From Dyella sp. S184 (GTDB taxonomy: Bacteria > Pseudomonadota > Gammaproteobacteria > Xanthomonadales > Rhodanobacteraceae), in the NCBI RefSeq assembly GCF_009766065.1, contig NZ_LMUE01000002.1:1346169-1410168 (forward strand): 64,000 nt of DNA, in the 5' to 3' direction. Shown here in pieces: positions 1-64,000 of the stretch. Position numbers and translations under genes: made by a program. The first letter of the stretch is position 1. Every line of letters starts with the position of its first letter. Below the pieces are notes generated by a model. The model ran no database searches, had not been told where the DNA came from, and was given only the letters and a program-made list of their open reading frames with translations.

Positions 1-3000
1 CGTGGCGGTGGCGTAAATCGTACCGGTGTTGCGCACATTGACGAAGCCCGCGGGCGAGCCGTTGATGGCGGAAATACCAAAGGCGCTTGCCGAACCTTGG
101 GCCGTCGCGTCGACAAGGGCCGTAGCCGACAAGAGACCGGCGTTGTTCACTGTGATGCCATCCCCGTGGCTCACGAGGTAAGCACCTTGGCTACCGAAAG
201 ATACGACTCCAGCGATGCTGTTTGCTACAGCCGCTCCCGTTCCCTCCGTGGACTCGACGGACGCCGCGATCGAACCGTTGGCGACGTTTGTCAGCGTAAT
301 GTCGCCAAGGTTGAAGCTATTCGTGGCGGAGTTGCCGACCTTGCTGATCACCGAAATGCCATCGGCCGTCGTCAAGCCTGCACCCGCGTTGTAGGCACCT
401 TTGGCCGTCGCGGTGATCGAACCGGCATTGGCCACGGCCACATCGCCATAAGTGGCCGCGACGACCACACCGCCGGCAAAAGCGCCGCGGGCGTAATACT
501 CGTGGAAACTGGAGGTGGAGTTGTTAGACAGTGCCGACGCCGCGATCGAACCGGAGTTGGTGATGCTGATGGCGCCATAGTGACTGCCATAACCGTTTTT
601 CACGAGAATGCCAATGGCCGAGCCTGCAGCGAAGGACTCGCTCATGGCAGCGGTGATGGAGCCGGAGTTGTTCACGATGTTGTCGTTGCCGTAGCTGAAC
701 ATCCGTATGCCATCGGCCTGAGCGCCACGAAAAGTCCCATTGAAGTAAGTGCTTCCGGCAACGTTACTGGCGCTGATCGTACCGCTGTTGTTGACGGTCA
801 GCTTACTGGTGTCACCGTAAGTATAATTTCTGACAAACGCGCCATAGGCGTCCCCACCCGCCGCGTTGACGGCGATATCGCCGGTATTCGTAATGGTGGC
901 ACCGCTGGTATTGATGGATTGCGCATCAATACCTCGTGCGTCGGCGGCGGCCGTGATCGTGATGGCGCCGGAATTATCGATCACGGCACCGGTGCCTGCC
1001 GTGCCGCTATACGCTTCGGTCTGGGCAAAGATGCCCCAGCCCGAGAGGGAGTCGTTGATGGTGATGTGGCCGGAGTTGCTTACTAATGCCGACCCATACT
1101 CGGCCACCGCGTGGATACCATAACCCTCGACGGCGTTGACGATGTTGATGTTGCCGGTGTTGGTGACGCTGGTATTGCCGGCGCCGTAATAGCCGGCGCC
1201 GAAGCCCACATCATGGTGTCTCCCCGTTTCGGCAAAGATGCCGATGGCAATGTTTTCTGGGTGGTAAACGTTGGGGATCGCGCCCGTCGTGATGGTGATG
1301 TCGCCAGAGTTCACGACGGAAGTGTTGCCGTATGCACTGGACGCGGAGATGCCAAAGTTTTGAGCGCCGTAGCCGGTGGTGGCCAAAGCAATGCTGCCGA
1401 TGTTGGTTACTGACGCGACATTGTTATAGGTGTGCGCCAGGATGCCCCACCCACCATGCTGTGTGTTGACCGAAATGCTGCCCGAGTTGGTGACCTGCAC
1501 ACCCGAGGCGAAGTCGGAAAAGGCATAGATGCCGGTGCCGTATTGCGTTAATCCATTACCACCGCAATGACAATCGCCTTCCTGGTTGGCGATGATGCTA
1601 CCGGCATTGTTGACCACAGCTTGGCCCGCGCCATAGTCGGCGCTGGCGGAGATGCCGGTGGGCTGCAGACCGGTCGTCGTGATTTTGCCGGTGGACGTGT
1701 TGGTCACCGCAACGCTACCGTAAACGGAAATCCCCTCTTCGCCGTTGACAAACCACGGGCCGACCGCTTTGATGTAGCCTGAGTTGGTTACGGTGGTACT
1801 CCCGATATAGCCCTGCGCGCCGATGCCGTCGACCGTGGTAACCGCGAACGGATAGCCAAGAACCTGGTGTGAGACCGCCAGAATCTCACCGGAGTTGGTG
1901 ACTGTGGCCTCACCGGTCGAGGAGATCGCCTGGATACCGCGGACTTTGTTAAACAGCCCGTTATATGCGGTGAGGTTTCCCGTATTGGTCGCCGTGGCGT
2001 TGCCACCCTCGGCGCTGACGTTGATACCAATGGCCTCGCCGAGGGTCGAGTATGCGACTAACTTGCCGTCGTTGCTGGCGGTCGCGTCACCGTTATAGGT
2101 TTTGGCAGAAATGCCGTTAACGTTGCCGGTCGCATCACCGGTCAGCGCCACCACGCGCACATAACCACCGCTTGCATTGCTGGCCGTGGCACTGCCATTG
2201 CCACTGCTGGCCGACACACCTGAGGCACTGCCGCCGTAGGAGCCCGAAACCACATAGCCGGAGTTGCTGGCGTTGGCGTTGCCAACCGCAGCATAGGCTT
2301 CGATGCCCGAGGTTAGGCCAGCGTGACCGATGGCCTGTACGTGGCCGGTGCTGCTGGCCGATGCGTCACCGTTGGCCGAGATCGCCGAAAGGCCCACCGC
2401 GTTATAGCTCGAGCCCACCGTAACGTTATAGGTATTGCTGACGGTGGCGTTGCCATTGACCGTCTGCGCCAGGAGGCCGATGGCCGTGCCCGTCGCTGAC
2501 GTGGTGGTGACCGAGCCGGTGTTGGAGACGCTGCTGCCAGTTTGGCCAAACGCCTCGATGCCGACCGCCTGATCTTGTCCGCCATTGGCGGTGACCGAGC
2601 CAGAATTGGTGACCGAGGCGTAGCCGTCAGCGGAAGAGGCCAGTATGCCCACGGCCTGATAATTGGTGGACGTCGCGGTGATGCTGCCGCTGTTGGTGAC
2701 GCTGGCATTGCCGGTGTAGCCCTGCGCGATCACACCCACGGCGACGCCATTCACCGAACTCGACGTGATTGCGCCTTCGTTGGTGACCGTGGCATTCACG
2801 TAGCCGGACGAATTGACCGCGATGGCGTTGCCGTCCTGGGCAACTGCGTTGATGGTACCGGCCGACTGGTTGTCGACCGTGTCACTGCCGGCTGCCGAGT
2901 TGGAGTACACCGCCGTCACGTCGTAGGCACCGGGGCCGTAGACGCTAATGGGGCCGTTATTGATGTAGCTAACATCGCCGTAGGCCTCGGTGCCCAGCGA

Positions 3001-3453
3001 CCGGGCGCGGGACATGGGTGCATGCGTGATGGTGCCGTGCGCGCTGCTCGCGGTTGCCACCGTGAGGCTGTGCGCAAAGAGTTCATCGGCACTTACGGTG
3101 GTGATGTCGGCGTGGGTGGCGCTTGCGTTGCCACCCCAGTGGGCGTCGATACCCATCAGGCCGGTGGCCGGAGTGACGCTGTGAGGTACAAGATGATCCT
3201 GGACGACCGCCAGATCGTCGATCGGCGTGACGTCGAGGTGCCCGGCGGTGACGTTGAATGCCCCGTCACATGACGTCGTGGCCAGCGCCGCTGGCGCGCA
3301 CGTCCCGGCGGCGAAAGCAGCACTGCTGCCGCCCAGCGCCAATAGGGTCAACGAAATAGCGAGTGCCGCGCGAACAGCGCGGGTGACAGGTGCGACCGTG
3401 AAGGTCGGGATTTCATGGGCCTGATTCAGACGGCCATTCTTGTTTGCATTCAT
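1..3453 (-). CDS. Repeat-rich autotransporter/adhesin-like surface protein, 3' end outside the window
   Basis: An open frame of 1151 codons runs from an ATG at 3453 down to base 1 without a stop, so the C-terminus (where a beta-barrel would lie) is not visible. A GAGGGG Shine-Dalgarno lies about 14 bases upstream. The first ~48 residues form a long signal peptide: a charged N-region, then RAVRAALAISLTLLALGG and cleavage near AFA-AG. The rest is low in Lys/Arg and built of degenerate repeats of about 28 residues of the form VTNSGSI-x(6-10)-A-x-GI-x-A-x(3)-G-x-A, from about residue 170 onward; such repeats usually fold as a beta-helix passenger. The extended signal and the passenger repeats resemble type V secreted proteins. 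Role in adhesion or biofilm is inference. The S53 peptidase gene lies just upstream on the same strand and may be co-transcribed. Confidence 0.8.
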   Translation of the reverse strand, partial: MNANKNGRLNQAHEIPTFTVAPVTRAVRAALAISLTLLALGGSSAAFAAGTCAPAALATTSCDGAFNVTAGHLDVTPIDDLAVVQDHLVPHSVTPATGLMGIDAHWGGNASATHADITTVSADELFAHSLTVATASSAHGTITHAPMSRARSLGTEAYGDVSYINNGPISVYGPGAYDVTAVYSNSAAGSDTVDNQSAGTINAVAQDGNAIAVNSSGYVNATVTNEGAITSSSVNGVAVGVIAQGYTGNASVTNSGSITATSTNYQAVGILASSADGYASVTNSGSVTANGGQDQAVGIEAFGQTGSSVSNTGSVTTTSATGTAIGLLAQTVNGNATVSNTYNVTVGSSYNAVGLSAISANGDASASSTGHVQAIGHAGLTSGIEAYAAVGNANASNSGYVVSGSYGGSASGVSASSGNGSATASNASGGYVRVVALTGDATGNVNGISAKTYNGDATASNDGKLVAYSTLGEAIGINVSAEGGNATATNTGNLTAYNGLFNKVRGIQAISSTGEATVTNSGEILAVSHQVLGYPFAVTTVDGIGAQGYIGSTTVTNSGYIKAVGPWFVNGEEGISVYGSVAVTNTSTGKITTTGLQPTGISASADYGAGQAVVNNAGSIIANQEGDCHCGGNGLTQYGTGIYAFSDFASGVQVTNSGSISVNTQHGGWGILAHTYNNVASVTNIGSIALATTGYGAQNFGISASSAYGNTSVVNSGDITITTGAIPNVYHPENIAIGIFAETGRHHDVGFGAGYYGAGNTSVTNTGNINIVNAVEGYGIHAVAEYGSALVSNSGHITINDSLSGWGIFAQTEAYSGTAGTGAVIDNSGAITITAAADARGIDAQSINTSGATITNTGDIAVNAAGGDAYGAFVRNYTYGDTSKLTVNNSGTISASNVAGSTYFNGTFRGAQADGIRMFSYGNDNIVNNSGSITAAMSESFAAGSAIGILVKNGYGSHYGAISITNSGSIAASALSNNSTSSFHEYYARGAFAGGVVVAATYGDVAVANAGSITATAKGAYNAGAGLTTADGISVISKVGNSATNSFNLGDITLTNVANGSIAASVESTEGTGAAVANSIAGVVSFGSQGAYLVSHGDGITVNNAGLLSATALVDATAQGSASAFGISAINGSPAGFVNVRNTGTIYATAT

Positions 3454-3633
3454 TACTGACCCAACCCCTCAAGTTTTGATAAACGCTGATGTCGCGCTTC
3501 CGCTTTGCCGGAGCGCAACAAACCCAAATCTTTATTGACCGCGCTGATCGAACGTCCCGCTCGATACGAAGTCCTTGCCCACGCCGGCCTGTTCCCGTCG
3601 CGCTGTGCGCCGGTCGAAACTGCGGTGGTATTC

Positions 3634-3648
3634 ACATCCCCCGGATGT
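3634..3648. repeat. Small inverted repeat next to the large hairpin
   Basis: ACATCC and GGATGT (6-bp arms) are separated by three C. It sits beside the 23-bp-stem hairpin in the S53-autotransporter spacer. Function unknown; it could stack on the larger structure in the transcript. Confidence 0.5.
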
Positions 3649-3650
3649 CT

Positions 3651-3723
3651 GCGATCGCGGTGTCGTCGCCACCTCTGCTCCCGAGCCCGGGTGGCCAGGT
3701 GGTGGCGACGACACCGCGATCGC
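3651..3723. repeat. Long perfect hairpin (23-bp stem, 27-nt loop)
   Basis: Bases 3651-3673 and 3701-3723 are perfect reverse complements (arms begin GCGATCGCGGTGTCG). The loop holds a further CCCG/CGGG-rich self-complementary stretch. It starts 18 bases after the S53 peptidase stop and lies 198 bases before the autotransporter start, on the transcribed strand. There is no T-run, so it is not a classic intrinsic terminator. An mRNA-stabilising or attenuating structure, or a small palindromic repeat unit, are the likely readings. Confidence 0.85.
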
Positions 3724-3741
3724 CCATATGTGTTCGTCCTT

Positions 3742-5592
3742 TTACTTGACCGTCACGGCCGTGGTCTGCGCGATGACGTAGCCGGCGCTGTCGCTCACCG
3801 TTTCGGTAACGGTGTAGGCACCTGCCTTGGGATAGAGATGACTGGGGCTCGCGGCGGTGGACGTGCCGCCATCGCCGAACACCCATGCGTGCGTGGTAAT
3901 GGTTCCCGCACTATCGGTGGACTCGTCCGTGAATTTGACGATCAGGCCATTGTCAGTGTCGCTGAAGTTCGTCACCAGCGGGCTAGGCACGCCAAGCTGG
4001 CTAGCCACAGCGCTGAGAACCACGCTGCCACGACCGCTGGCGAAATCGTAGCCCACCTTGGCTGTTTCACCACCGTTATTGCCCACCGTAATGTCGTGGA
4101 AATCCCCCGACGGCAACTGATACAGCAACGGTGCGGCGAATCCGATGGTGGTGCCTTTGATCGCAATCATGCGTGCCCACAGACCGACAAAAATCGGCGA
4201 CGCCAGACTGGTTCCGCCCCATTGCGCGATCACACCATTGACGTACACCAGCGCACCTGAGTTGTAGTCGGCATCCATCGCAATGTCAGGCACGCCGCGC
4301 TTGGTACCGGGAACAAGTGCGTTCTGCCAGCTCGGCTTGGGTTCGAACGCGCTCGGGCTGCCACCCCCATCGACCCACACCGTTTCGCTGCTCCACGTGG
4401 TCTTAGACGCATCCAGCGTGGTGCCGCCGACAGCAACCACGTACGGTGAATCGGCCGGCCAGCTCGGCGTGGTGCCGCCGTTTGAACATTCGTCAGCGCC
4501 TTTGTCGCCGGATGCGATCGAGAATGTCTGGCCCTGGGCGACACCGAGTTCGAAGATCTGATCCGATGCGGCGGCCGTGCCGTCGCTCTTGGCATCGGTT
4601 TCGCAACCGCCGATCGAGACATTGATGACCTTGGCGACATTGGCCGTTACGGCCGTATTGAAGTCGGCAAGCAAGTCAGCGTCGGACAGGCTCGGTGTGG
4701 CGTAGAAGATGAGCTGCCCGACCTGGCCGCCGCTCGCACCGACGATGTCCTGGCTGTCGATGCTCCATTCGGCATTGCCACTCTCATCGCCACTGTCCGC
4801 GCCGGTATAGATCACCTGCGAGTTGATGGTCGCCAGGTTGTTGGCCGCAGTGAAAGTATTAAGGTCAGCAACCGACTGGGTCATATCGCCTTCGCTGATG
4901 ATGCCGACGGTGACGCCTGCCGCGGTCTGTATCCCGGTGCCACCGTAGATCGATGAGAAATCCGTCGGGTCATGCGGGGCGATGGTGGCCGAACCGGCTA
5001 GGGTTTTCACCTGTGCACGTTGCGCGAAGGTATGCGCCTGATAAACATTCTGCAGACCGATCACCGACAGCACGCTGTCCTGCAAGGTCGTGGGGATATG
5101 CGCATCGCTGTTGTTGGCGAAGGCGATACGGCCATCCTGGGTCTGCACCCGGGCGAACGAGGTCTGGAAGGCGGCCTGCGCAGTCCCAGCCGTGCCGTCC
5201 GCCGATACCAGCAGATGATTGGGCGCAATCACGATATTCGTGAAGCCCATCTGCTTCAGGTAAGTGGCAACCGCCTGGACCTGCATGATCGTCGGCTCAT
5301 GTTGTGACGAGAACTGGGTTGGCGTCAGCGTCTGGTGCGCGGCGACCAGGCTGTGCAGCTGATCGCTGTTGCGCAGCTTCAGCGCGACCACGATGTGCAT
5401 GGGCTGCGTGTGCGCCAGCACGCCGGTGAAGACATCGCCGGGATGCAGCGCTGTACTGCCGGCCACTGCGGTGTCTAGGCCATTGGGAAGATCGCTCGCC
5501 CGGGCAGACATGACGGCGGCGGCGGCGAGCGCGAGCGCGATGGTCATCGCCAGCGCAGGAACGGGAGAGGTACGAAGCGTCGTGAGTTTCAT
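3742..5592 (-). CDS. S53 family (sedolisin-type) secreted serine-carboxyl peptidase with PKD domain
   Basis: A 616-residue preproenzyme. It has an N-terminal signal peptide (about residues 1-32, ending SARA-SD), a pro-kumamolisin-type activation domain (roughly 40-175) and the S53 catalytic domain. Catalytic residues can be placed: E275 and D279 in AEWSID, with the exact E-x3-D spacing of sedolisins, and S462 in GGTSLASP. The C-terminal calcium-site region reads DITVGNNG followed by GYDFASGRGS. A PKD domain (HAWVFGDGGTST) closes the protein. The family is active at acid pH. An in-frame GTG lies three codons earlier at 5601; the ATG at 5592 is chosen because MKLTTLRTS begins a normal signal peptide. 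The product probably acts outside the cell. Same strand as, and upstream of, the repeat adhesin; processing of that adhesin is possible but unproven. Confidence 0.93.
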   Translation of the reverse strand: MKLTTLRTSPVPALAMTIALALAAAAVMSARASDLPNGLDTAVAGSTALHPGDVFTGVLAHTQPMHIVVALKLRNSDQLHSLVAAHQTLTPTQFSSQHEPTIMQVQAVATYLKQMGFTNIVIAPNHLLVSADGTAGTAQAAFQTSFARVQTQDGRIAFANNSDAHIPTTLQDSVLSVIGLQNVYQAHTFAQRAQVKTLAGSATIAPHDPTDFSSIYGGTGIQTAAGVTVGIISEGDMTQSVADLNTFTAANNLATINSQVIYTGADSGDESGNAEWSIDSQDIVGASGGQVGQLIFYATPSLSDADLLADFNTAVTANVAKVINVSIGGCETDAKSDGTAAASDQIFELGVAQGQTFSIASGDKGADECSNGGTTPSWPADSPYVVAVGGTTLDASKTTWSSETVWVDGGGSPSAFEPKPSWQNALVPGTKRGVPDIAMDADYNSGALVYVNGVIAQWGGTSLASPIFVGLWARMIAIKGTTIGFAAPLLYQLPSGDFHDITVGNNGGETAKVGYDFASGRGSVVLSAVASQLGVPSPLVTNFSDTDNGLIVKFTDESTDSAGTITTHAWVFGDGGTSTAASPSHLYPKAGAYTVTETVSDSAGYVIAQTTAVTVK

Positions 5593-5601
5593 TTGGTCCA
5601 C

Positions 5602-6184
5602 ACAGGGTTAGTGATGCCCAAGGGCGAGGATGGATTTGTTGAATCGCCGAACCTTGGCATCCGTGCCCCATGCTGCGACAAGCGCGCACGGCCAAGCCCC
5701 GACGTCGTAATGCGTCGGGCGCCATGTCGATATGAGGAGAGACGATCTTGCGCGTCAGATGCTGTCATCACAGCAAACGGCGGGACTTACCGAGTAGCGC
5801 TGATTGCAACAAACCCTATGGAACAGCGGTGATTCGCGAAGCTGCCAAGATCACTGCAGAGCGTGTCCGCGGTTACGTCAAACAAAGACACTGACGATGT
5901 CCAGCGGCAACGAACCTTGCAATCGAGCGTCCGGGCATCGGCGGTAGTCAGCCGGACGTACATCATGTAGCAGTTGAAAACTGCGCCACACGTGTGGCCG
6001 CAGCAGCATGGTTTACTTGTTGCAAGTGCGTTTTACACAGTGACAGATACGGGTCCAACCTGGCGGTGAATCGCCACAGCGCTGATTTCGTCATCTAATC
6101 TTCATGCAATCGACATCGACCAGCTACGTTCCCTATTGCGATCGAGTATCGGCTCGAGCGCGAGACGTATCAATAGAAAACACT
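5602..6184. other. Non-coding stretch upstream of the S53 gene
   Basis: About 580 bases between the S53 peptidase start and the terminator of the regulator gene. I find no credible gene on either strand. A 7-bp inverted repeat (CCCGACG at 5698-5704, CGTCGGG at 5713-5719) could form a hairpin in the S53 5' leader. The stretch is less GC-rich than the housekeeping genes and should contain the S53 promoter, but no clear -35/-10 pair stands out. Confidence 0.5.
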
Positions 6185-6214
6185 GGTTGATCTCTCCCTT
6201 GGGAGAAATCAACC
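6185..6214 (-). terminator. Rho-independent terminator of the TrmB/LuxR regulator gene
   Basis: Two 14-base arms (6185-6198 and 6201-6214; GGTTGATCTCTCCC against GGGAGAAATCAACC, one mismatch) face each other across two bases. Read on the minus strand, the hairpin is followed by AGTGTTTTC. It lies about 60 bases after the stop codon of the regulator. Confidence 0.7.
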
Positions 6215-6276
6215 AATCATTCATCCGGTTGATTGAAGCAGAGGCGGCATCGTCAAAGCCACGCGACGCGGCCGTT

Positions 6277-7323
6277 TCAGCCGCCCTGGGGCTTCTTTTT
6301 GCTTCGCGCGTTGGCAGCAGGTTGCTGCGGAAACGTATCCATGGCTGCACGCCAACCCAACTGGAATCGCGTACGCGTGTTGAAGCTTTTCATGAGTTCG
6401 CCGATGCGGCGATTGAGCGTCGTGGTAGACATCCCGGCCTCAAAGGCAATCGCCTTGTCATTGAGCCCTGCGGCCAACAGGGGAATCACCTGTTCTGCCG
6501 CGTCCGACAACCGAGAGTCGGGCTTCCCCGCTTTCAATTTACCGCTTCGTGTGAAGACGATGGGTGTCGATCGCTCCCAGGTGAGTTCGAAGAGCGCATA
6601 AAGGGAGTCGAGCAGTGAGGAGGAGCGGACCAACATGACCGGGCCGCCCTGATCTTCGACATTCAAAGGGACAAGGCCAACACGTCGATCCACGATCAGC
6701 ATCTTGACCGGCAACGTCGGGGAGACGCGCGCCTCTTCGCCCTTTTCAATGTCAAGCCGCAACGAATTCAATGCACCTGGCAGCGCAAGATACCCCGCAT
6801 CGGAGATAGTTCGTATGCGCAGATCAGGTGGCATCTCATATGGAAATCCCTGGATTTGCAGCGTTGGCGCGCGCTGGAAGCCAACAATTTCGCTCTGAAC
6901 TGTTTGTAGCATCTGCACCACGATCTGGCCCAAGGCGGCGGGGCTGGTGATGAGCTCGACCAGCTGTTCGCTTTCTTGCGCATTTCCTGTACTTATGACT
7001 TGCTTTTTCAGCACCGGTATCGCGGCACGCGCGCGCTCAATATCTGCTACGCGCTGACTTGCCAGCGCTTCGATAGCGAGCTCCGGTGACGCGGCAATGT
7101 ATCGCCGCGGCCGTTCAGGTGAGTGTGAGGCCAATCCTTTGGATTCGATGCTGTCCAGTAGCTGCTGCGCCTTGCGCGGCGACAGGTCGAGCAGGTGTGC
7201 GACGTCTTCCGTGGTCGCGAGCCCTCGCGATAAAAGAGTGCAATAAGCGCGCTCTTCCATCTCGTCTATGCCAAGTGCCCCCAACATTCTTGGGGTACCG
7301 GCTCCTGCACGTAGTGTGTTCAT
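6277..7323 (-). CDS. TrmB-like / LuxR-type HTH transcriptional regulator
   Basis: A 348-residue cytoplasmic DNA-binding protein. The N-terminus (about residues 10-95) is a TrmB-type winged helix: LGIDEMEERAYCTLLSRG, then EDVAHLLDLSPRKAQQLLDSIESKG. The middle is a ligand-binding-like region of unknown specificity. The C-terminus carries a LuxR-type HTH (LNDKAIAFEAGMSTTTLNRRIGELM). The ATG at 7323 is preferred over the GTG at 7335 because GGAA lies about 8 bases upstream of it. The gene is divergent from the POT transporter and upstream of the S53 peptidase, so control of one or both is plausible. A perfect GGGAATTCCC palindrome just upstream could be its operator. Confidence 0.85.
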   Translation of the reverse strand: MNTLRAGAGTPRMLGALGIDEMEERAYCTLLSRGLATTEDVAHLLDLSPRKAQQLLDSIESKGLASHSPERPRRYIAASPELAIEALASQRVADIERARAAIPVLKKQVISTGNAQESEQLVELITSPAALGQIVVQMLQTVQSEIVGFQRAPTLQIQGFPYEMPPDLRIRTISDAGYLALPGALNSLRLDIEKGEEARVSPTLPVKMLIVDRRVGLVPLNVEDQGGPVMLVRSSSLLDSLYALFELTWERSTPIVFTRSGKLKAGKPDSRLSDAAEQVIPLLAAGLNDKAIAFEAGMSTTTLNRRIGELMKSFNTRTRFQLGWRAAMDTFPQQPAANARSKKKPQGG

Positions 7324-7852
7324 CGCAGTTTCCACGTATTTGGGAATTCCCTAGATGGGCCCTTTCCAATTCAAGCACTTTTCTGTCGGGCCACTCATTG
7401 TGGCTGAACACTTTGGATTTGCATCGGCTTGACGATGTTTAGCCTGGACTGGACCAGCCACAATTTCTCGAGTGATCTCCGGGCCACCAAAACGATGGCT
7501 TGAGACAACCTGGGAATGGAAAGCCTTGAATCCCAAGCTTCATCCAGATTACTGGAACCTTGGGCCGCACTCCGTCAACGCGGAGACTTCCAAGAAGAAC
7601 GGCGTTCTTGACGCGCTGTTGTGGAGATTGAGGCGCGGGCAAAATTTTATCGTCACAGGCACTATCCTGTGGCAAGGAGGACTCCGCAGGAATTCCGGCG
7701 TCGCACTTGCCACCTGTTACGTTTCATCCCGTCGCCACGGAAAATAGCGCTCCCGTAGGAACTTCGCTTCGTAGACTTTTCTCGATCGCGTGCGCTTAGA
7801 ATCCCAAGGCAACCTGAACTCATCTGCATCTAGCATCACGTAGGGGAACGAC
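7324..7852. other. Intergenic region between the regulator and the POT transporter
   Basis: About 530 bases between divergent genes. Short open frames on both strands have no recognisable product. The only visible elements are the GGGAATTCCC palindrome at 7342-7351 and an AGGGGA ribosome-binding site at 7842-7847 in front of the transporter. A possible -10 (TAGAAT, about 7796-7801) precedes the transporter, but no good -35 is evident. Confidence 0.5.
7342..7351. promoter_or_regulatory. Perfect palindrome, candidate operator
   Basis: GGGAATTCCC is a 10-bp perfect palindrome whose near edge is 19 bases from the regulator ATG at 7323. The position suits autoregulation, but no binding motif is known for this regulator, so this is inference only. 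Confidence 0.3.
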
Positions 7853-9367
7853 ATCACTCTTCAGAATCCACCTACTTCGAAGCTCTTCTCCTTCAGTGCC
7901 GTTTTTCTGATTGAAATGTGGGAACGCTTCGGCTTCAGCGGTATGCAGGTGCTGATGGTCACATTTTTGATGAGAAAACTCGGCTTCGCCGATACCAAGG
8001 CTAATCTGGTCTGGGGTGCGGCAGCCGCATTGATATACGCGACCCCTGCAATAGGCGGGTGGGTTGGCGACAAGCTGCTCGGCACCCGCCGCACCATGCT
8101 GGTCGGCGCCACTGTGCTGGCGCTGGGCTATGCGATGTTGTGGATTCCCACGAACAATCCCTACATGGTTTACGTGGCCCTCGGCGTCATCGTAGTTGGC
8201 AACGGCTTCTTCAAGCCCAATGCTGGCAATCTGGTCCGAAAGATCTACGAAGGCGATGAAACCCGCATAGATAGTGCTTTCACCATCTATTACATGTCGG
8301 TGAACATTGGCTCGTTCTTGTCAATGACACTGACACCCTGGATTCGCAATATGGTCAGCGCACGCTACGGCGATGATGTGGGGTGGCATACCGCCTTTGG
8401 AGTCTGCTCGATTGGCCTGATGCTTGGCATGGGTAACTATCTAATGATGCGACGCGCACTGGCGCATATCGGTTCGCCCACAGACAATCATCCGATAGAC
8501 ATGCGCCGCGCATTGGCCGTCCTCGCGGCGGCTATCGTGCTGGTGTTCGTCGTTGCCTTTATTCTGCAAAGTCAGGCCGTAGCCAGAATATGTGTATACA
8601 CGGCGGCTGTCGTGATCCTTGGCGTGTTTGCACACTTGATCCGCTGCAGCGAGAAAAGCGAGCGAGCTGGACTGATCGCAGCACTCGTGCTGACCGTACA
8701 GACCATCTTCTTTTTCATTTTCTACGCGCAAATGGCGACCTCGCTGAATCTTTTCGCCCAGCACAACGTGAACCTTTCGTTCGACGCGTTTGGCATGCAC
8801 TTGTTCAACTGGATTCCTGAGCAATTCCAGAACCTCAATCCCATCTGGATCGTGATCCTTAGCCCGGTGCTAGTGCTGATCTATAACGCCCTGGGTCGTA
8901 TCGGCAAGGATCCGTCGATTGCCTTCAAGTTCGCGCTGGGTTTCGCTGCCGTGGCGATCGGATTTTTCATGTACGGCATTGGTGGGCATTCGGCCGTCCA
9001 TGGCCAGGTGTCATCATGGACAATGGTATGGGGCTATGGCTGGTATTCGCTGGGCGAAATGCTGGTGAGCAGTTTGGGCCTGGCCATGATTGCACGCTAC
9101 GTGCCGGCCCGCATGGGTGGCTTCATGATGGGCGCTTATTTCGTTGCGGTAGGTTTGTCGCAATATTTGGGCAGCATGGTGGCCAATATCGCCCACATCC
9201 CTCGTGACATTACTGACCCCGTACAGTCACTGGCGATCTTCGTAAACCTGTTCAACAAACTTGGCTTCGTAGGCATCGCCTGTGTTGCGATTGCGTTGGC
9301 CATGCTTCCATTGATGAGAAAACTTTCGGCCAGCCACGCTCGGCCTGCGATCAAACTCACACCCTGA
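7853..9367 (+). CDS. POT (PTR2) family proton-dependent peptide transporter, apparent ATC start
   Basis: A multi-helix inner-membrane permease of the proton-coupled oligopeptide family. The diagnostic ExxERFxxxG motif reads E-M-W-E-R-F-G-F-S-G. The first ATG in frame (7916) falls inside that motif and would remove its first Glu and the start of helix 1. The frame is open upstream to a TAG at 7841 and contains no ATG, GTG or TTG. An AGGGGA Shine-Dalgarno (7842-7847) is spaced 5 bases from ATC at 7853, giving (M)TLQNPPTSKLFSFSAVFLIE, a normal POT N-terminus. I therefore start it at the ATC, 504 residues. A mutated start codon is the alternative. The gene is near a secreted S53 and a secreted S9 peptidase, which would supply peptides. 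Confidence 0.85.
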   Translation: MTLQNPPTSKLFSFSAVFLIEMWERFGFSGMQVLMVTFLMRKLGFADTKANLVWGAAAALIYATPAIGGWVGDKLLGTRRTMLVGATVLALGYAMLWIPTNNPYMVYVALGVIVVGNGFFKPNAGNLVRKIYEGDETRIDSAFTIYYMSVNIGSFLSMTLTPWIRNMVSARYGDDVGWHTAFGVCSIGLMLGMGNYLMMRRALAHIGSPTDNHPIDMRRALAVLAAAIVLVFVVAFILQSQAVARICVYTAAVVILGVFAHLIRCSEKSERAGLIAALVLTVQTIFFFIFYAQMATSLNLFAQHNVNLSFDAFGMHLFNWIPEQFQNLNPIWIVILSPVLVLIYNALGRIGKDPSIAFKFALGFAAVAIGFFMYGIGGHSAVHGQVSSWTMVWGYGWYSLGEMLVSSLGLAMIARYVPARMGGFMMGAYFVAVGLSQYLGSMVANIAHIPRDITDPVQSLAIFVNLFNKLGFVGIACVAIALAMLPLMRKLSASHARPAIKLTP

Positions 9368-9560
9368 CGAAATAGGGAATCGCCGTGAGCGCAGCGCCAA
9401 TGGCAATCAGCAGCCACGTGCCCGACACGAAATAGGGAAACACCATCAGCGCCAGTCCGCACACCAGCGGGACGATGGCCTGCTGCTTCTTGCCGTATAT
9501 GAAAAAGCCGAGTCCGATCGCGCCGAACAGGATGCCCCAGAATAATGTCGATACGCTCAA
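9357..9560 (-). CDS. Small conserved inner-membrane protein, 67 residues
   Basis: MSVSTLFWGILFGAIGLGFF opens a hydrophobic protein with two or three membrane segments, a short cytoplasmic KKQQ turn and the end YFVRV. Proteins of this type occur in xanthomonads, where they are often labelled amino acid transport protein without evidence. The start is a TTG with GGGG five bases upstream. Its 3' end overlaps the convergent POT gene by 11 bases. Function unknown. Confidence 0.65.
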   Translation of the reverse strand: MSVSTLFWGILFGAIGLGFFIYGKKQQAIVPLVCGLALMVFPYFVSGTWLLIAIGAALTAIPYFVRV

Positions 9561-9776
9561 GGCTGCCCCACGGGTTTTGGCCTGGATGGCTGGATCGTAC
9601 TCTACGTAAGGCTCGCTGACTCAGAGACATGTGCCCACACGCACTTCTCCAGGAACGGTGGAACGTGCCAATCTCTGCGCTGGGAATCTGTCTGCAGATA
9701 TCAATCTTTAATGCCGTTTAATGGCGTGAGTGACGCGCCGTCGTGCGGGCCGTGTGTTTGGGTCAGGAGAACGTTC

Positions 9777-11765
9777 ATGAAGTCCACCGGATATTTCGCG
9801 TTTGCGACCTGCTGCGCCCTGGCGCTGCCACTGTCTGCACTCGCCGCCACGACCGCGCCAGCGTTCCAGTTGAGTGACCTGCAGAAGATCGTGAGCCTGG
9901 GCGAGCCGCAGGTTTCGCCGGACGGCAAGCGCGTCGCCCTCATCGTTTCGACGCCGGACTGGAAGGCCGACAAGAGCAAGCAGGAAATCGATCTGGTGGA
10001 CACTTCCAGCGGTGCACGGCGCATGCTGACTTGGAAGCGCGAGGGCATCTCGTCACCGCGCTGGTCACCGGACGGCGCGCAGTTGGCCTTCATCGCCGAC
10101 GACGCGGACACCAAGCAGGGACAGCTGTATGTGATGCCGATGGACGGTGGCGATGCGCAGCGGATCACCGAGATCAAACGCGGCGTGGACTCGTTCAGCT
10201 GGAGCCCGGACGGCAAGCAGATCGCCTTCGTCAGCGAAGACGAACCGGCCAATGCGAAGGCCATCAAGGAACACGACGACGCGTTCCAGGTCACCGACAA
10301 CCACTTTCTCACCCGCGAAGCACTCACTCCGTGGCATCTGTGGGTGGTCCCCAGTGCAGGCGGCACGGCAAAACGGCTCACCCAGGGCAGCTACAGCCTG
10401 CAGACCGATCAACAGGACGATACGCCGGAGCCGGCATGGAGTCGCGATGGTCGCAGCATCGCGTTCGTCCGCTTTCCCGGCCCGTACTGGGGACCGTCGT
10501 TCCATTCGGTAATTGCCAGCGTGGATGCCAGCGGCGGCGAACCGCGCACGCTGGTAACGGACGAAGGGTCGGCCGATGTCATCTATGCGCCGGACAGCGA
10601 CAACTTCGCCTTCGTGCGCCCGCGCAACGGTGACCAGAACAATGGCAATGCGGTCTACGTGACGACGGGCGGCAATACACGCGACGTCACCCAGGCGCTG
10701 GCGCGCAACCTCAACGGCTACGCCTGGCTGCCACACGGCAAGTCGCTGCTGCTGGCCGCCGAGGACGGCACCCACTCGGTGCTGTGGGAGCAGCCGCTGT
10801 CGGGAGCAGCGAAGAAGCTTGACCTCGGTGACGTGGAAGCCGGTACGGACGTGAGTGTCTCGAAAACCGGTACGCTCGCCTTCATCGGCAGCACCACGAC
10901 GCATCCAGGCGAGCTGTACGTGATGGATTCGGTGAGCGCCAAACCGCGGCGGCTCACCAACCTCAATACCTATGTCGACAGCCTCTCGCTGGGCCGCACC
11001 GAATCGGTCGAGTGGCAGGGGCCGGACGGTTTCCACGAGGATGGTGCGCTGACGTTTCCGGTGGGCTACCAGCGCGGGCAGTCCTACCCGCTGGTGCTGG
11101 TCATCCACGGCGGCCCGGAAGCGGCCTCCACGGTGAAATTCTCACCGCTGCCGCAGCTGCTGGCCGCGCAGGGCTTCGTGGTGTTCCAGCCGAACTACCG
11201 CGGCAGCACCAACCTCGGCGATGCCTACCAGCACGCGATCTTCCGCGACACCGGTGTGGGCCCTGGCAATGACGTGATGGCCGGCGTGGCCGCGGTGCAG
11301 AAGCTCGGCATTGTCGACGCGCAGCGCATCGGCGTCACCGGCTGGTCATACGGCGGCTACATGACGACCTGGTTGACTGGCCATTACCCGATCTGGAAGG
11401 CTGCTGTCTCCGGCGCGGCGCTGACCGACTGGGTGATGGACTACACCGTGTCGTACTACCAGACAGGCGATACCTATTTCTTCGGTGGCTCGCCGTGGAT
11501 GGCGAAGTACAAGGATATCTGGCGCGAACAGTCGCCGATCGCCTATGCGCACAACGTCACCGCGCCGACCCTGATCATGGGCGACGTGGGCGACCCCAAC
11601 GTGCCGCTGTTGAACAGCTACGAGTGGTTCCACGCGCTGCGCGATAACGGGGTGCAAGTGGAGTTCTACGCCTACCCGGTCGACACGCATTTCCCCAAGG
11701 ACATCGTGCGTACCACCGACGTCTACCGCCGCTGGGTGGGCTGGATGACGCAGCACCTGAAATGA
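9777..11765 (+). CDS. Secreted S9 family (prolyl oligopeptidase-type) serine peptidase
   Basis: A 662-residue enzyme. The N-terminus MKSTGYFAFATCCALALPLSA is a signal peptide ending near LAA. Residues about 30-390 form a TolB/WD40-like beta-propeller with repeats such as SPRWSPDGAQLAFIADD and SWSPDGKQIAFVS. The C-terminal alpha/beta-hydrolase domain carries the catalytic triad: S524 in GWSYGGY, D606 in GDPNVP and H638 in DTHFPKD. The start is the ATG at 9777, preceded at 6 bases by AGGAGA; earlier in-frame codons have no such site. The family cleaves short peptides (dipeptidyl- or acylaminoacyl-peptidase types). A periplasmic location and supply of peptides to the POT transporter are inferences. 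Confidence 0.93.
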   Translation: MKSTGYFAFATCCALALPLSALAATTAPAFQLSDLQKIVSLGEPQVSPDGKRVALIVSTPDWKADKSKQEIDLVDTSSGARRMLTWKREGISSPRWSPDGAQLAFIADDADTKQGQLYVMPMDGGDAQRITEIKRGVDSFSWSPDGKQIAFVSEDEPANAKAIKEHDDAFQVTDNHFLTREALTPWHLWVVPSAGGTAKRLTQGSYSLQTDQQDDTPEPAWSRDGRSIAFVRFPGPYWGPSFHSVIASVDASGGEPRTLVTDEGSADVIYAPDSDNFAFVRPRNGDQNNGNAVYVTTGGNTRDVTQALARNLNGYAWLPHGKSLLLAAEDGTHSVLWEQPLSGAAKKLDLGDVEAGTDVSVSKTGTLAFIGSTTTHPGELYVMDSVSAKPRRLTNLNTYVDSLSLGRTESVEWQGPDGFHEDGALTFPVGYQRGQSYPLVLVIHGGPEAASTVKFSPLPQLLAAQGFVVFQPNYRGSTNLGDAYQHAIFRDTGVGPGNDVMAGVAAVQKLGIVDAQRIGVTGWSYGGYMTTWLTGHYPIWKAAVSGAALTDWVMDYTVSYYQTGDTYFFGGSPWMAKYKDIWREQSPIAYAHNVTAPTLIMGDVGDPNVPLLNSYEWFHALRDNGVQVEFYAYPVDTHFPKDIVRTTDVYRRWVGWMTQHLK

Positions 11766-11805
11766 TCTCGATGGACGGCCTCATCGACTGATTGGCAACG
11801 GCAAC

Positions 11806-11831
11806 GCCGGAGTCGCAAACGCGTCTCCGGC
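11806..11831 (+). terminator. Possible terminator hairpin after the S9 peptidase
   Basis: GCCGGAG (11806-11812) and CTCCGGC (11825-11831) form a 7-bp stem with a 12-base loop 40 bases after the stop. There is no T-run, so it is a weak call. Confidence 0.35.
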
Positions 11832-11939
11832 AGCAGCCATCTCTGCATATACAGCATTCGGACGCACAGCAGAGGTTGCCCATTCAACCTGTTCGTGAAA
11901 GTGGAGCAGCCTGCCCCGCCTTACTTTTTCGGCAGCACT

Positions 11940-12713
11940 TCAAAAAGTGATCCGTACTCCGCCATATACCGCGATCGGGGCAGCTGGGCTCAAAAACCGG
12001 TTGTCGACGCCGGGACCGTTCGTGACACCATCGGCAGGAATTCCCGGAGTGCCAATACCCGTGGGATCGCTGTAGATGCCATACGTCGCGTATCTGGCAT
12101 TGAAGAGGTTGTCGATGGAACCGAAGAGTTCCACGTGCCGGCCAAGCTGATACGAAGTGTGCAGATTCACCACGTGATAGCCCGGCATCGGGGCATTCTG
12201 ATTGGACTCATCGCCAAAGTAGTACTGGTCGCTGACGACGATCAGTGAAACTCCCACCTTCCACTGCGGCGCAACTGCGTAGTCTACGCCTGCCTTGACA
12301 CGGCTCTTCGGGATGCCTGGCAGACGATCGCCTGGATGCACCTGGATATTGCCGTCGTCATCCTGATAAGGATTCGAGGGTGAAGGAAGCTGTACGGCCG
12401 ATCGAAACGTCGCATCGACGTAACTGGCATTGATGTAGTACGACCATCGATCGGCCTGGTAGTTGAAACTGCCTTCGATGCCCTGGCGTCGCGTCGAGCC
12501 GATGTTCTGGTAAAAACCGCTGCTGACCGAGGTTGCGATGCCATAGATATCGTTGAAAGAATTGGTCCGGAACGCCCCCAGGTTCCAGGAAATTCCGCGG
12601 CCCCCATCAGACGCGTCAGGAATTCTTCCACGCACACCGAATTCGGCGGTATGTGCCACCACCTGGCGCAGGTTCGGCGGATCGCCGGCCAGGTTTGAAG
12701 GCAGCAGGCACGG
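11940..12713 (-). pseudogene. C-terminal fragment of a TonB-dependent receptor
   Basis: The minus strand reads about 257 residues of outer-membrane receptor: LPSNLAGDPPNLRQVVA, HTAEFGVRG, then STRRQGIEGSFNYQ, DRLPGIPKSRVKAGVDY, ELFGSIDNLFNARYATYG. It ends GGVRITF followed by a stop, and the terminal Phe is typical of the last barrel strand. Signal peptide, plug domain and the first two-thirds of the barrel are absent. Receptor similarity ends near 12713, where an unrelated sequence on the other strand begins. The frame remains open to 12806, but the added residues look random. This is a remnant left by a deletion or rearrangement, and a functional product is very unlikely. Confidence 0.85.
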
Positions 12714-12903
12714 CTTCATCGAGCAACAGGCGATCGATGTGACCCTCTCGTCCTGTGACGGCAATGTCGCCGCGGCTGCACGCAAACTGGGGGTCAGCCG
12801 CAGCACGATTTATCGGCGCCTAGGCGAACAGACACCTCCGGGCGGAATCCTTCCCGCATCAATCACCGCCGGCAACGCCGAAAGCTGCCTGCATGACCAT
12901 TGA
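12712..12903 (+). pseudogene. Fis-type HTH remnant (C-terminus of a response or sigma-54 regulator)
   Basis: The plus strand reads GFIEQQAIDVTLSSC, DGNVAAAARKLGVSRSTIYRRLG, then about 25 more residues to a TGA at 12901-12903. This matches the Fis-family HTH that closes NtrC-type regulators and Fis (E-x(5)-A-L-x(3)-GN-x(2)-AARRLG-x-SRxTLYRRL). No receiver or AAA+ part lies upstream; the preceding bases belong to the TonB-receptor remnant on the opposite strand. The upstream frame to 12553 is open but not regulator-like. Probably the tail of a gene whose 5' part was lost in the event that truncated the receptor. Confidence 0.75.
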
Positions 12904-13423
12904 GCAGGTGCGCCACGGCCGAATCCAGGCTGCGTGTGAACACTTCGACCTGCGCGTCATGGAGTTATGACGCACTCCCCCCAGCTCATGGTTGATCTCG
13001 GCGGGTCAGATTCTGTTCGTGCAGACGTCAGAATCCCCCAAGTAGAGGGCTGCATCGGATGCCGCAGCCCCCGAAATACCCCGCACGATCAAAGCCTGGG
13101 TGACGCTCCGCGTCCAGCCTGAACCCGGCAGGCCACACCGTCACGGCATGAATGCCAGCACGACAATAGTCTGTGGATAGTGTGGTGGCAGCGTTTGCGC
13201 AATGCCGCAACGCACTGGCACGACCAGTGCTTGATTTTCACACAGGTACCAGGACGCCTGTGTGATAACCAGTTCGATCCATAATCAACGAGTCGACCGG
13301 TGGTCTGCTATCGATGACGCGGTATGGAATAATGCGCGGCTGTCACCGGCATGGAGGTTTTGACCGCTATACGCATCATTCGCTCGCAGCTCTGCAGGAG
13401 TATCACCGAACAGGAGTAGGCAG
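12904..13423. other. Non-coding region upstream of the diguanylate cyclase
   Basis: About 520 bases after the Fis remnant with no credible gene. It contains the 9-bp-arm inverted repeat at 13238-13265 and the ribosome-binding site of the downstream gene (CAGGAG about 8 bases before its ATG). No clear sigma-70 promoter stands out. Confidence 0.5.
13238..13265. promoter_or_regulatory. Inverted repeat, candidate operator
   Basis: TCACACAGG (13238-13246) and CCTGTGTGA (13257-13265) are perfect 9-base arms separated by 10 bases. It lies about 160 bases upstream of the cyclase ATG. It could bind a dimeric regulator or be a stray hairpin; nothing in the sequence decides. Confidence 0.35.
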
Positions 13424-15166
13424 ATGGAGAGGCTTGTCACAGTACCGACATCCGGCCGCCTATGGCGGTCATGGATCGGTTTTGTGTTCAGCCTGCTATG
13501 GCTGGGTCTCACCCACGCAGCTACCCCGTTGAACGGCGCCTGGCGCGAAGTCCGCGCCGGCGATACGCCGCAAACCGTGATGAACGAGTATCGCAACGGC
13601 CTGCTGCAGAGTTTCAACCCTTCACTGCTGGAGCGGTTTCCACATAGCGCACAAGGCAGCTGGGTAGTCATCGCACCGCAACCACCATGGGACAACAGCG
13701 AACGCGTGCTGACGGTTTATCCGCCTCCGCTTGGCGCGGTCACGGTGTATGCCAACGATAAGACACAGACGCTGGCACTGGATGATTTCAGCGCACCAAC
13801 CCATGGTCATGGCCGGCTGGCCTGGCACGTACCTATCGAGCAGGCGGCATCCACACCAATCCTGCTGAAGTTCGAGCCATCAGCGTCGCTTAGCGCGCCG
13901 GTGCGTTTCCAGTTGTTGCCGTGGAACGACTACCTGCAGCAGGACGCGCAGTGGCTGGTATTCGCCAGTGCCTGCTTCGCAGTGATGCTGGCAATGGTGC
14001 TGATGGCCGTGTGCTTTGCGCTGATGCTGCGCGACGTCACCTATGCCTGGTATGCCGGCTACATCGTCTGCTACGCGCTGATCCAGGGTATCCAGACCGG
14101 CTTCCTGTTCCATCCGCTGGAATGGGCGTGGCTGTCCGGCATGATGGTGATGGCAGGCTCGGCGGCGGTTGCACTCTCGGTAGCGTTCGCCGCGCTGTTC
14201 ATGATGCGTTTCTGCGAACTGCAGCGTTACGCTCCGCTGCTGCGGGTACCGATCGTGGCGCTGGCCGTCGGCATGATCCAGTTGGTGCTGATGCGCTGCA
14301 GCCACATCGCCATGCTGATCGACGTGGCGCAGGTTCTACTGAACCCGCTGCTGATGATCGGCGCAACGCTGTTGCTGACCGCCGCCATCGTCGCCGCCGC
14401 GCGCGGCTCGCGCCAGGCATGGTTCTTCCTCGCCGGCTGGACGCCGCTGCTGCTGCTCACCGCGATGACGAGTGCCCAGGTCAACGGCGCACTGCCTGAA
14501 CTGGACTGGCTCAATGACGCCAGCCTGGCAGGTGGTGCGTTCGAGGCACTCGTGCTGTCACTGGGCCTGGCCGACCGCGCACTCAGGCTGCGCCATGATC
14601 GCGACACGGTGCGGGTGCTGGCTGACCATGACTCGCTAACCAACGTGCTCAACCGTCGCGCCTGGAGTGAGCGTGCCAGCTCCTTGCTTGCAAGCACACC
14701 ATCGCGGTCGATCGCTCTGCTGTTTCTCGACCTCGACCATTTCAAGCTGCTGAACGACTATCAAGGCCACAACACCGGCGACCGCGCACTGATCGCCGTA
14801 GCCAAGGCGCTGGCTACAGAATTGCGCCCAAGCGACCTGCTCTGCCGCTACGGTGGCGAGGAGTTCGTCGCACTGCTCGACGGCGCCGTCGCACAACAGG
14901 CGATGCAGGTGGCCACCCGACTGTGCCGGCGCGTACACCGGCTGGAAATTCCGGTGAGCGCGGATTCACAGCTGCTCAGCATCAGCATCGGCATCGCCAT
15001 GCGGCAGGACGGCGACAACGTGGAGTCACTGCTCGAACGCGCTGATCAGGCCATGTACGACGCCAAGCTCAATGGTCGCAACCGGGTCTGCCTCTACGCT
15101 GAGCGCATGTCGGCAAACACGCATAGCGGCCCACAGTTGCATGTGGTCGAAACGCGCGAACGCTGA
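13424..15166 (+). CDS. Membrane-bound diguanylate cyclase (7TMR-DISM plus GGDEF)
   Basis: A 580-residue inner-membrane protein that should make cyclic di-GMP from two GTP. A signal peptide (residues 1-33, ending HA-ATP) leads to a periplasmic 7TMR-DISM-type extracellular domain (about 35-170). Seven or so membrane helices follow (about 180-385), then a cytoplasmic GGDEF domain. The active-site motif is GGEEF at 477-481. An inhibitory I-site RPSD lies at 468-471, the required five residues upstream, so product inhibition is expected. LFLDLDHFKLLND carries the metal-binding Asp. CAGGAG precedes the ATG. The ligand of the sensor part is not predictable. It converges on the E1 gene with a 22-base gap. 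Confidence 0.95.
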   Translation: MERLVTVPTSGRLWRSWIGFVFSLLWLGLTHAATPLNGAWREVRAGDTPQTVMNEYRNGLLQSFNPSLLERFPHSAQGSWVVIAPQPPWDNSERVLTVYPPPLGAVTVYANDKTQTLALDDFSAPTHGHGRLAWHVPIEQAASTPILLKFEPSASLSAPVRFQLLPWNDYLQQDAQWLVFASACFAVMLAMVLMAVCFALMLRDVTYAWYAGYIVCYALIQGIQTGFLFHPLEWAWLSGMMVMAGSAAVALSVAFAALFMMRFCELQRYAPLLRVPIVALAVGMIQLVLMRCSHIAMLIDVAQVLLNPLLMIGATLLLTAAIVAAARGSRQAWFFLAGWTPLLLLTAMTSAQVNGALPELDWLNDASLAGGAFEALVLSLGLADRALRLRHDRDTVRVLADHDSLTNVLNRRAWSERASSLLASTPSRSIALLFLDLDHFKLLNDYQGHNTGDRALIAVAKALATELRPSDLLCRYGGEEFVALLDGAVAQQAMQVATRLCRRVHRLEIPVSADSQLLSISIGIAMRQDGDNVESLLERADQAMYDAKLNGRNRVCLYAERMSANTHSGPQLHVVETRER

Positions 15167-15188
15167 ACCAGGTACATGACGACCAGGA

Positions 15189-17456
15189 TCAGCGCGCTGC
15201 AAGCTCCCGCGCCGCTGCCACCACCTCAGCCTCGCCCGGCAGTACCAGCAGCGCAGCACCGGCCAGCGGCGTAAAGGTATCCGCGCCGACTACGCGCTGC
15301 ATTGGCGTGGCGCCGTAGCCGCCCTCGACGATCGCGGTGATCACACCCTCACCCACGCCAGCGCTCTTGCGACCTTCGTCCAGCACCAGGATGCGCTTGG
15401 CCGTCTTCGCCTGCGCCGCGATGAATGCGTTGTTGAGCGGTGCCAGCCAGCGCAGGTCGATCACGCGAATCTGCCAGCCGTGCTGTGCCTCGATCTGCTT
15501 CGCCGCGCGCAAGGCCATCGGCACGCCGTTGCCGAAGGTGAAGATCACCAGGTCGTTCGCGGTCTCGTTGTAGATGCGGCCCTCACCCAGCGTCATCGCC
15601 TTATCCAGGGACGGATAATCGAACTGCCACAAGCCGTCGCCGGCTTCGTACAGATCCTTGGTCATGTACAGCGCGATCGGCTCGAGGAACGCGCACACGC
15701 GGCCATCGACTTTCGCCAGCGCCATCAGCGTGCGCAGCATCATCGCCGCATCGTCGCCGCGGCTGGCGCAGCCGACGACCAGGCCCGGAATGTCACGCAG
15801 CGCCGTGATCGAGTTGTCGTTGTGGAAATGGCCGCCGAAGCCCTTCTGGTAACCGAGCGAGGCAACCCGCATCACCATCGGGTTGCGATACTGGTCATTG
15901 GAGAAGAACTGCAGCGATGCCGCCTCGCCGCGAATCTGGTCGCAGGCATTGTGGAAATACGCCAGATACTGGATCTCCGGCATGGGCAGCATGCCCATGT
16001 TCGCGTAGCCCTGGGCGAGGCCGAGGATCATCGTCTCATCCAGCAGCGTGTTGAACACGCGGCTGCCCTTGAAGGTCTTGTTGAGGCCCTTGGTGACGGT
16101 ATAGACGCCGCCCTTCTGCGCCACGTCCTCACCGAACAGCAGCGCCTGCGGATACTTCGCCAGCAGGTCGTGCAAGGCCTGACCGATCTGGATCGCCAGG
16201 TGACGCGGCGGCAGATTTTCCGGCAGCTTCGCCTCACCACCGAACACCGCGAGTCGCTTTTCGGCGTAGTCTGCACGCGTAGCCTCGGTCTTGACGGCCG
16301 CCGGGGTGTACGGGGCCAGCGGCCTCATCACATCCTCGAGCGAAGTCAGCCGATGCCGCGAGTCCGCGTCCTCGGCCGCGGCGAAGCAACGCTTGCGCAT
16401 GGCCTCGTACATATCCAACAACTCATCCTTGCTGTAGAGGCCGGACTCCAGTGCGATACCCGCCGAGCGCAGCAGCGGATCGCTCGCCTCCACCGCGAAC
16501 AGTTCCTCGATGCTGCGCCACTCGATCTCGAAATCGGTGCCGGCATGGCCCATCACACGGGTGGTCTTCAGATGCAGGAAGGTCGGCCGACGCGTCGTGC
16601 GGCAATGTTCCACCGCGCGCTGCACCTGGGCGTAGCCCTCGGCCAGATCGAGGCCGTCGGCAAAGAAGTAATCGAGGTTGGAGCGCTGCTGGAAATTGCT
16701 GGCAACCCAGCCCGTCGGGGTTTTCACCGAGATGCCGATGCCGTTGTCCTCACATACAAACAGCACTGGCGCGGGGAGCTTCTGATACGCCGTCCACGCC
16801 GCCGTGTTGAATGCGGTCTGCGCCGTGGCATGGTTGCTGGACGCGTCGCCGAACGAGCAGATCGTGATGCTGTCATCCGGAATTGGCAGTTGGTGGCCGA
16901 TCCGTCGCGCCTGCTCGATCGCCACAGCGGTACCGAGCGCCTTGGGTAGATGCGAGGCGATCGTCGAGGTCTGCGGCAGCACCCACAATGGCTTGCTGCC
17001 CCATACCTTGTGGCGGCCACCCGAAGCTGGGTCGTCCTTGCTGGCAGCAAAGCTCAGCGCCGAATCCATCACCGCATCCATCCCCGGCAGCTTGCGGAAA
17101 CGCTCGGCCATGAAGCCGCCGGAGCGGTAATGCAGGAAGGCCGGATCGGTATGCCGGGTCAGCCGCGCCACCATCGCATTACCTTCGTGGCCAGACGAAC
17201 CGATCGTGTAGAACACCTTGTTCTGCACACGCAGCACGCGCGCCATCAGGTCGAGGTGACGCGAGATCAGCTGCGATTCCAGCAGCTCGCGGAAGCCGCG
17301 CGCATCCAGAGCGCTGCCCGGCAGCACGGGCTGATCGTCTCGCGGTGCGGCATGCGCCTCACCCTGCCACAGCTGCACGAACTCGGTGAAGTTCTGATCG
17401 ACAATTTCGGCGCGGTTGAAGCCTTTGTGGCGGGCGGCGATGGGCATGGCAGTCAT
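15189..17456 (-). CDS. Fused alpha-beta E1 component of a branched-chain-type 2-oxoacid dehydrogenase
   Basis: A 755-residue thiamine-diphosphate enzyme in which E1-alpha and E1-beta are one chain. The alpha half (about 40-370) contains the TPP/Mg motif GDASSNHATAQTAFN with CEDNGIGIS. The beta half (about 410-750) begins at the LFGEDVAQKGGVYTVTKGL motif and ends with the transketolase C-terminal domain (LVLDEGRKSAGVGEGV). The family decarboxylates 2-oxoisovalerate and related acids and passes the acyl group to lipoyl-E2. No E2 or E3 gene is adjacent, so its partners must lie elsewhere. An ATG at 17447 is an alternative start; neither has a strong Shine-Dalgarno. Confidence 0.9.
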   Translation of the reverse strand: MTAMPIAARHKGFNRAEIVDQNFTEFVQLWQGEAHAAPRDDQPVLPGSALDARGFRELLESQLISRHLDLMARVLRVQNKVFYTIGSSGHEGNAMVARLTRHTDPAFLHYRSGGFMAERFRKLPGMDAVMDSALSFAASKDDPASGGRHKVWGSKPLWVLPQTSTIASHLPKALGTAVAIEQARRIGHQLPIPDDSITICSFGDASSNHATAQTAFNTAAWTAYQKLPAPVLFVCEDNGIGISVKTPTGWVASNFQQRSNLDYFFADGLDLAEGYAQVQRAVEHCRTTRRPTFLHLKTTRVMGHAGTDFEIEWRSIEELFAVEASDPLLRSAGIALESGLYSKDELLDMYEAMRKRCFAAAEDADSRHRLTSLEDVMRPLAPYTPAAVKTEATRADYAEKRLAVFGGEAKLPENLPPRHLAIQIGQALHDLLAKYPQALLFGEDVAQKGGVYTVTKGLNKTFKGSRVFNTLLDETMILGLAQGYANMGMLPMPEIQYLAYFHNACDQIRGEAASLQFFSNDQYRNPMVMRVASLGYQKGFGGHFHNDNSITALRDIPGLVVGCASRGDDAAMMLRTLMALAKVDGRVCAFLEPIALYMTKDLYEAGDGLWQFDYPSLDKAMTLGEGRIYNETANDLVIFTFGNGVPMALRAAKQIEAQHGWQIRVIDLRWLAPLNNAFIAAQAKTAKRILVLDEGRKSAGVGEGVITAIVEGGYGATPMQRVVGADTFTPLAGAALLVLPGEAEVVAAARELAAR

Positions 17457-17559
17457 GATGGTGAGGTTTCTCGTGAATGATGTGCCGCTGCGGCGGCATC
17501 GAACGGGGAATTATCTGTCGTAGGCTGATGCGCGCACCAGTGCGGCGCCATCAGATGCT

Positions 17560-18018
17560 TCATAGCGCACGCAGCAAGCCTGCGCGTTTTTGATCCTTGG
17601 GCCGGCCGAAGCTTTCCAGTACACGAATCTGATCGGCCAGCGAGGGAACCGGCACGGCCATATCACCACAGGACACGGTGACGATCTCCCGCACCTGCAC
17701 CGGTTGCCAGCCATGCACCCCGCTCAATTCGAGGCCGCCCATCACTTCCACCGGCAGCCCAGCAAAATGGAAACGCGCGAAGCGCGAGCGAAAATGATCG
17801 GAACCATCCGGTGCATGGGCGCCGTCAAGATGCGACTGCCAATGCGCGATCAGGCTTTCTGCATCGCGTACGCTGGTCAACACATCCACGTCGGCCACCG
17901 TGACGTCCGCACCGATCAGGCGAGCAGCGGCACTCCCGATCAAAACCCACCGATCGCGGCAGTGCCGTTGAAGATCCGGCACCACCATCGCAAAGGTTTC
18001 GTGCAACAAATCGCTCAT
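17560..18018 (-). CDS. Nucleotidyltransferase-like protein, 152 residues
   Basis: MSDLLHETFAMVVPDLQRHC is followed by WVLIGSAAARLIGADVTVADVDVL, which resembles the G-S-x-A...D-x-D core of the nucleotidyltransferase fold (AbiEii/minimal nucleotidyltransferase type). The C-terminal part (VPVPSLADQIRVLESFGRPKDQKRA) is typical of such proteins, where a locus-specifying loop precedes a DQKRA end. The ATG at 18018 overlaps the stop of the upstream GNAT gene in an ATGA, so the two are translationally coupled. Substrate unknown. A standalone antitoxin-like role is possible but unsupported, since no toxin partner is visible. Confidence 0.7.
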   Translation of the reverse strand: MSDLLHETFAMVVPDLQRHCRDRWVLIGSAAARLIGADVTVADVDVLTSVRDAESLIAHWQSHLDGAHAPDGSDHFRSRFARFHFAGLPVEVMGGLELSGVHGWQPVQVREIVTVSCGDMAVPVPSLADQIRVLESFGRPKDQKRAGLLRAL

Positions 18019-18563
18019 GCCGGTCGACGACGCTGCAGCCATTGCTCACGCGTCTGGCCCCAGATCTCGATGGGACTGTCCTCAAACGGTGCCGGCAGTT
18101 TGCCAAGGCCCTGAAGGCTGGAGCCGAGCCGTTGGGCAAGCAACTGCGAAGAACGGTTGTCGGGGTGGATGGAGTGGATCACCTCGGTCCATTCCAGGTT
18201 GGCGAAGGCCCAGTCGATCGCTGCCACGCTGCCTTCATAGGCATAGCCCTTTCCTTGCGCCTCACGCGCCAGGCCCCAACCCACCTCGGTGCCAGGCCAG
18301 CCTTCCGGATGCCAGGGACCGAGGCGACCGATCCAACGGCCGCTGGCCCTTTCGATCACCGAAAACATGGAGAAGCCCTGGATCATCCATGCGCCCGCTG
18401 ACGTGAGAAAGCTGCGCCATGCCGCCGCGCGTACCTGCGGGCCGCCAATGAATCGCGTGCCTTCCGGGTCCGCCATCTTGCTGGCATAAGCATCGAAATC
18501 CTCCACCCGCGGCGGGCGGAGGATCAGGCGATCGGTTTCGATGATGATGTCTGGCAAACCCAT
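18015..18563 (-). CDS. GNAT family N-acetyltransferase (RimJ/RimL type)
   Basis: A 182-residue cytoplasmic acyltransferase. It begins IIIETDRLILRPPRVEDFDAY, the hallmark of the Acetyltransf_3 (RimJ/RimL) group. The acetyl-CoA pyrophosphate loop appears as REAQGKGYAYEGS. The segment VIHSIHPDNRSSQLLAQRLG is the conserved N-x-x-S helix. It may acetylate a protein N-terminus or a small amine; the substrate cannot be read from the sequence. Coupled by ATGA overlap to the nucleotidyltransferase-like gene downstream. Confidence 0.88.
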   Translation of the reverse strand: MGLPDIIIETDRLILRPPRVEDFDAYASKMADPEGTRFIGGPQVRAAAWRSFLTSAGAWMIQGFSMFSVIERASGRWIGRLGPWHPEGWPGTEVGWGLAREAQGKGYAYEGSVAAIDWAFANLEWTEVIHSIHPDNRSSQLLAQRLGSSLQGLGKLPAPFEDSPIEIWGQTREQWLQRRRPA

Positions 18564-18597
18564 TCCGCATCACTCTCCGGATACGTCCACCCATGCG

Positions 18598-18631
18598 GCT
18601 CGTCATGCCGGCTTTTGCCAGAATGACGAGC
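18598..18631. repeat. REP-like palindromic repeat unit
   Basis: GCTCGTCAT (18598-18606) pairs with ATGACGAGC (18623-18631); inside lies GGC-TTTT-GCC. The pattern GTCATTC..GGCAAAAGCC..ATGAC is close to the dispersed intergenic palindrome GTCATTCCGGCGAAAGCCGG family seen in many proteobacteria. It sits between gcdH and the GNAT gene. Confidence 0.6.
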
Positions 18632-18646
18632 AAGCATCAGAGCGCT

Positions 18647-19816
18647 TCAGAACGCGTTGATGCCGGTCAGTTCGCGGCCCACCACCAGCTCGTGCACGGT
18701 CTCGGTGCCTTCATAGGTGATCACCGATTCGAGATTCAGCGCGTGGCGGATTGCCGAATGCTCGGTGGTGATGCCAGCGGCACCGAGGATGTCGCGACAC
18801 TGACGAGCGATATCGATCGCCATGCGGCAGTTGTTCCACTTCGCCAGCGACACCTGGGTCGGCTGCATCTTGCCAGCGTCCTTCAAACGACCGAGCTGCA
18901 GCGATATCAGTTGCGCACCGGTGATGCGCCGGGCCATGTCAGCCAGCTTCAGTTGCACGGACTGATTGGAGGCCAGCGGACGGTTGAACAGGATGCGCTC
19001 CTTGGTGTAGTCCAGCACTTCCTTCAGGCACGCCTGCGCAGCACCGATCGGCCCCCAGGTGATGCCGTAACGCGCCTGCGTAAGGCAGCCCAGCGGGCCC
19101 TTCAGGCCCTTCACGTTCGGCAGCCGTGCACTGTCCGGCACGCGCACGTTGTCGAAGAACAGCGCCGAAGTGACCGACGCGCGCAGGCTCATCTTCTTGT
19201 GGATTTCCTGCGCCTTGAAGCCGGCTGTGTCAGTCGGCACCACGAAGCCCTGGATGCCGTCCTCGGTCTGCGCCCACACGATCGCGATGTGTGCGAGGTT
19301 ACCGTTGGTGATCCACATCTTGGCGCCGTTGATCACCCAGTCGCCGCCATCTTTCTTGGCATGGGTCTTCATGTTCGCCGGATCGGAGCCGCCGTGCGGC
19401 TCGGTCAGGCCGAAGCAGCCGATCACTTCGCCGGCCGACATCCGCGGCAGATACTGCTTCTTCTGCTCCTCGTTACCGTAGGCATAGATCGGGTACATGC
19501 ACAGCGAGCTCTGCACCGAAGCGAAGCTGCGCAACCCGGAATCGCCGCGCTCCAGTTCCTGGCAGATCAGGCCGTAGCTGACACCGTTCATGCCGGCGCC
19601 GCCGTACTCCTCGGGAATCGTCGCGCCAAGCAGGCCAAGGGCAGCAATCTCCGGAATCAGCTCCTTCGGGAAGCGGCCTTGGTCGAAACAATCGCCGATG
19701 ATCGGCAGCACGCGCTCGTCGATGAAACGGCCGACGGTGTCCTGCACCATGCGTTCTTCGTCGGTAAGCAGCGAACGGACATCGTACAGATCGAGCGGAT
19801 TCAGACTGACAGCCAT
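18647..19816 (-). CDS. gcdH: Glutaryl-CoA dehydrogenase
   Basis: A 389-residue FAD enzyme of the acyl-CoA dehydrogenase family. It oxidises and decarboxylates glutaryl-CoA to crotonyl-CoA in lysine, hydroxylysine and tryptophan breakdown. The GCDH-specific stretch SGLRSFASVQSSLCMYPI is present, including the Arg that binds the glutaryl carboxylate. FAD-binding motifs GCFGLTEPHGGSDPANM and WITNG follow. The catalytic base is E369 in ITYEGTETVHELVVGRELTG. The ATG at 19816 has GGAG 6 bases upstream. Full family length, monocistronic or leading the small GNAT group downstream. Confidence 0.95.
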   Translation of the reverse strand: MAVSLNPLDLYDVRSLLTDEERMVQDTVGRFIDERVLPIIGDCFDQGRFPKELIPEIAALGLLGATIPEEYGGAGMNGVSYGLICQELERGDSGLRSFASVQSSLCMYPIYAYGNEEQKKQYLPRMSAGEVIGCFGLTEPHGGSDPANMKTHAKKDGGDWVINGAKMWITNGNLAHIAIVWAQTEDGIQGFVVPTDTAGFKAQEIHKKMSLRASVTSALFFDNVRVPDSARLPNVKGLKGPLGCLTQARYGITWGPIGAAQACLKEVLDYTKERILFNRPLASNQSVQLKLADMARRITGAQLISLQLGRLKDAGKMQPTQVSLAKWNNCRMAIDIARQCRDILGAAGITTEHSAIRHALNLESVITYEGTETVHELVVGRELTGINAF

Positions 19817-19958
19817 GGAAGCTCCGGAAGCGGATGCGTAAAACCGCTATTGTAGCGCGGGACTCAGGCCTGCACAGGCGTCCCGCCAGCCAGTCCGGGC
19901 TCAATATTGGCCAGCAAAACCGGCCCCACAGCCCTTCCCCCTTGAATACCGGAAATCC

Positions 19959-20834
19959 ATGTTCAAAGGTGTATTGCTCGGCTTCATGGCATTTGCGGCA
20001 TATGCCCTCAGCGACGCTTTCGTGAAGTCGCTGAGGGGCTCGCTGCCGGCTTACGAGGCGGTGTTCTTCGGCGCCGCACTGGGGCTGTTGGCGCTGCCCT
20101 TTATCAAGGCCCGCGGTGACCGCTGGCGCGAAGTACTGGTCGCCAGGCGCCCTGGCTTGTACCTGGTGCGTGCCCTGGCAGGCGCCATCGGCGGCACGGC
20201 CGCCGTGATCGCCTTCACCGCACTGCCGATGGCCGAGGCGTTTGCGCTGATCTTCCTGCTGCCGATCTTCGTGACCATCCTGTCGGTCGCGTTGTTGAAA
20301 GAGCACGTCGGCTGGCGCCGCTGGTCGGCGGTAGTCGCTGGTTTTGTTGGCGTGCTGGTGGTGCTGCGGCCGGGTTTTCGCGCGCTCGGCATCGGCCACC
20401 TGGCAGCCGCCATCTGCGCCCTCGCCGGCGCCATCTCGATGATCGCGCTACGTGTGGCCGGCCCACATGAAAAACGCATCACCCTCTACAGCGCCGGCGT
20501 GATCGGCCCGCTGCTGCTCACCGGCGTGCTGATGCTGGCGGAATTCCGCTGGCCCAGCCTGCCGCAGATCGGCCTGCTGCTTGGCTACGGTCTGCTCGCC
20601 GCGCTGGCCGGCGTGCTGCTGATGCTGGCTACGCAGAAAGCTCCTGCCAATCACGTCGCGCCCACCCAATACAGCCAGATGCTGTGGGCGGTGCTGCTCG
20701 GCTACATGCTGTTCCACGACAAGCTGGACTGGCCGATGGCCGTTGGCATCGCGATCATCCTCGGCGCCGGCCTGTTCACTTTGATACGCGAGGAGAAGGT
20801 CACGCGCTGGTGGAAACGCTTGCGGATGGTGTGA
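19959..20834 (+). CDS. DMT superfamily transporter (EamA)
   Basis: A 291-residue inner-membrane protein with ten hydrophobic segments in two EamA repeats (about 5-135 and 150-280). The first repeat ends with the usual VVAGFVGVLVVLRPG signature. The C-terminus is short and basic (TRWWKRLRMV). The family exports or imports metabolites and amino acids; the substrate cannot be predicted here. GGAA precedes the ATG. It is divergent from gcdH and convergent with the second DMT transporter. Confidence 0.88.
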   Translation: MFKGVLLGFMAFAAYALSDAFVKSLRGSLPAYEAVFFGAALGLLALPFIKARGDRWREVLVARRPGLYLVRALAGAIGGTAAVIAFTALPMAEAFALIFLLPIFVTILSVALLKEHVGWRRWSAVVAGFVGVLVVLRPGFRALGIGHLAAAICALAGAISMIALRVAGPHEKRITLYSAGVIGPLLLTGVLMLAEFRWPSLPQIGLLLGYGLLAALAGVLLMLATQKAPANHVAPTQYSQMLWAVLLGYMLFHDKLDWPMAVGIAIILGAGLFTLIREEKVTRWWKRLRMV

Positions 20835-20962
20835 CGACTGCGCGCACGCTCGCTCGACACCCACCGCGGCCAGGACATCCTCATCGACTGGCACTACCCG
20901 GCTCGCCATCATTCGCTGCGTCGAGCTTTCAGATCCGTGAGCGTGCGCGGCATGGTGCGATA

Positions 20963-22054
20963 TCAGCCGCCCTTGCCCGGACCGTGATCGTTGCCATGCC
21001 GGTGGTGCAGATCGGGATAGTGCGCATGCGAATGAACCAGTGGCGCATGCCGATGCGGATGTGCGTGAGGCTCCTTGCCGTCCCACGGAAAGTCGTGTTC
21101 ATGCTGGTGGTGCTCGTCATGAACGTGCCGGTGATCATGGGTCATCGTCTCATGCACATGTACATGCTCGTGCCGCTCGGCGAGATGGAGCCAGACGCCC
21201 ACGGCCATGAGCGCACCGGCGCACCAGAAAAGCAGGCTTGGCTGTTCCGCGAAAAGCACCAGCGAGACACCTGCACCCAGGAAAGGCGCAGTTGAGAAAT
21301 AAGCCCCCGTACGTGCCGTCCCAAGACTCCTGAGTGCCAGCACGAACAGCACCAGGCTGAGACCGTAACCCACGAAGCCGACGATGCCCGTTGCGAGGGT
21401 GACCAGCACACCCGGGAAGCGATGCCCAACGAGAAGCGCCGCGGCAATGTTGATGACGCCGGCCACGACACCCTTGATCGCGGCAATCTGCACCGGATCG
21501 CCGCCAGAAACCGCGCGCGTCAGATTGTTGTCGATGCCCCAGCACAAACATGCACCAGCAATGGCCGCGGCACCCAACGGAATCATGGCGCCAGCATGCG
21601 GCCGCCATGCCAGCAGCACGCCACCGGCAACGATGGCGAGCATTCCCAGGGCAATCCGACGATCAAAGTTTTCCCGAAATACCACCCAGGCGATCAGGGC
21701 CGTCAGGACCGCCTCGAGATTCAGCAGCAGCGATGATGTGGCGCCATCCATGGATGACAGGCCCACCATAAGCAGGATCGGCGCTAACACACCACCAAAA
21801 GCCACCGCGCCAGCCAGCCATGGCAGGTCTGTGCGAGCCAGGGACGTTTCTGCAGATGGCCTACCGGCCACACGTCGGATCAGCATCCAGATCGAAAGAC
21901 CGATACCGGATCCGGCATAGAGTATCCCCGCCAGCAGCAATGGAGAAATCTGGCCAACCAGGATTTTTGCCAGCGGCGTACTCAGCCCGAACAACGCCGC
22001 CGCCGCGAGTCCCTGGAAAACACCGCGCAAATGCTGATGCCTGGAAACCTGCAT
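20963..22054 (-). CDS. DMT superfamily transporter (EamA) with histidine-rich C-terminal tail
   Basis: About 363 residues. Ten membrane segments in two EamA repeats occupy roughly residues 8-290. After the last helix (ALMAVGVWLHLAERHEH) comes a cytoplasmic tail of about 70 residues holding 23 histidines, mostly as alternating HxH, ending PLVHSHAHYPDLHHRHGND. The HSHxHYPDxHHRH ending recurs in a subgroup of EamA proteins in my knowledge, so it is a conserved module rather than noise. Metal binding by the tail is likely; metal transport is inference. The start is uncertain: ATG 22054 has GGTGGGG upstream, while ATGs at 22072 and 22093 are possible. Confidence 0.87.
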   Translation of the reverse strand: MQVSRHQHLRGVFQGLAAAALFGLSTPLAKILVGQISPLLLAGILYAGSGIGLSIWMLIRRVAGRPSAETSLARTDLPWLAGAVAFGGVLAPILLMVGLSSMDGATSSLLLNLEAVLTALIAWVVFRENFDRRIALGMLAIVAGGVLLAWRPHAGAMIPLGAAAIAGACLCWGIDNNLTRAVSGGDPVQIAAIKGVVAGVINIAAALLVGHRFPGVLVTLATGIVGFVGYGLSLVLFVLALRSLGTARTGAYFSTAPFLGAGVSLVLFAEQPSLLFWCAGALMAVGVWLHLAERHEHVHVHETMTHDHRHVHDEHHQHEHDFPWDGKEPHAHPHRHAPLVHSHAHYPDLHHRHGNDHGPGKGG

Positions 22055-22108
22055 GTGAAATACCCCACCCATCACGGTCAGTCTCCGTCCCATAGGCTAA
22101 CGGGGGCG

Positions 22109-23032
22109 TTACCGGTTGCTCACGCCATGCGGCACATGCCCGGTCGCCACATGCTTGCGCGCCGATTCAACATTCGCTGGTGAATCATCGAAGAAGATAT
22201 CGGCGCCGAAAGCATCGAGGAACGGGCCCTTGTCGCGTCCACCGAGGAACAGCGCCTCGTCGATGCGCACGCCCCACTTGCGCAGGGTGAGGATCACGCG
22301 CTTGTGTGCGGGCGCAGAGCGCGCGGTGACCAGCGCGGTGCGGATCGGCGAATCCTCGGCCGGGAATGCGATCTGCAGGCGATGCAGCGCAGTGAGGAAG
22401 CCGCGGAACGGGCCTACCGACAGCGGCTCGGCAGCATGTTCGGTTTCGCTGCGATGGAACGCTTCCAGGCCTTCCTCGCGCGACACGCGTTCGCCCTCGT
22501 CGCCGAAGATCACCGCATCCCCGTCGAACGCGATGCGCAGTTGTTCACTGGCGCGTGGTGGCGCCGTGCTGGGCAGGATGGTGGCTGCTGCCACACCGGC
22601 CGCGAGTGCGCGGCCGACATCCTCGGCATTGGCAGAAAGGAACAGGTCGGCCTTGAACGGTGCGATGTAGTCGGAGGTCGGCGCACCGCTGGTGAATGCG
22701 GCACGGCTGATCTCCAGGCCGTAGTGCTGGATCGCGTTGAAGATGCGCAGGCCGGTATCGCCGGAATTGCGCGACAGCAGGATCACCTCGACCGGCGGCA
22801 CGTCGCCCGCCAGCTTGTTGAGACCGAGCAGCTTCTGCACCAGCGGGAAGGCCACGCCGGGCTTGAGGATCTCGTTCTCGTGATCGATCTGGAACGAACG
22901 GTAGGCATCGAGCCCATCGCGTTCGAACAGCGCGTGGCTGTCACCGAGATCGAACAGGGCGCGCGAGGAGATCGCGACCACCAGCCGGTTGTCGGTGGGC
23001 GACGCGGAGTCGTAGACGGTTGGCTGGGTCAT
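22109..23032 (-). CDS. Cytosolic 5'-nucleotidase, cN-I type
   Basis: A 307-residue protein matching the bacterial 5-nucleotidase (cN-I-like, PF06189) family. The N-terminal AISSRALFDLGDSHALFERDG contains the nucleophile-region motif. VILLSRNSGDTGLRIFNAIQHYGL and IAFDGDAVIFGDEGE are HAD-like motifs II and III, and FGADIFFDDSPANVESA holds the final Asp pair. It should dephosphorylate nucleoside monophosphates in the cytoplasm. It follows nadK on the same strand after a palindromic spacer, so both could share a transcript for nucleotide salvage. Confidence 0.88.
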   Translation of the reverse strand: MTQPTVYDSASPTDNRLVVAISSRALFDLGDSHALFERDGLDAYRSFQIDHENEILKPGVAFPLVQKLLGLNKLAGDVPPVEVILLSRNSGDTGLRIFNAIQHYGLEISRAAFTSGAPTSDYIAPFKADLFLSANAEDVGRALAAGVAAATILPSTAPPRASEQLRIAFDGDAVIFGDEGERVSREEGLEAFHRSETEHAAEPLSVGPFRGFLTALHRLQIAFPAEDSPIRTALVTARSAPAHKRVILTLRKWGVRIDEALFLGGRDKGPFLDAFGADIFFDDSPANVESARKHVATGHVPHGVSNR

Positions 23033-23069
23033 GCCGTGAATCTACCGCATTGAGCAGGAAGTGAGTGGA

Positions 23070-23126
23070 GAGGAGCGAGAAGTGAGAGACAGCAGGCTCC
23101 GGCCTTTCTCTCACTTCTCATTCCTC
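23070..23126. repeat. Imperfect 20-bp inverted repeat between nadK and the nucleotidase gene
   Basis: Bases 23077-23089 (GAGAAGTGAGAGA) and 23107-23119 are perfect reverse complements. The match extends to 20 bases (23070-23089 against 23107-23126) with two mismatches. The purine-rich arm also echoes AGGAAGTGAGTGGAG just upstream. It lies entirely in the intercistronic gap, as expected of a dispersed repeat or a processing/termination hairpin on the minus-strand transcript. Confidence 0.7.
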
Positions 23127-23131
23127 AACTG

Positions 23132-23893
23132 TCATTCGGCCGCAAACTGCTCGTCCAGGATGCGCTGTTCGAGGCTGTGCTCCGGATCGAACAGCAGCCG
23201 CACGCCCTGCCCGCCGGATTGCCGGATCGATACCGTCTGCACGTCCCGTACTTCATGGAAATCGGCAGTGGCGCTGACCGGGCGCTTGACCGGATCGAGC
23301 ACGCGCAGGATCACCTCGGTACGATGCGGCAGGATCGCACCGCGCCAGCGGCGCGGACGGAACGGGCTGATCGGAGTGAGTGCCAGCACGTTCGCGTCCA
23401 GCGGCAGGATCGGGCCGTGCGCGGACAGGTTGTAGGCGGTGGAACCGGCCGGGGTGGAGACCAGGATGCCATCGCAGACCAGCGTCGCGAGTTTCACGGT
23501 GTTGTTGAGCTGCACTTCGAGATGGGCGGCCTGATTGCTCTGACGCAGCAGCGAGACTTCGTTGAACGCGAGTGCCGTGTGTTCGTTGCCGGCTGCATCG
23601 GTGACCTGCATCTGCAACGGAAACAGCGACGCGGTATGGGCGCGTTCGATCCGTCCTGGCAGGTCGTCGAGCTTGTGCTTGTTCATCAGGAAGCCGACGC
23701 GGCCCAGCTTCATGCCGTACACCGGCACTTCCAGCGCGCGATGGGCATGCAGGGTGCGCAGCATGAAGCCGTCGCCGCCCAGTGCCACGATCAGTTCGGC
23801 CTGTTCGGGTGGCACGTCGCCATAACGATCCACCAGTTTGCGTCGCGCCTGCTGGGCAACGCTGGTATCACTGGCGACGAAGGCAAAGCGCAT
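23132..23893 (-). CDS. nadK: NAD kinase
   Basis: A 253-residue cytoplasmic enzyme that phosphorylates NAD to NADP with ATP. The catalytic GGDG motif is at residues 39-42 ([13 protein letters not shown]). The conserved NE motif reads [11 protein letters not shown] and the Gly-rich T-P-x-G-S-T-A-Y motif reads [12 protein letters not shown]. It belongs to the short proteobacterial group lacking an N-terminal extension. The ATG at 23893 is used; a TTG three codons earlier is less likely. Close upstream neighbour of the nucleotidase and downstream of the NAD-GDH gene only by orientation. Confidence 0.96.
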
Positions 23894-23934
23894 ATGCGGC
23901 AACCCGTTGATGTGGCTTGCCGAGATTACACAGC

Positions 23935-23972
23935 ATGAAGGCGCAAGACCATGTCTGATCCTGCGCCTTCAT
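23935..23972 (-). terminator. Hairpin after the NAD-glutamate dehydrogenase gene
   Basis: ATGAAGGCGCA (23935-23945) and TGCGCCTTCAT (23962-23972) form an 11-bp perfect stem with a 16-base loop, 27 bases after the dehydrogenase stop. No T-run follows on the minus strand, so it may be a weak or Rho-assisted terminator. Confidence 0.5.
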
Positions 23973-23998
23973 TGTTCACTTGCTCAACCCGCGCTGGC

Positions 23999-26900
23999 TC
24001 AGCTCACTGGCACCTGCGCCAGCTGGGCCAGGCGGCGTACCGCCACCGAGGCGATCGGGTAGTCCGCGTTCTGGGTGAGGATTTCCGCCAGCATGCTGCG
24101 GGTGTACTGCAGCGACGCATCGTCGCGCTGCAGCCATGCCTGTACCGGAGAGACGTCCTTGCGGTCGCCGGTCAGGCTCAGCACCTGCAGGGCCAGCGCG
24201 CGATGCTGGTGGTTGAGCTCATCCAGCAGCGAGCCGCGTGCCTGTGCATGCCAATGGCCTTCGACCGGCAGCGCCTCGATCTGGTCGCGCAACCACTCCA
24301 GGTCCAGCGCCTCGCCCAGTTCGAAGAACACCGCCGCCACCTTCTCCATCGGCTGGCCGCTCTGCTGCGCAACCTCGACCATGTCCAGCGCGGCGCGCAG
24401 TTCCGGCATGCGGGCCAGCCGCAGCCCGAGTTCGGCTGGCAGGCCAAGACCTTCCCATTTCTCCTGGGTGCAGGAGAAATCGCCCTTGCCGGTCGGCGTC
24501 AGCACGTCCGGCAAAGCCTTGCGCAAGGCCGACACGCCGCCCTGGTAACGCTCGACGTTGGCCGCGATGTCCAGCGTGCCACCGGGACGATTGAGCAGCC
24601 AGCGGGTCAGGTGACGCAGCAGCGACCATATCTGCTTGATCGCGTCGATCTGGGTGTCCTCGGCGACCTTGCTGTCGAGCGCCTCGATCTCCGCCCACAA
24701 CTCGCGCGCCTCGAGAATCTCGCGTGCCGCGGTGTATGCCTTGGCGATCGCCGCCGGGCGCTGGCCGGTGTCTTCCTGCATGCGCATCATGAAGGTGGCG
24801 CCCATGCGGTTGATCGTCGAGTTGGTCACCGCGGTGGCGATGATCTCGCGCTTCAGGCGATGGCGCTGCATGTGCTCGGCATACTTCACGTGCAACGGCT
24901 CGGGGAAGTAGCGCACCAGCTCCTTGGACAGATACGGGTCTTCCGGCACGTCCGAATCCAGCATCTGCTGGTACAGGCGGATTTTGTCGTACGACAGCAG
25001 CACCGACAGCTCCGGCCGGGTCAGGCCCAGACCACGGCTCTTGCGCTCGGTGAGCTCGGCTTCGGACGGCAGGTTCTCGACCTGTCGATCCAGCGTGCCC
25101 TCGGCTTCCAGCGTGCGGATGAAGTGCGCCATCGAACCGAGGCGGCTCACCGACTGGTGCTCCATCAGGGTGATCGCCTGGTTCTGCCGGTAGTTGTCCC
25201 ACAACACCAGCTCACCGACCTCGTCGGTCATCGCAGCGAGCTGGGTATTGCGCGCGGACTCGGTGAGTTCGCCGCGCTGTACCGCGTCATTGAGCAGGAT
25301 CTTGATGTTCACCTCATGGTCGGAGGTGTCCACGCCAGCGGAGTTGTCGATGAAGTCGGTGTTCAGCAGCACGCCGTGCTGCGCCGCCTCGATGCGACCC
25401 TTCTGGGTCATGCCCAGGTTGCCGCCTTCGCCGACCACCTTGCAGCGCAGCTCGGCGCCGTTGACGCGCAGCGCGTTGTTGGCGCGGTCGCCGACATCCG
25501 CATGCGTCTCGGCAGACGATTTCACGTAGGTGCCGATACCACCGTTCCACAGCAGGTCGACCGGGGCCTTGAGGATCGCGCTGAGCAGGTCGCTCGGCGC
25601 CAGCTGCGTCACGTCAGGCTTGAGGCCCAGTATCGCGCGCACTTCCGGCGAGACCGGGATCGACTTCGCACTGCGCGGATAGATGCCGCCGCCAGTGGAG
25701 ATCAGCGACCTGTCGTAATCGTCCCAGCTCGAACGCGGCAGCTTGAACATACGCTCACGCTCGGCAAACGAGCGCGCGGTATCCGGGTTCGGATCGAGGA
25801 AGACATGGCGATGATCGAACGCTGCCAGCAGACGGGTGTGCTTGGACAGCAGCATGCCGTTGCCGAACACATCGCCAGACATGTCGCCGATGCCGACGCA
25901 GGTAAAGTCCTGCGTCTGGCAATCGCGGTTGAGCGAGCGGAAGTGACGCTTGACCGACTCCCACGCACCCTTGGCGGTGATGCCCATGCCCTTGTGGTCG
26001 TAACCATTGGAACCGCCGGAAGCGAACGCATCACCCAACCAGTAACCGTGCTCGATCGAGATCGCGTTGGCGATATCGGAGAACGTGGCAGTACCCTTGT
26101 CGGCCGCGACGACCAGATACGGATCGTCCGCGTCATGGCGCACCACGTCGTGCGGGTTCACTACCTTGCCTTCGACCAGGTTGTCGGTGATGTCGAGAAG
26201 GCCGTTGATGAACAGGCGATAGCAGGCGATGCCCTCGGCCAGCTGCGCATCACGGTCGCCGCCAACCGGTGCCTTCTTGACGAAGAAACCGCCCTTGGAG
26301 CCGACCGGCACGATCACCGTGTTCTTGACCATCTGTGCCTTGACCAGGCCCAGCACCTCGGTGCGGAAATCCTCGCGGCGATCCGACCAGCGCAGGCCGC
26401 CACGCGCCACCGCACCGAAGCGCAGGTGGATGCCTTCGACGCGCGGTGCGCAGACCCAGATCTCGCGGTACGGCACCGGCTTGGGTAGATCAGGCACCTT
26501 GTGCGAATCGAGCTTGTAACTGATGTAGTCGCGATGCGCGCCATCCCACAACTGGAAGAAGCTGGTGCGCAGCGTGCCGCGGATCAGTGCCACGAAGCTA
26601 CGCAGGATGCGGTCTTCATCAAGGCTGGCGACGTTCTCCAGCAGCACCTTGATGGCGCTCTCGACGGCCTGGATCTGCTCGTCACGCGGCCGGGACAGCG
26701 CCGTGCTCAATCCATCGATAAGTGCCGGCTGCGCGCTCTGCACGTCGGCCGGGATCAATGCCGTCATCTCGGCCGCCAAGGTGGCACCGGCAGCCTTCTG
26801 CTCGTCCGCGGAAAGCGCCTCGCGACGCGGATCGAACTTGGCCAGGAACAGTTCCACCAGCAGGCCGGCGACCGCCGGATAACGGTTGAGGGTTTCTTCC

Positions 26901-28930
26901 ATGTACGTCTGCGAGAACGTCGCGCCCGCCTGCAGCAGGTACTTGCAGTAGCCGCGCAGCATCGACACCTGGCGCCAGTTGAGCTTGGCGCCAAGAATCA
27001 GGCGGTTGAAACCGTCGTTTTCGGCGTTGCCACGCCAGATCTGCTCGAACGCGTCTTCGAACAGTGCACCGACCTGCTCGACACTGAAGGTGAGCTTGCC
27101 CACCGGCTGCACTTCGAAATCCTGGATCGAACGCGGCGCGGCATCGCCCGGGATCTCATACACATGCTCGGTGAGCACACGCAGGCCGAGGTTCTCCAAT
27201 TGCGGCAGTACTTCGGACAATGCGATGTCGCCACCTGAGCGGTACACCTTGAAGCGCAGGGTCTCGGGCGCCTTCGGCGGGTGGTAGAACGACATCCGCA
27301 ACGCGTTGTCGCCATCCAGCAGCGACAGTTGATGCACGTCTTCGGCTGCAACTGCCGGACTCACGTCCTCGACATAGCCGGCCGGTAGCGATTTGGCATA
27401 ACGATTGGCCAGCACCACACCTTCGTGGTCGCCGCGCGAACTCACCAGCGCATCGCGCACTTCGTCGTGCCAGTTGCGCACGATGCTGGCAACGCCCTGC
27501 TCCAGTGCGGCCAGGTCATACGGTGGCTGGTCGCCGATCTTCGGTCGCACCACGATGTTCAGTCGCGCCAGCGCGGCTTCGCCCATCTGCACCGACGAGT
27601 CGCTCTGCTCGGCGTGCAGCGCCGTACCCAGCAAGGTCTCGATGCGCTCACGCACCGACGTGTTGAAGCGGTCGCGTGGCACGAACACCATGCAGGTGAA
27701 GAAGCGACCATAGCGGTCGCGACGCACGAACAGCCGCGTGCGGGCGCGCTGGCGCAGTTCGAGGATGCCCATCGCCGTGGCGAACAGCTCGTCCTCGCTG
27801 CTCTGCAATAGCTCCTCGCGCGGCAGCGTTTCCAGAATGTGGCGCAGTGACTTGCCCGAATAGGAATCGCGCTTGAGCCCGGAACGGGCCAGCACTGCCT
27901 CGACTTTATGGCGCACCAGTGGCACGTCCTGCGGGCGGGCCATGTAGGCGTTGGAGGAGAACAGGCCAAGGAAGCGCTGCTCGGCCACCGCCCTGCCGTT
28001 GGCGCCGAACTTCAGTACGCCGATGTAATCCATGTAGCCGGCGCGATGCACATGCGAGCGCGCGTTGGTCTTGGTCAGGATGATCGCGTCGGTGGAGCCG
28101 GACTGCGGCAATTCGCTGGCGGCCAGCGTACGCAATGAACGCGGCGCCATCGAGCGGTCATTCTTGTGCAGGATGCCCAGGCCGGAGCCTTCGATCGAAC
28201 GCAGTACCCGCTCACCATCAGCCTCGGCGACTTCGTATTCGCGATAGCCTAGGAAGGTGAAGTTGTCATCGGCGATCCAGCGCATGAACTCGCTGGCCTC
28301 GTTCACCGAGGCTGCATCCAGCGGCAGTTTGCGTTGGGGCAGATCGGTGGCGATCGCCAACGCCTTGTCGCGCATCGCGGCCCAGTCGGTTACGGCTATG
28401 CGCACATCGTCCAGCGCGGCTTCGACCTGTGACTGCAACTCAGCCTGCTCGGCCTCGTCGGCCACCCGGTCGATCTCGAAATGCATGACGGATTCGGATG
28501 CGCCAGCCTCATCGCCCAGGCTTTGCAGCTTTCCGGAGGCATCACGCACCGCTTTCACCACCGGATGGATCACCGCGTGGATCTGCAGCTTGGCCGAGAC
28601 GATCATGCTCACCGTGTCGATCAGGAACGGCATGTCATCGGTAACGATCTGCAGCAGGCTGCGGCCAGCGTGGGCATTCACCGGATTGAGTATCCGGATC
28701 GAGGCACGGCCGCCCTGGCGCTGCTGCATGAAGTTCAGCAGGCCACCGACCAGCGCCGCCCACTGCGTCGGGGTATGCAGACTCGCATCGCTGCCGGCGA
28801 TGCGGGCGAAGAAGGCCTGGCAGAAAACCTGCGCCTCATCCAGATGCTGGGGCGACAAACCGCTTTTTTTCAGCTCTTCAAGCACATCAGACGAGAGGGG
28901 AAGATCATTCACTGCATGGATCGCATTCAT
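23999..28930 (-). CDS. gdhB: NAD-specific glutamate dehydrogenase, large (180-kDa) class
   Basis: A 1643-residue enzyme that oxidatively deaminates glutamate to 2-oxoglutarate with NAD. The N-terminal half holds ACT-like regulatory regions (for example [21 protein letters not shown]). The catalytic part is around residues 730-1230: [28 protein letters not shown] with the substrate Lys, then [24 protein letters not shown] and [12 protein letters not shown]. The length matches the ~1600-residue GDH-180 family of Pseudomonas and Streptomyces. I place the start at ATG 28930 because the 28 codons before it are unlike the family and the next residues (MNAIHAVND) are. The gene is large and monocistronic. 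Allosteric control by amino acids is known for the family, not shown here. Confidence 0.95.
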   Translation of the reverse strand: [1643 protein letters not shown]

Positions 28931-29103
28931 GGCATCTACTGGTCGGTGGAGACAGCGTGAGAATGGGGGTAATAAAGCCTTGGAAGGATACGCTGCGCTG
29001 CATGACGAATCCACCCGCGACGGCGCGGCCGCACCATGCCCGTGCGCATGGATTCAGCGGTTTGTCACGTCTGTGCAGATTGCGCACAGGAAGCCGCATT
29101 GCG

Positions 29104-29134
29104 TTGACAGGTACGCGACGTAGGCGTCTACCAT
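29104..29134 (+). promoter_or_regulatory. Possible sigma-70 promoter toward the RND genes
   Basis: TTGACA (29104-29109) is a perfect -35. TACCAT at 29129-29134 matches four of six -10 bases with a long 19-base spacer. It lies about 400 bases upstream of the RND adaptor gene. Spacing makes it doubtful. Confidence 0.3.
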
Positions 29135-29332
29135 CGATACCATCACGCCAGCTACTTAGTGCCCGTGTCCCGCAAACCTGCAGGGGTCCGCATGCCTTGC
29201 AAAGGCAGGCCACCGACTTGCGCGTCTCCTATCGACCGCGATCGGTGGTGTTACGTCGCACGACATCGGCAGCAAACCGTTCACACCGCAGCCACACCTG
29301 TCAATGACTGGATTCATGTCGCCAATAAAATG

Positions 29333-29356
29333 TAAACTGGACGGTATAGTCTTACG
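29333..29356. promoter_or_regulatory. Candidate TetR-type operator overlapping a -10 box of the RND operon
   Basis: GTAAACTGGACGGTATAGTC (then TTAC) has outer arms GTAA/TTAC and inner arms ACT/AGT around a CG-rich centre. A TATAGT -10 lies inside at 29346-29351. Sequences of the form AACTGGACGGTATAGT precede many TetR-repressed RND pumps of beta- and gammaproteobacteria, from memory. No TetR gene is present in the window, so the repressor would act from elsewhere. Confidence 0.5.
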
Positions 29357-29541
29357 CAAGGGCCGCAGACATGGCCTCTTGGCGGCACTACATGAACAGG
29401 TAGACGATCGGGCAACTGACCGCCCGACCAACCAATGACACAAGACACGCGGGTCTCGATGCAGTAACTAGTCAACCGACTTGCTGCACCGCGTCCCGGC
29501 CACGCCCCTCATTCCCGATCAAGCCACGTCCTGGAGCTCCC

Positions 29542-30756
29542 ATGAAGTCCTCGTTTTTGCACACACCCGTGCTGTGCTTGAGCCTGCTGGCGCTGGCCGC
29601 CTGCGGCAAGCAACAGGGACCGCCGAAGATGCCGACCCCGCAGGTAGGCGTCATCACGGTGCAACCCGAAAACGCACCGCTGACCAAGGATACGTCCGGC
29701 CGGCTGTCGCCCTATTACAGCGCCAACGTAACCGCCCGCGTCTCCGGCGTGCTGCTCAAGCGCAATTACACGGAAGGCAGCGCGGTCAAGCAGGGCCAAT
29801 TGCTGTTTGAAATCGATCCGGCCTACTACCAGACCCAGCTCAACACCGCCCTGAGCATCCTGGCCCAGGACCAGGCTACGTATACGAACGCCCGCGTCAC
29901 CGCCGAACGCGATCACAAGCTGATACCCAAAGGCTATGTGTCGCAACAGCAGGTGGACAACGACGACGCCGCCGTGCGCACAGCCGCCGCCAAGGTCCAG
30001 GCTGACCAGGCGGGCGTGGCCAGCGCGCGGGTCAATCTGGGCTATACCAAGGTGACTTCGCCGATCGATGGCATCGCCGGCCAGCAGCAGGTCACAGTTG
30101 GCGCCACCGTGGGCAATGGCACCAGCGATGTCGGCTCTGGCGGCACCTTGCTGACCACCGTCCAGCAGATCGACCAGCTGTACGTGAACTTCACCACCAG
30201 TGCCGCCGATCTGTCGATGCTGCAACAGGCGCAGAGCAAGGGCAGCGTCGCGCTCTCCGCGCAAAACAAGACCACCGTGCAGGTCATCCTGCCCGACGGC
30301 AGCAAATACGACCAGCTGGGCACACTGGACTTCTCCGATGTGTCGGTGAACGCAACCACTGGTGCCGTCAACCTGCGCGCCCTGGTGCCCAACCCGAAGC
30401 ACCAGTTGCTGCCAGGCATGTACATAACCCTCACCGTCAACCTCGGCCAGCTGAATAACGTGTTCCTGGTCCCGCAGCAGGCATTGCTGCGCGATTCCGC
30501 TGGCGCCTATGCGCTGGCGATGGGACCGGATGGCAAGGTTGTACGCAAGGACGTCAGCGCCAGTGACAGCTACAACAACAAGTGGATCGTCACCAGCGGC
30601 CTGAGTGCAGGCGACCAGGTGATTGTGTCGGGCCTGCAAGGTGTGAAGGAAGGCAGTCCCGCTCAAGCGTCACCCTGGCAGCCAGCGCAGGCCACTCCGG
30701 CTAAGGCAGGGTCCGCCTCAGGGCAAAACGGTCAATCCGCCAGCAGCAAGCAGTAA
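29542..30756 (+). CDS. RND efflux periplasmic adaptor lipoprotein (AcrA/MexA type)
   Basis: A 404-residue membrane fusion protein. The signal peptide ends in a lipobox LALAAC-G with the lipidated Cys at 21. The biotinyl-lipoyl-like half-motifs read ARVSGVLLKRNYTEGSAVKQGQLLFEIDP and YTKVTSPIDGIAGQQQVTVGATVG, flanking a coiled-coil hairpin (about 95-165). A beta-barrel and a membrane-proximal domain follow (VFLVPQQALLRDSAGAYAL). GGAG precedes the ATG. Twelve bases separate it from the RND permease, with which it should form the pump. The C-terminus is Ala/Ser/Gln-rich. Confidence 0.95.
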   Translation: MKSSFLHTPVLCLSLLALAACGKQQGPPKMPTPQVGVITVQPENAPLTKDTSGRLSPYYSANVTARVSGVLLKRNYTEGSAVKQGQLLFEIDPAYYQTQLNTALSILAQDQATYTNARVTAERDHKLIPKGYVSQQQVDNDDAAVRTAAAKVQADQAGVASARVNLGYTKVTSPIDGIAGQQQVTVGATVGNGTSDVGSGGTLLTTVQQIDQLYVNFTTSAADLSMLQQAQSKGSVALSAQNKTTVQVILPDGSKYDQLGTLDFSDVSVNATTGAVNLRALVPNPKHQLLPGMYITLTVNLGQLNNVFLVPQQALLRDSAGAYALAMGPDGKVVRKDVSASDSYNNKWIVTSGLSAGDQVIVSGLQGVKEGSPAQASPWQPAQATPAKAGSASGQNGQSASSKQ

Positions 30757-30768
30757 GGAAGCCGTCTC

Positions 30769-33700
30769 ATGCCAAGTTTCTTTATCGAACGCCCGATCTT
30801 CGCCTGGGTGGTCGCCATCCTGATCTCCCTGGGCGGCATCATTGCGATGCTCAACCTGGGCATCGATTCCTACCCGGATATCGCGCCGCCCCAGGTAACG
30901 ATCAGCGCGAGCTATCCCGGTGCCAGCGCCGCGACGATGGAGTCGACGGTGACCCAGGTGATCGAGCAGCAGCTCACCGGCATCGACAACCTGCTGTATT
31001 TCAGCTCGTCGTCCAATTCCAGCGGCTCCAGCACGATCACCCTGACCTTCGCCACCGGCACCAACCCTGACATCGCCCAGGTGCAGGTACAGAACAAGGT
31101 CACCCTATCGCAGCCGCTGTTGCCGTCCTCGGTGACCCAGCAGGGCGTGGTGGTGGCCAAGGCCAGCCCCGACATCCTGATGTTTATCGGGCTGACCTCC
31201 GACAATTCATCGATCGACGCGGCTCGCCTCGCCGATATCGTCGCCTCGCAGATTCAGCCGGTGATCTCCCGTGTCAACGGCATCGGCAACACCTTCGAGC
31301 TCGGCTCGGAGTACGCCGTACGCATCTGGCTCAATCCGGACAAGTTGCAGGGCTACGGACTTTCGTCCAGCCAGGTCCTGAACGCCGTCAGTGCGCAGAA
31401 TGCCCAGTTCGCCGCTGGCTCCCTGGGTGCCGATCCATCCACCAAGGGCCAGGAGTTCACCGCCACTGTCGCCGCCGACACGCTGTTTTCTTCGCTGCAG
31501 CAGTTTCGCAACATCATCGTGCTGGCCAATAGCGACGGCACGGTAGTCCGACTGAGCGATGTCGCCCGCATCACGTTCGGGCCGCAGAGCTATGGTTCGG
31601 CGGCGATCTACAAGGGCAAGCCAGCTGGCGGCCTGGGGCTGTTCCTGCTGCCCGGCGCCAATGCGCTTTCCGTGGCCCAGGCGGTAAAAGCGCAAATGGC
31701 GGTCCTGGCCAAGGATCTCCCGGCCGGCGTGGAATGGGACGTGCCCTACGACACCACCCCGTTCATCATTGCCTCGATCACCGATGTGGTGCACACGCTG
31801 CTCGAGGCGATCGTGCTGGTGTTCCTGGTGATGCTGATCTTCCTGCAGAACATCCGGGCCACCATCATCCCTACCCTGGTGATTCCGGTGGCCTTGCTGG
31901 GCACCTTCATCGGTCTGTACATACTGCATTACTCGCTTAACCAGCTCACCCTGTTCGGCATGGTGCTGGCGATCGGCATCGTGGTGGATGACGCGATCGT
32001 GGTGATCGAGAACGTCGAACGCATCATGAGCGAGGAGCACCTGGAGCCCAAGGCCGCCGCCAGCAAGGCGATGAGCCAGATTACCGGCGCGATCGTGGCG
32101 ATCACCGTGGTGCTGACGGCCGTGTTCGTGCCCTCGGCCCTGCAGCCGGGCGCCACCGGCATCGTCTATGCCCAGTTCGCGCTGACCATCGCCATGTCGA
32201 TGGCGTTCTCGGCGTTCCTGGCGCTGTCGTTCACTCCGGCGCTGTGCGCGAGCCTGCTCAAGCCGACCCATAACGAGAAGAAGAACGTCGTCTTCCGCTG
32301 GTTCAACAAGACTTTCGACTGGGTGACACATACCTATCACGGCCATGTCGGCAGTGCGGTACGCCACGCCCCGCGCTGGATGCTGGCGTTCGCGCTGGTC
32401 ACCGTGCTGGCCGGATTTCTGTACACCCGTGTGCCGACCAGTTTCGTACCCGACGAAGATCAAGGCTTCATGCTGGCGGTGATCTCCCTGCCGCCGGGTG
32501 CCACCTTGCAGCGCACCGACCAGGTGATGACGGAAATTCGCAACAAGCTGGAGCACAGTCCGATCGGCAATGACATCGTGGCGATCTTCCAGCCGGAAGG
32601 CTTCAGCTTCGTCGGCAACGCGGAAAACGTCGGCATGGCCTTCATCAAGCTGACTCCGTGGGACAAGCGCTCGCAAACCGCGATGCAATTGATCCCGCAG
32701 GCCAACGGGATCTTGCACAGCATCACCGACGCGCAGATTTTCGTGGTGAACCTGCCGACCATTCGTGGCCTCAGCCAGTTTGGCGGCGTCGACATGTATC
32801 TGCAGGCACGTGCCGGTCAGTCGCGCGGTGAACTGGCCCAGGCCATGGGCACCCTGCTGGCCAAGGCCAGCAAGGACCCCACGCTTTATGGCATCCGTCC
32901 CAATTCGCTGCCGGAAGCGCCGCAGCTGCAGATGAGCGTCGACCGCGTGCAGGCCCAGGCGATGGGGTTGTCACTCACCGATGTGTACAGCGCCCTGCAA
33001 TTGCTGCTGGCACCTAATTACATCAACCAGTTCACCTACCAGGGCCGCATCAAGCGCGTCTACATGCAGGCGGATGCGCCGTACCGCATGGGGCTGGATG
33101 CACTGCAACACATCTATACGCCCAGTGGCGTCAGCAGTGCCGCCAGTACCACGACCAACGCCAGCGGTTATCTCACCCAGGTCAATCCCTCGGTGAGCAA
33201 TAACTCGATCAGCCCGTACAACATGGTGCCGCTGTCCAGCGTAGTGAAGGCAGACTGGGGTATGGGACCGGTCTCGCTGCCGCGTTACAACGGCTATTCC
33301 GCGGTGGAAATCGTGGGCAATTCGGCGCCTGGCTACTCCACCGGCCAGGCCATGCAGGCGCTGCAGAACATCATCGACAAGGACCTGCCGGGCGGCTTCG
33401 CCTCGGATTGGACCGGTCAGTCGTATCAGGAAGTGCTGGCCGGCAACTCGGCCACGGTACTGCTGCTGATGTCGATCCTTGTCGTATTCCTGTGTCTGTC
33501 GGCACTGTATGAAAGCTGGTCGATCCCGCTCGCCGTATTGCTGGTGGTGCCGCTTGGCCTGTTGGGCTTGGTGACGTTCGACATGCTGACCGGCATGCCC
33601 AACGACATCTACTTCAAGATCGGTCTGGTCACCGTCATGGGTCTCGCCGCCAAGAACGCGATCCTGATCGTCGAGTTCGCCGTGGAGCAGCAGGCCGCCG

Positions 33701-34020
33701 GCAAGCCCCTGTTCGAGGCCGTCCTCACTGCAGCCCGACTGCGCTTGCGGCCGATCCTGATGACCTCGATGGCCTTCATCCTGGGCGTGTTCCCACTGGT
33801 CATCTCCAGCGGCGCAGGCGCGGTATCCCGTCACGAGATCGGCACCGGCGTGATCGGCGGCATGATCTTCGCCACCTTCCTCGGCCTGCTGCTGATCCCG
33901 GTGTTCTACGTGGTGGTGCGGCGCATGCTGGGCGACAAGCTGGATGGCGATACGCCGCCGGCCACGCCAACCTCTGGCGGCATGCAGTCGTTCGATTCGG
34001 ATCCACGTCGCGGGCATTGA
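30769..34020 (+). CDS. RND multidrug efflux permease (AcrB/MexB, HAE1 type)
   Basis: A 1083-residue inner-membrane proton/drug antiporter. It starts MPSFFIERPIFAWVVAILI, the classical HAE1 N-terminus. The proton-relay Asp pair is visible in helix 4 (AIGIVVDDAIVVIENVERIM). Two large periplasmic loops (about 35-335 and 560-870) form the porter and docking domains. Helix 10-11 motifs include GLAAKNAILIVEFA. The linker of residues about 785-800 (SSAASTTTNASGY) is longer than in AcrB. AAGGA lies 9 bases before the ATG. No outer-membrane channel gene follows, so the pair must borrow a TolC/OprM-type channel. Substrates unknown. Confidence 0.95.
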   Translation: MPSFFIERPIFAWVVAILISLGGIIAMLNLGIDSYPDIAPPQVTISASYPGASAATMESTVTQVIEQQLTGIDNLLYFSSSSNSSGSSTITLTFATGTNPDIAQVQVQNKVTLSQPLLPSSVTQQGVVVAKASPDILMFIGLTSDNSSIDAARLADIVASQIQPVISRVNGIGNTFELGSEYAVRIWLNPDKLQGYGLSSSQVLNAVSAQNAQFAAGSLGADPSTKGQEFTATVAADTLFSSLQQFRNIIVLANSDGTVVRLSDVARITFGPQSYGSAAIYKGKPAGGLGLFLLPGANALSVAQAVKAQMAVLAKDLPAGVEWDVPYDTTPFIIASITDVVHTLLEAIVLVFLVMLIFLQNIRATIIPTLVIPVALLGTFIGLYILHYSLNQLTLFGMVLAIGIVVDDAIVVIENVERIMSEEHLEPKAAASKAMSQITGAIVAITVVLTAVFVPSALQPGATGIVYAQFALTIAMSMAFSAFLALSFTPALCASLLKPTHNEKKNVVFRWFNKTFDWVTHTYHGHVGSAVRHAPRWMLAFALVTVLAGFLYTRVPTSFVPDEDQGFMLAVISLPPGATLQRTDQVMTEIRNKLEHSPIGNDIVAIFQPEGFSFVGNAENVGMAFIKLTPWDKRSQTAMQLIPQANGILHSITDAQIFVVNLPTIRGLSQFGGVDMYLQARAGQSRGELAQAMGTLLAKASKDPTLYGIRPNSLPEAPQLQMSVDRVQAQAMGLSLTDVYSALQLLLAPNYINQFTYQGRIKRVYMQADAPYRMGLDALQHIYTPSGVSSAASTTTNASGYLTQVNPSVSNNSISPYNMVPLSSVVKADWGMGPVSLPRYNGYSAVEIVGNSAPGYSTGQAMQALQNIIDKDLPGGFASDWTGQSYQEVLAGNSATVLLLMSILVVFLCLSALYESWSIPLAVLLVVPLGLLGLVTFDMLTGMPNDIYFKIGLVTVMGLAAKNAILIVEFAVEQQAAGKPLFEAVLTAARLRLRPILMTSMAFILGVFPLVISSGAGAVSRHEIGTGVIGGMIFATFLGLLLIPVFYVVVRRMLGDKLDGDTPPATPTSGGMQSFDSDPRRGH

Positions 34021-34031
34021 GTCGAGTTCCT

Positions 34032-34054
34032 CCCTCTCCCCCTCGGGGAGAGGG
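34032..34054. repeat. Dispersed-type hairpin CCCTCTCCCC/GGGGAGAGGG
   Basis: Two perfect 10-base arms (34032-34041, 34045-34054) around CTC, starting 12 bases after the RND permease stop. Elements of this form are common in the intergenic DNA of xanthomonads. It precedes the bidirectional terminator. Confidence 0.6.
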
Positions 34055-34105
34055 TCGGGACGAGGGAAACGCGCTCGTCCTTCCCTCTCAACAACGCCAA
34101 TAAAT

Positions 34106-34141
34106 AAAAAGCCCGGACAGGTTTCCCCGTCCGGGCTTTTT
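34106..34141. terminator. Bidirectional Rho-independent terminator
   Basis: AAAAAGCCCGGAC (34106-34118) and GTCCGGGCTTTTT (34129-34141) are perfect 13-base arms with a 10-base loop. A-run and T-run on either side let it stop both the RND operon and the convergent acyl-CoA dehydrogenase gene. Confidence 0.95.
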
Positions 34142-34158
34142 ATTGAACTGATGCCGAC

Positions 34159-35319
34159 TTAACGCAAACCGGTTTCCGCGCGTGCGATCACCATGCGCTG
34201 GATCTCGCTGGTGCCTTCATAGATCTCAGTGATCTTGGCGTCGCGGAAATAACGCTCCAGCGGCATCTCCTTCGAATAGCCCATGCCGCCGTGGATCTGC
34301 ACCGCCTGGTGGCTAATCCACATCGCCGCTTCCGACGCGGTGAGCTTGGCCACCGCTGCCTCGGTACCGAACCGACCGCCGTGCTTTTCGGTTTCGCCCT
34401 TGGTCCATGCCGCACGCAGGGTCAGCAGGGTTGCCGCATCCAGTTTGCACTTCATGTCGGCGATCTTCGACTGGGTCATCTGGAAGGTGCCGATCGGTAC
34501 GCCAAACGCCTTGCGGTCACGCGACCACTGCAACGTCGCCTCGTACGCGGCGCGGGCAATACCGACCGCCTGCGAGGCGATGCCGATGCGGCCCGCGTCG
34601 AGCACGCCCATCGCGATCGAGAAGCCCTTGCCCTCGTCGCCCAGCAGGTTTTCCTTCGGCAGGACGTAATCGGTGAACTCGATCTCGCAGGTAGCCGAGG
34701 CGCGGATGCCGAGCTTGGGCTCGCTCTTGCCGGCATGGAAGCCTGGCAACTGAGTGTCGATGATGAAGGCCGACACGCCCTTGGCGCCGATGCCCGGCGT
34801 GGAGATCGCGAACAGCACGATGTAGCGCGCCACCGGGCCGGAGGTGATCCAGCTCTTCTTGCCGTTGATCACCCAGTCGCCGTTTGCGTTCTTGCTGGCG
34901 CGGGTATGCATCGCCGAAGCGTCGGAACCGGACTGCGGCTCGGTCAGCGCATAGGCGCCGATCGCTTCGCCAGTGGCGATCGCGCGCACGTACTTCTGCT
35001 TCTGCTCCTCATTGCCATGCTTGAGGATGCCGTTGCAGAACAGCGAATTGTTTACCGACATGATGGTCGCGGTGGCGGCATCGGCCGCGGCGATCTCGAT
35101 CATCGCCAGCACATAGGCAATCGGGTCCATGCCGGCGCCGCCGTATTCATGCGGCACCTCGATACCCATCAGGCCGAGCTGGCCCATCTCGCGGATGTTC
35201 TCCAGCGGGAACTCACCCTTGGCATCCAGCTCCGCCGCCACCGGCACGATGCGCTTCTGCGCGAAATCGCGGGCAATCGACTGGATCGACAGCTGGTCTT
35301 CAGTAAAACGGAAATCCAT
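34159..35319 (-). CDS. Acyl-CoA dehydrogenase (short/branched-chain type)
   Basis: A 386-residue FAD enzyme of the short- or branched-chain acyl-CoA dehydrogenase group. Signature motifs are GAYALTEPQSGSDASAM, WITSG and DRKAFGVPIGTFQMTQ. QIHGGMGYSKEMPLERYFRDAK precedes the catalytic base E368 in ITEIYEGTSEIQRMVIAR. It may act on butyryl-, 2-methylbutyryl- or isobutyryl-CoA. Together with the fused E1 it fits branched-chain amino acid breakdown, though the genes are far apart. GGAG lies 8 bases before the ATG. Confidence 0.92.
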   Translation of the reverse strand: MDFRFTEDQLSIQSIARDFAQKRIVPVAAELDAKGEFPLENIREMGQLGLMGIEVPHEYGGAGMDPIAYVLAMIEIAAADAATATIMSVNNSLFCNGILKHGNEEQKQKYVRAIATGEAIGAYALTEPQSGSDASAMHTRASKNANGDWVINGKKSWITSGPVARYIVLFAISTPGIGAKGVSAFIIDTQLPGFHAGKSEPKLGIRASATCEIEFTDYVLPKENLLGDEGKGFSIAMGVLDAGRIGIASQAVGIARAAYEATLQWSRDRKAFGVPIGTFQMTQSKIADMKCKLDAATLLTLRAAWTKGETEKHGGRFGTEAAVAKLTASEAAMWISHQAVQIHGGMGYSKEMPLERYFRDAKITEIYEGTSEIQRMVIARAETGLR

Positions 35320-35501
35320 GCGCTACTCCCGGACACCGCATGTAGCGGCTGATCAAGACGAAACCTTTGGCCAAAGGCCAGCCGGCTATTGTAACTATCC
35401 ATGTCATCTGCGTCGTGCCCCCGGCGCAGACATCGCCAGAGGCAGCGCCCCTGTCTGCCGCTTGACGCCCCGGCAAACCAAGGCCAGACTTGTTATCTCT
35501 G

Positions 35502-35511
35502 TATCGCGATA
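35502..35511. promoter_or_regulatory. Palindromic operator candidate of the ArsR-methyltransferase regulator
   Basis: TATCGCGATA is a perfect 10-bp palindrome ending 12 bases before the regulator ATG and overlapping the ribosome-binding region (AAGGA). ArsR-family repressors bind short AT-edged palindromes in this position, so autorepression covering the metH operon is likely. Confidence 0.5.
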
Positions 35512-35523
35512 TAAGGATGCCCG

Positions 35524-36453
35524 ATGGATCTGGCGACCGCCTCCAGCGTGCTCCGGCTGCTGGCCGACCCCACCCGCGTGCGCCTGCTGGCGCTGCTCGA
35601 GCACGAAGAACTCACCGTCGCCGAGCTGGCCGCCGTGCTGCATCTGGCACAGCCGCGTGTCTCCACGCACCTAGCCAAGTTGAAGGAGGCAGGGTTGGTG
35701 CGCGACCGGCGCGCCGGCGTGTCCGCGTATTACCGCGCCAACAACGAGGGTGACGAGGCCCAGCACAGCTTGCTCGGCTCGCTGCGCGAGAGCATCGACG
35801 ATGCCTTGTTACGCGAAGACAGCGCTCGCCTGCCCGGCGTGCTGGCCAATCGTGCACGCGAGGAAGGCTGGGCCGACACCGTGGCTGGCGACATGGAGCG
35901 CCACTATTCGCCCGGTCGCACCTGGGAGACGCTGGCACGGTCGCTGCTGCAATTGCTGGGCACCGGCGACGTACTCGATATTGCCTCTGGCGATGGCATC
36001 ACCGCCGAATTGCTGGCACCGCACGCGCACTCCATCGTCTGTGTCGACAGTAGCGAACGCGTGGTCGAGGCTGCAGCAAAGCGCCTGCACTCCTTCGCCA
36101 ACGTGCAGGTACGCCAGGGCGACATGCATGCGCTGGACCTGGGTGAGCAGCGCTTTGACCTGGTGCTGATGCTGCATGCACTGACCTACGCCGAACATCC
36201 TGCCCAGGCCGTCGCCGAAGCCGCACGACTGCTTCGCCCCGGCGGCCGGCTGCTCGCCGTCACGCTGGGCCAGCACGACCATCGCACCGCGGTCGAGCCA
36301 TTCGACCATCGCAACCTCGGCTTCAGCAGCGAGCAGCTGGAAGGTTTCGCCGTCGCCGCCGAACTGGACGTGCTGAGTTGCATCCGGCTCAGTCGCGAAC
36401 GCAAGGCGCCTCATTTCGAAGTGATCAGCCTGCTTGCACGCAAGTCATCTTGA
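35524..36453 (+). CDS. ArsR-family regulator fused to a SAM-dependent methyltransferase domain
   Basis: A 309-residue protein. Residues 1-95 are a winged-helix ArsR domain ([31 protein letters not shown], recognition helix [15 protein letters not shown]). Residues 130-305 are a class I methyltransferase fold with motif [17 protein letters not shown] and post-[13 protein letters not shown]. No Cys metal-binding motif is seen in the HTH. It is followed after 34 bases by metH. Regulators of this build next to methionine-cycle genes are thought to sense S-adenosylhomocysteine or SAM (SahR-like role); that assignment is inference. AAGGA precedes the ATG. Confidence 0.9.
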
Positions 36454-36487
36454 ACTACCGCTTCACCGCATAACCGAAGGACGTTTG

Positions 36488-37582
36488 ATGAGTAACCTGC
36501 CCTGGATCCACCCCGATCGCGTCGCCCTGCTGGAGCAGGCGCTGCGCCAGCGTATCCTGATCCTCGACGGCGGCATGGGCACCATGCTGCAGGCGCATGA
36601 GCTGGACGAAGGCGGCTTTCGTGGCGAGCGTTTCGAGCATGGCCACGACGGTCATGCGCATGTCCACGATAATCATGCCCATCCCGGTGGCTGCGACCTG
36701 AAGGGCAACAACGACCTGCTCACCCTGACCAAGCCGGAGATCATCCGCGGCGTGCACGAGGCCTACCTCGAGGCCGGCGCCGACCTGGTCGAGACCAACA
36801 CGTTCAACTCCACCCGCATCAGCCAGGCCGATTACCAGCTGCAGCATCTGGCCTACGAATTGAACCTCGAAGGCGCCCGCCTCGCCCGCGCTGCCTGTGA
36901 TGCGATGACTGCAAAAACGCCACACCAGCCGCGCTTCGTGATCGGCGTGCTCGGGCCCACCAGCCGCACCGCCTCGCTGTCGCCGGACGTCAACGACCCG
37001 GGCTTCCGCAACGTCACGTTCGAGGAGCTGGCCGAGAACTACACCGAATCCACCAACGGCCTGATCGACGGTGGCGCCGACGTGATCATGGTCGAGACGA
37101 TCTTCGACACCTTGAACGCCAAGGCCGCGTTGTTCGCGTTGAGCGAGCTGTTCCACCAGCGTGGCGCACGGATGCCGGTGATGATCTCCGGCACCATCAC
37201 CGACCGCTCCGGCCGCACTCTGTCGGGCCAGACCGCCGAGGCGTTCTATTACTCGGTGCGCCACGCGCGGCCACTGTCGGTCGGCTTCAACTGCGCACTC
37301 GGCGCGGACGACCTGCGCCCGCACATCCAGACGCTGGCGGGTATCGCCGAGAGTTATGTCAGCACCCATCCGAATGCCGGCCTGCCGAACGCCTTCGGTG
37401 AATACGACGAAACCCCCGAGGACATGGCTGGCGTCATCGGCGGTTTCGCCCGCGATGGCCTGCTGAACCTGGTTGGCGGCTGTTGCGGCACCACGCCGGC
37501 GCATATCAAGGCGATTGCCGAGGCGGTGCGCAACCATCCGCCGCGTACATTGCCATCGGCCACCAAAGTGGAGGCCGCATAA
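36488..37582 (+). CDS. metH: Methionine synthase, homocysteine-binding subunit (MetH N-terminal module)
   Basis: A 364-residue zinc-dependent homocysteine S-methyltransferase domain. It corresponds to the first module of B12-dependent MetH and transfers methyl from cobalamin to homocysteine. Zinc ligands are C269 ([10 protein letters not shown]) and C332-C333 ([10 protein letters not shown]). The catalytic-barrel motif [13 protein letters not shown] is present. An insertion at residues 51-68 contains seven His in HxH patterns ([15 protein letters not shown]) before CDLKGNND; E. coli MetH lacks it. AAGGA lies 7 bases before the ATG. The gene ends one base before the second MetH gene, so the enzyme is split into two chains. 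Confidence 0.95.
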
Positions 37583-37583
37583 C

Positions 37584-40274
<2,691 letters not shown>

Positions 40275-40277
40275 CCG

Positions 40278-40375
40278 GTAGGAATACACACTGTGCGCGA
40301 TGCTTTTGCGTGTACCTCGCGAAAGGCCATCGCGCACGACCGAAGGAAGTCCCTTGTGGGTAGGTGCGCTCCTAC
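40278..40375. repeat. GTAG-headed REP-like palindromic element
   Basis: The 98-bp unit is framed by GTAGGA (40278-40283) and TCCTAC (40370-40375). Inside, GTGCGCGATG (40293-40302) pairs perfectly with CATCGCGCAC (40328-40337), and the stem continues with CTTTTGCG against CGCGAAAG. The right part reads CCCTTGTGGGTAGGTGCGCT. GTAG heads and such stems characterise the RAYT-associated REPs (SMAG family) of Stenotrophomonas and relatives. It lies just after metH. No RAYT transposase is present in the window. Confidence 0.8.
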
Positions 40376-40384
40376 GACTCCAGG

Positions 40385-40726
40385 TCAGGCAATCGTGTCA
40401 CCGGTAATGCTGTTCTTGTGATGACGCAGATGCACGACCAGGTTGTAGACCGAGACGAACGCCGGGAAGAAATTCGAGATGATGCCCACCGAATCGTTCT
40501 TGCCGACCGTGAAATAAGCCAGCAACAACGCACTGCCCACCACCGACAGCCACCAGAACGACAGCGGCATCACCACCCGCTTGTGCTTGCGTGTGTAGTA
40601 CAGCTGCACAAACCAGCGGCTGGTGAACATCACCGAGCCGAGCAAGCCAACAACCTTCCACGGTGTCAGCTGGAAATGCTGCAACGCGTGCAGGATATGG
40701 GCAAGTTGAGTGCTGAGAAAATCCAT
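40385..40726 (-). CDS. Lipid-A-disaccharide synthase N-terminal-like (LAB_N) membrane protein
   Basis: A 113-residue protein with three membrane segments (VVGLLGSVMFTSRWFVQLYY, PLSFWWLSVVGSALLLAYF, FFPAFVSVYNLVVHL). It matches the LAB_N domain (PF07578), a small relative of SWEET/PQ-loop proteins. The SRWFVQLYYTRKHKRVVMPLSFW stretch carries the family signature. It is often found beside lipid A or glycosyltransferase genes, but here none is adjacent. Possible role in lipid or sugar handling is inference. The start at ATG 40726 fits the domain; the 19 codons upstream do not. Confidence 0.85.
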   Translation of the reverse strand: MDFLSTQLAHILHALQHFQLTPWKVVGLLGSVMFTSRWFVQLYYTRKHKRVVMPLSFWWLSVVGSALLLAYFTVGKNDSVGIISNFFPAFVSVYNLVVHLRHHKNSITGDTIA

Positions 40727-40887
40727 GGTCGGGTGCTTTGGCGTTGGAAGAACGGCGAGTTTACAACCCTCCACACGCACCACCGCCGAGCCGGCCCATA
40801 GCCTGCCAGTCGCCCTGTCCGGGGACGAAAACCGGCGCCAACCATTGACCCGCGCGACGACTCCCCCTAGAATTCCGCGTTCTCGGC

Positions 40888-40962
40888 GGGCGATTAGCTC
40901 AGCGGTAGAGCACTGCCTTCACACGGCAGGTGTCGCAAGTTCGATCCTTGCATCGCCCACCA
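40888..40962 (+). tRNA. tRNA-Val (anticodon CAC)
   Basis: A complete cloverleaf. The acceptor GGGCGAT pairs with ATCGCCC, the D-arm is GCTC/GAGC, and the anticodon arm CTGCC-TTCACAC-GGCAG gives anticodon CAC. The T-arm GCAAG-TTCGATC-CTTGC is followed by discriminator A and an encoded CCA. It reads valine GTG codons. Confidence 0.96.
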
Positions 40963-40974
40963 CTAGATTCCACG

Positions 40975-41004
40975 AAAAAGGCCACCGGATGAGGTGGCCT
41001 TTTT
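40975..41004. terminator. Rho-independent terminator after tRNA-Val
   Basis: AAAAAGGCCACC (40975-40986) and GGTGGCCTTTTT (40993-41004) are perfect 12-base arms around GGATGA. It ends the tRNA transcript and, read on the other strand, can also stop the convergent lipoprotein gene. Confidence 0.93.
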
Positions 41005-41049
41005 CGTTGCATGAACGTCAGAGCGGCAAACGCCACTTACCTGCCTCGA

Positions 41050-41415
41050 CTAATCGATGGATGAGGTCGCGTGCATGCAGTCCATGACCTGTTCGGAGAA
41101 CCAGGCGTCCTGTCCAGCGTTCGCATGATACTTTGCGGTAGTGGTTGGCCCAGTGGCGACGATATCTACCAGTGCGACCATTGGGCCGCCCGCACCATCC
41201 CTGAGCTGGATACTGGTTCCCCCGAACATCGGTACGACGGCCATCTGAGCCGATCTTTTCGACCAGCTTCCAGAAACACAGGCGACAACCTCATCCACGC
41301 TTCTGTCTCCTACGTAGTAACCGGTCGCGGGTGAATCGCGCAGGCTTTGTACCTCGGTGCATGCGGACAGGAGCCCAACAACAGCAATGAAGGCCAGATA
41401 TCGTTTCATGATCAT
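41050..41415 (-). CDS. Small lipoprotein of unknown function
   Basis: A 121-residue protein starting MIMKRYLAFIAVVGLLSAC, with a clear lipobox LLSAC-T and the lipidated Cys at position 19 (or 17 from the second Met). The mature part (SLRDSPATGYYVGDRSVDEV, then VACVSGSWSK) has two further Cys and is mostly beta in character. The ending EQVMDCMHATSSID is distinctive. I do not recognise a named family. It is on the same strand, 88 bases after the possible 79-residue gene at the end of the TonB-receptor operon, so it may belong to that group. Confidence 0.7.
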   Translation of the reverse strand: MIMKRYLAFIAVVGLLSACTEVQSLRDSPATGYYVGDRSVDEVVACVSGSWSKRSAQMAVVPMFGGTSIQLRDGAGGPMVALVDIVATGPTTTAKYHANAGQDAWFSEQVMDCMHATSSID

Positions 41416-41503
41416 TTGTATCCGTGGGTTTTCATGTTGTGCCAGACCATCATCAGTGTATCTGGCTTCCGCTTTCGACTGAAACCGCATAGCCGGGTAG
41501 CTA

Positions 41504-41743
41504 TCACCGGCTCGCACATCTCCACCTGAACATACCAAACGAAACCTGCGATGCCATTCTCGCTACTCCGGAGTGGAACCGGTCTGGCGACTTGGTTGCG
41601 AGAAGAAAGTCATTGTCACCCTGTTGGCAACGACCGCCGGTTGTATCGAGCACTTCAAATGACTTTTCAGTCCAGGCAAGCATTCTTAAACCGTTTGTTC
41701 CGCAACGTCCATCCTTGAAATACAACCGCGCGGCAGGAAGCAT
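41504..41743 (-). CDS. Possible 79-residue protein coupled to the TonB receptor
   Basis: Its ATG (41743-41741) overlaps the TonB-receptor stop in TGATG, a typical re-initiation arrangement. The sequence MLPAARLYFKDGRCGTNGLR, then MLAWTEKSFEVLDTTGGRCQ looks protein-like, but I recognise no family, signal peptide or membrane segment. It contains two Cys. It fills most of what would otherwise be a 327-base gap. It could equally be a chance frame. Confidence 0.35.
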   Translation of the reverse strand: MLPAARLYFKDGRCGTNGLRMLAWTEKSFEVLDTTGGRCQQGDNDFLLATKSPDRFHSGVARMASQVSFGMFRWRCASR

Positions 41744-43938
41744 CAGAGCTTTAGATCAAGGCTGAGACGTACCTCCCGTGGCTCGCCGGGATGCACGGTA
41801 ATGCCATCGGGCACTGGCGCGCTGGCAAGCGAAGCACGGTAGTCCTGCTCATATTCGATGTCGTAATACCTGCGGTCAAACAGGTTGAGTACGTCCAGCG
41901 TCAGCGATACCGAAGACGTGAGCGTGCGCTGCAGACGCAGGTTTGTGACGATCGCTGACGAACCGACCAGCGTGTTGTCCTGCGATAGTGGATATTTGCC
42001 GATGTAGCGCAGCTTGATATCGCCCGACCAGTTGTCGACGTCGTGTACGGTCAAGCCCAACGATGCGACCTTCGGCACTGCGTTGGGTATGTGATCACCC
42101 AACTCGCCATTGTCGTTGTTGTTGGCGAAGCGCGCATGCGTCCATGCCAGATCGGCGTCGAACAGCAACCAGTCGTTGATCACCGCGTGATTGTTCCATT
42201 CCACGCCGTAACGCTTGCTGGCACCGTTGGGCGTGGTGCTGCCGACTGCCGAATCCGCGTCGTAAACCAGCTCGGATTCACTGTTCAAACGCCAGAGCGA
42301 CAGCGAGCTTTGCAGGCCGGGAATGATCTCGGTGCGTACACCGATCTCCTGACCGAAGGCACCGACCAGCGGCGGTACGGGCGATGCCGAGCCACCAGTG
42401 GTCGGGTCGATCCGGTAGATCACACCGCGCGCGTCGTTGCTATGGAAGCCGTCACCAGCATCGAGGAAAAACTCGGTCTTGGCCCACGGGCCAAAGACCA
42501 GCGCGAGCTTTGGCGATGTGCGGCTCCCGGACGCGTCGCCGGTGTTCTGCGGAATATTAAACTCGGTCAGGCCCAGGTGAATATCGTCCTGGCGTATACC
42601 GATCTGACTGCGAAACCAGTCGCTCCACACGGTGGTGTTCTCGAGATACACGGCTGCTTCGGTTTCGTTGACGCGATTGTCGTTGACAGTCTGGAACGGG
42701 ATGCGGTCCTCGGTGTTGAACAGACCGACATCGATATGATCGTGACGCAGCTGAAAGCCGGCCTCGGTGGTGGAATCATGGCCGAACAGGCTCCCGGTCC
42801 AGCCGCGGGCGATCTTGGTGCCAACCAGGTTGCGCGACTCTGCCTGCTCGAACTGGTCGCCAGTGTCCGGTCGCAGCTCGAAATAGGTGAAGTCGGAAAA
42901 CAGCTGCAGTCGGTAGTGCTCGGCATACGCCGATACCTTGGTGTAACCGTTGGCGTCCTGGGTATGCCATTCGCCGGAGAGGATGTCGCGGCCGCTATAG
43001 CCACCATCGCTGGTATCCAACGCGCAGAACTGGCACAGCGCCCCGGACTGGATGAGCGACAGTGGCACCTGGTCGGTGGAATCCCAATGGGCGTCATAGG
43101 CGTTGAGGTCGATGGACCAGCCACGCGCGGCATCGCCATCGCTCAGGCGCGTCAGTCCGTTGAACTTGTGCATGTCCTCGGGCAACCGCCACGGTCCGTT
43201 TTCGCTCAGCACCTCCACCGCACCCAGCAAGGTGGGGCCGGCGGCGCTGGTGTTGCCACTGTCGGTCGTGGCCCAAGCCGGCAGCGACACTGGCGTGGAG
43301 CCGGCCAGCAGCATGCGACGGTAATCGAAGCTGCCGAGGGTAAGGTCGAGGATGGGACTGGGTAGGACGTTGCGGTAAAGAATGTCGGCCGAACCGGCAG
43401 CGGAGAAATCGCCGTTCTCGGCAAAGTAGGTGCCCTTGCGGTAATCGATCTGCTGCACCAGCTCGGGTATCAGGAAATTGAGGTCGGAATAGCCCTGGCC
43501 GTGTGCATTGGTCGGCATGTTGACCGGCACGCCGTCCACGCTGGTGGCGAAGTCGGTGCCGTGATCGAGGTTGTAGCCACGCAGAAAATACTGGTTGGCC
43601 TTGCCATCGCCGGAATGCTGGGTCACCACCATGCCTGGAATCGCCTCCAGCACCTCGCCCGGGCGCAGCAGCGGAATATCCTGCAGCAGCGACCCGAGAA
43701 TGACGCCCTGCGACGCGGCGCTGCTGGTGCCAATACCGTTGTTGTAGTGGCCAACCACGTCGACCGGCGTCAGCGTGGTCGCTGATGATGCGCTGGCTGG
43801 TGCGGTATCGCTGATTGGCTGGCTCGCCGGCGTGTCGGCAGGCTGCGCGTTAGCGATCGAAGCAGCGCATAACACCAAGCCGACGAACCACCTCGACAAA
43901 CTCTTCGCAAGAACCCGACAAGAGTGCAACGTATCCAT
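41743..43938 (-). CDS. TonB-dependent outer-membrane receptor
   Basis: A 731-residue receptor. The signal peptide ends near SIANA-QP. The plug domain (about 65-185) includes LRPGEVLEAIPGMVVTQHSG and GKANQYFLRGYNLDHGTDFA. A 22-strand barrel follows, and the protein ends EVRLSLDLKL, an unusual C-terminal residue compared with the common Phe. GGAG lies 9 bases before the ATG at 43938. It imports a scarce ligand with TonB energy; the substrate is unknown, but the receptor sequence is of the GYNLDHGTDFA subgroup that accompanies HupE-type proteins. It is the fourth gene of the DUF4331 operon. Confidence 0.92.
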   Translation of the reverse strand: MDTLHSCRVLAKSLSRWFVGLVLCAASIANAQPADTPASQPISDTAPASASSATTLTPVDVVGHYNNGIGTSSAASQGVILGSLLQDIPLLRPGEVLEAIPGMVVTQHSGDGKANQYFLRGYNLDHGTDFATSVDGVPVNMPTNAHGQGYSDLNFLIPELVQQIDYRKGTYFAENGDFSAAGSADILYRNVLPSPILDLTLGSFDYRRMLLAGSTPVSLPAWATTDSGNTSAAGPTLLGAVEVLSENGPWRLPEDMHKFNGLTRLSDGDAARGWSIDLNAYDAHWDSTDQVPLSLIQSGALCQFCALDTSDGGYSGRDILSGEWHTQDANGYTKVSAYAEHYRLQLFSDFTYFELRPDTGDQFEQAESRNLVGTKIARGWTGSLFGHDSTTEAGFQLRHDHIDVGLFNTEDRIPFQTVNDNRVNETEAAVYLENTTVWSDWFRSQIGIRQDDIHLGLTEFNIPQNTGDASGSRTSPKLALVFGPWAKTEFFLDAGDGFHSNDARGVIYRIDPTTGGSASPVPPLVGAFGQEIGVRTEIIPGLQSSLSLWRLNSESELVYDADSAVGSTTPNGASKRYGVEWNNHAVINDWLLFDADLAWTHARFANNNDNGELGDHIPNAVPKVASLGLTVHDVDNWSGDIKLRYIGKYPLSQDNTLVGSSAIVTNLRLQRTLTSSVSLTLDVLNLFDRRYYDIEYEQDYRASLASAPVPDGITVHPGEPREVRLSLDLKL

Positions 43939-44090
43939 GGACTGACTCCATACGTGCACCGCGGCAAACCAAGATCGATAGTGATATTGGCCATATCCCG
44001 AAAGTCGCACGAACAATTTGCAGCGTTCAAGTCAAAGTAAGTACGGGTTTAATACGGACAACATGTCAGCGCTGGCTCCGTAGCGCTGGA

Positions 44091-45350
44091 TCAATTTGGA
44101 ATGATCGCGCTGAAACCTGGAATCAGGATATTGAAGGCTCGCTGCACCAACCAGCCAGTAGCGAGAGCGATGATCAACAGCGACCCCCAGCGCAAGAGCA
44201 CCACTTGATAGAACCATGTCTTGCGCAGCATGTACGCCAGCGGCAGGAAGGCCAGCACGATGGCTTCCTGGCCGATCTCCACGCCAACGCTGAAACCACC
44301 GAGGGACGCTGCCATGGCGCCGGCCGGCAACTGCAGCCCGGCCAGGGCGCTGGCAAAACCCAGGCCGTGGATGAAACCGAAGGCAAAGGCAATCAACCAG
44401 ACGCGCTTGTGTACAACCGGATAGATGTTGTTCAGAGCCGCGACCATCACCGACAGGGCGATACCGGATTCCACCAATCGATCGGGCAAGTGCACGATGC
44501 CAAGAACGGCCAGCGACAGCGTCACCGAATGCGATAGGCTGAACGCGGATACGACCTTGATGACATCCAGGCATGCCGGCCAGAATCTCGGCGAAGCCTC
44601 CCAGCGATATTGCGGGGGTTGTGCCGTAAGCGCCATCAACGCGCCGCTGGTCTCGGCCAGGGCAGCACTTGCGCGCCATCCATCACCTCGCGGCTGCAAG
44701 CGGCGCCTGATCAGGACCGCCGGCAACAACAACGACAGCAGAAACAATATGTGATCGATACCGGTCCAGATGTGCCAGATACCGTCCGTGACAAAGCTCT
44801 TGAATTCCCCCCAGCGATCCGGCTCGCGCAAGTTCAGGCTGGCCACGGGGTCGCTCGGCCCGAGCACGGCGCCGGCGATCTTGTCGCCCGCGTGAATGGT
44901 GACAATGCCGCGGTGATAAGGATCGAGGTCGTACATCAGGCGATAGACGACCGTGAGCTTGCTCGGGATGTTCTTGTCGCAGACCGCATCGAACAGGATG
45001 ACTGCATAGGCACCATCGGTGTGCTCGTCGATCTTCTGTCCAGTCGGCTGCATCGCGCAGGTCAGGCCGTCGCCCTTGACCTCTAGTCGCGACAGCGCAT
45101 AGTCCTCAATGACCTTGCGCTGCGCCTTGACCTCGCCCCAGGTGATCGCTCCATCGTGCCTACTGTCGAGACCGATCGCATAATCGAGATCACGCAGGGC
45201 GATATCCCACTGGCCATGCATTACGTGATCGTTGGCAGTGTCAGTGCGCAAGGTGAGGTAGGCATCGCTTTCCTTGTGTGCATAGGCACTCAGCGGGCTG
45301 AAGCCAATGGCGATGACGAACAAGGCATACAGCCATCTTTGCAGGTTCAT
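44091..45350 (-). CDS. HupE/UreJ-family membrane protein with periplasmic N-terminal domain
   Basis: A 419-residue protein. After a signal peptide (ends SAYA-HKES) comes a periplasmic domain of about 170 residues. A C-terminal membrane domain with about seven helices follows, bearing the HupE_2 motifs: GIWHIWTGIDHILFLLSLL, FSLSHSVTLSLAVLG, IVHLPDRLVESGIA and GFIHGLGFASALA. The conserved His residues suggest metal handling; HupE itself is linked to nickel, but the specificity of this subgroup is not established. Its ATG overlaps the stop of the TPR gene (ATGA), so they are coupled. It lies between the TPR protein and the TonB receptor. Confidence 0.9.
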   Translation of the reverse strand: MNLQRWLYALFVIAIGFSPLSAYAHKESDAYLTLRTDTANDHVMHGQWDIALRDLDYAIGLDSRHDGAITWGEVKAQRKVIEDYALSRLEVKGDGLTCAMQPTGQKIDEHTDGAYAVILFDAVCDKNIPSKLTVVYRLMYDLDPYHRGIVTIHAGDKIAGAVLGPSDPVASLNLREPDRWGEFKSFVTDGIWHIWTGIDHILFLLSLLLPAVLIRRRLQPRGDGWRASAALAETSGALMALTAQPPQYRWEASPRFWPACLDVIKVVSAFSLSHSVTLSLAVLGIVHLPDRLVESGIALSVMVAALNNIYPVVHKRVWLIAFAFGFIHGLGFASALAGLQLPAGAMAASLGGFSVGVEIGQEAIVLAFLPLAYMLRKTWFYQVVLLRWGSLLIIALATGWLVQRAFNILIPGFSAIIPN

Positions 45351-46651
45351 CGATCGCTCCCGCGCGAGAAAGAGCGGCTGGCTGAGGCGGACACGTTCAA
45401 CGCTGATCGATCCGGCTGAGCCGCCCTCAGCTGCGCCACGAGTGGATCGATGGTCACATCCTTGAGATGCGTACTATCGATGAAATCGAGCGCAGGCTTT
45501 GCTGCCGCGGGATCGTTCGTGGCCAGCGCAGCCTCGAGATAGACGCGCACGTCCTTGGGTGCGCGCTGTACCCGCCAATTTTGCATGGCCAAATCCAACG
45601 CGGCCTTTGGATCATGCTCGACATGCAACAGATAGCTCGCCTCCTCGCGCATGAAGACGTGATCCCCGCGTTGGTCCATGGACCGAAACCGGGCATCCAT
45701 TTCCGCCATGTCGGCCTTGGCTTTTGGCAAATCGAGCGCTTTCTCCGCTGTCACGAGAACCAGAAACGATGTGTCGGATTGGGTATCACCGCCGACCAGG
45801 TCAATCGCCTCTTTGGCGCGGACATGATCAATCAGAAATTCGCCGTAGTCGGCCAGCAAAAAGTTGTCACCTGGCGTCAGTTGCAGGGCTTTCTTGAAAT
45901 GAGCATCGGCCTGATCGGCGAGGCCCATGCGTGCCGCGTTATCGGCCATCAAACCCTCAATCCACGCCGGGATGGCGGGGGGGGCCTTGGGGCCTGGGTT
46001 CTCCACATACGAGAACAATGCATCAGCCTGCGCGCCCTGCCCGCTGAGGCTGCGCAATGAGGCGCTACAGATCATGCCCATGAAATTGCCGGCATTGTTG
46101 GTTAGGTCGACACATAGGCGGTTTGCCAGAGCGTGGTCGCCCTGAACCATCGCAACCGTGGCCAACGTCAGCAGTGCCTGAACGTTGCCCGGGTCACGTT
46201 TGAGAATCTGCGTAAGTTCGTCGCGGGATGCCTGGAAAAAATGCCGGCTTTGCTGGATCGTCGCGTGTATGAGCATGACCGGAACAGGCGGTGTCGGTAA
46301 TGCCATGAATGGCTGAATCACTGCCATTGCGCGGCCCAAGTAACGGGCATCGCCAGTCGAACGGCCGTAGTCCACATAGGCTGTGGCAAGCAACACGGCC
46401 TTTGTCGCATCTTGAGGGTGAGCACTGAAATCGCTGCGCAGTTGGTCGAATTGACGCACACGAGGATCAGTCCGCGGAGGTACGAGCTGCAGGACAACGC
46501 TGTCATTGGCGGGAATGTAGGGAGCGTCCCGAGCCGTTTGAGCAGCGAGAGGAATTGGCAACATGAACAGCAATGGGAAAAAAAGACGAAGTACGACGCA
46601 GCATGAACTGCGCCGTACTTCGTCGACCGTGCCTTCGTGTGTGTCATTCAT
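45347..46651 (-). CDS. Exported tetratricopeptide-repeat protein
   Basis: A 434-residue protein with a hydrophobic export signal after a 16-residue lead (LRLFFPLLFMLPIPLAAQTA). Several TPR-like helical repeats follow: TQILKRDPGNVQALLTLATVAMV, ADQADAHFKKALQLTPGDNF and EASYLLHVEHDPKAALDLAM. TPRs bind partner proteins, so it may scaffold the envelope proteins of this operon. It starts 57 bases after the DUF4331 stop, with a weak ribosome-binding site, and overlaps the HupE start by four bases. Confidence 0.85.
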   Translation of the reverse strand: MNDTHEGTVDEVRRSSCCVVLRLFFPLLFMLPIPLAAQTARDAPYIPANDSVVLQLVPPRTDPRVRQFDQLRSDFSAHPQDATKAVLLATAYVDYGRSTGDARYLGRAMAVIQPFMALPTPPVPVMLIHATIQQSRHFFQASRDELTQILKRDPGNVQALLTLATVAMVQGDHALANRLCVDLTNNAGNFMGMICSASLRSLSGQGAQADALFSYVENPGPKAPPAIPAWIEGLMADNAARMGLADQADAHFKKALQLTPGDNFLLADYGEFLIDHVRAKEAIDLVGGDTQSDTSFLVLVTAEKALDLPKAKADMAEMDARFRSMDQRGDHVFMREEASYLLHVEHDPKAALDLAMQNWRVQRAPKDVRVYLEAALATNDPAAAKPALDFIDSTHLKDVTIDPLVAQLRAAQPDRSALNVSASASRSFSRGSDR

Positions 46652-46707
46652 GGAGTCATACTCGAAGGCGGCTTACTGCAATAAATCAGCTGGAAACTTG
46701 CAAGATA

Positions 46708-48249
46708 TCAATGATGGACGCTGGCATTGACTGCACTGGGTGCCGTCGCATTGACCGAACCCGGAACCGGTGTGTTGAGGTACGGGAACACAGCCAGATA
46801 AGTGTCCGCTGCGTTCTCGTCGCCCACCACGTTTTCAGTCGCAGCCGTCGGCCCCGGTGAATTCGCGCCGTCGGTATAAGCCGCACCATTGTTCGGATCG
46901 GAAGTCTCGTTGCCACAGGTGCCGTACGTCGTACTGCAAATGGCACCTTCCACCACACGAAGCGCGATGGTGACGACATCGTCATAAGGACGACGCCCGT
47001 TCGGGAAGCCCGCCAGATCGCCCCCGAGCACACCGAGGTAATTTTGCGATGCGGGCGCCGTGGGTGCGATGGTGGTGTTCAGTCGCAACTCTTCGGAAGG
47101 GACAACGTGGGCCGGCTGATTGAGCCCGGGCAGGCCGGTAAGGAAAGCACTTACCAGATCGTTGCGTGGCGTCTGTGGCACCACCGCCGCTGTGCCGAAC
47201 AATGCATTCAATAGAACCGGCAGCGTCGGATTGGTTACATAGCTGGCAAACTGCGCATCAGCGCTTGGCACGCTGCCATTGAAATTGTCCTTGTCCTTGA
47301 GACCAATGACCAGTTCATTGACCAGCGGCGAACCCAATCGGGATACCTGGGTGTAACGGTCACTGTAGAAGTTGTTCGGTGCGTAATAATCCGATTGCGT
47401 GCCGGTCTGGCTCAAGACCCAGTTGTCCTGCACGAATGAAGTTGTCCAGCCACCGATCACAGGATCGCCGGCGGTATCGCGCAAGCAGGCGACAGGAACT
47501 TCGAGCGCCAGCGTGTCGACATTCTTGTCGGTAAGCGCATTGGGAGTCGAGCCTACGCCCCCGAGCGGGTTGAGATTCACCAGATCGAAAATCGCGCCCA
47601 GATCGGCGACGAAACCATCCTTGCGCTGACCGACAAACATGCGACCAGGCGAAGCGCATCCGGGGATGATGATGCTATAGACGTAGTTGCCGGCGTACGT
47701 GGCATAGTCGGCGATTGATTTGTTGCCGATGTTGTCCGCGGGTTTGGTAAACGTGCCCGACCCACCTGTGGCATTGGTAATCGGTTGTCCAACGCCACCG
47801 TCCCGCACTAACTCCACCTTGTAGGTCTGGGTGACGTTTAGATTGCTCTGATTGCTGGCGGTAATCGGTCCGATGTTGATCAATGGCACCGTGGTTGATG
47901 TGCCGCCACCGGTGGGAACAGCGAGCTTGTTGTACGTGTTGGTGAATGTGAACCGGAAAGCGAGATTCGCTGTCGCACCACCGGTGTTGTCGATGCGAAT
48001 ATCGTATACAGCCCGGTCGCTCAACGTGTGGAAGTTCGGACCGCTGTAAGCGTCCTGCAGCGGATTGTAATTGGCCAGCAAAGTTACGTATCCGGTGCGT
48101 CCTGTTTCATAACTCATGAACATGTAGAAGTCGCTGGCATCGAGCTGCGGCATGGTGCTGATGAACGGGGCCTCGCGATGGCTTGACGCCATCGCGACTA
48201 CGGGCAGCAAGCTCAAGAGCAGAACTATGGGTTTCAATTTCAATTTCAT
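46708..48249 (-). CDS. DUF4331 domain exported protein
   Basis: A 513-residue protein with a signal peptide (MKLKLKPIVLLLSLLPVVAMA) and the DUF4331 hallmark SSHREAPFISTMPQLDASDFYMF at its mature N-terminus. Later motifs DRAVYDIRIDN, RMFVGQRKDGFVADLGAIFDL and NALTDKNVDTLALEVPV belong to the same domain. No catalytic function is established for the family. GAGGTAA precedes the ATG. As the first gene of a minus-strand set (DUF4331, TPR, HupE, TonB receptor), it is probably periplasmic or surface-exposed. Expression is likely from the 730-base region upstream. Confidence 0.9.
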   Translation of the reverse strand: MKLKLKPIVLLLSLLPVVAMASSHREAPFISTMPQLDASDFYMFMSYETGRTGYVTLLANYNPLQDAYSGPNFHTLSDRAVYDIRIDNTGGATANLAFRFTFTNTYNKLAVPTGGGTSTTVPLINIGPITASNQSNLNVTQTYKVELVRDGGVGQPITNATGGSGTFTKPADNIGNKSIADYATYAGNYVYSIIIPGCASPGRMFVGQRKDGFVADLGAIFDLVNLNPLGGVGSTPNALTDKNVDTLALEVPVACLRDTAGDPVIGGWTTSFVQDNWVLSQTGTQSDYYAPNNFYSDRYTQVSRLGSPLVNELVIGLKDKDNFNGSVPSADAQFASYVTNPTLPVLLNALFGTAAVVPQTPRNDLVSAFLTGLPGLNQPAHVVPSEELRLNTTIAPTAPASQNYLGVLGGDLAGFPNGRRPYDDVVTIALRVVEGAICSTTYGTCGNETSDPNNGAAYTDGANSPGPTAATENVVGDENAADTYLAVFPYLNTPVPGSVNATAPSAVNASVHH

Positions 48250-48556
48250 GGTGTTACCTCGTCGCACTGAATGATTCAATTCCGCGGAGTTCTCTCGGGC
48301 TTGAGGCTAAAGCGACACTACGCGGCTCCCGATTACATGCGGCTCCTGTGTGATCTGTTCGACGTAAGGCAGAAACGGTGGTGTTGCCAACGTGCGTATC
48401 TGACGCGATGGCATGCACATCGGATGGCTGATCTTCACGCTGACCCCCTGGGCCATCTCACTTCCTTGGAGACACATGGAGGTACGCATCGATGCGATGA
48501 GCGGATGCAAAAGCCTGAGGGAGAGGTGAATACTGTCAGTGACTATTCATCTGGCA

Positions 48557-48571
48557 TTCATTAAAAATGAA
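48557..48571. promoter_or_regulatory. AT-rich palindrome, candidate operator
   Basis: TTCATT-AAA-AATGAA is a perfect 6-3-6 palindrome about 310 bases upstream of DUF4331. ATTCAT recurs three times within 50 bases (for instance GACTATTCATCTGGCATTC). It does not fit the Fur or Zur consensus well. A regulator site is plausible but unproven. Confidence 0.3.
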
Positions 48572-48670
48572 ATGAAGCCGAACATTCATGGCTGTTAACA
48601 GGATTGGAAACAGCGGCGAGCCAAGCTGCGGGCCACTTCACCACAGCTCTCCAGACGAGTATGGACTTTT

Positions 48671-48703
48671 GACCCATCTCAGATGACGCATCTGAGATGG
48701 GTC
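48671..48703. repeat. Perfect 15-bp-stem hairpin
   Basis: GACCCATCTCAGATG (48671-48685) and its exact reverse complement (48689-48703) flank the triplet ACG. No T-run follows on either side. It lies about 280 bases past the sigma-factor stop and may be a repeat unit or the scar of a lost element. Confidence 0.75.
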
Positions 48704-48983
48704 ACGGTAGTTCGATCAATCAGTCAAGCCAAGCTGGTCAATTCATCAACTTTCGGCAGCTGGCGATGTATTGCCACTTTGGGAGGGCGACGCATGCCGG
48801 CAACATCCGCCATCCGAAGCTGACATTCACTGCGTCGGGTGCGGCTGGCGCGCTCACCCCAACGCATATTTCACATCACAAAGCCATGGTGCAAACGGTA
48901 ATTGCTCGCAACCCGAAGCCATTCGCAAACGCACACGTCTTGACCCCGCATATCAGCGTGAAAAATAAAGTGCTTCGCGTCGA

Positions 48984-50270
48984 TCATCGTGGATTTTGGG
49001 ATGCCGGTTCGCGCGCACACGCCCTTGCGCGTCCCAGCAACAATTCACGCTCGCGCATGTTTTGAGTAAGTGAGGCGGCGCGCTCGAATTCAGGGCGCGC
49101 TTCGTCGAACCGACCGAGCCTGAACAACAAGTCGCCCCGCACGGTTGGCAGCAGGTGGTAATTCGCAAGTGTGGGTTCAGCGGTCAGCGCATCGACGAGT
49201 TCGAGGCCCGCGACAGGACCGAACGCCATAGACACCGCCACGGCACGATTGAGCTCCACCACTGGAGAGGGGGCCAGCTGCGCCAACATTGCATAGAGTT
49301 CTGTGATCCGCGTCCAGTCAGTGTCCTCTGCGGTGATTGCGCGCGCGTGGCAGGCAGCTATAGCGGCCTGCAGAGCATAAGGGCCGAGCGCACCACCCAG
49401 CTTTTCTGCATGATCGAGCGCTGCCAGTCCGCGGCGGATCAGCAGCTGGTCCCACTGCGCACGGTTCTGCTCAAGCAGCAGGATCGGCTCGCCTGCTGCG
49501 TTCACACGCGAATGTGCGCGAGAGGCCTGGACCTCCATCAGCGCAACCAGACCATGCGCCTCCGCTTCGCGCGGCACCAGTCCGACCAGTACTCGGCCAA
49601 GACGCAATGCCTCTTCGCACAGCGTTGGCCGCATCCAGTCGTCACCTGCCGTCGCGGAATAGCCTTCGTTGAAGACGAGATAGATGACACCGAGCACCGA
49701 AGACAGCCGCGCTGGCAGCTCCTCGGCGCGCGGCACCTCGAATGGCACCTGCGCATTGGCCAGGCTGCGCTTGGCGCGGACGATACGCTGCGCGATAGTC
49801 GGTTCGGGCACCAGGAATGCCCGGGCGATTTCCTCGGTAGTCAGGCCACCGAGCAGGCGCAAAGTCAACGCCACGCGCGCCTCGACGGACAACACCGGAT
49901 GGCAGGCGATGAACATCAGCCGCAACAGGTCGTCGCCGATGGGATCATCGAGAGCCGCTTCAACCTTGGACACGGCATCCTCCTGCGCAGCTTCGAGCTC
50001 GTGCATCAGTTCCACATGCTTGCGCTCAAGCAGCTTGCCGCGGCGCAGGCGGTCGATCGCGCGGCGTTTCGCCGTGGTCATCAGCCACGCGCCGGGATTG
50101 TCCGGTACGCCCGACGTCGGCCACTGTTCCAGGGCGACGACCAGCGCATCCTGCGCCAGCTCTTCGGCCAAGCCGACGTCGCGCAGCATGCGGGTCAGGC
50201 CGGCGATGAGCCGGGGAGACTCGATCCGCCATACGGCATCGATGGTGCGATGGGTGTCGGTCGCTGGCAT
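48984..50270 (-). CDS. ECF42-type RNA polymerase sigma factor with C-terminal extension
   Basis: A 428-residue sigma factor. Region 2 appears as LTRMLRDVGLAEELAQDALVVALEQWP (about 24-50) and GAWLMTTAKRRAIDRLRR. Region 4 is around 130-180 (LTLRLLGGLTTEEIARAFLVPEPTIAQRIVRAKRSL). The remaining ~230 residues are the long helical, TPR-like extension typical of ECF42, with motifs VIYLVFNEGYSAT and YALQAAIAACHA. No anti-sigma gene is visible; in this group the extension itself controls activity. It follows YCII and VOC genes on the same strand, the usual ECF42 neighbourhood. A matching promoter candidate lies upstream of the YCII gene. Confidence 0.93.
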   Translation of the reverse strand: MPATDTHRTIDAVWRIESPRLIAGLTRMLRDVGLAEELAQDALVVALEQWPTSGVPDNPGAWLMTTAKRRAIDRLRRGKLLERKHVELMHELEAAQEDAVSKVEAALDDPIGDDLLRLMFIACHPVLSVEARVALTLRLLGGLTTEEIARAFLVPEPTIAQRIVRAKRSLANAQVPFEVPRAEELPARLSSVLGVIYLVFNEGYSATAGDDWMRPTLCEEALRLGRVLVGLVPREAEAHGLVALMEVQASRAHSRVNAAGEPILLLEQNRAQWDQLLIRRGLAALDHAEKLGGALGPYALQAAIAACHARAITAEDTDWTRITELYAMLAQLAPSPVVELNRAVAVSMAFGPVAGLELVDALTAEPTLANYHLLPTVRGDLLFRLGRFDEARPEFERAASLTQNMRERELLLGRARACAREPASQNPR

Positions 50271-50359
50271 AGGCGGCCGATCACATCACCTGCCACTCCT
50301 TGATGCAAGCCCGTGTGTGGCTCCGTCTGCTTCTCGGCCGTTGCTGGCAACGCGCGAGT

Positions 50360-50773
50360 TCATTGCTCCTTTTCGCAATTGATCATCCACGGTACGCCGA
50401 ATTGATCGACCAACATGCCGAAGCGCTCGGCCCAGAAGGTCTTCTCGTAGGGCATCTGCACCGTGCCGTTCTCTTTCAGCGCGTTGAAAATGCGTTCCCC
50501 TTCTGCCTTGTCGTGAATCTGGATCGACACCGAGCAACCCTTGATGCCGTCGTACGGACGATCGGGCGGGCAGTCGGAAGCCAGCAGCACCTGGTCGCCA
50601 ATTTCCAGCCGTACGTGGATGAGCCAGTCGCGACTTTCCGCCGGCATGTTCTCGCAGCCGGGCGCTTCGCCGAAACGCATCATCATGGTGATCTTGCCGC
50701 GCAGGCATTGCTCGTAGAACTTGAATGCCGCTTCGGCGTTGCCGTTGAAAATGAGGTAGTTGGTCAGTTGCAT
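50360..50773 (-). CDS. VOC family protein (PhnB-like)
   Basis: A 137-residue vicinal-oxygen-chelate fold protein. MQLTNYLIFNGNAEAAFKFY is the PhnB-type N-terminus, followed by MMRFGEAPGC and the C-terminal FWAERFGMLVDQFGVPWMIN. Function is not established; many are wrongly labelled 3-demethylubiquinone methyltransferase. The ATG at 50773 has GGAG upstream. It lies between the YCII gene and the ECF42 sigma gene, and is likely part of the same regulon. Confidence 0.88.
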   Translation of the reverse strand: MQLTNYLIFNGNAEAAFKFYEQCLRGKITMMMRFGEAPGCENMPAESRDWLIHVRLEIGDQVLLASDCPPDRPYDGIKGCSVSIQIHDKAEGERIFNALKENGTVQMPYEKTFWAERFGMLVDQFGVPWMINCEKEQ

Positions 50774-50816
50774 GAGGTACTCCACCAATCAATCTTGGAC
50801 TGGGTCCGATACTGGA

Positions 50817-51242
50817 CTATGACTTCACCGCCGCCTGCACGCGCAACTGCGCCTCCTGCTCCCGCAGCTCCGGCGTGAGCTCGGCACCGAAGTCATCCGC
50901 CTCGAACACCTGGCGGATCTCGATTTCCGATTCGCTTTCGAACGGGTTGGGACAGCGCTTGACCCATTCGACCGCCTCCTCCATCGACTTCACCTGCCAC
51001 AGCCAGAAGCCGGCAACCAGCTCCTTGGTCTCGGCAAACGGCCCGTCGATCACGCTACGCTGGCTGCCGGAGAATTTCACTCTTGTACCCTTCGAACTGG
51101 GCTGCAGTCCCTCAGCCGCCAGCATGATGCCGGCCTTGACCAGCTCCTCGTTGAACCGGCCCATCTCGGTCAGCAGCTTCTCGCTGGGCATCACACCGGC
51201 CTCTGAAGCCTGAGTGGCCTTGACCATCACGATGCATCGCAT
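50817..51242 (-). CDS. YCII/DGPF-domain protein
   Basis: A 141-residue YCII-family protein carrying the DGPF signature as VIDGPFAETKELVAGFWLWQ. It opens MRCIVMVKATQASEAGVMPS and continues with the LLTEMGRFNEELVKAGIMLA helix. DGPF proteins are the conserved genetic partners and targets of ECF42 sigma factors. Their biochemical role is unknown. AAGGAG lies 8 bases before the ATG. It is the first gene of the YCII-VOC-sigma operon. Confidence 0.93.
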   Translation of the reverse strand: MRCIVMVKATQASEAGVMPSEKLLTEMGRFNEELVKAGIMLAAEGLQPSSKGTRVKFSGSQRSVIDGPFAETKELVAGFWLWQVKSMEEAVEWVKRCPNPFESESEIEIRQVFEADDFGAELTPELREQEAQLRVQAAVKS

Positions 51243-51320
51243 TGTCGTTTCTCCTTCAGGTTACGAACCGGGAGCCCATGCGGACGAAGCCCGTGCCTCG
51301 AACCCTCGCTCTATCCCAGC

Positions 51321-51347
51321 GACGAACGGGCAATCCCCGGATCGACA
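51321..51347 (-). promoter_or_regulatory. Candidate ECF42-dependent promoter of the YCII operon
   Basis: On the minus strand, TGTCGA (51347-51342) and CGTC (51324-51321) are separated by 17 bases, about 80 bases before the YCII ATG. As I recall it, the ECF42 motif described in Streptomyces is a TGTCGA -35 and a CG(A/T)C -10, which this fits exactly. Autoregulation of the module would follow. Confidence 0.6.
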
Positions 51348-51445
51348 TACCCAGGAACACTTTCCGGAAAATATTCTCAAGCGATGGGACTGCCTCTCGG
51401 TATGCTGTACCCATTGCGTCACCGAAATATCCAGGGCTGGAATAG

Positions 51446-54400
51446 ATGAAGGAAAACCCAGGCGGGCTGATCGTCCATCGCGGCAGCCGCACCGAACGGC
51501 TGGCCGACGAACTGGCGCAGCGACTGGAAGCCCAGCGGCCGGCCAATCCGCTGGCCGCGCAGACGGTGGTGGTGGCACATCCAGGCCTGCAGCGCTGGCT
51601 GCTCGGCCGTTTCGCGCAGCGCGGCGGCGCGCAGGGTGGCCACGGCATCGCTGCCAACTACGAGATGATCCTGCCGTGGCAGTGGTTCGAGCAGACCGCC
51701 CGTCGCGTACTGGGCGACGAGGCGCTGATCGGCGGTGCCTACCGGCATGAATTGCTGCGCTGGCGCCTGCTGATGACGCTGCCTACCCTGAGTGCGCCGG
51801 AAATCAGCGCCTACCTGGCTGGTGACGATGCCGCGCGACGCAGCTTCCAGCTGGCCGAGCATCTGGCTGGCCTGTACACCCAGTACCTGATTTATCGACC
51901 GGACTGGATCCTCGATTGGGAACAGCATCCGGGCCAGCATGGTCGCGACTGGCAGGCCAGCTTGTGGCACCAGCTGCGGGCCGCCATCCATCGTCCGCAC
52001 CGTGCCCAGCGCAGTGCCATCCTGCTCGATGCCCTGCGTGTCGAAAACACCGCGGAAGAAGCCCCGCTGCACGTATTCGGTGTCAGCCATCTGCCGCCGG
52101 ATGTGCTGCAGGCGCTGCAGGCGACTGCGCTGCACAGGCCGGTGCATCTGTATTTCCCTGATCCCTGCCGCGAGCACTGGGTGTATCTGCGCAAGCAACG
52201 CTTTCTGCTGACCCACGCGGACGATCCGGAAGCGCTGTACTACGAGGTGGGCCACCCGCTGCTAGTGGCACTCGGCCGCATCGCGCAGGATTTCTGCCTC
52301 ACCCTCGACGAATGCGACGCCATCGACGAGCGCGATCCGCTCGATGATGCTGAACCGCTGCCCGGCGAAACCTCCCTGCTGGCGCAATTGCAATCCAGCA
52401 TCCGCTGCCTGCAACCAGAGCTGGTCGGTGCCGCCAGCCGCGAGCGACTCGCCGATGGCGTCGACGCAGACGTGCTGTTGCCCGCCTTGCGTGGCGATCC
52501 CAGCCTGCGCGTGCATGCCTGCCATACCCGCCTGCGCGAGCTGGAGGTGTTGAAGAACAGCTTGCTGCGCTGCCTCGCCGACGATCCCACGCTGCAGCAT
52601 CGCGACATCGTGGTGATGGCACCGGATATCGGCGCCTATGCGTCCTATCTGGCAGCGGTGTTCGGCGAACCGGCGCAATACCGCAGCGATCCGCTGCATA
52701 TTCCCTGGCATCTGGCTGATGTCGGGCTGTCGCGTGCGCATCCATTGATGAGCGCATTCGCGCAGGTGCTGGATCTGGCCGAAAGCCGTTTCACGGTCAG
52801 CGAAGTGCTGGATTTCCTCGACGTGCCGGCGGTGGCGCGACGCTTCGCGATCGATTCCGCCGGCTGCGATGCACTGGAACGCTGGCTGCATCGCGCCCAC
52901 GTGGCATGGGGCCTCGATGCCGAGATGAAGGCCGAATCTGGCGCAGCCGCGGTCGATGCCAATTCGTGGCAGTTTGGCTTCGACCGCATGTACGCCGGAC
53001 TGATCGTCGGCCAGGACGCCGGTAGCGAGCTGCCCGACGATCAGCTGCTGGACGGCATCCTGCCGCTGGATGGCGTTTCCGGCAGCGCGGTCGAAGCGCT
53101 GGGTCAGTTCGATCGCCTGCTCGGCGAATTGCGCAAGGCGCGTGGGGAATTTGCCGTGGCGCGCCCGTTGGCCGCATGGAGCCAATGGCTGCTGGAGCTG
53201 ATCGACGCGTTGTTCGTTGCCGACCTGCGCGACGACGCCGAGAACAACGCGCTCGATGCGCTGCGTCGACTCGCCGCCGGCCTCGGTACCCAGGCCGCCG
53301 AAGTCGGCATCCGCACGCCGCTGCCGTGGAGCGTCGTGCGTGAAGCCGTGCGCGGCGCGCTGGATGCAGTACCGGAGCGCCAGGCCTTCCTGCTTGGTGG
53401 TGTGACGTTCTGCGGGCTGGTGCCGCAGCGTTCGATTCCGTTTCGCGTGGTCTGCCTGCTCGGCATGAACGAGGGCGAGTTCCCACGCCCGGGCCATGAT
53501 GCCGGCCTCAATCTCATCCTCAGCCAGCCGCGCCGCGGTGACCGCGACACCCGCAGCGAAGACCGTTACCTGTTCCTGGAAGCGATGATGTCGGCGCGCG
53601 ACGCGCTGCATATCAGCTATGTCGGCGAAGGTGTACGCGACGGCAAACCGCGCAATCCGGCGGCGCCTTTGGCCGAACTGCTGCAATTTCTCGACGAGCA
53701 GCACGGTATCGCTGACAACGAGCAAATCGACCGACCATGGCTTATCCATCATCCGCTGCAGCCGTTCGACGCGCGCTATTACGAGCGGGATGCATATGGG
53801 CAGCCTCGCCATGACCTGCGGATGTTTTCCTACGATCCGGCGTTTCTCGCTGCCCCGTCCAGCGCTAAAACCCAACGCTTTCTCGACGAAATGGCGATCA
53901 CCCCGCACGCACAGCCTGCGGCCATCGGCGAGATCACGCTAGGCGCACTCAAACGCTACTGGCGCGATCCGTCCAAGGATGCACTGCTGCGCGGTCGCGG
54001 CATCAGCCTGCAGGCGCTCGACAGCGTCGGCTGGTCCGATCGCGAACCACTGGAAACCCGGTTCGAGCGGATCGAACGCGTCGACCATCGACTGCTGTTC
54101 GAGACGCTCGCCGCCGGACACGACCGCCTGCCCGCCGAGCCACCGGCGTGGCTGGCACGTTCCGGCATGCTGGCTGGAGGCGCCATTGGCGTCGAGGCCT
54201 ATGCGCAATTGCGCGACTCGTTGCAAAGCCTGCTCGAGCGTGCACACAAGCTGTTCGCCAGCGGCATTGCACAACCGTTGGCACAGGCGATCGACCTGGA
54301 TCTCGGTGATGGTCTGCGCCTGACCGGCGTGGTCGATCGGGCGTTCAAAGGCATCGACGACAATTTTCTGCTGTTCGATGCCCAGCCGACGCGCGCTGCC

Positions 54401-54910
54401 GGGCTGAAGGAGATGCTGTCTTTCTATATCGATTGGGCTGCGCTGCGACTGACACACGCCGATACCGTGCAGGCAGATTTTCTGGAGCCCACCTACAATC
54501 GTAGAGGAGCGCAAACATCGAAGCTGCTTGCCCTCCTGCAGGCACAGGACACCGACCAACTACGTCGCGGACTGCGTCGCCTGATCGAAGCATATCTGGC
54601 GGCCGAACAGCAGCCGCTACTGTTCTTTCCACGCACCGCGCAAACCTATGCGCTCAACGACCCCGAAACACGTCTCGGCAAAGCCGCCGCCACATGGGAA
54701 GGCGATGATTTCAACAGTGGCGAGCGCGATTACGCACCCGGCTATGCCGCCCTGCTGAGTCGCGGAATGGAGCTTTTCGAACCGCACAGTCCGGCTCATC
54801 GCTCGTTCCTGGCTGCCACCGAACTGGTCTGCAAAGTACTCGATCCTCAGCACACGATGCTGTTGAAAGCATCGGTATCCGAGCCCGCTGCTGCCGGGGA
54901 AAAGGCTTGA
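51446..54910 (+). CDS. recC: RecBCD exonuclease V, gamma subunit
   Basis: A 1154-residue protein. The N-terminus GLIVHRGSRTERLADELAQR and the stretch NYEMILPWQWFEQTARRVL are RecC-specific. Later segments LHVFGVSHLPPDVLQAL, HACHTRLRELEVLKNSLL, VCLLGMNEGEFPRP and DRYLFLEAMMSARDALHISYVG are family signatures. RecC holds the inactivated helicase domains, splits the duplex and reads Chi in RecBCD recombinational repair. Its stop overlaps the recB start. GGA lies before the ATG and a promoter should be in the 200 bases shared with the divergent YCII gene. Confidence 0.95.
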   Translation: MKENPGGLIVHRGSRTERLADELAQRLEAQRPANPLAAQTVVVAHPGLQRWLLGRFAQRGGAQGGHGIAANYEMILPWQWFEQTARRVLGDEALIGGAYRHELLRWRLLMTLPTLSAPEISAYLAGDDAARRSFQLAEHLAGLYTQYLIYRPDWILDWEQHPGQHGRDWQASLWHQLRAAIHRPHRAQRSAILLDALRVENTAEEAPLHVFGVSHLPPDVLQALQATALHRPVHLYFPDPCREHWVYLRKQRFLLTHADDPEALYYEVGHPLLVALGRIAQDFCLTLDECDAIDERDPLDDAEPLPGETSLLAQLQSSIRCLQPELVGAASRERLADGVDADVLLPALRGDPSLRVHACHTRLRELEVLKNSLLRCLADDPTLQHRDIVVMAPDIGAYASYLAAVFGEPAQYRSDPLHIPWHLADVGLSRAHPLMSAFAQVLDLAESRFTVSEVLDFLDVPAVARRFAIDSAGCDALERWLHRAHVAWGLDAEMKAESGAAAVDANSWQFGFDRMYAGLIVGQDAGSELPDDQLLDGILPLDGVSGSAVEALGQFDRLLGELRKARGEFAVARPLAAWSQWLLELIDALFVADLRDDAENNALDALRRLAAGLGTQAAEVGIRTPLPWSVVREAVRGALDAVPERQAFLLGGVTFCGLVPQRSIPFRVVCLLGMNEGEFPRPGHDAGLNLILSQPRRGDRDTRSEDRYLFLEAMMSARDALHISYVGEGVRDGKPRNPAAPLAELLQFLDEQHGIADNEQIDRPWLIHHPLQPFDARYYERDAYGQPRHDLRMFSYDPAFLAAPSSAKTQRFLDEMAITPHAQPAAIGEITLGALKRYWRDPSKDALLRGRGISLQALDSVGWSDREPLETRFERIERVDHRLLFETLAAGHDRLPAEPPAWLARSGMLAGGAIGVEAYAQLRDSLQSLLERAHKLFASGIAQPLAQAIDLDLGDGLRLTGVVDRAFKGIDDNFLLFDAQPTRAAGLKEMLSFYIDWAALRLTHADTVQADFLEPTYNRRGAQTSKLLALLQAQDTDQLRRGLRRLIEAYLAAEQQPLLFFPRTAQTYALNDPETRLGKAAATWEGDDFNSGERDYAPGYAALLSRGMELFEPHSPAHRSFLAATELVCKVLDPQHTMLLKASVSEPAAAGEKA

Positions 54911-57900
54911 GCACCATCGACATGGCCGCCAGCACCGACCTGCCCGTGCTCGACTGGCAGCACATGCCGCTGCATGGCCGCATCCTGATCGAAGCCAGTG
55001 CCGGCACCGGCAAGACCTGGAACATCGGCCTGATCTATCTGCGTCTGCTGCTGGAACACGATCTGCGGGTGGAACAGATTCTGGTAACCACGTTCACCGA
55101 TGCTGCGGCACAGGAACTGCGTGAACGCCTGCGTCGGCGCCTGATCGAAACCGAGCGCCTGCTTGAGTCCGCTTCAACTGGGCCGGCAACCGACGACAAC
55201 TCGCTGGAAACTTATCTGTCTGCGCTGTGCCATGACGAAGACAGTCGCCACCATGCACTGCGCAAGATCCAGCTGGCCCGCAGTGATCTCGATCGCGCAC
55301 CCGTCTCGACCATCCACGCGCTATGCCAGCGCATCCAGCGCGACTACCCGCTGGAAAGCGGCGCTGCGTTCGCCAACGACAAGTTGTTCGACGAACAGCA
55401 GTTGCAGCGCGAATGCGTGGAGGACTTCTGGCGCCGTCGCTACCTGACCGGCAGCGTCGACCCGCGCGAGGCCGAGCTGCTGTTGAAGGACGGACCGGAA
55501 GGTTTGCTACGTGATCTTGGCGGCTTGTCGAACAATGCCGATGCGCGGATCGAGGGAGGCGGACTGGCCGAACTCGAACGCCGGATCGCCGAGCTGCGCA
55601 CAGATGAAAGCATCGCAGAGTTGCAACGACTGGTCGACGACGCAACGCTGTACAAGCGGAGCAACGCTGCATTGCGCTCCCGGCTGGGAGAGATCGTTCC
55701 GGCGCTTAAGAACAACGATGAGGCGCAACTTGCCAAGTCACTTAATGACGTATTCGAGCCTGAAAAACTGCTCGCGCAGGAAGCCGCTCATAGCACAGGT
55801 GAACTCGCCACACATCCCTTGATTAATGCTTTGCAAGCACTACGCGCACTGATTGGGCTGCGCGACATTTTCACCCGCGGCGCCGTGCTGGCCCAGGCCG
55901 TGCAAGCCTGTCGCGAAGAGATGCCGCGGCGCGCACGCCAGCGTCATGTACTCACGTTCTCGATGCTGATCGACGCTGTCTACGAGAGGTTGTGCGGCGA
56001 GCAGGCCGACGACGTGCTGGCCGACCGGCTGTTCGAGGCCTTCCCGGCAGCTCTGATCGACGAGTTCCAGGACACCGACCAGCGCCAGTTCGCGATCTTC
56101 GACCGGATCTACCGCGAGCGCGGCACGCTGGTGATGATCGGCGACCCCAAGCAGGCCATCTACAGTTTCCGCGGTGGCGATATCGCTGCCTACCTGCGCG
56201 CCAGCGCACAGGCCATCCAGCGCTTTTCGCTGGCCACCAACCACCGCTCCAGCCGTGCGCTTGTCGAAGCCCTGAACGCCTGGTATGGCCATACCGAGGG
56301 CGGTTTCCGCCATCCCCAGATCCGCTATCAGCAAGTCACTCCAGCCGGCCGGGCCGACGATGAGCCCTATGCAGTGAACGGTGAGGCGGAAGCACAACCG
56401 CTGGTGATCCATCCGTTCCGTGGTGATGCGATGGGCAAGGATGGCAAACCGCTGAAGGCGCTTGGAGAACTGGAAGCACTGGCGCTGGACGACTGCGCGA
56501 ATCGCATCGCCGAACTGCTCAACGATCCCCAGCAACAAATCGGCGGCCAGCGTGTCACGCCAGGCGACATCGCCGTGTTGCTGTCGACCAACACGCAGAT
56601 CGTGGGGCTGCGCACGCGATTGATCGCCCGTGGCGTGCCCTGCGTCGGCAGCGGTCGCGGCAATATCTTTGCCGGCGAAGTGGCACGCGAGTTGGAACTG
56701 ATCCTGTACGCCGTGCTGCACCCCGACGACGATCAAGCCGTGCGCGGCGCGCTGGCCACCCGTTTGCTTGGTGTGACCCTCGCGCAATTCAGCGCATGGC
56801 AAACGCAGCCAGCTGCGTTTGAATTGGAGCTGGAGCGTTTCGAGGCTTGGCGCGTGCTGGTGCGTACCCGTGGCGTGCTGGCACTGATCGAAGCACTGCT
56901 GGTCACACGTGCCATCGACTTGCTGGCGCTGCCCGAAGGTGAGCGCGTGCTTACCGACCTGCGCCATCTTGGTGAACTGCTGGCCGCCGAAGAAGGCTCA
57001 CGGCAGGGGCTGGATGGCCTGTACGCATGGTTGGCCGAGATGCGCCAGGAAGGTGGCGATGGCGACGCGGATGCAGCCGACGAACGCCAGCTGCGTATCG
57101 AAAGCGATGCCCACCGGGTGCAGTTGCTCACCATCCATGCCAGCAAGGGGCTGGAGTTCCCGATCGTGTTCCTGCCACTTGTCTGGCGTGTCGGTGATCG
57201 CACTGGCGTACGTTCGCCCAAGCTGCTGCGTTATCACGACGACACCGGTCAGCGTTGCGTGGACCTGGGTTCGGTGGCTTTCGTCGAACATCGCGGCTGC
57301 CATTTCCGCGAAGAACTCGAAGAGCGCCTGCGCCTGCTCTACGTCGCACTGACCCGCGCCGTGCATGCCGTGCACGTGTACTGGGTGGATCGCAACGTGC
57401 TGTTCCGCGACGACGAGCATGCCTGGGAGTGTGCGGCGGTTGACCTGCTGATCGAGCAAGCACAGCAGAAGCTGGAGCTGGTCGAAGGCGAAGCCTCGCT
57501 CCACGCCATGACCGAAGCCTTGGGTGGCATGCAGCTGTCAGCGCCCTTCTCCGATGCGTTCGTCCGCTATCAGGTACCGACCGAAGCGCCTTCGCCGAGG
57601 GCCACCCAGGCCCCACTACCGCGCTCCCGTCCATTCCAGTGGCTGCACAGTTTCAGCGGGCTGACCCGCTATGCGGCCGCCGCCGTGGTGATCGGCGATA
57701 GTGGCGCCGCCGATGAAACCGGCACGGAAGAGATCGTGACCAGCGCCGGCGAACCCGTCGAAACCGCCGAGGACAGCCGCCTGCTGGCCTTGTATCCCTT
57801 GCGCGGCCCGCGCTTCGGCGATGCCGTGCATCACGTGTTGGAGCTGGCCAAACCCGGCCTGGTATGGCCCGATCAGCGCCAGCTGCTGCAAAACCAACTC

Positions 57901-58533
57901 ACCGCGCAGGCGATCAAGGCCAATAGCGTGGCACCGGACGAAGCACTGGAAAGGGTCGGCCGGCTGATCGACCGCATACGTCAGACTGACCTCGGCAATG
58001 GCTTGCGACTACTCGACGTACCGACCGACCGGCGCATTGTCGAGTTTGAATTCCAGTTCCCCGTACAACACGTGCCACTGGCCCGGTTGCGCCAGCTCTG
58101 CATCGCCCATGGCCAGGGCGATGTCGTACCGGCCAGCCTCGATGCGACGACACTCAACGGCATGCTCACCGGCTTCGCCGACCTGATCATCGAATGGGAT
58201 GGCCGCTTCCACGTGCTCGACTACAAGACCAACTGGCTCGGCGCACGGTTGCGCGACTACCAGGGAAGCGCGCTCGACGCGGCGATGGCCGAGCATCATT
58301 ACCCGTTGCAGGCGTTACTCTACACCGTAGCCTTGCACCGTTATCTTCGTCAAAGAATGGACGGCTATACGGCCATACATAAGCTCGGCGACAGCTGGTA
58401 TCTGTTTGTGCGGGCGCTGGGCTTGGAGCCAGATCTTCGACCACACCCAGGTGTCTGGCGACATCGCTGGCCAGCCGCGCTGATCGAAGCACTGGATGAT
58501 GCCTTCGCCGGCGTGCACGAGGCTGCCGCATGA
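54907..58533 (+). CDS. recB: RecBCD exonuclease V, beta subunit
   Basis: A 1208-residue SF1 helicase-nuclease. Walker A is ASAGTGKT at residues 30-37. Motif II is FPAALIDEFQDTDQRQFAIFD, and IHASKGLEFPIVFLPL is a later helicase motif. The C-terminal nuclease domain contains HVLDYKTNWLG with the metal-binding Asp and catalytic Lys, followed by YPLQALLYTVALHRYL. The start is a TTG inside the recC stop (TTGA), with GGGGA 7 bases upstream; ATG 54922 is the alternative but has no suitable site. Operon recC-recB-recD. Confidence 0.95.
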   Translation: MSTIDMAASTDLPVLDWQHMPLHGRILIEASAGTGKTWNIGLIYLRLLLEHDLRVEQILVTTFTDAAAQELRERLRRRLIETERLLESASTGPATDDNSLETYLSALCHDEDSRHHALRKIQLARSDLDRAPVSTIHALCQRIQRDYPLESGAAFANDKLFDEQQLQRECVEDFWRRRYLTGSVDPREAELLLKDGPEGLLRDLGGLSNNADARIEGGGLAELERRIAELRTDESIAELQRLVDDATLYKRSNAALRSRLGEIVPALKNNDEAQLAKSLNDVFEPEKLLAQEAAHSTGELATHPLINALQALRALIGLRDIFTRGAVLAQAVQACREEMPRRARQRHVLTFSMLIDAVYERLCGEQADDVLADRLFEAFPAALIDEFQDTDQRQFAIFDRIYRERGTLVMIGDPKQAIYSFRGGDIAAYLRASAQAIQRFSLATNHRSSRALVEALNAWYGHTEGGFRHPQIRYQQVTPAGRADDEPYAVNGEAEAQPLVIHPFRGDAMGKDGKPLKALGELEALALDDCANRIAELLNDPQQQIGGQRVTPGDIAVLLSTNTQIVGLRTRLIARGVPCVGSGRGNIFAGEVARELELILYAVLHPDDDQAVRGALATRLLGVTLAQFSAWQTQPAAFELELERFEAWRVLVRTRGVLALIEALLVTRAIDLLALPEGERVLTDLRHLGELLAAEEGSRQGLDGLYAWLAEMRQEGGDGDADAADERQLRIESDAHRVQLLTIHASKGLEFPIVFLPLVWRVGDRTGVRSPKLLRYHDDTGQRCVDLGSVAFVEHRGCHFREELEERLRLLYVALTRAVHAVHVYWVDRNVLFRDDEHAWECAAVDLLIEQAQQKLELVEGEASLHAMTEALGGMQLSAPFSDAFVRYQVPTEAPSPRATQAPLPRSRPFQWLHSFSGLTRYAAAAVVIGDSGAADETGTEEIVTSAGEPVETAEDSRLLALYPLRGPRFGDAVHHVLELAKPGLVWPDQRQLLQNQLTAQAIKANSVAPDEALERVGRLIDRIRQTDLGNGLRLLDVPTDRRIVEFEFQFPVQHVPLARLRQLCIAHGQGDVVPASLDATTLNGMLTGFADLIIEWDGRFHVLDYKTNWLGARLRDYQGSALDAAMAEHHYPLQALLYTVALHRYLRQRMDGYTAIHKLGDSWYLFVRALGLEPDLRPHPGVWRHRWPAALIEALDDAFAGVHEAAA

Positions 58534-60365
58534 ACTCGCCATCGACCCTGCCCACGGATGCCGATGAGCGCGCGATCGACCAGGCGCTGGCGCAATGGGT
58601 ATTCAAGCGCACCGGCTCGGCCTTGCTCGCCGCGGCCGTACGCGCAGCCAGCAACGCCGAGGGCCATGGCCATTCCTGTGCATGGCTGACCGATCCATTC
58701 ACAGACGTCGGCTTCGATGCCGATGCACTGGCCGCACTGCACCAGCACGAATGGGTTGGCGATGGATCGCGCTTCACGCCATTCGTGCTCGATGCGCAGA
58801 ACCGCTTTTACCTGTGGCGCAACTGGCAGCACGAGTCGAGGCTGGCCGCAACGATCCTGCAACGTTGTGAGCAGCGCTCGTTGCCGATTCCTATCGACAC
58901 CCTGGCCGGCGATCTTGATGCGCTGTTCGTCGGCATGCCGCGCGGCACCAGCGACTGGCAACGCGCCGCGGTGGCTGCGGTAGCCGGCGCACGCTTCTTC
59001 GTACTCACCGGCGGCCCCGGCACCGGCAAGACCACCACCGTCGTGCGCATGCTGCTGATGCTGCTGCGCCATGCCACGGTCTGTGGATTACCGGCACTGC
59101 CGTCGATCGCGCTGGCCGCACCGACCGGGAAGGCCGCCCAGCGGCTGGTGCAGGCTATCGCCAGGGGCAAGGCGGAATTGCAGGCTTCGCTGCCGTCCAC
59201 AGATTTTCGCGATCTGCTGCCGCACATTCCGCACGCCGACGCGCGCACGCTGCATCGCCTGCTCGGCTATCGGCCCACGGAAAACACCTTCAGCCGCGGC
59301 CCGCACAATCCGCTGGCCGAAGATATCGTCGTGGTCGACGAGGCTTCGATGGTTGATCTGGCGATGATGCGCCAACTGCTGGAGGCACTGCGCCCCGACG
59401 CAGTCCTGATCCTGCTCGGCGACCCGGGACAACTCGCCTCGGTCGATGCCGGCTCGGTACTGGCCGACATCGTCGCCAGCACACCGCCGAACCAGCTTCC
59501 ACCAGCGATAGTCAGCATGCTAGCTCCGCTGCTGCAGCATGCGCCGGATGCGAGCATCGCCAACGCGCCACTCGCTGGCCAGGTACTGACACTCACCCAC
59601 AGCTGGCGCGCCGGCAGCGGACTGCAGCGCGGCATCGAAGCCTTGCGCGGCACCCCTGATCCTGCCTGGCTGGACGCATTGCTGATGCGCCGTGTCGATG
59701 GCGACCTGCACCTGCTCCGCTGCGGCGACAACGATGCCATACGCGCCTGCGTCGATGGCTGGATCGAGCGCCATGCCAGACTACTGCAGTCGTTATTGGT
59801 ACCAACCATTGGTGCCAACGATGCATTGCAGAGCCTGCACCAGCTGCAGATCCTGTGTGCACTGCGCGATGGCCCGTTCGGTGCGCAAGGCATCAACGCG
59901 CTGGTCGCACGCCGGCTTGCGGTTCGTTTTGGGATCGACACCAGCCATGCGTGGTACCACGGCCGTCCGGTCATCATCACCCGCAACGACTACGCGCGTG
60001 GCCTGTTCAACGGCGATGTCGGCATCGCACTGGAAGGCGCGGAAGGACTGCGCGTGTGGTTCGAACTGAGCGATCGTGACGGCCGCGCTGGCCTGCGCAA
60101 TTTCTCGCCGCGTGCCCTGCCCGCCCACGAAAGCGCCTGGGCGATCACCATCCATCGCAGCCAGGGTTCGGAATACCACGACGTGGCGGTTGTGCTCCCG
60201 CCGGATGCGGACAACCGCGTACTCACCCGCGAACTGGTCTACACCGCCATCTCGCGTGCGCGCGAACACGCCGAACTATGGACTACCGATGACTCGCTCC
60301 GCGCAGCGTTGAGCCGACCGATCCGGCGCTTGGGCGGCTTGCGCGAAAGGCTGGGAGCACCGTAG
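58530..60365 (+). CDS. recD: RecBCD exonuclease V, alpha subunit
   Basis: A 611-residue 5'-3' SF1 helicase. Walker A is LTGGPGTGKTTTVVR with the nucleotide-binding Lys at 167. Walker B is DIVVVDEASMVDLAMM, and the late motifs are AITIHRSQGSEYHDVAVVLP and LVYTAISRARE. An N-terminal domain (about 1-130) contacts RecC. The ATG overlaps the recB stop in ATGA, which keeps the three subunits coupled. The gene ends about 90 bases before the convergent pilE. Confidence 0.96.
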   Translation: MNSPSTLPTDADERAIDQALAQWVFKRTGSALLAAAVRAASNAEGHGHSCAWLTDPFTDVGFDADALAALHQHEWVGDGSRFTPFVLDAQNRFYLWRNWQHESRLAATILQRCEQRSLPIPIDTLAGDLDALFVGMPRGTSDWQRAAVAAVAGARFFVLTGGPGTGKTTTVVRMLLMLLRHATVCGLPALPSIALAAPTGKAAQRLVQAIARGKAELQASLPSTDFRDLLPHIPHADARTLHRLLGYRPTENTFSRGPHNPLAEDIVVVDEASMVDLAMMRQLLEALRPDAVLILLGDPGQLASVDAGSVLADIVASTPPNQLPPAIVSMLAPLLQHAPDASIANAPLAGQVLTLTHSWRAGSGLQRGIEALRGTPDPAWLDALLMRRVDGDLHLLRCGDNDAIRACVDGWIERHARLLQSLLVPTIGANDALQSLHQLQILCALRDGPFGAQGINALVARRLAVRFGIDTSHAWYHGRPVIITRNDYARGLFNGDVGIALEGAEGLRVWFELSDRDGRAGLRNFSPRALPAHESAWAITIHRSQGSEYHDVAVVLPPDADNRVLTRELVYTAISRAREHAELWTTDDSLRAALSRPIRRLGGLRERLGAP

Positions 60366-60453
60366 AGAGCACATCCGCATCGGCGTCATCTATGCGGGTC
60401 GTTTGTGGCGCAGTGCCATCGCGTACAGCCCGGGATTGGGCCTGCACATCCAG

Positions 60454-60966
60454 TCACCAGCAATTGGCCACGCTTGCGGCCGGGCCACGGGCGCCAGTCT
60501 GATCGAGCGTAAGTGCACCACAGGCATCCGTGGCCTGTAGCCCCTTGGGCGTAGCAGTGATGGTGTAGGTGGACGCAGTCGGCGTCCCGAAATCGTAGTC
60601 GTAATAGTTCCCGGTTTGCTGGGCGCTTTTGCAATCCAGGTCCGGCAATTCGTTATTGACCGTATTATCGTTGTCCGTAACGGCCTTGTCGTACGCCATA
60701 TTGGTGGTGTAGTACCGCTCCATGTAATTGGCGTATTCCGACACGCACGCAGTCGCTGCGGCCCGGCGGGTCTTGATGATGTAGTGGGTATAAGCGGGAT
60801 AGGCGATCGCGGCCAAGATGGCGATGATCGCCACCACAATCATCATTTCGATCAGGGTGAACCCCAGGTTGCGCCAGATGCGCGCCAACATGGCATGGCG
60901 CGCAAATGATGGGGCGGATGTGCCTTCGAACAGAACACCGCCATCAGTCGGCAAGAGCTGTTTCAT
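60454..60966 (-). CDS. pilE: Type IV pilin (PilE-type minor or major pilin) with 35-residue leader
   Basis: A 170-residue prepilin. The cleavage site is G35-F36 in WRNLG-FTLIEMMIVVAIIAI, with the conserved Glu at mature position 5. The mature pilin has the usual N-terminal helix then a Tyr-rich region (YANYMERYYTTNMAYD) and four Cys in the globular part (including DLDC, TDAC and SVANC). The start at 60966 is supported by AAGGA 8 bases upstream; the ATG at 60891 has none. The result is a leader far longer than the usual 5-20 residues. pilY1 ends 12 bases upstream, so they share a transcript. Confidence 0.92.
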   Translation of the reverse strand: MKQLLPTDGGVLFEGTSAPSFARHAMLARIWRNLGFTLIEMMIVVAIIAILAAIAYPAYTHYIIKTRRAAATACVSEYANYMERYYTTNMAYDKAVTDNDNTVNNELPDLDCKSAQQTGNYYDYDFGTPTASTYTITATPKGLQATDACGALTLDQTGARGPAASVANCW

Positions 60967-60978
60967 CGTGTCATTCCT

Positions 60979-63900
60979 TTACTGGTTGATCAGCTCTCGC
61001 CAGGACACCCGCTGAATATCGCCGGTCGAACTCGATGTCTGGATGCTGCTCGTCGAGCCGTTGTCGAAACTGGTCAGCATGGTGCTGCCAGCGAAGATCG
61101 GGTTGTTGGGCAACGAGGTGAAGCCGATGCCAGCGGCAGGCGTGCCGTTGACCGAATCAGACGTATCGACCTTGCCGTCACCGCTGATGTCGAAGAAATT
61201 GGCTGCCGGATTGGTTCCCGTAAACGGATCGATCGCCATGATCCAGCCACGACCGGACGGATTGCAGGGGTCGCTGGCTTGGGGAATTCGCGTGGTACCC
61301 AGCAGCAGGTTGCCCTGGAACTGGTTGGGTGTGACCAACCGCTCGCCTTCGGCGCCGTTGACCGGCGACTTGAGATCCATGTACCAGCCGGATTTTCCGG
61401 TAATGGCTGCATTGGCGGCAGCAGCCTGCGCCAGGGTCGTCACCGTGCGGCCCGTGCCTACCTCTGCAGTGATCGAACGCTGTGCAAGATTGCCTGCACG
61501 CGTCATGGTCGGCATCACCGCCAGGCCACTGGTACCCGACTGCACGATCAGGCCATACCAGCTCTGCACCTTCAGGTTCGCAAGATCCGCCGTCGTCAGG
61601 TACTGGCCTGTACCGAAAAACAACCAGACATTGCCGGTATTCGGATCCTTGCCGGCCAGCATGCCGGCCGTGATCGGCTGCACATTGCCGCTGGCATCCT
61701 TGGCGGTGAACAGCCGCACCCCGGAACTGCTTGGCGTGGCTGTCGCGGTGCTGCCCGCGGCGGTGTTGATCGCGAACGACCATACATTGCCATTCGCATC
61801 GCCAGCGTAGGCCATCGTGCTGACCCCGTTGCCCGAAGGATCCATCCACATGGCCGGCGCGGCAAGACCGCTGGTATCGGTGGTCGTGTGCACATTCAGA
61901 CTGCCGTCGGCGAGATTGAACTGCAACAGTGCAGCCAGTCCCGCCGTACTGTTGTAGCCATTGCCCATAAGCACCGACCAGGTGCCGTTCGCGGTCTGCG
62001 CGATCACCGGCTTGCCCGTCATCTGGCCGATGTAGGTGCTGTTACCGTCGCTGTTGCCATCGCCAGCGGAGCGCTCCCACAGGAACTTCACATTGGCCGG
62101 ATCGGTGACATCGAGCGCGTAGACCGCCTTGGCCACGCCGCGGCCGGTCGTGCCCACCAACACGGTGCGCCACTGCCCTCCGATATAGGCATCCGCCACC
62201 GTCAGCTCACCATCGTTGAAGAAGGCATGCGCCACGTTGCCACCATAATCCGGGCTCGACAGTACACTCACACCGGCGGTGATGACCGCACCGGGGAGAT
62301 AGGCAAACTTTTCCGCACCGCTGCTGGCATCGAACGCATGCAACATGCCGTCATTGGCGGCTACATAGATTGTCCCCGCACGCTTGACGTTGTTGCTCGC
62401 GTACTGGGCAAAGACCGAGGATCCCGTGAACGATTCGGTATAGAACTGGTTCGGGTTCGGCGCCCCCGCATAGACTGGCTGCGAGTTGACGATATCGCTG
62501 ATCGCCGTATCGCGGTTGCGGTAGCTGCCGCCATTCGCCTGTTCCAGCGAGGCATCACCACGCAGGTAATTGATCATGCTGGTCTGGGCGGCACCGCTGC
62601 CGCCCAACGCACCGAGTTGCGCGCTCGAAATCGCTGGCAACGTGCCGTTCGCCGCGACCTTGAACGCCACGAACTTGCCGGTCGCCGACGGGTCGGTGTT
62701 GTAAGTCATGACATTGCGGCTGGCAGGCACCGGCAAATTGTTCGAAGCCATCCAGTCCGGATTGGTGGCGATTTTCCCGCTGGCGGAATCTACCTGTAGC
62801 GCCTTCAGGTCGCCCTTCCACTTGGCCGTCCAGTAATTCGCCTGGTATGCCACCGTGCCGGTCTGCAGCTGGGTGGAATTGGCCGCCAGGCTGGCGCCGG
62901 TGCCAACGCGCTCGGAGGCACGTTTCAGCGCTTCCTTCAGACCATCGGCGAACGCATCCGGACTGGTTGCGGAATAGAAACCACCGTGGCCGTTGACCGC
63001 AGCATGGGCCAGATCAGCGATGTTATTGATCGAGTCACCCGTGGGGCTTGGCCAGCTAAAGCTCGAGATCGCCTTGCTGTTGTCGCCATTTGCCCAGGCA
63101 AAGACCTGGTCCACCGGTATCTGCGTGCCATTTGCATATTGAGGAGTGAAACCAAGCCCCAAAGTGAAGGTCGTCATGTGCTGCCAGAACGCCGGATCAT
63201 CGGCATTGACTGGCACCTCATTGGACATGCCGGGCTGCAGATCGGTGCGCCAATACTTCATGGCGACATCTGCAAGCGTGTCGCCATAGGTAATCCCGGG
63301 CGTGACCACTTTCTTTTCGCACTGAAGCGAAGTGCTGTTATAGCTGTAGCCGCTGCCGCAACTTGGGCTTGCGGTGGTACTGGTGCCCTTCAGGCATTTA
63401 CCCTTGTAGGTTCCAGTGGTTTGAAATGTGTAGCCAGAACCGCATGTCGGCGTTTGCGCAAGCGTGTTGGTAATGTCCGTCGTTTGACCACTGTCCGCAT
63501 AGGGAGCAGCAGATGCATAGGTGTAGGCTTGGCCATTGGCTCCGGTCACTGTCGTGCCGGCACTCCCATCGACGTCACCCGCGCCGCTGAAACTGTCATT
63601 CCAGAAACCATCGGTGGTCAGGATGGTGTAGGACTGGCGGCAAGCAAGCTGGGTATTACCAGCAGCGGTGGTGTAATCCGGATCGGAGGACATCCCGTTC
63701 CAGGGTTGCTTTCCGCTATCCGAATAATATTTGCCGACCGCATCCAGTGCCTGGCGCAACGGGGTGCCACCATTGGCCTGAGCCTTGGCTATCCAGTTCC
63801 AGAACTGGCTCTTCTGGCTTGTGGAATTTGAGCCATCGCCAAAAGGCTGGACCTGCGCAATATAATTTGTACCCTTGTTGTAGGTGTCCGTGTAGCTATA

Positions 63901-64000
63901 GAGGGATGCTGGAAGATTTTTATAGCTTCCGTTTCCGTTACCGGTACCGCCATCAATCGAACCAAAACCCACCCTGAAAGTCGGGTCCAAAGTGGCAAAC
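60979..64000 (-). CDS. pilY1: PilY1-type type IV pilus assembly/adhesin protein, N-terminus outside the window
   Basis: The frame is open from the window edge to a stop at 60979, giving about 1006 residues of the C-terminal part. The N-terminal part here resembles a von Willebrand-like region (GGTPLRQALDAVGKYY, then TDGFWND). The beta-propeller typical of PilY1 follows: GTIYVAANDGMLHAFDASSG, PGAVITAGVSVLSSPDYGG, then YAGDANGNVWSF. A candidate calcium loop DISGDGKVDTSD lies near the C-terminus. PilY1 sits at the pilus tip and controls pilus dynamics and adhesion. An in-frame TTG at 63990 is not the true start. Confidence 0.93.
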   Translation of the reverse strand, partial: FATLDPTFRVGFGSIDGGTGNGNGSYKNLPASLYSYTDTYNKGTNYIAQVQPFGDGSNSTSQKSQFWNWIAKAQANGGTPLRQALDAVGKYYSDSGKQPWNGMSSDPDYTTAAGNTQLACRQSYTILTTDGFWNDSFSGAGDVDGSAGTTVTGANGQAYTYASAAPYADSGQTTDITNTLAQTPTCGSGYTFQTTGTYKGKCLKGTSTTASPSCGSGYSYNSTSLQCEKKVVTPGITYGDTLADVAMKYWRTDLQPGMSNEVPVNADDPAFWQHMTTFTLGLGFTPQYANGTQIPVDQVFAWANGDNSKAISSFSWPSPTGDSINNIADLAHAAVNGHGGFYSATSPDAFADGLKEALKRASERVGTGASLAANSTQLQTGTVAYQANYWTAKWKGDLKALQVDSASGKIATNPDWMASNNLPVPASRNVMTYNTDPSATGKFVAFKVAANGTLPAISSAQLGALGGSGAAQTSMINYLRGDASLEQANGGSYRNRDTAISDIVNSQPVYAGAPNPNQFYTESFTGSSVFAQYASNNVKRAGTIYVAANDGMLHAFDASSGAEKFAYLPGAVITAGVSVLSSPDYGGNVAHAFFNDGELTVADAYIGGQWRTVLVGTTGRGVAKAVYALDVTDPANVKFLWERSAGDGNSDGNSTYIGQMTGKPVIAQTANGTWSVLMGNGYNSTAGLAALLQFNLADGSLNVHTTTDTSGLAAPAMWMDPSGNGVSTMAYAGDANGNVWSFAINTAAGSTATATPSSSGVRLFTAKDASGNVQPITAGMLAGKDPNTGNVWLFFGTGQYLTTADLANLKVQSWYGLIVQSGTSGLAVMPTMTRAGNLAQRSITAEVGTGRTVTTLAQAAAANAAITGKSGWYMDLKSPVNGAEGERLVTPNQFQGNLLLGTTRIPQASDPCNPSGRGWIMAIDPFTGTNPAANFFDISGDGKVDTSDSVNGTPAAGIGFTSLPNNPIFAGSTMLTSFDNGSTSSIQTSSSTGDIQRVSWRELINQ

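Follow-up and report, generated by a model that had tools for sequence, protein, structure and literature searches.

A widespread DUF4331-TPR-HupE operon as a possible nickel acquisition route across the bacterial cell envelope

The window analysed here, a stretch of 64,000 nucleotides from Dyella sp. S184, carries four genes in a row on its minus strand. These encode a DUF4331 protein (48249-46708, 513 amino acids; PF14224 at 448.7 bits, cut-off 27), a TPR protein (46651-45347, 434 amino acids), a HupE_UreJ_2 permease (45350-44091; PF13795 at 148 bits, cut-off 24.5) and a TonB receptor (43938-41743; Plug and barrel models). An earlier note on this DNA had placed these families on one strand, and profile models reproduce them; the ATGA overlap that it gave for the TPR and HupE genes is present as well, and the spacing between the DUF4331 and TPR genes is indeed small, although it is 56 bases and not 57. 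The HupE and receptor genes are 152 bases apart, counted from the ATG used here. A single TPR model (TPR_19, 27.3 bits against a cut-off of 25) barely recognizes the TPR protein, the remaining TPR models falling below their cut-offs, and its N-terminus reads as that of an exported protein. A terminator-like hairpin of 18 pairs with a T7 tail lies in the annotated start of the TPR open reading frame (46585..46624, minus strand); it folds at -35.9 kcal/mol (z -5.7), and stems of at least 12 pairs are found at the DUF4331-TPR junction in 23 of 66 relatives versus 3, 4 and 3 in control stretches. We propose that this hairpin makes DUF4331 exceed the TPR and HupE proteins. In relatives a small lipoprotein gene sits in this same gap. 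A promoter scan gave one site where 3.7 were expected, and none on the operon strand. Two further minus-strand genes, a 79-residue open reading frame (41743-41504) and a lipoprotein gene (41409-41050), had been counted with the operon in the earlier note; we reject them as members because neither has a tblastn match at E 1e-2 beyond the window's own genome among the loci compared, even though two of these, from Rhodanobacter, have a receptor with about 93% identity.

The DUF4331-TPR-HupE operon is real and widespread. In 80 named loci, mostly proteobacterial and two of them cyanobacterial, the three genes are colinear on a single strand in 66, and in 61 of 71 the TPR stop and the HupE start can overlap as ATGA. 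Among 185 genomes of the class, HupE_2 matches occur in 16 of the 17 DUF4331-positive genomes versus 38 of the 168 others (Fisher p 6e-9; three of these 54 HupE_2-positive genomes score under the family cut-off), and HupE_2 adjoins DUF4331 in 12 of the 17. The ordered co-occurrence across proteobacteria that the earlier note had suggested looking for is thus borne out, and it supports that note's broader idea of a cell-envelope metal system built of a HupE permease, a TonB receptor and exported partners. A TPR relative accompanies DUF4331 in 71 of the 80 loci, but only 1 of the 20 HupE loci taken from genomes without DUF4331 has one. DUF4331 itself is present in proteobacteria, cyanobacteria, planctomycetes, verrucomicrobia and actinobacteria. 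Within a genus the operon is accessory: 5 of 31 Rhodanobacter genomes have DUF4331. A sigma-factor gene upstream in the window (48984-50270; Sigma70_r2, r4 and DUF6596) was considered as an operon link and rejected, its close relatives (E <1e-160) being present in 26 of those 31 genomes versus the five with DUF4331, and lying about 190 kb from DUF4331 or on separate contigs in two of them (G017, G004).

The TonB receptor is not a fixed member of the operon, as had first been supposed, but an optional partner, since a relative is present in only 14 of the 80 loci (on the opposite strand in L065 and L078) and 66 are without one in the stretch examined. The window receptor and 12 other linked receptors form a single clade (support 98/98), in a tree that is partly circular because the linked receptors were picked by similarity; it carries more weight that, of the 25 other receptors in the window's genome, none scores above 32 bits against it. 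Profile models gave no signalling-domain match in this receptor, and a PDB search with it matched only BtuB plugs (E 3e-6).

Both the DUF4331 and HupE proteins have a conserved histidine shortly past the signal peptide. The mature DUF4331 protein would start S-S-H-R-E-A-P; HREAP is invariant in 17 untrimmed relatives, and in all 80 loci the signal peptide is followed by [SAG][SDN]HRE[AS]P (a pattern that permits S for the A). In 77 positioned sequences residue -1 is A (75) or G (2), and residue -3 is A, V, T, S or G in all. These residues suit a cut after A-x-A, which would put the His at mature position 3, an ATCUN-type arrangement in which S-S-H is a possible N-terminal Cu/Ni site; a cut after A-S-S would make the His itself N-terminal. 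In the window HupE, A-Y-A precedes the His by our reading of the sequence, and in 71 of 71 HupE loci the His stands right behind the final residue of the signal peptide, which the pattern allows to be Ala or Pro. Because each sequence in our alignments A2 and A3 was cut to begin with its His or S-S-H, those residues are necessarily invariant there, and the unbiased support comes from the 17 untrimmed DUF4331 relatives and the signal-peptide pattern counts in all loci. HupE residues D38, E49, H169, D175, H176, H250 and H304 are invariant in 47 sequences aligned from the N-terminal His. The protein appears to be a permease with an anglerase-like periplasmic domain and an EF-hand-like loop. The earlier note knew of no described pathway for this gene set; that holds for DUF4331, since neither that name nor PF14224 is mentioned in the open-access literature searched, but not for the HupE architecture, which was described in 2025 as the "anglerase" metal permease (PMC12537917).

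We propose that DUF4331 is an abundant periplasmic metal-binding protein and that the TPR protein is an adaptor. An AlphaFold2 model of DUF4331 from 72 sequences (pLDDT 86.3, pTM 0.89) supersedes an earlier one from 17 sequences (pLDDT 51); it has no match among PDB folds at E<=0.001 (best E 0.013), TM values are <=0.24 among the best 50 of 722, and a PDB sequence search found no solved relative. Such isolation, together with 5 of the 80 loci that have >9 kb downstream and DUF4331 with neither TPR nor HupE in the stretch examined, could suit an envelope enzyme or structural protein with no metal role that is merely co-transcribed with TPR-HupE; the strong HupE linkage and the invariant His near the signal peptide make this very unlikely in our judgement.

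Of 16 plasmid relatives of the receptor, nine have nickel genes (nikR, hoxN or NiFe-hydrogenase) as neighbours: nikR in six, and hoxN and/or hydrogenase genes in three more, two of which are near-identical Bradyrhizobium plasmids. The other seven carry no nickel marker, and one of them adjoins cobalamin genes. Six further genomes of the class have the receptor, and nikR adjoins it in two of one family, with ABC metal-transporter parts nearby; a third has a ZnuA-like protein there. In three of the six (G064, G077 and G212) the DUF4331 operon lies apart from the receptor, with a HupE paralogue some 3 kb away in G064. Among the few proteins tested at L239, L240 and L241, no nickel gene was identified. 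Among the DUF4331 loci, L075 has two DUF4331 genes, a receptor, NikR, a His-rich protein, a lone Ang domain, a TPR protein, a NiCoT permease (bearing the four signatures given in PMC7689651) and a second NicO protein. NikR directly follows HupE in L141, and in L067 the receptor is followed by a protein of the DUF4198 family, which is reported to bind nickel (PMC12537917). Urease is found in 10 of the 17 DUF4331 genomes versus 37 of the 168 others (p 0.002, genome size uncontrolled; three weak genomes, G025, G064 and G130, with E 2e-5 or worse, excluded). Nickel is therefore favoured by the receptor relatives, L075 and L141, which narrows the metal or cofactor of the earlier note to nickel or perhaps cobalt, and we propose that the window receptor is a nickel (or cobalt) receptor.

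Other observations fit nickel less well, among them the accessory status of the operon in its genus. Searches of the genome to which the window belongs gave no match at E<=0.001 for urease alpha, the NiFe-hydrogenase large subunit or NikR, and the 64-kb window has no NikR, NiCoT or ABC-3 relative; a search for Ni-SOD gave nothing, nor did it in its 14 control genomes. NikR is found in 2 of the 80 loci and, by genome, in 4 of 17 DUF4331-positive versus 19 of 168 others (p 0.14); hydrogenase is found in 4 of 17 versus 34 of 168 (p 0.48), counting the 38 genomes with E <1e-40 out of 90 with any match, the weaker ones being, we assume, complex-I relatives. Neither difference is significant (genome size uncontrolled). 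Matches to a NikR-operator pattern (the E. coli consensus) are not enriched in the window (7 versus 11.7 expected).

The lack of the tested nickel enzymes in the window genome counts for copper acquisition or handling, in which the anglerase-type domain and an N-terminal X-X-His would bind Cu(II) and feed the cytoplasm or envelope enzymes. So do the affinities of the anglerase RbAng-1a, tighter for Cu2+ (Kd 74 nM) than for Ni2+ (220 nM) (PMC12537917), and the ATCUN motif, an amino-terminal copper and nickel site according to PMC7701195. We nevertheless consider copper unlikely: the receptor relatives adjoin nickel genes, the receptor's NCBIfam matches include no TonB copper-receptor model, and copper families are absent among the 25 most frequent of the 132 families to which 138 neighbour proteins from 41 loci belong. 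Uptake of cobalt, to serve B12-dependent enzymes for instance, would agree with the one receptor relative near cobalamin biosynthesis genes and with the Synechocystis HupE, reported as a cobalt transporter (PMC4284471, PMC7689651); it is a similarly doubtful reading, as nickel genes make up most of the markers found and no cobalamin riboswitch scores above the gathering score in the window or in seven relatives, two cyanobacteria among them.

A quite unlikely alternative is that the system sequesters nickel or cobalt or confers tolerance, and is not nutritional. In Sphingobium the gene most induced by excess nickel has a HupE/UreJ domain (PMC5557971). The accessory distribution in Rhodanobacter and the window genome's want of tested nickel enzymes point the same way, and in relatives induction might come from a linked sigma/anti-sigma pair, an ECF sigma relative being present in 38 and an RskA-type anti-sigma relative in 35 of the 80 loci. 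Against this, TonB receptors are importers, and RND and P-type efflux families are absent among the 25 commonest neighbour families. No RskA relative was detected in the window, which confines the ECF/RskA link to relatives, and the upstream sigma gene, with its DUF6596, bears no more than a weak similarity to the linked ECF (E 6e-5).

Because these genes recur as a group across distantly related bacteria, at times accompanied by an outer-membrane gate with relatives that are often nickel-linked, they probably form an undescribed nickel (or cobalt) import system; we put at about one half the probability that the operon encodes a nickel (Ni2+, possibly Co2+) acquisition route across the cell envelope. 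The receptor would bring a nickel complex across the outer membrane; DUF4331, probably in excess owing to the hairpin after its gene, would capture periplasmic metal, perhaps by its N-terminal S-S-His; the TPR protein would serve as adaptor; and HupE would take the metal via its N-terminal His and anglerase-like domain into the cytoplasm. Computation supplies the gene order, the conserved His in two proteins, the hairpin enrichment and the nickel genes near receptor relatives; the metal and its direction, the mature N-termini and what DUF4331 and TPR do are inferred. More tentatively, and with less confidence than in the route itself, DUF4331 proteins could be a large unrecognized class of abundant proteins of the periplasm that bind Ni(II) (or Co/Cu) and, from an X-X-His at the mature N-terminus, pass it on to the His that begins a dedicated HupE permease of the anglerase type. 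Together with the TPR protein, the relatives' small lipoprotein and, where present, a TonB nickel receptor, they would make up a new nickel importer that spans the envelope. Through HupE and the nickel-linked receptors DUF4331 gains a concrete, quickly testable role, and the operon suggests a way in which, in Gram-negative bacteria, a one-component permease that lacks a classical binding protein may be supplied with nickel from the outer membrane.

Among known systems, the Ang-1/HupE-UreJ_2 anglerases (PMC12537917; PDB 9GCE) share with the window HupE the signal peptide, N-terminal His, periplasmic domain and C-terminal PF13795 domain. Ang-1 has an Ig-like beta-sandwich fold (9GCE); PDB sequence searches with HupE matched no anglerase chain (9GCE itself was perhaps not among the chains searched). 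The window protein differs in its EF-hand-like loop and conserved Cys pair, and in being encoded with DUF4331 and TPR, terms missing from the main text of PMC12537917. Like the secreted DUF4198/DUF6702 proteins (PMC12537917), DUF4331 is exported with a possible metal-binding residue at its mature N-terminus, but its His would be at position 3 (or 1, with the later cut) and it is without a match to solved sequences or folds. NiCoT (HoxN/NixA) permeases are a separate family from HupE with no member in the window, whereas L075 has one alongside its DUF4331, TPR and lone Ang-domain genes. Finally, the window receptor is about 38-46% identical to TonB receptors associated with nickel by nikR, hoxN or hydrogenase genes on the plasmids opened (pHG1 and pHCG3, for example), but its partner is DUF4331-TPR-HupE, not NikR or HoxN.

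In the window the minus strand carries, in order, genes for DUF4331 (PF14224; 48249-46708), a TPR protein (46651-45347), a HupE/UreJ_2 permease (HupE_2; 45350-44091) and a TonB-dependent receptor (43938-41743), and 56 bases separate the first two. The DUF4331-TPR-HupE portion is a real, deeply conserved gene set. The best 80 of at least 531 DUF4331 relatives found in a scan of named genomes were taken as the locus set, which spans gammaproteobacteria, betaproteobacteria and two cyanobacteria (L091 and L136). The three genes are colinear on one strand in 66 of these 80 loci, and this bears out across proteobacteria the gene order described in the earlier note. Five others have the TPR-HupE pair on the strand opposite DUF4331 (among them L075, whose HupE is without the membrane part), and nine have neither TPR nor HupE in the fetched stretch (downstream sequence <4 kb in four, >9 kb in five). 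The previously reported TPR/HupE overlap is present in the window as ATGA, and an ATG overlapping the TPR stop in this manner is available in 61 of 71 relatives. Among 185 gammaproteobacterial genomes, DUF4331 is present in 17 and HupE_2 in 54; HupE_2 accompanies DUF4331 in 16 of those 17, against 38 of the 168 other genomes (p 6e-9), and the two adjoin in 12 of the 17. DUF4331 was also found in 17 of 299 genomes of a phylum sample, and the operon is accessory in the genus (5 of 31 Rhodanobacter genomes); judged by the closest named relatives, the window's own genome resembles a Rhodanobacter. The TPR protein goes with the DUF4331-linked type of HupE; 1 of 20 HupE loci taken from DUF4331-negative genomes has a TPR relative.

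If cut after A-x-A, the DUF4331 protein would have S-S-H-R-E-A-P as its mature start. All 17 untrimmed relatives have HREAP unchanged, and [SAG][SDN]HRE[AS]P is matched in all 80 loci. The residue before the three that end in this His is A or G, and that two residues further upstream is A, V, T, S or G, in 77 of 77 positioned sequences. A cut after A-S-S instead would place the His first, and either predicted N-terminus could bind Cu or Ni. A model of the mature protein (pLDDT 86.3, pTM 0.89; residues 1-3 unsure) has no match among PDB folds at E<=0.001. Many TPR proteins (L098, L136 and the window, for example) have a short conserved stretch like P-Y-x-P-x-x-D-x-x-V-L at the mature start, after a putative signal peptide.

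A perfect 18-pair hairpin followed by a T run (46624-46585, minus strand) lies after DUF4331 and inside the start of the annotated TPR frame. Stems of at least 12 pairs are present at this junction in 23 of the 66 colinear relatives (3, 4 and 3 in three equal-length control stretches), stems of at least 14 pairs in 15 (0, 1 and 1 in controls), and strict terminator-like sites in 11 (0.55 expected from shuffles; two of the control stretches gave 0 and 1). A binding protein is usually in excess over its permease, and the hairpin could raise the level of DUF4331 above that of TPR and HupE. When the gap is at least 120 bases, 35 of 44 relatives encode within it a protein of about 70-100 residues that fits a loose lipobox pattern, a count made without a shuffle control; many of these carry D/E-T-E-P-like repeats (L077, L098, L103 and L139, for example). 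The window gap is too short for such a gene. In L088, L102 and L112, loci with no TPR or HupE in the fetched stretch, lipoprotein-like ORFs of similar size come after DUF4331.

The receptor is a partner rather than the fixed operon member it was first taken to be, because its relatives, which flank 14 of the 80 DUF4331 loci (13 by BLAST, plus L120; the L072, L099 and L141 matches are short pieces), lie downstream, divergent or convergent. In L120 (13096-16233) a single reading frame of 1046 residues covers both HupE and receptor, through either a fusion or a sequence error. The DUF4331-linked receptors form one clade (support 98/98, on rows preselected by similarity), and the best of the other 25 receptors in the window genome scores 32 bits against this one. 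The 79-residue ORF and 119-residue lipoprotein frame 3' of the receptor, proposed earlier as operon parts, are dropped: they have no match outside the window's own genome among the loci compared, even in two Rhodanobacter loci where the receptor is ~93% identical.

Among 138 neighbour proteins from 41 loci, the recurrent families are RskA-type anti-sigma (15), ECF sigma (11) and TonB receptor (5-6); every other family among 25 of 132 listed has at most three. With one query each, ECF sigma and RskA relatives were found in 38 and 35 of the 80 loci. The 64-kb window has no RskA relative, and its upstream sigma gene, which carries DUF6596, is of a different type from the linked ECF factors. That gene adjoins those for a 3-dmu-9_3-mt/glyoxalase-type protein and a YCII protein (48984-51242). 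It has close relatives in 26 of the 31 genomes of the genus, and two of these (G017 and G004) show no linkage between it and the operon. The flank of the Variovorax locus L141 contains two opposed xanthine riboswitch (NMT1) matches (618-681 and 794-860 of that locus).

Our best reading is that the gene set serves to acquire nickel or cobalt, with an anglerase-type HupE (a metal permease architecture, below) at its core and DUF4331 probably as the binding protein; we infer both metal and mechanism. Nickel markers lie by the receptor in 9 of 16 plasmid receptor loci: six have nikR (L245, L247, L251, L255, L256 and L260), and three lack it but have hoxN and/or hydrogenase genes (L244, on pHG1, and the near-identical L258 and L261). 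L246 has cobalamin genes near the receptor, and the remaining six have no marker gene. Six other class genomes also have the receptor. Two of them from one family, G060 and G207, have it beside nikR and metal-ABC parts; the neighbours are TonB, ExbB, ExbD, an ABC-3 permease, an ATPase and an NCBIfam NikR equivalog at locus L237, and ZnuA at L238. A ZnuA-like protein is near it in G175. G064, G077 and G212 also have DUF4331, but the receptor is apart from the DUF4331 operon, with no nickel gene identified among the few neighbour proteins examined; in G064 a HupE paralogue is ~3 kb away.

NikR is present in two of the 80 DUF4331 loci. L075 (131-10375), from a gammaproteobacterial MAG, is a compact nickel locus with DUF4331, TonB receptor, NikR, a 119-residue His-rich protein, a stand-alone anglerase-like domain, TPR, a NiCoT permease (PF03824, 300 bits) and another NicO protein, with a further DUF4331 gene beyond them at about 10723-11721. 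The NiCoT shows all four signatures given in PMC7689651. In L141 NikR follows HupE, and the receptor piece is ~237 residues. A DUF4198 protein lies 3' of the receptor in L067. In counts uncorrected for genome size, urease occurs in 10 of 17 DUF4331 genomes vs 37 of 168 others (p 0.002), and DUF4331 has no significant association by genome with NiFe-hydrogenase (p 0.48; weak matches left out of both) or NikR (p 0.14). Within the metal or cofactor system proposed before, the loci with nikR, hoxN or hydrogenase genes point to nickel, but the window's own genome has no match to urease alpha, NiFe-hydrogenase or NikR, which counts against nickel. A cobalamin riboswitch turned up neither in the window nor in seven relatives.

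In all 71 HupE loci a His directly follows the last residue of the putative signal peptide. An alignment of 47 sequences, each started at that His, has D38 and E49 invariant in a periplasmic EF-hand-like loop (D-x-N-x-D-G-x-I-x-x-x-E, mature residues 38-49), along with C74 and C100 and, in the membrane part, H169-x5-D175-H176, H250, E270, H304, E334 and Q337. Some weak PDB matches, to calcium-binding proteins (E 0.76 or worse), lie on the loop. Several HupE_UreJ_2 paralogues without the anglerase-like domain (L148-L177) have A-H-G-M-S after the putative signal peptide, so the N-terminal His may be family-wide.

No paper on DUF4331 or PF14224 was found in the open-access literature searched, and the gene set is apparently undescribed, in keeping with the earlier note; its receptor part is not new, since PMC4284471, citing others, already notices nickel-regulated outer-membrane receptors with ExbB-ExbD-TonB clusters. 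HupE/UreJ proteins are described as nickel or cobalt permeases in PMC4284471, PMC7689651 and PMC5557971. The name anglerase occurs in one paper of the literature searched. The HupE architecture here agrees with that of the anglerases in PMC12537917: an N-terminal His, a periplasmic domain and a HupE/UreJ-2 membrane part.
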